Source: Candidatus Micrarchaeum sp. (lineage in GTDB: Archaea > SpSt-1190 > DYHY01). Taken from it: DNA of 7,103 bases. The notes beneath the pieces were generated by a model. It worked only from the letters and a program-made list of their open reading frames with translations. It was not told the DNA's origin and searched no databases. Location of the stretch: positions 18,100 to 25,202 of the forward strand of contig DYHY01000006.1 of the NCBI GenBank assembly GCA_020723935.1. The letters are read 5' to 3'. Made by a program: the position numbers and the translations under genes. Shown here piece after piece: positions 1-7,103 of the stretch (position 1 is its first letter; each line of letters starts with the position of its first letter).

Positions 1-75
1 CGGGATTTCCGTCAAGGGCTAGTCTGATCCTTCCCGGCCGACCGCTGTCCGTCCCTCTGCTAGGGGGCATTTACA

Positions 76-119
76 GCCCGCGGGCCGTTCCGGTTACCGG
101 AAAGGCGGCCTCCGGCCGC
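76..119. repeat. Three tandem GC-rich hairpins just upstream of a TATA box
   Basis: Three perfect inverted repeats lie side by side. GCCCGCGGGC (76-85) is a palindrome. TTCCGG (88-93) pairs with CCGGAA (97-102) across a 3-base loop. GCGGCC (105-110) pairs with GGCCGC (114-119), also across 3 bases. The last arm ends exactly where the TTATAA box begins. They could be the 3' end of a leftward structured transcript, a terminator-like block, or a protein-binding site. No T-run follows on either strand, so a classical terminator is not supported. Confidence 0.5.
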
Positions 120-126
120 TTATAAC
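119..126 (+). promoter_or_regulatory. TATA box of the candidate small RNA
   Basis: CTTATAAC is a strong archaeal TATA-box match in a GC-rich setting. At usual spacing it would start transcription near 149. There is no plausible start codon there, but 149 lies 11 bases before the first paired base of the branched structure at 160-260. The core TTATAA is palindromic, so leftward firing toward the window start is also possible. The bases upstream on the plus strand are a GC hairpin rather than the purine-rich BRE expected, which weakens the plus-strand reading. Confidence 0.4.
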
Positions 127-148
127 CCTCTGAAGGGAAGATGAATTC

Positions 149-270
149 GTTCACCCACTCCAGGAAGCGGACCTTCCGGAATTCCGCCGGGCAGCCGGCG
201 GGAAGGCTGAAACTGGCGGGCAATCCCCGCCCAAAGGCCCGGGAGGTCCGCCATGCCTGGCTTCATTTTT
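149..270 (+). ncRNA. Candidate structured small RNA with a three-way junction
   Basis: A long-range stem closes the element: CCAGG (160-164) pairs with CCTGG (256-260). After a small internal loop, GCGGACCT (167-174) pairs perfectly with AGGTCCGC (244-251). Inside sit two perfect hairpins. CCGCCGG (184-190) pairs with CCGGCGG (195-201) across GCAG, and GGCGGG (215-220) pairs with CCCGCC (226-231) across five bases. A T-run (266-270) follows the closing stem by five bases, and a TATA box lies about 26 bases before 149. Promoter, fold and T-run together suggest a transcript of about 120 nt. I checked for tRNA, 5S rRNA, SRP RNA and RNase P RNA signatures and found none that fit. The fold is seen in the sequence; strand, ends and function are inferred. 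Confidence 0.35.
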
Positions 271-306
271 CCAGCGGCCCGATCCCTCTTCCGTCCCTTC
301 AGTTGC

Positions 307-404
307 GGCGCGGTCGGACCCACGGCCGACGCCGGACCTCGCTGTGGCTCTGCCCCGCTCCTTCAGGAGCGGGAGTGCTCCGCAAAGCATCCGTGCCGCA
401 GCAC
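307..404. other. Further hairpin-rich noncoding stretch
   Basis: Consecutive stems fill this segment. GTCGG (313-317) pairs with CCGAC (326-330), flanked by GGC (307-309) with GCC (331-333). CCCGCTCC (354-361) pairs with GGAGCGGG (366-373) across the loop TTCA, a perfect 8-bp stem. GTGCT (375-379) pairs with AGCAC (400-404). Reading frames through here give arginine- and proline-rich translations with no family resemblance, so I see no gene. It may continue the candidate RNA at 149-270, form a separate RNA on either strand, or be a cluster of palindromic elements. Confidence 0.4.
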
Positions 405-427
405 CGGAAAAGCGCGCCTCACATAAA

Positions 428-1092
428 TTACCTGCCCGCAACCCCCGCCCCTTTAGGGGCAGGTAGTTCAGAGGCGCAGAAGCCAAGGGCCGCTCCCGCC
501 GAAATCAACGGGGCTGCCGCCCCCTCGCGAGCGGCAGGTTCACATCCTTCCGCCGAAGAAGGGCGAGCCGTGGGGTCCGCCGAGAATGTAGGGGTCGTAT
601 CCCGGGGGTGGCTCGCGAAGAAGTCGGCCCAGACGTCCCTGGGTTTCTCGCCGCGGCCGATGTAGGCCGCCGCCCGGTTCGCCGCCCCGACGACATCCCT
701 CATCGCCGCCGAATAGGGGCCCATGCTTATGAACGGGATCCTGCGCCTCGCCGGGTCGTATCCCGCGCAGATTTTCACGAAAACGCTCGTCGGATCCGCC
801 TCGGGAGAGAGCGCTACGGAAACCTCCACCCTCTCGCCCACGATTTCCGCGGGAGATCGGCCTTCGCGCGTGCCACGCGCTCGTCGTAGTTAGTCCGCGA
901 GCCTCTCGCCCGCGCTCGTCAGGAGGAATTCCAGGTCGACGGAATATGCCATGCGGACCGTCCCTTGTCCTTCGTCTCGGTCACGGCGGCCCTGCTGGCT
1001 TTCCTCGCGCGCCCCATCGCCTCGTAAGCCTCCTGTTTGAGGCCGGCGTCTTCTAGGCTGCTCACTACAAGCTTTCCGGGATATCTGAACAT
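428..1092 (-). pseudogene. Unrecognised gene broken by three one-base frame changes
   Basis: I do not recognise this protein. Coding-like segments line up end to end only if the frame shifts three times. They are 1092-958 (45 codons, starting MFRYPGKLVV), 958-893 (22 codons, containing MAYSVDLEFLL), 891-847 (15 codons, NYDERVARAKADLPR), then 847-431 to a TAA (139 codons, containing FVKICAGYDP and FISMGPYSAAMRDVV). The implied changes are a lost base, an extra base and a lost base. Joined, the product is about 221 residues. Codon choice in each segment (CTC, GTC, GCG, AGG) matches the intact neighbours. The last 45 or so residues are Ala/Pro-rich and may not be original. GGAGA lies just before the ATG at 1092; in-frame ATGs at 1140 and 1143 are alternatives. 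Decay and sequencing error both fit. Confidence 0.4.
429..465. repeat. Inverted repeat with 9-bp arms at the end of the minus-strand gene
   Basis: TACCTGCCC (429-437) is the exact reverse complement of GGGCAGGTA (457-465). A competing inner hairpin is GCCCC (447-451) with GGGGC (456-460) around TTTA. The repeat covers the last codons of the broken minus-strand gene and touches the AT-rich sequence ACATAAATTA (421-430), the only AT-rich spot nearby. It could act in 3'-end formation of the leftward gene or be an insertion or binding site. Confidence 0.5.
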
Positions 1093-1158
1093 TTCTTTCT
1101 CTCCGAAATAGGCCCGAGGCTTTCTCCCAATCAAGCGCATCATGGTCGTGTGTCGCCC

Positions 1159-1189
1159 GGGGCGTGATGCCCGCCCCTTATTACATTTT
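1159..1189 (+). other. Hairpin followed by a T-rich tract in the intergenic region
   Basis: GGGGCG (1159-1164) pairs with CGCCCC (1172-1177) across seven bases and is followed at once by TTATTACATTTT (1178-1189). On the plus strand this resembles a factor-independent terminator, yet no plus-strand gene ends here. On the minus strand the same AT-rich tract would lie about 37 bases upstream of the ATG at 1143 and could serve as a weak TATA box for the leftward broken gene. Both roles are inference. Confidence 0.3.
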
Positions 1190-1248
1190 GGGCTGCGAAG
1201 CCCGGATCTAGGCTTCCTTGCATCCGATAAGCGCGGCTTCGCAAGCCC
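1190..1248. repeat. Long imperfect inverted repeat between divergent genes
   Basis: Bases 1190-1202 pair with 1235-1248 as a 13-bp stem with one bulged A. Its core is TGCGAAGCC (1194-1202) against GGCTTCGCA (1235-1243), nine perfect pairs. A second short stem, CGGAT (1203-1207) with ATCCG (1222-1226), sits inside. Each outer arm can also fold alone (GGGCT/AGCCC around GCGA; GGCTT/AAGCC around CGC), so a cruciform or alternative RNA folds are possible. It lacks the T-loop of a tRNA. It lies about 90 bases before the cca TATA box, between the leftward broken gene and the rightward cca. Confidence 0.5.
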
Positions 1249-1334
1249 CCTTGCCGCCGGATTTTTCGGGCCGGGGCCACCGATGGAGCCCGAAACGGAG
1301 CCCGAATCTTCCCCTTCCGGAACAATATCAAAAG

Positions 1335-1343
1335 TTATTAAAA
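1335..1343 (+). promoter_or_regulatory. TATA box of the cca-rnz operon
   Basis: TTATTAAAA, preceded by the A-rich ATCAAAAG (a plausible BRE), is the only AT-rich patch in this stretch. Its centre is about 31 bases upstream of the ATG at 1370, giving a leader of about five bases or none. This decides the cca start. Confidence 0.6.
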
Positions 1344-1369
1344 TTCGGGTGGCATGCGCACGCCCGCAA

Positions 1370-2626
1370 ATGCTCGAGAAGACAATCCATTCCGTCCTGA
1401 AGAAGCTCCTTCCGGCTGAGAACGAACGAAAAAAGGTCCAAAAGACCGTAGAGGACGCCCTGAAGCTCTGCCGCAAGGCCGCGAGGAACTCCAACGTCGT
1501 CGTCTGCGGCTCCTTTGCCAAGGACACCTTCCTTTCCGGCATACGCGACGTCGACATCTTCTTCGTCCTCGCGTCGGGCAAGTCCGTCGAAATCGAGGGG
1601 ATGCGCGACGTCCAGGCCGCGGCGGAAGCCCTGGGCGGCGACTATGAGAAGAAGTATTCCTCCCACCCCTACCTTTCCGCCAAGTACAAGGGCTACGTCT
1701 TTGACCTCGTCCCGGCCTACGATTTCGCGGCGCGAGACGAGATCCGCTCGGCGGTCGACCGCACGCCCCTGCACACGGAATACGTGAACAGCCACCTCGG
1801 CGACAAGAACCAGGCGCGCCTCATCAAGGCGTTCACGCGCGGCATCGGGGTATACGGTGCCGATTCCAAGAGCCAGGGCTTCTCGGGCTACCTCTGCGAG
1901 CTCCTCGCCGTCAAATACGGCTCCTTCGAGGCGGTGCTCAGGGCCGCCCCGGGCTTCGCGCACCCGTCCGAGTTCAAGGATCCCGTCGACGAGACGAGGA
2001 ACCTCGCCTCCGCCGTCTCCGCCGAAAGCCTCGCGATTTTCAGGCGCGCCGCGGCAGCCTTCCTGAAATCCCCCTCCAAGAGGTTCTTCTTCTCAAGGAG
2101 CGCGCCCAAGGGCGTGCCCAAGATAGCGCCCAAGACTGACCTTGTCCTCGTCTATCGCGAGGAGGACCTGCCCCTGGATTCGGTCCACTCCCGGGCGAGG
2201 AGCGGCCTGGAGAAGATATGCGAGGCGCTCGCCTCCCAGGACTTCTTAGTCAAGGAGAGCTGCTTTGCCGTGAACGAGGCTTCGCGCGAGACAGTCATGA
2301 TCCTGCGCCTCGCAAAGAAGGAGCTGGAGAGGATGAAGGTCGTCGAGGGCCCCCCGCTCACGGTGCGCCGCGAATACATGGACGCGTTCGTCGCCAAGCA
2401 CGGCAAGGCCGTCGTCTTCCAGAAGAACGACAAGCTCTTCGCCAAGCAGGAGAGGCGGATCTTCATAGCCCGGCCAGCCCTGCAGGGCATCGGGCGCACG
2501 TTCCTCCCCTCCTTTGCCATCGTCGAGAGCCAGGACGCCTTCCGCGGGATCTACCGCGAGCTCCCGGACGAGGCCAAGAGGAAGCTCTTCCTCTTCCTCT
2601 CTAGGAAGGAGCCCTGGCAGATTTAG
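1370..2626 (+). CDS. cca: CCA-adding enzyme (archaeal class I tRNA nucleotidyltransferase)
   Basis: This enzyme adds C, C and A to tRNA 3' ends without a nucleic acid template, using CTP and ATP. The 418-residue product has the nucleotidyltransferase signature G47-S48 followed by D60-x-D62 (in RDVDIFF), with the third carboxylate at D112 (in FDLVPAY). From memory these match E59, D61 and D110 of the Archaeoglobus enzyme. Family blocks follow: SAVDRTPLHTEYV (128-140), GFSGYLCELL (170-179), and a C-terminal GPPLTVRREYMDAF (327-340). The frame stays open upstream to 1142, but that part is low-complexity and resembles no CCA enzyme. The ATG at 1370 fits both the TATA box and the family's usual N-terminus. 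It is the first gene of a pair with rnz, 5 bases apart; the products act consecutively on tRNA. Confidence 0.96.
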   Translation: MLEKTIHSVLKKLLPAENERKKVQKTVEDALKLCRKAARNSNVVVCGSFAKDTFLSGIRDVDIFFVLASGKSVEIEGMRDVQAAAEALGGDYEKKYSSHPYLSAKYKGYVFDLVPAYDFAARDEIRSAVDRTPLHTEYVNSHLGDKNQARLIKAFTRGIGVYGADSKSQGFSGYLCELLAVKYGSFEAVLRAAPGFAHPSEFKDPVDETRNLASAVSAESLAIFRRAAAAFLKSPSKRFFFSRSAPKGVPKIAPKTDLVLVYREEDLPLDSVHSRARSGLEKICEALASQDFLVKESCFAVNEASRETVMILRLAKKELERMKVVEGPPLTVRREYMDAFVAKHGKAVVFQKNDKLFAKQERRIFIARPALQGIGRTFLPSFAIVESQDAFRGIYRELPDEAKRKLFLFLSRKEPWQI

Positions 2627-2631
2627 CCGCA

Positions 2632-3531
2632 ATGGCGCCGAAAATAACCGTCACGATCCTCGGGACGGGCTCCGGCATCCCCTCGGTCTCGCGCTGGCAC
2701 GCGGCAGTCGCCCTCTCCTTCGAGGGCGAGAACATCCTCTTCGACTGCGGCGAGGGCGCGCAGATACGCCTGCAGCAGGCGGGGATAAACCCGATGAAGA
2801 TGGGCCGCATCTTCGTCACGCACTTCCACCCCGACCATTTCCTGGGCCTGCCTGGCCTCCTAGCGTCGATGGCGCTCAACGGCCGCACCGAGCCCGTGCA
2901 GGTATTCTGCCCGAAGGGGACGGGGAGGCGCCTCGCCCAGTTCGTGCGCCTCTGCTACGACGGGCGGTCCTTCCCGCTCTCGTTCAAGGAGGTGACCTTG
3001 CCTTCCAAGCCGACGCAGATATTCTCGGGCGGATCTTACTCAATCCTCGCCGCGAAGGCCGACCACGGGACGCCCGCCCTCGCCTACTGCTTCGCCGAGA
3101 ACGATCGCAACCACCTGATCGAATCCAGGATCCCGCGGGAGCTCAGGAACAAGCCGCTCTCCAGGACGAAGGCAGCTCTCCTGGCAAGGAAGAAATTCTC
3201 GGCCTTCCGCACCGAGCGCGGCCGCCGGCTCGTCTACAGCGGCGACACCGCTCCCTGCGAAAGCGTCGCGCAGCTCGCGAAGGGCGCCGACGTCCTCATC
3301 CACGAGGCGACCTTCGCGGCCGCCCTCCAGGCGCGCGCGAAGGAGTACATGCATTCCACTACGGAGGACGCCGCGAGGATCGCGAAGAAGGCGAAGGTCA
3401 AGCTCCTTGTCATAAGCCACTTCAGCCGGCGCATGGAACGCGAGCCCGGCTTCGAGGGGATGAAGCTCGAAGCGGCAAGGATATTCCCGAACACGGTCGC
3501 TGCGAGCGACCTCCAGTGGATAGAGCTCTGA
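2632..3531 (+). CDS. rnz: Ribonuclease Z (tRNA 3'-processing endonuclease)
   Basis: This metallo-beta-lactamase-fold endonuclease cuts precursor tRNA after the discriminator base, leaving the end that the CCA enzyme completes. At 299 residues it is the normal short form. The N-terminal strand runs into LGTGSGIPS (10-18). The zinc motif is H64-x-H66-x-D68-H69, with further ligands H145 (DHGTP), D205 (YSGDT) and H263 (ISHF). The HEAT motif (224-227) and H241 in the HST motif are the RNase Z-specific catalytic features that separate it from other metallo-beta-lactamases. Residues 155-200, rich in Arg and Lys, probably hold the tRNA-binding region. The motif reads HFHPDH, with Pro where Gly or Ala is more common. 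The start lies 5 bases after the cca stop with no close Shine-Dalgarno site, so translation probably depends on coupling to cca. Confidence 0.96.
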   Translation: MAPKITVTILGTGSGIPSVSRWHAAVALSFEGENILFDCGEGAQIRLQQAGINPMKMGRIFVTHFHPDHFLGLPGLLASMALNGRTEPVQVFCPKGTGRRLAQFVRLCYDGRSFPLSFKEVTLPSKPTQIFSGGSYSILAAKADHGTPALAYCFAENDRNHLIESRIPRELRNKPLSRTKAALLARKKFSAFRTERGRRLVYSGDTAPCESVAQLAKGADVLIHEATFAAALQARAKEYMHSTTEDAARIAKKAKVKLLVISHFSRRMEREPGFEGMKLEAARIFPNTVAASDLQWIEL

Positions 3532-3586
3532 ACCCGCAGAAAGGCGCCCCGCACACCGCGGATTCGCAGCCGAAACTGACCCGGGG

Positions 3587-3593
3587 TTATAAC
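3587..3593 (+). promoter_or_regulatory. TATA box of the TGA-interrupted gene
   Basis: TTATAAC is centred 26 bases upstream of the ATG at 3616, the exact spacing for a leaderless archaeal mRNA. It stands in the otherwise GC-rich 84-base gap after rnz. It shows that 3616 is, or was, a real gene start. Confidence 0.6.
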
Positions 3594-3615
3594 GGCGCCC
3601 CCCCGTAAAACGGGC

Positions 3616-4053
3616 ATGGAGTTTGGGAAGCTGGCCCGCCAGATTCCTTTGCTGCTCGTGTCTCCGGCTCTTGCAGTCTCCTTTCCAGACCGCCTCGCGG
3701 GAAGCCTGATATCCGCGAATTCCTCGTTCGCCTCGGCCGCGGGCGGCGAATGAGCCTCCGGCAGTCCCGTCACCCTCGTCCAGCCTCTAAAGATCAATGT
3801 CACGATCCCCTTCTTCAGCCCCATCAACTTCTACAAGAACAGCGGAAAGCTCGCCCTCGTCATCCTCTTCCTCCCCGATACCCCGACGGAATGGCTTGCC
3901 TCCGACGTCATGCACGCCCAGGTCTACGACGCCGACACCTGCGAGCTGGTCGAGTCCGTGATGAACCTCGACAACGTGGAAACCGGCAGCTCCTTGGACT
4001 CCGTCTACTGCTCCTGGCGAAACGTGGCTGCCAGGCGTTCGGCATATTCTTAA
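3616..4053 (+). pseudogene. Small predicted exported protein interrupted by an in-frame TGA
   Basis: Function unknown. From the ATG at 3616 the frame runs 145 codons to the TAA at 4051, broken only by TGA at codon 46 (3751-3753). The first part has a basic start (MEFGKLARQ) and a hydrophobic run, IPLLLVSPALAV (10-21), as in a signal peptide or membrane anchor, then a Ser/Ala/Gly-rich linker. The TGA falls in that linker. The part after it looks like a folded extracellular domain: alternating hydrophobic strands (KINVTIPFF; LALVILFLP), two cysteines (109 and 132) that could form a disulfide, and a basic tail. No in-frame ATG restarts translation until residue 99. A leaderless promoter precedes it. 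A recent nonsense mutation, a base error (TGA for GGA would give Gly) or read-through all fit. rnz also ends in TGA, so genome-wide reassignment is unlikely. Confidence 0.5.
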
Positions 4054-4054
4054 A
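4047..4054 (+). promoter_or_regulatory. TATA box of the taw1-peptidase operon, spanning the upstream stop codon
   Basis: TTCTTAAA is centred about 27 bases before the ATG at 4078. It includes the TAA stop (4051-4053) of the interrupted gene, so the promoter is built into the end of that gene. The spacing predicts a leaderless mRNA and supports 4078 over the TTG at 4069 as start. Confidence 0.5.
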
Positions 4055-4077
4055 CCGGCCGTTCCAACTTGATTACG

Positions 4078-5049
4078 ATGCTTCAGCAAGACATCCCGCT
4101 CGAGACCGTGGGCCGCCTCGAGAAAGCCGGCTACCGCATAATAGGCGCGAAGAGGCAGGGCGCGGTGAAGGTCTGCTCCTACGCCAAGCGCGCGATCACC
4201 GGCCGCGGCGGATGCTACAAGCAGAGGTTCTACGGGATCTCGAGCCACAGGTGCCTGCAGATGACGCCGGACGCCTTCTCCTGCAACCACAAGTGTCTCT
4301 TCTGCTGGCGCGACACGCGCGCGATGCGCGCAAAGCCGGCGGCCGCCGACTCTCCCGCAAGAATCGTCTCGGACTCCTTCGCCGCGCAGAGGAGGCTCAT
4401 CATCGGCTTCAAGGGCGACCCGCGCACCTCCAAGGATGCCTTCGCGCAGGCCTGGGAGCCAAACCAGGTGGCAATCAGCCTCGCCGGCGAGCCGACGCTC
4501 TATCCGATGCTGGGCGAGCTCGTGGCGGCGTACTCGCGCAGGGGCTGCACGACGTTCGTCGTCACCAACGGGACGAGGCCGGATGTGCTGCGCAGACTCA
4601 AGCCGCTCCCCACCCAGCTGTATCTGACGCTTCCGGCCCCGGACGAGAAAGCGTACAAGCGCACGTGCGCCCCCGTCGAGAAGGGCCTCTGGAAAAAGAT
4701 CCTTTCCTCCCTGCGCGTGATGCGAAGCTTGCGCTGCAGGAAGGTGATCCGCCTCACGCTCGTCAGGGGCCTGAACTTCACCGACCCGGAAAGCTACGCG
4801 CGCCTTGTGAAAATGGCGCGGCCGCAGTACGTGGAAGCCAAGGGCTATTCCAACGTGGGCTATTCGACAAGGAGGCTCGCCCACTCCGACATGCCCTCGC
4901 ACGAGGAGATAGCCGCGTTCGCCGGCAAAATCGCGGAAGCGGCCGGATACCGGATCACCAACGAGTTCCCAGAGAGCCGCGTCGTCCTCCTCTGCCGCGA
5001 CAAGCAAGCGGAAGCGTCAAGGATAATAAGGAGAAGGAGCGCGCGCTAG
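4078..5049 (+). CDS. taw1: tRNA-Phe 4-demethylwyosine synthase (archaeal TYW1/Taw1)
   Basis: This radical SAM enzyme condenses pyruvate with N1-methylguanosine at position 37 of tRNA-Phe to make 4-demethylwyosine, the second step of wyosine-base synthesis, which protects reading frame. The 323-residue product has the radical SAM motif C69-x3-C73-x2-C76 (CNHKCLFC). It also has three N-terminal cysteines, C33, C46 and C59, that bind the second iron-sulfur cluster. Their 13-residue spacing and distance to the SAM motif match, from memory, the Methanocaldococcus enzyme. Family blocks GGCYKQRFYGI (44-54), SLAGEPTLYP and VEAKGYSNVGYS are present. No flavodoxin domain is fused, as in archaea generally. 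The TTG at 4069 would add three residues. The peptidase follows 3 bases later. The m1G37 methyltransferase that makes its substrate is not in the window. Confidence 0.95.
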   Translation: MLQQDIPLETVGRLEKAGYRIIGAKRQGAVKVCSYAKRAITGRGGCYKQRFYGISSHRCLQMTPDAFSCNHKCLFCWRDTRAMRAKPAAADSPARIVSDSFAAQRRLIIGFKGDPRTSKDAFAQAWEPNQVAISLAGEPTLYPMLGELVAAYSRRGCTTFVVTNGTRPDVLRRLKPLPTQLYLTLPAPDEKAYKRTCAPVEKGLWKKILSSLRVMRSLRCRKVIRLTLVRGLNFTDPESYARLVKMARPQYVEAKGYSNVGYSTRRLAHSDMPSHEEIAAFAGKIAEAAGYRITNEFPESRVVLLCRDKQAEASRIIRRRSAR

Positions 5050-5052
5050 GCC

Positions 5053-6159
5053 ATGCCTCTCGATCTCGCGCGGATCAGGCGCGCCATGCGCGCCGGCAGG
5101 ATCGACGACTGGCTCGTCACCTGCGAGGAGGGCTCCGACGTCAATTCCGAGGTCCTGCTCGGCAGGAGGATCCTCGGCAGGCACGCGATAATAATCCCCG
5201 CCTCCGGAAAGCCGCTTGTCGTCGTCGGGAAGATGGAGGAGACGGCGGTCCCCGCGGGCTTCCGAAAGATCGCCTATTCGAAATACCGGGAGTTCCGTGC
5301 CGCCCTCTCAAAGGAGCTCTCCGGCAGGCGCACGATCGCCCTCGACTACGTCAGGCGCGCCTTCCGCAAGGGGACGGGCTCGTGCGACTTCCTCACGCAC
5401 TCGGAGTTCCTCGCCCTGCGCGCCCTTCTTCCGCGAGCGAATCTCGTCCCGTCCAAGGACTTGCAGCTGCTGCGCGCCATGCGCTCGAAGGGGGACGTCA
5501 GGGACCATAGGCGCGCCGCGCAGATAACGGGCCTCGCGCTCGAGAGAGTGTATTCCGAGGGCGTCGTCGGGAAGACCGAGCTGCAGATTGCGGCGAGGAT
5601 CGCGCAGGTCTTTTCGGAGAACGGCGCGACGGAAGCCTTCAAGTCGATCGTCGCCTCTGGCCCGGCGAGCGCCGAGCCGCACCACGAGCCGACCGGCCGC
5701 AGGGTTAGGCTGGATGAGGCCCTCCTCATTGACATCGGCGCGCGCTTCAACCTCTGTTGCGCCGACGTCACGCGCACGATCTGGACGGGAAGGAAGCCCG
5801 CGGAAATGTTCAGAAAGGTGTATTCGACCGTCCTCGCCGCGCAGGCGTTCTCCATCAGGAAGATAATGCCCGGCGTGCGGGGCAGGGACGTGAGCAAGGT
5901 GTGCGACGACGTCCTCGCTAGCGAGTTCGACCGCCGCCACGTGCTGCACAGCCTCGGCCATTCGCTCGGCTACGTCGTCCACGACGTCGGCCCGTCGCTC
6001 TCCCTGCGCGAAACAAGGCGCCTCGAGGCGGGGATGCTCGTCACCACAGAGCCCGGCCTCTATTTCCCGAAGAAATTCGGCGTGAGGATGGAGGACGACG
6101 TCCTCGTCGGGAAAAAGCCCGAAAACATAACCGCCAAGATAGGCCGTTGGAAGGCCTAA
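5053..6159 (+). CDS. M24-family metallopeptidase (Xaa-Pro aminopeptidase or prolidase)
   Basis: This cytosolic two-metal peptidase probably releases N-terminal residues before proline or splits Xaa-Pro dipeptides during peptide turnover. The 368 residues split into an N-terminal creatinase-like domain (about 1-145) and a C-terminal pita-bread catalytic domain (about 150-360). All five metal ligands are visible: D227 (LLIDIG), D238 (ADVTRT), H303 (in HSLGHSLGY), E333 (TTEPGLYF) and E347 (RMEDDV). Their spacing closely follows, from memory, Pyrococcus prolidase. His210-His211 in the PHHEPT motif matches the substrate-binding histidine. The usual GHGIG motif reads GHSLG, and the following His-Glu is His-Asp. 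I cannot tell aminopeptidase from dipeptidase specificity. It starts 3 bases after taw1, so the two are co-transcribed, but no functional tie is evident. Confidence 0.92.
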   Translation: MPLDLARIRRAMRAGRIDDWLVTCEEGSDVNSEVLLGRRILGRHAIIIPASGKPLVVVGKMEETAVPAGFRKIAYSKYREFRAALSKELSGRRTIALDYVRRAFRKGTGSCDFLTHSEFLALRALLPRANLVPSKDLQLLRAMRSKGDVRDHRRAAQITGLALERVYSEGVVGKTELQIAARIAQVFSENGATEAFKSIVASGPASAEPHHEPTGRRVRLDEALLIDIGARFNLCCADVTRTIWTGRKPAEMFRKVYSTVLAAQAFSIRKIMPGVRGRDVSKVCDDVLASEFDRRHVLHSLGHSLGYVVHDVGPSLSLRETRRLEAGMLVTTEPGLYFPKKFGVRMEDDVLVGKKPENITAKIGRWKA

Positions 6160-6166
6160 AACGCCA

Positions 6167-6171
6167 TTTTT
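6167..6171 (+). terminator. Short T-run after the peptidase gene
   Basis: A TTTTT run lies 8 bases after the peptidase stop. Archaeal RNA polymerase can terminate at such runs, and a new TATA box follows 13 bases later. It is weaker than the terminator after the next gene. Confidence 0.35.
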
Positions 6172-6183
6172 CTGTGGAAACCG

Positions 6184-6190
6184 TTATAAA
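6184..6190 (+). promoter_or_regulatory. TATA box of the histone-fold gene
   Basis: TTATAAA, preceded by the purine-rich GGAAACCG (BRE-like), is the best TATA match in the window. It is centred 42 bases before the ATG, placing the transcript start near 6213. Unlike its neighbours, this mRNA should therefore have a leader of about 15 bases, consistent with strong expression. Confidence 0.65.
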
Positions 6191-6213
6191 GGGGTTTTCG
6201 TGCCACCCGAATT

Positions 6214-6218
6214 GGTGA
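6214..6218 (+). promoter_or_regulatory. Shine-Dalgarno site of the histone-fold gene
   Basis: GGTGA is complementary to the conserved TCACC near the 16S rRNA 3' end and lies 10 bases before the ATG at 6229. It would sit at the very 5' end of the predicted leader. No comparable site precedes the leaderless genes here. Confidence 0.45.
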
Positions 6219-6228
6219 AACCAAGCCA

Positions 6229-6399
6229 ATGGCAATGGTAGTGAAGTCTGCAGTTGCAGAAGTTGTAAGGAAGAAGAACCTGCGCATGTCCGCCGAGACG
6301 TACGATGCGATTGACGCCAAGATCGGCGAGCTGCTCGCGGCCGCAATCAAGCGCGCTGATGCGAACGGCCGAAAGACGATAATGGCCCAGGACCTGTAA
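6229..6399 (+). CDS. Small histone-fold protein (DUF1931-like)
   Basis: This 56-residue protein probably binds DNA or forms histone-fold dimers. Two helices can be traced: VVKSAVAEVVRKK (4-16) and the long SAETYDAIDAKIGELLAAAI (21-40). These lead into ANGRKTIMAQDL (45-56), which parallels the AGRKTIKAEDI loop of canonical archaeal histones. The chain ends there, so the third helix of HMf-type histones is missing; from memory this is the normal form of the short DUF1931-type archaeal proteins. It is highly basic in places (RKK, KR, GRK). ATG at 6229 gives MAMVV; the in-frame ATG at 6235 is an alternative that would put the Shine-Dalgarno site rather far away. It has its own promoter and strong terminator. 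Its early codons are less GC-rich than those of its neighbours, as in many highly expressed genes. Confidence 0.8.
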   Translation: MAMVVKSAVAEVVRKKNLRMSAETYDAIDAKIGELLAAAIKRADANGRKTIMAQDL

Positions 6400-6420
6400 A
6401 AGGGCCTCTGTCTTTCCGTC

Positions 6421-6457
6421 TTCCTTATCTTCATTTTTCTTTTTTCTCTGCCTTTTT
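6421..6457 (+). terminator. T-rich terminator after the histone-fold gene
   Basis: The pyrimidine tract carries TTTTT (6434-6438), TTTTTT (6440-6445) and TTTTT (6453-6457) within 60 bases of the stop. There is no stem-loop. This is the usual form of archaeal intrinsic termination and isolates the gene from the transporter gene downstream. Confidence 0.65.
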
Positions 6458-6498
6458 CCCGCCTCCACCCACAGGAATCCCGCAGGAGCGCGCACAAA

Positions 6499-6506
6499 TC
6501 TTATAG
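6499..6506 (+). promoter_or_regulatory. TATA box of the transporter gene
   Basis: TCTTATAG, preceded by ACAAA as a BRE-like element, is centred about 30 bases before the ATG at 6533. This predicts a leaderless or nearly leaderless mRNA. I see no clear operator-like repeat here for a metal-responsive regulator. Confidence 0.5.
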
Positions 6507-6532
6507 CCGTCGGCCCGGACCCGCCCGCCATC

Positions 6533-7103
6533 ATGGAAATATCGCTAGTGCCCCTCGCAGTCGTCCTCGGGATCAAGCATTCGATGGATCCCGACCACGT
6601 CATCTCGATTTCCAACTTCCTCAGGAGGAGCGGCTCCTCGGGTTCCGCGCTCCTCACGGGATGCGTGTGGGCCCTCGGGCACACCCTCACCGCCTCCGCG
6701 ATAACGGCCGTCCTCTTCCTCATGAAGGACTCCCTCTTCCTGCCCTTCCTCGGCGAGCTGGACCGCGTCGTGGGAGCCGCCCTGATAGCGATGGGGATTC
6801 TCGCACTCGCGGACGCGTTCCGGATCGGCGTTAATCCGCATGCCCACAGCCACCGCCACGGCAAGCTCACCCATTCGCACGAGCACGAGGGCGCCCACCA
6901 TACGCACTCGCACGCCTTCGGCATGGGACTCTTGCAGGGCCTCGCTAGCAACGACGAGCTCATAATCCTCTTCGCATCCTCCCTGGGCGTCAGGACCATA
7001 GGCGGGATAGCCTTCGCCGCCGCCGCATTCGGTGCCGGGGTGTTCGCCGGGATGATCGCGTTCTCCCTCCTTTTCTTCTACCCGATAGCGAGGCTCAAGA
7101 GCG
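6533..7103 (+). CDS. NicO/HupE-like nickel-cobalt transporter, 3' end cut by window
   Basis: This membrane protein probably moves Ni2+ or Co2+ across the cytoplasmic membrane; 190 residues are in the window. Membrane segments are likely at about 4-24, 38-63, 76-97, 129-151 and 154-183. The first carries GIKHSMDPDHV (13-23), which resembles the HxxDxDH metal-transport signature of the NiCoT/NicO group. The next carries LGHTLT (48-53), like that group's LGHS motif. Between segments 3 and 4 a loop (103-127) holds eleven histidines, as seen in RcnA- and UreH-type members, and probably binds metal. LLQGLASNDELI (133-144) resembles the family's second half-repeat. Import or efflux cannot be decided: His-rich loops occur in both. 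The start is set by the TATA box. Confidence 0.8.
   Translation, partial: MEISLVPLAVVLGIKHSMDPDHVISISNFLRRSGSSGSALLTGCVWALGHTLTASAITAVLFLMKDSLFLPFLGELDRVVGAALIAMGILALADAFRIGVNPHAHSHRHGKLTHSHEHEGAHHTHSHAFGMGLLQGLASNDELIILFASSLGVRTIGGIAFAAAAFGAGVFAGMIAFSLLFFYPIARLKS

What the first reader, a model, noticed from the sequence alone, without database searches (positions are those of the whole stretch)
149..270. Candidate stand-alone structured RNA with promoter, three-way junction and T-run
A TATA box, a closing stem of 5+8 bp and two internal perfect hairpins (7 and 6 bp) are followed within five bases by TTTTT. The parts are ordered as a complete transcription unit of about 120 nt. The fold fits none of the RNA classes I could test by eye (tRNA, 5S, SRP, RNase P). 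The pairings are seen; transcription and function are inferred.
Basis: partly seen in the sequence, partly recalled or inferred. Interest (0 to 1): 0.6.

Follow-up and report, generated by a model that had tools for sequence, protein, structure and literature searches.

The report
Orphan structured RNA gene candidate, archaeon
A 120-base stretch in the genome of an uncultured archaeon has the start signal, strong fold and stop signal of a small RNA gene, but no relative was found in about 390 other archaeal genomes, so it is a good but unproven one-off candidate of unknown function.

Summary
Window 149-270 (+) folds at -66.3 kcal/mol into a three-way junction: a 5-bp and a 13-bp closing stem, a 9-bp arm, and a 3+6-bp arm. 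A TTATAA box lies at 120-125 and TTTTT at 266-270. The fold beats dinucleotide shuffles (z about -4.3, 2 of 1000 as stable). Only 1 of 17,192 background windows from about a third of the same genome scores as low, and that one is a tandem-repeat array. TTATAA followed within 60-260 nt by TTTTT is rare (7 cases in about 344 kb, both strands); this locus has the most stable fold of them. No reading frame here looks coded. Rfam finds nothing, and the genome's 5S, RNase P and SRP RNAs lie elsewhere. The organism belongs to Altiarchaeota. No homologue was found in its own genome (no second copy), nine other members of its phylum, or about 390 archaea in all, so covariation could not be tested. Best reading: an orphan, independently transcribed, structured small RNA, probably a protein-bound scaffold because it has little unpaired sequence. 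Transcription and function remain inferred. Rivals: a 3'-UTR or terminator structure of the upstream KaiC-like gene, or a decayed palindromic element. An unrelated MITE-like repeat sits next door at about 297-472.

The parts
120..125 (+). TTATAA box, candidate archaeal TATA element; expected start site about 145-150
   Evidence: the same motif stands about 30 nt upstream of several tRNA genes of this genome, e.g. CTTATAAAG before tRNA-Phe and GTTATAAACC before tRNA-Pro; TTATAA occurs only 0.08 times per kb
149..159 (+). unpaired 5' tail GTTCACCCACT
   Evidence: no excess of complementary sites in the sampled genome
160..260 (+). three-way-junction RNA fold: 160-164/256-260, 167-179/239-251, 182-190/195-203, 206-208/236-238, 215-220/226-231
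266..270 (+). TTTTT, candidate U-run terminator
   Evidence: TTTTT occurs 0.59 times per kb; U-rich tracts mark archaeal 3' ends (PMC7515710)

Best explanation
149-270 (+) is an independently transcribed, non-coding structured small RNA of about 110-125 nt. It would be started by the TTATAA box at 120-125, fold into a rigid GC-rich three-way junction, and end at the T-run at 266-270. Because nearly all of it is paired and its 5' tail has no enriched targets, it more likely acts as a protein-binding scaffold or decoy than as an antisense regulator. The box, fold and T-run are shown. Transcription, ends and mode of action are inferred.
For: Fold beats shuffles and ranks first in the window and second against 17,192 windows of the genome. 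TTATAA followed by TTTTT at 60-260 nt occurs 7 times in about 344 kb, this case having the lowest energy per base; two of the others follow tRNA-Pro and histone-like-gene promoters. All frames tested over it score like wrong frames, not like genes, and none matches Pfam. Plus-strand asymmetry agrees with the T-run. 5S, RNase P and SRP RNAs lie elsewhere, so it is not one of those.
Against: No homologue in any genome searched and no second copy, so no covariation and no sign of selection. No transcript data. Choosing TTATAA and TTTTT as the signature was done after seeing the locus. The flank is rich in palindromes, including a repeat element 30 nt downstream.
Confidence: 0.55

Rival explanations
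1. It is the 3'-UTR or terminator structure of the upstream KaiC-like ATPase gene, whose stop codon is read at 20-22: the transcript reads on, folds and ends at the T-run. The TTATAA box would be chance.
For: The KaiC-like gene runs toward the element on the same strand (and stop at 20-22), and the T-run follows the stem.
Against: The T-run is about 245 nt beyond the stop, with a TATA-like box in between. Archaeal terminators do not need a hairpin (PMC7515710), so such a large junction would be superfluous.
Confidence: 0.2
2. It is a relic of a palindromic mobile element, like the neighbouring repeat at 297-472, now present once.
For: The flank 290-480 is an interspersed hairpin-bearing repeat with other copies in the genome, so this intergenic space does accept insertions.
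Against: 149-270 has no second copy in its genome, and no IS200-type transposase or TnpB zinc-ribbon match was found in that 91%-complete genome.
Confidence: 0.13
3. A chance GC-rich fold with no function.
Against: Rank 2 against 17,192 background windows, plus the rare box and T-run in the right order.
Confidence: 0.12

Closest known systems
5S rRNA (RF00001)
   Same: about 120 nt, three-way junction with a closing stem
   Different: no Rfam match here at gathering score or E <= 10; the genome's 5S is at C32:9147-9263
Archaeal RNase P and SRP RNAs (RF00373, RF01857)
   Same: stand-alone structured RNA genes of the same genome
   Different: found elsewhere, at C2:34504 and C6:8904; size and fold differ
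Archaeal H/ACA guide RNAs
   Same: stable stem-loops
   Different: no ACA box after the closing stem (3' tail CUUCAUUUUU) and no obvious kink-turn; judged by eye
Archaeal intergenic sRNAs (general kind)
   Same: own TATA-like box, intergenic, U-run end
   Different: no homologue and no expression evidence here

Membership tests
Rfam families (any) | score above the family's gathering threshold | tested here: not met
   no match in the window; best permissive match over the locus is DUF3800-IV on the minus strand, 19.1 bits against 60.7 needed
5S rRNA | match to RF00001 | tested here: not met
   absent here; true 5S elsewhere
RNase P RNA (archaeal) | match to RF00373 | tested here: not met
   single genomic match at C2:34504-34762
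SRP RNA (archaeal) | match to RF01857 S domain | tested here: not met
   single match at C6:8904-9027, below cut-off but with E 1.5e-8
H/ACA sRNA | ACA box just 3' of the hairpin, kink-turn in the upper stem | tested here: not met
   read by eye: no ACA after 260 on the plus strand
tRNA or tmRNA | ARAGORN model | tested here: not met
   0 genes in the window
Independently transcribed archaeal sRNA | TATA-like box about 25 nt before the start, U-run at the end | tested here: met
   (sequence signals only)
Independently transcribed archaeal sRNA | a discrete transcript | not testable with these tools
   no RNA-seq available
Conserved structured ncRNA class | homologues with compensatory changes | tested here: inconclusive
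   no homologue in 394 genomes; the weak model hits lie in coding DNA with broken stems, so nothing to count

The most novel reading that the evidence does not exclude
A new class of stand-alone structured RNA confined to one Altiarchaeota lineage, working as a protein-bound scaffold.
Probability: 0.15. Interest if true: 0.55.

Novelty: new member of a known kind. Interest (0 to 1): 0.3.

Why it matters
If transcribed, it would add a non-housekeeping structured RNA for Altiarchaeota; the one literature search made here for RNAs of this phylum turned up no dedicated study. Without relatives or expression it is one of many possible orphan sRNAs, so its weight is modest.

Tried and rejected
Missing housekeeping RNA: rejected, since 5S, RNase P and SRP are all elsewhere. 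Protein gene across the locus: rejected, since frame scores resemble wrong frames and there is no Pfam match. DNA hit in G009 (84% over 31 nt): lies inside a coding frame on the other strand and has no protein-level counterpart in the window, so chance. Covariance-model hits in G093, G132 and G003: the G093 and G132 hits lie in coding DNA with broken stems, and the G003 hit is weak (18.5 bits) with many broken pairs; chance. Syntenic site in relative G001: CCA-adding enzyme, RNase Z and TYW1 keep their order, but the upstream DNA is different genes with no such element. Antisense targets of the 5' tail and loops: no enrichment. Phage and plasmid collections: no match. A 14-base exact scan of viral contigs was too unspecific to mean anything. 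Merging 149-270 with 290-480 into one RNA: the first domain folds identically with or without it and the second is a separate dispersed repeat.

Full report
Setting. The window is contig C29:18100-25202 of a 1.14-Mb, 91%-complete archaeal assembly. Its nearest relative in the held set, same family, is G001. G001's CCA contig has the same length and the same match as GenBank record JAUXGB010000056.1, 'Candidatus Altiarchaeota archaeon isolate CSMAG_2918', so the organism is placed in Altiarchaeota. The window carries an archaeal CCA-adding enzyme, RNase Z, TYW1 and an M24 peptidase. Upstream is a KaiC-like ATPase gene (named by eye, no family search run), interrupted by ten N just before the window; a frame ending in TAG at 20-22 is its likely end.

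Observation. 149-270 folds into a three-way junction at -66.3 kcal/mol, with the centroid identical and pair probabilities near 1. It is more stable than shuffles (z -4.2 to -5.6 depending on the bounds). It ranks first in the window (the -6.03 there rests on only 60 shuffles and is an overestimate). By a dinucleotide regression it is beaten by only 1 of 17,192 windows from about 337 kb of the same genome, that one being the CCCGGGGGGCTT-type tandem array at L055:12041. The background was sampled every 40 bases and the window every 10, a small bias in its favour.

Transcription signals. TTATAA at 120-125 resembles the boxes before tRNA-Phe (CTTATAAAG) and tRNA-Pro (GTTATAAACC) of this genome, about 30 nt from the tRNA 5' end. 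It is rare (0.08 per kb), as is TTTTT (0.59 per kb). Only seven TTATAA sites in about 344 kb, both strands, have TTTTT 60-260 nt later, and the locus has the lowest folding energy per base among them. U-rich tracts without a required hairpin mark archaeal 3' ends (PMC7515710). The signature was chosen after seeing the locus.

Identity. No Rfam family matches. The genome's 5S, RNase P and SRP RNAs lie elsewhere and ARAGORN finds no tRNA. Frames over the locus score like wrong frames. No homologue was found: own genome, class and phylum, 394 archaeal genomes by covariance model, phages and plasmids. The few weak hits are in coding DNA or have many broken pairs. The G001 locus keeps CCA-RNase Z-TYW1 but has other DNA upstream.

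Mechanism. The most likely reading is a stand-alone structured sRNA. With 72 of 101 bases of the core paired and no enriched complementary sites for its tail or loops, a protein-binding scaffold or decoy is more plausible than an antisense role. This last step is inference only.

Neighbour. 297-472 is a separate dispersed repeat. Copies at L003 and L005 share its ends (AGTTGCGGCGC ... GGTAGTTCAG), and its terminal hairpin keeps pairing despite sequence changes among the three copies (read by eye), as in non-autonomous hairpin transposons; no Y1 transposase or TnpB zinc-ribbon match was found.

Noticed in passing
window 297-472: MITE-like dispersed repeat ending in a CCCTTTAGGG-type hairpin and GTAGTTCAG; relatives at C3:8948, C29:28972 and partial ones at C1:132100 and C29:46580. 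The hairpin keeps pairing through sequence changes between copies.
   Followed up: partly
window about 520-1092, minus strand: A probable hypothetical gene broken over more than one frame (MFRYPGKLVVSS... and ...VALSPEADPTSVFVKICAGYDPARRRIPFISMGPYSAAMRDVV...), either a pseudogene or assembly errors.
   Followed up: no
window 3616-4053: A 146-codon frame with one in-frame TGA after codon 45, a pseudogene, sequencing error or read-through.
   Followed up: no
L007 5091-5100 (just before window position 1): Ten N interrupt the 3' end of the KaiC-like gene, a scaffold gap or masked stretch.
   Followed up: no
L055 12041-12160: Tandem array of GGGGGGCTTCCC units in an intergenic region, the most foldable window sampled in the genome.
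   Followed up: no
L040 7985-8825: Several tRNA genes with long apparent introns (tRNA-Tyr spans 164 nt; one read by ARAGORN as a stop-anticodon tRNA of 109 nt).
   Followed up: no
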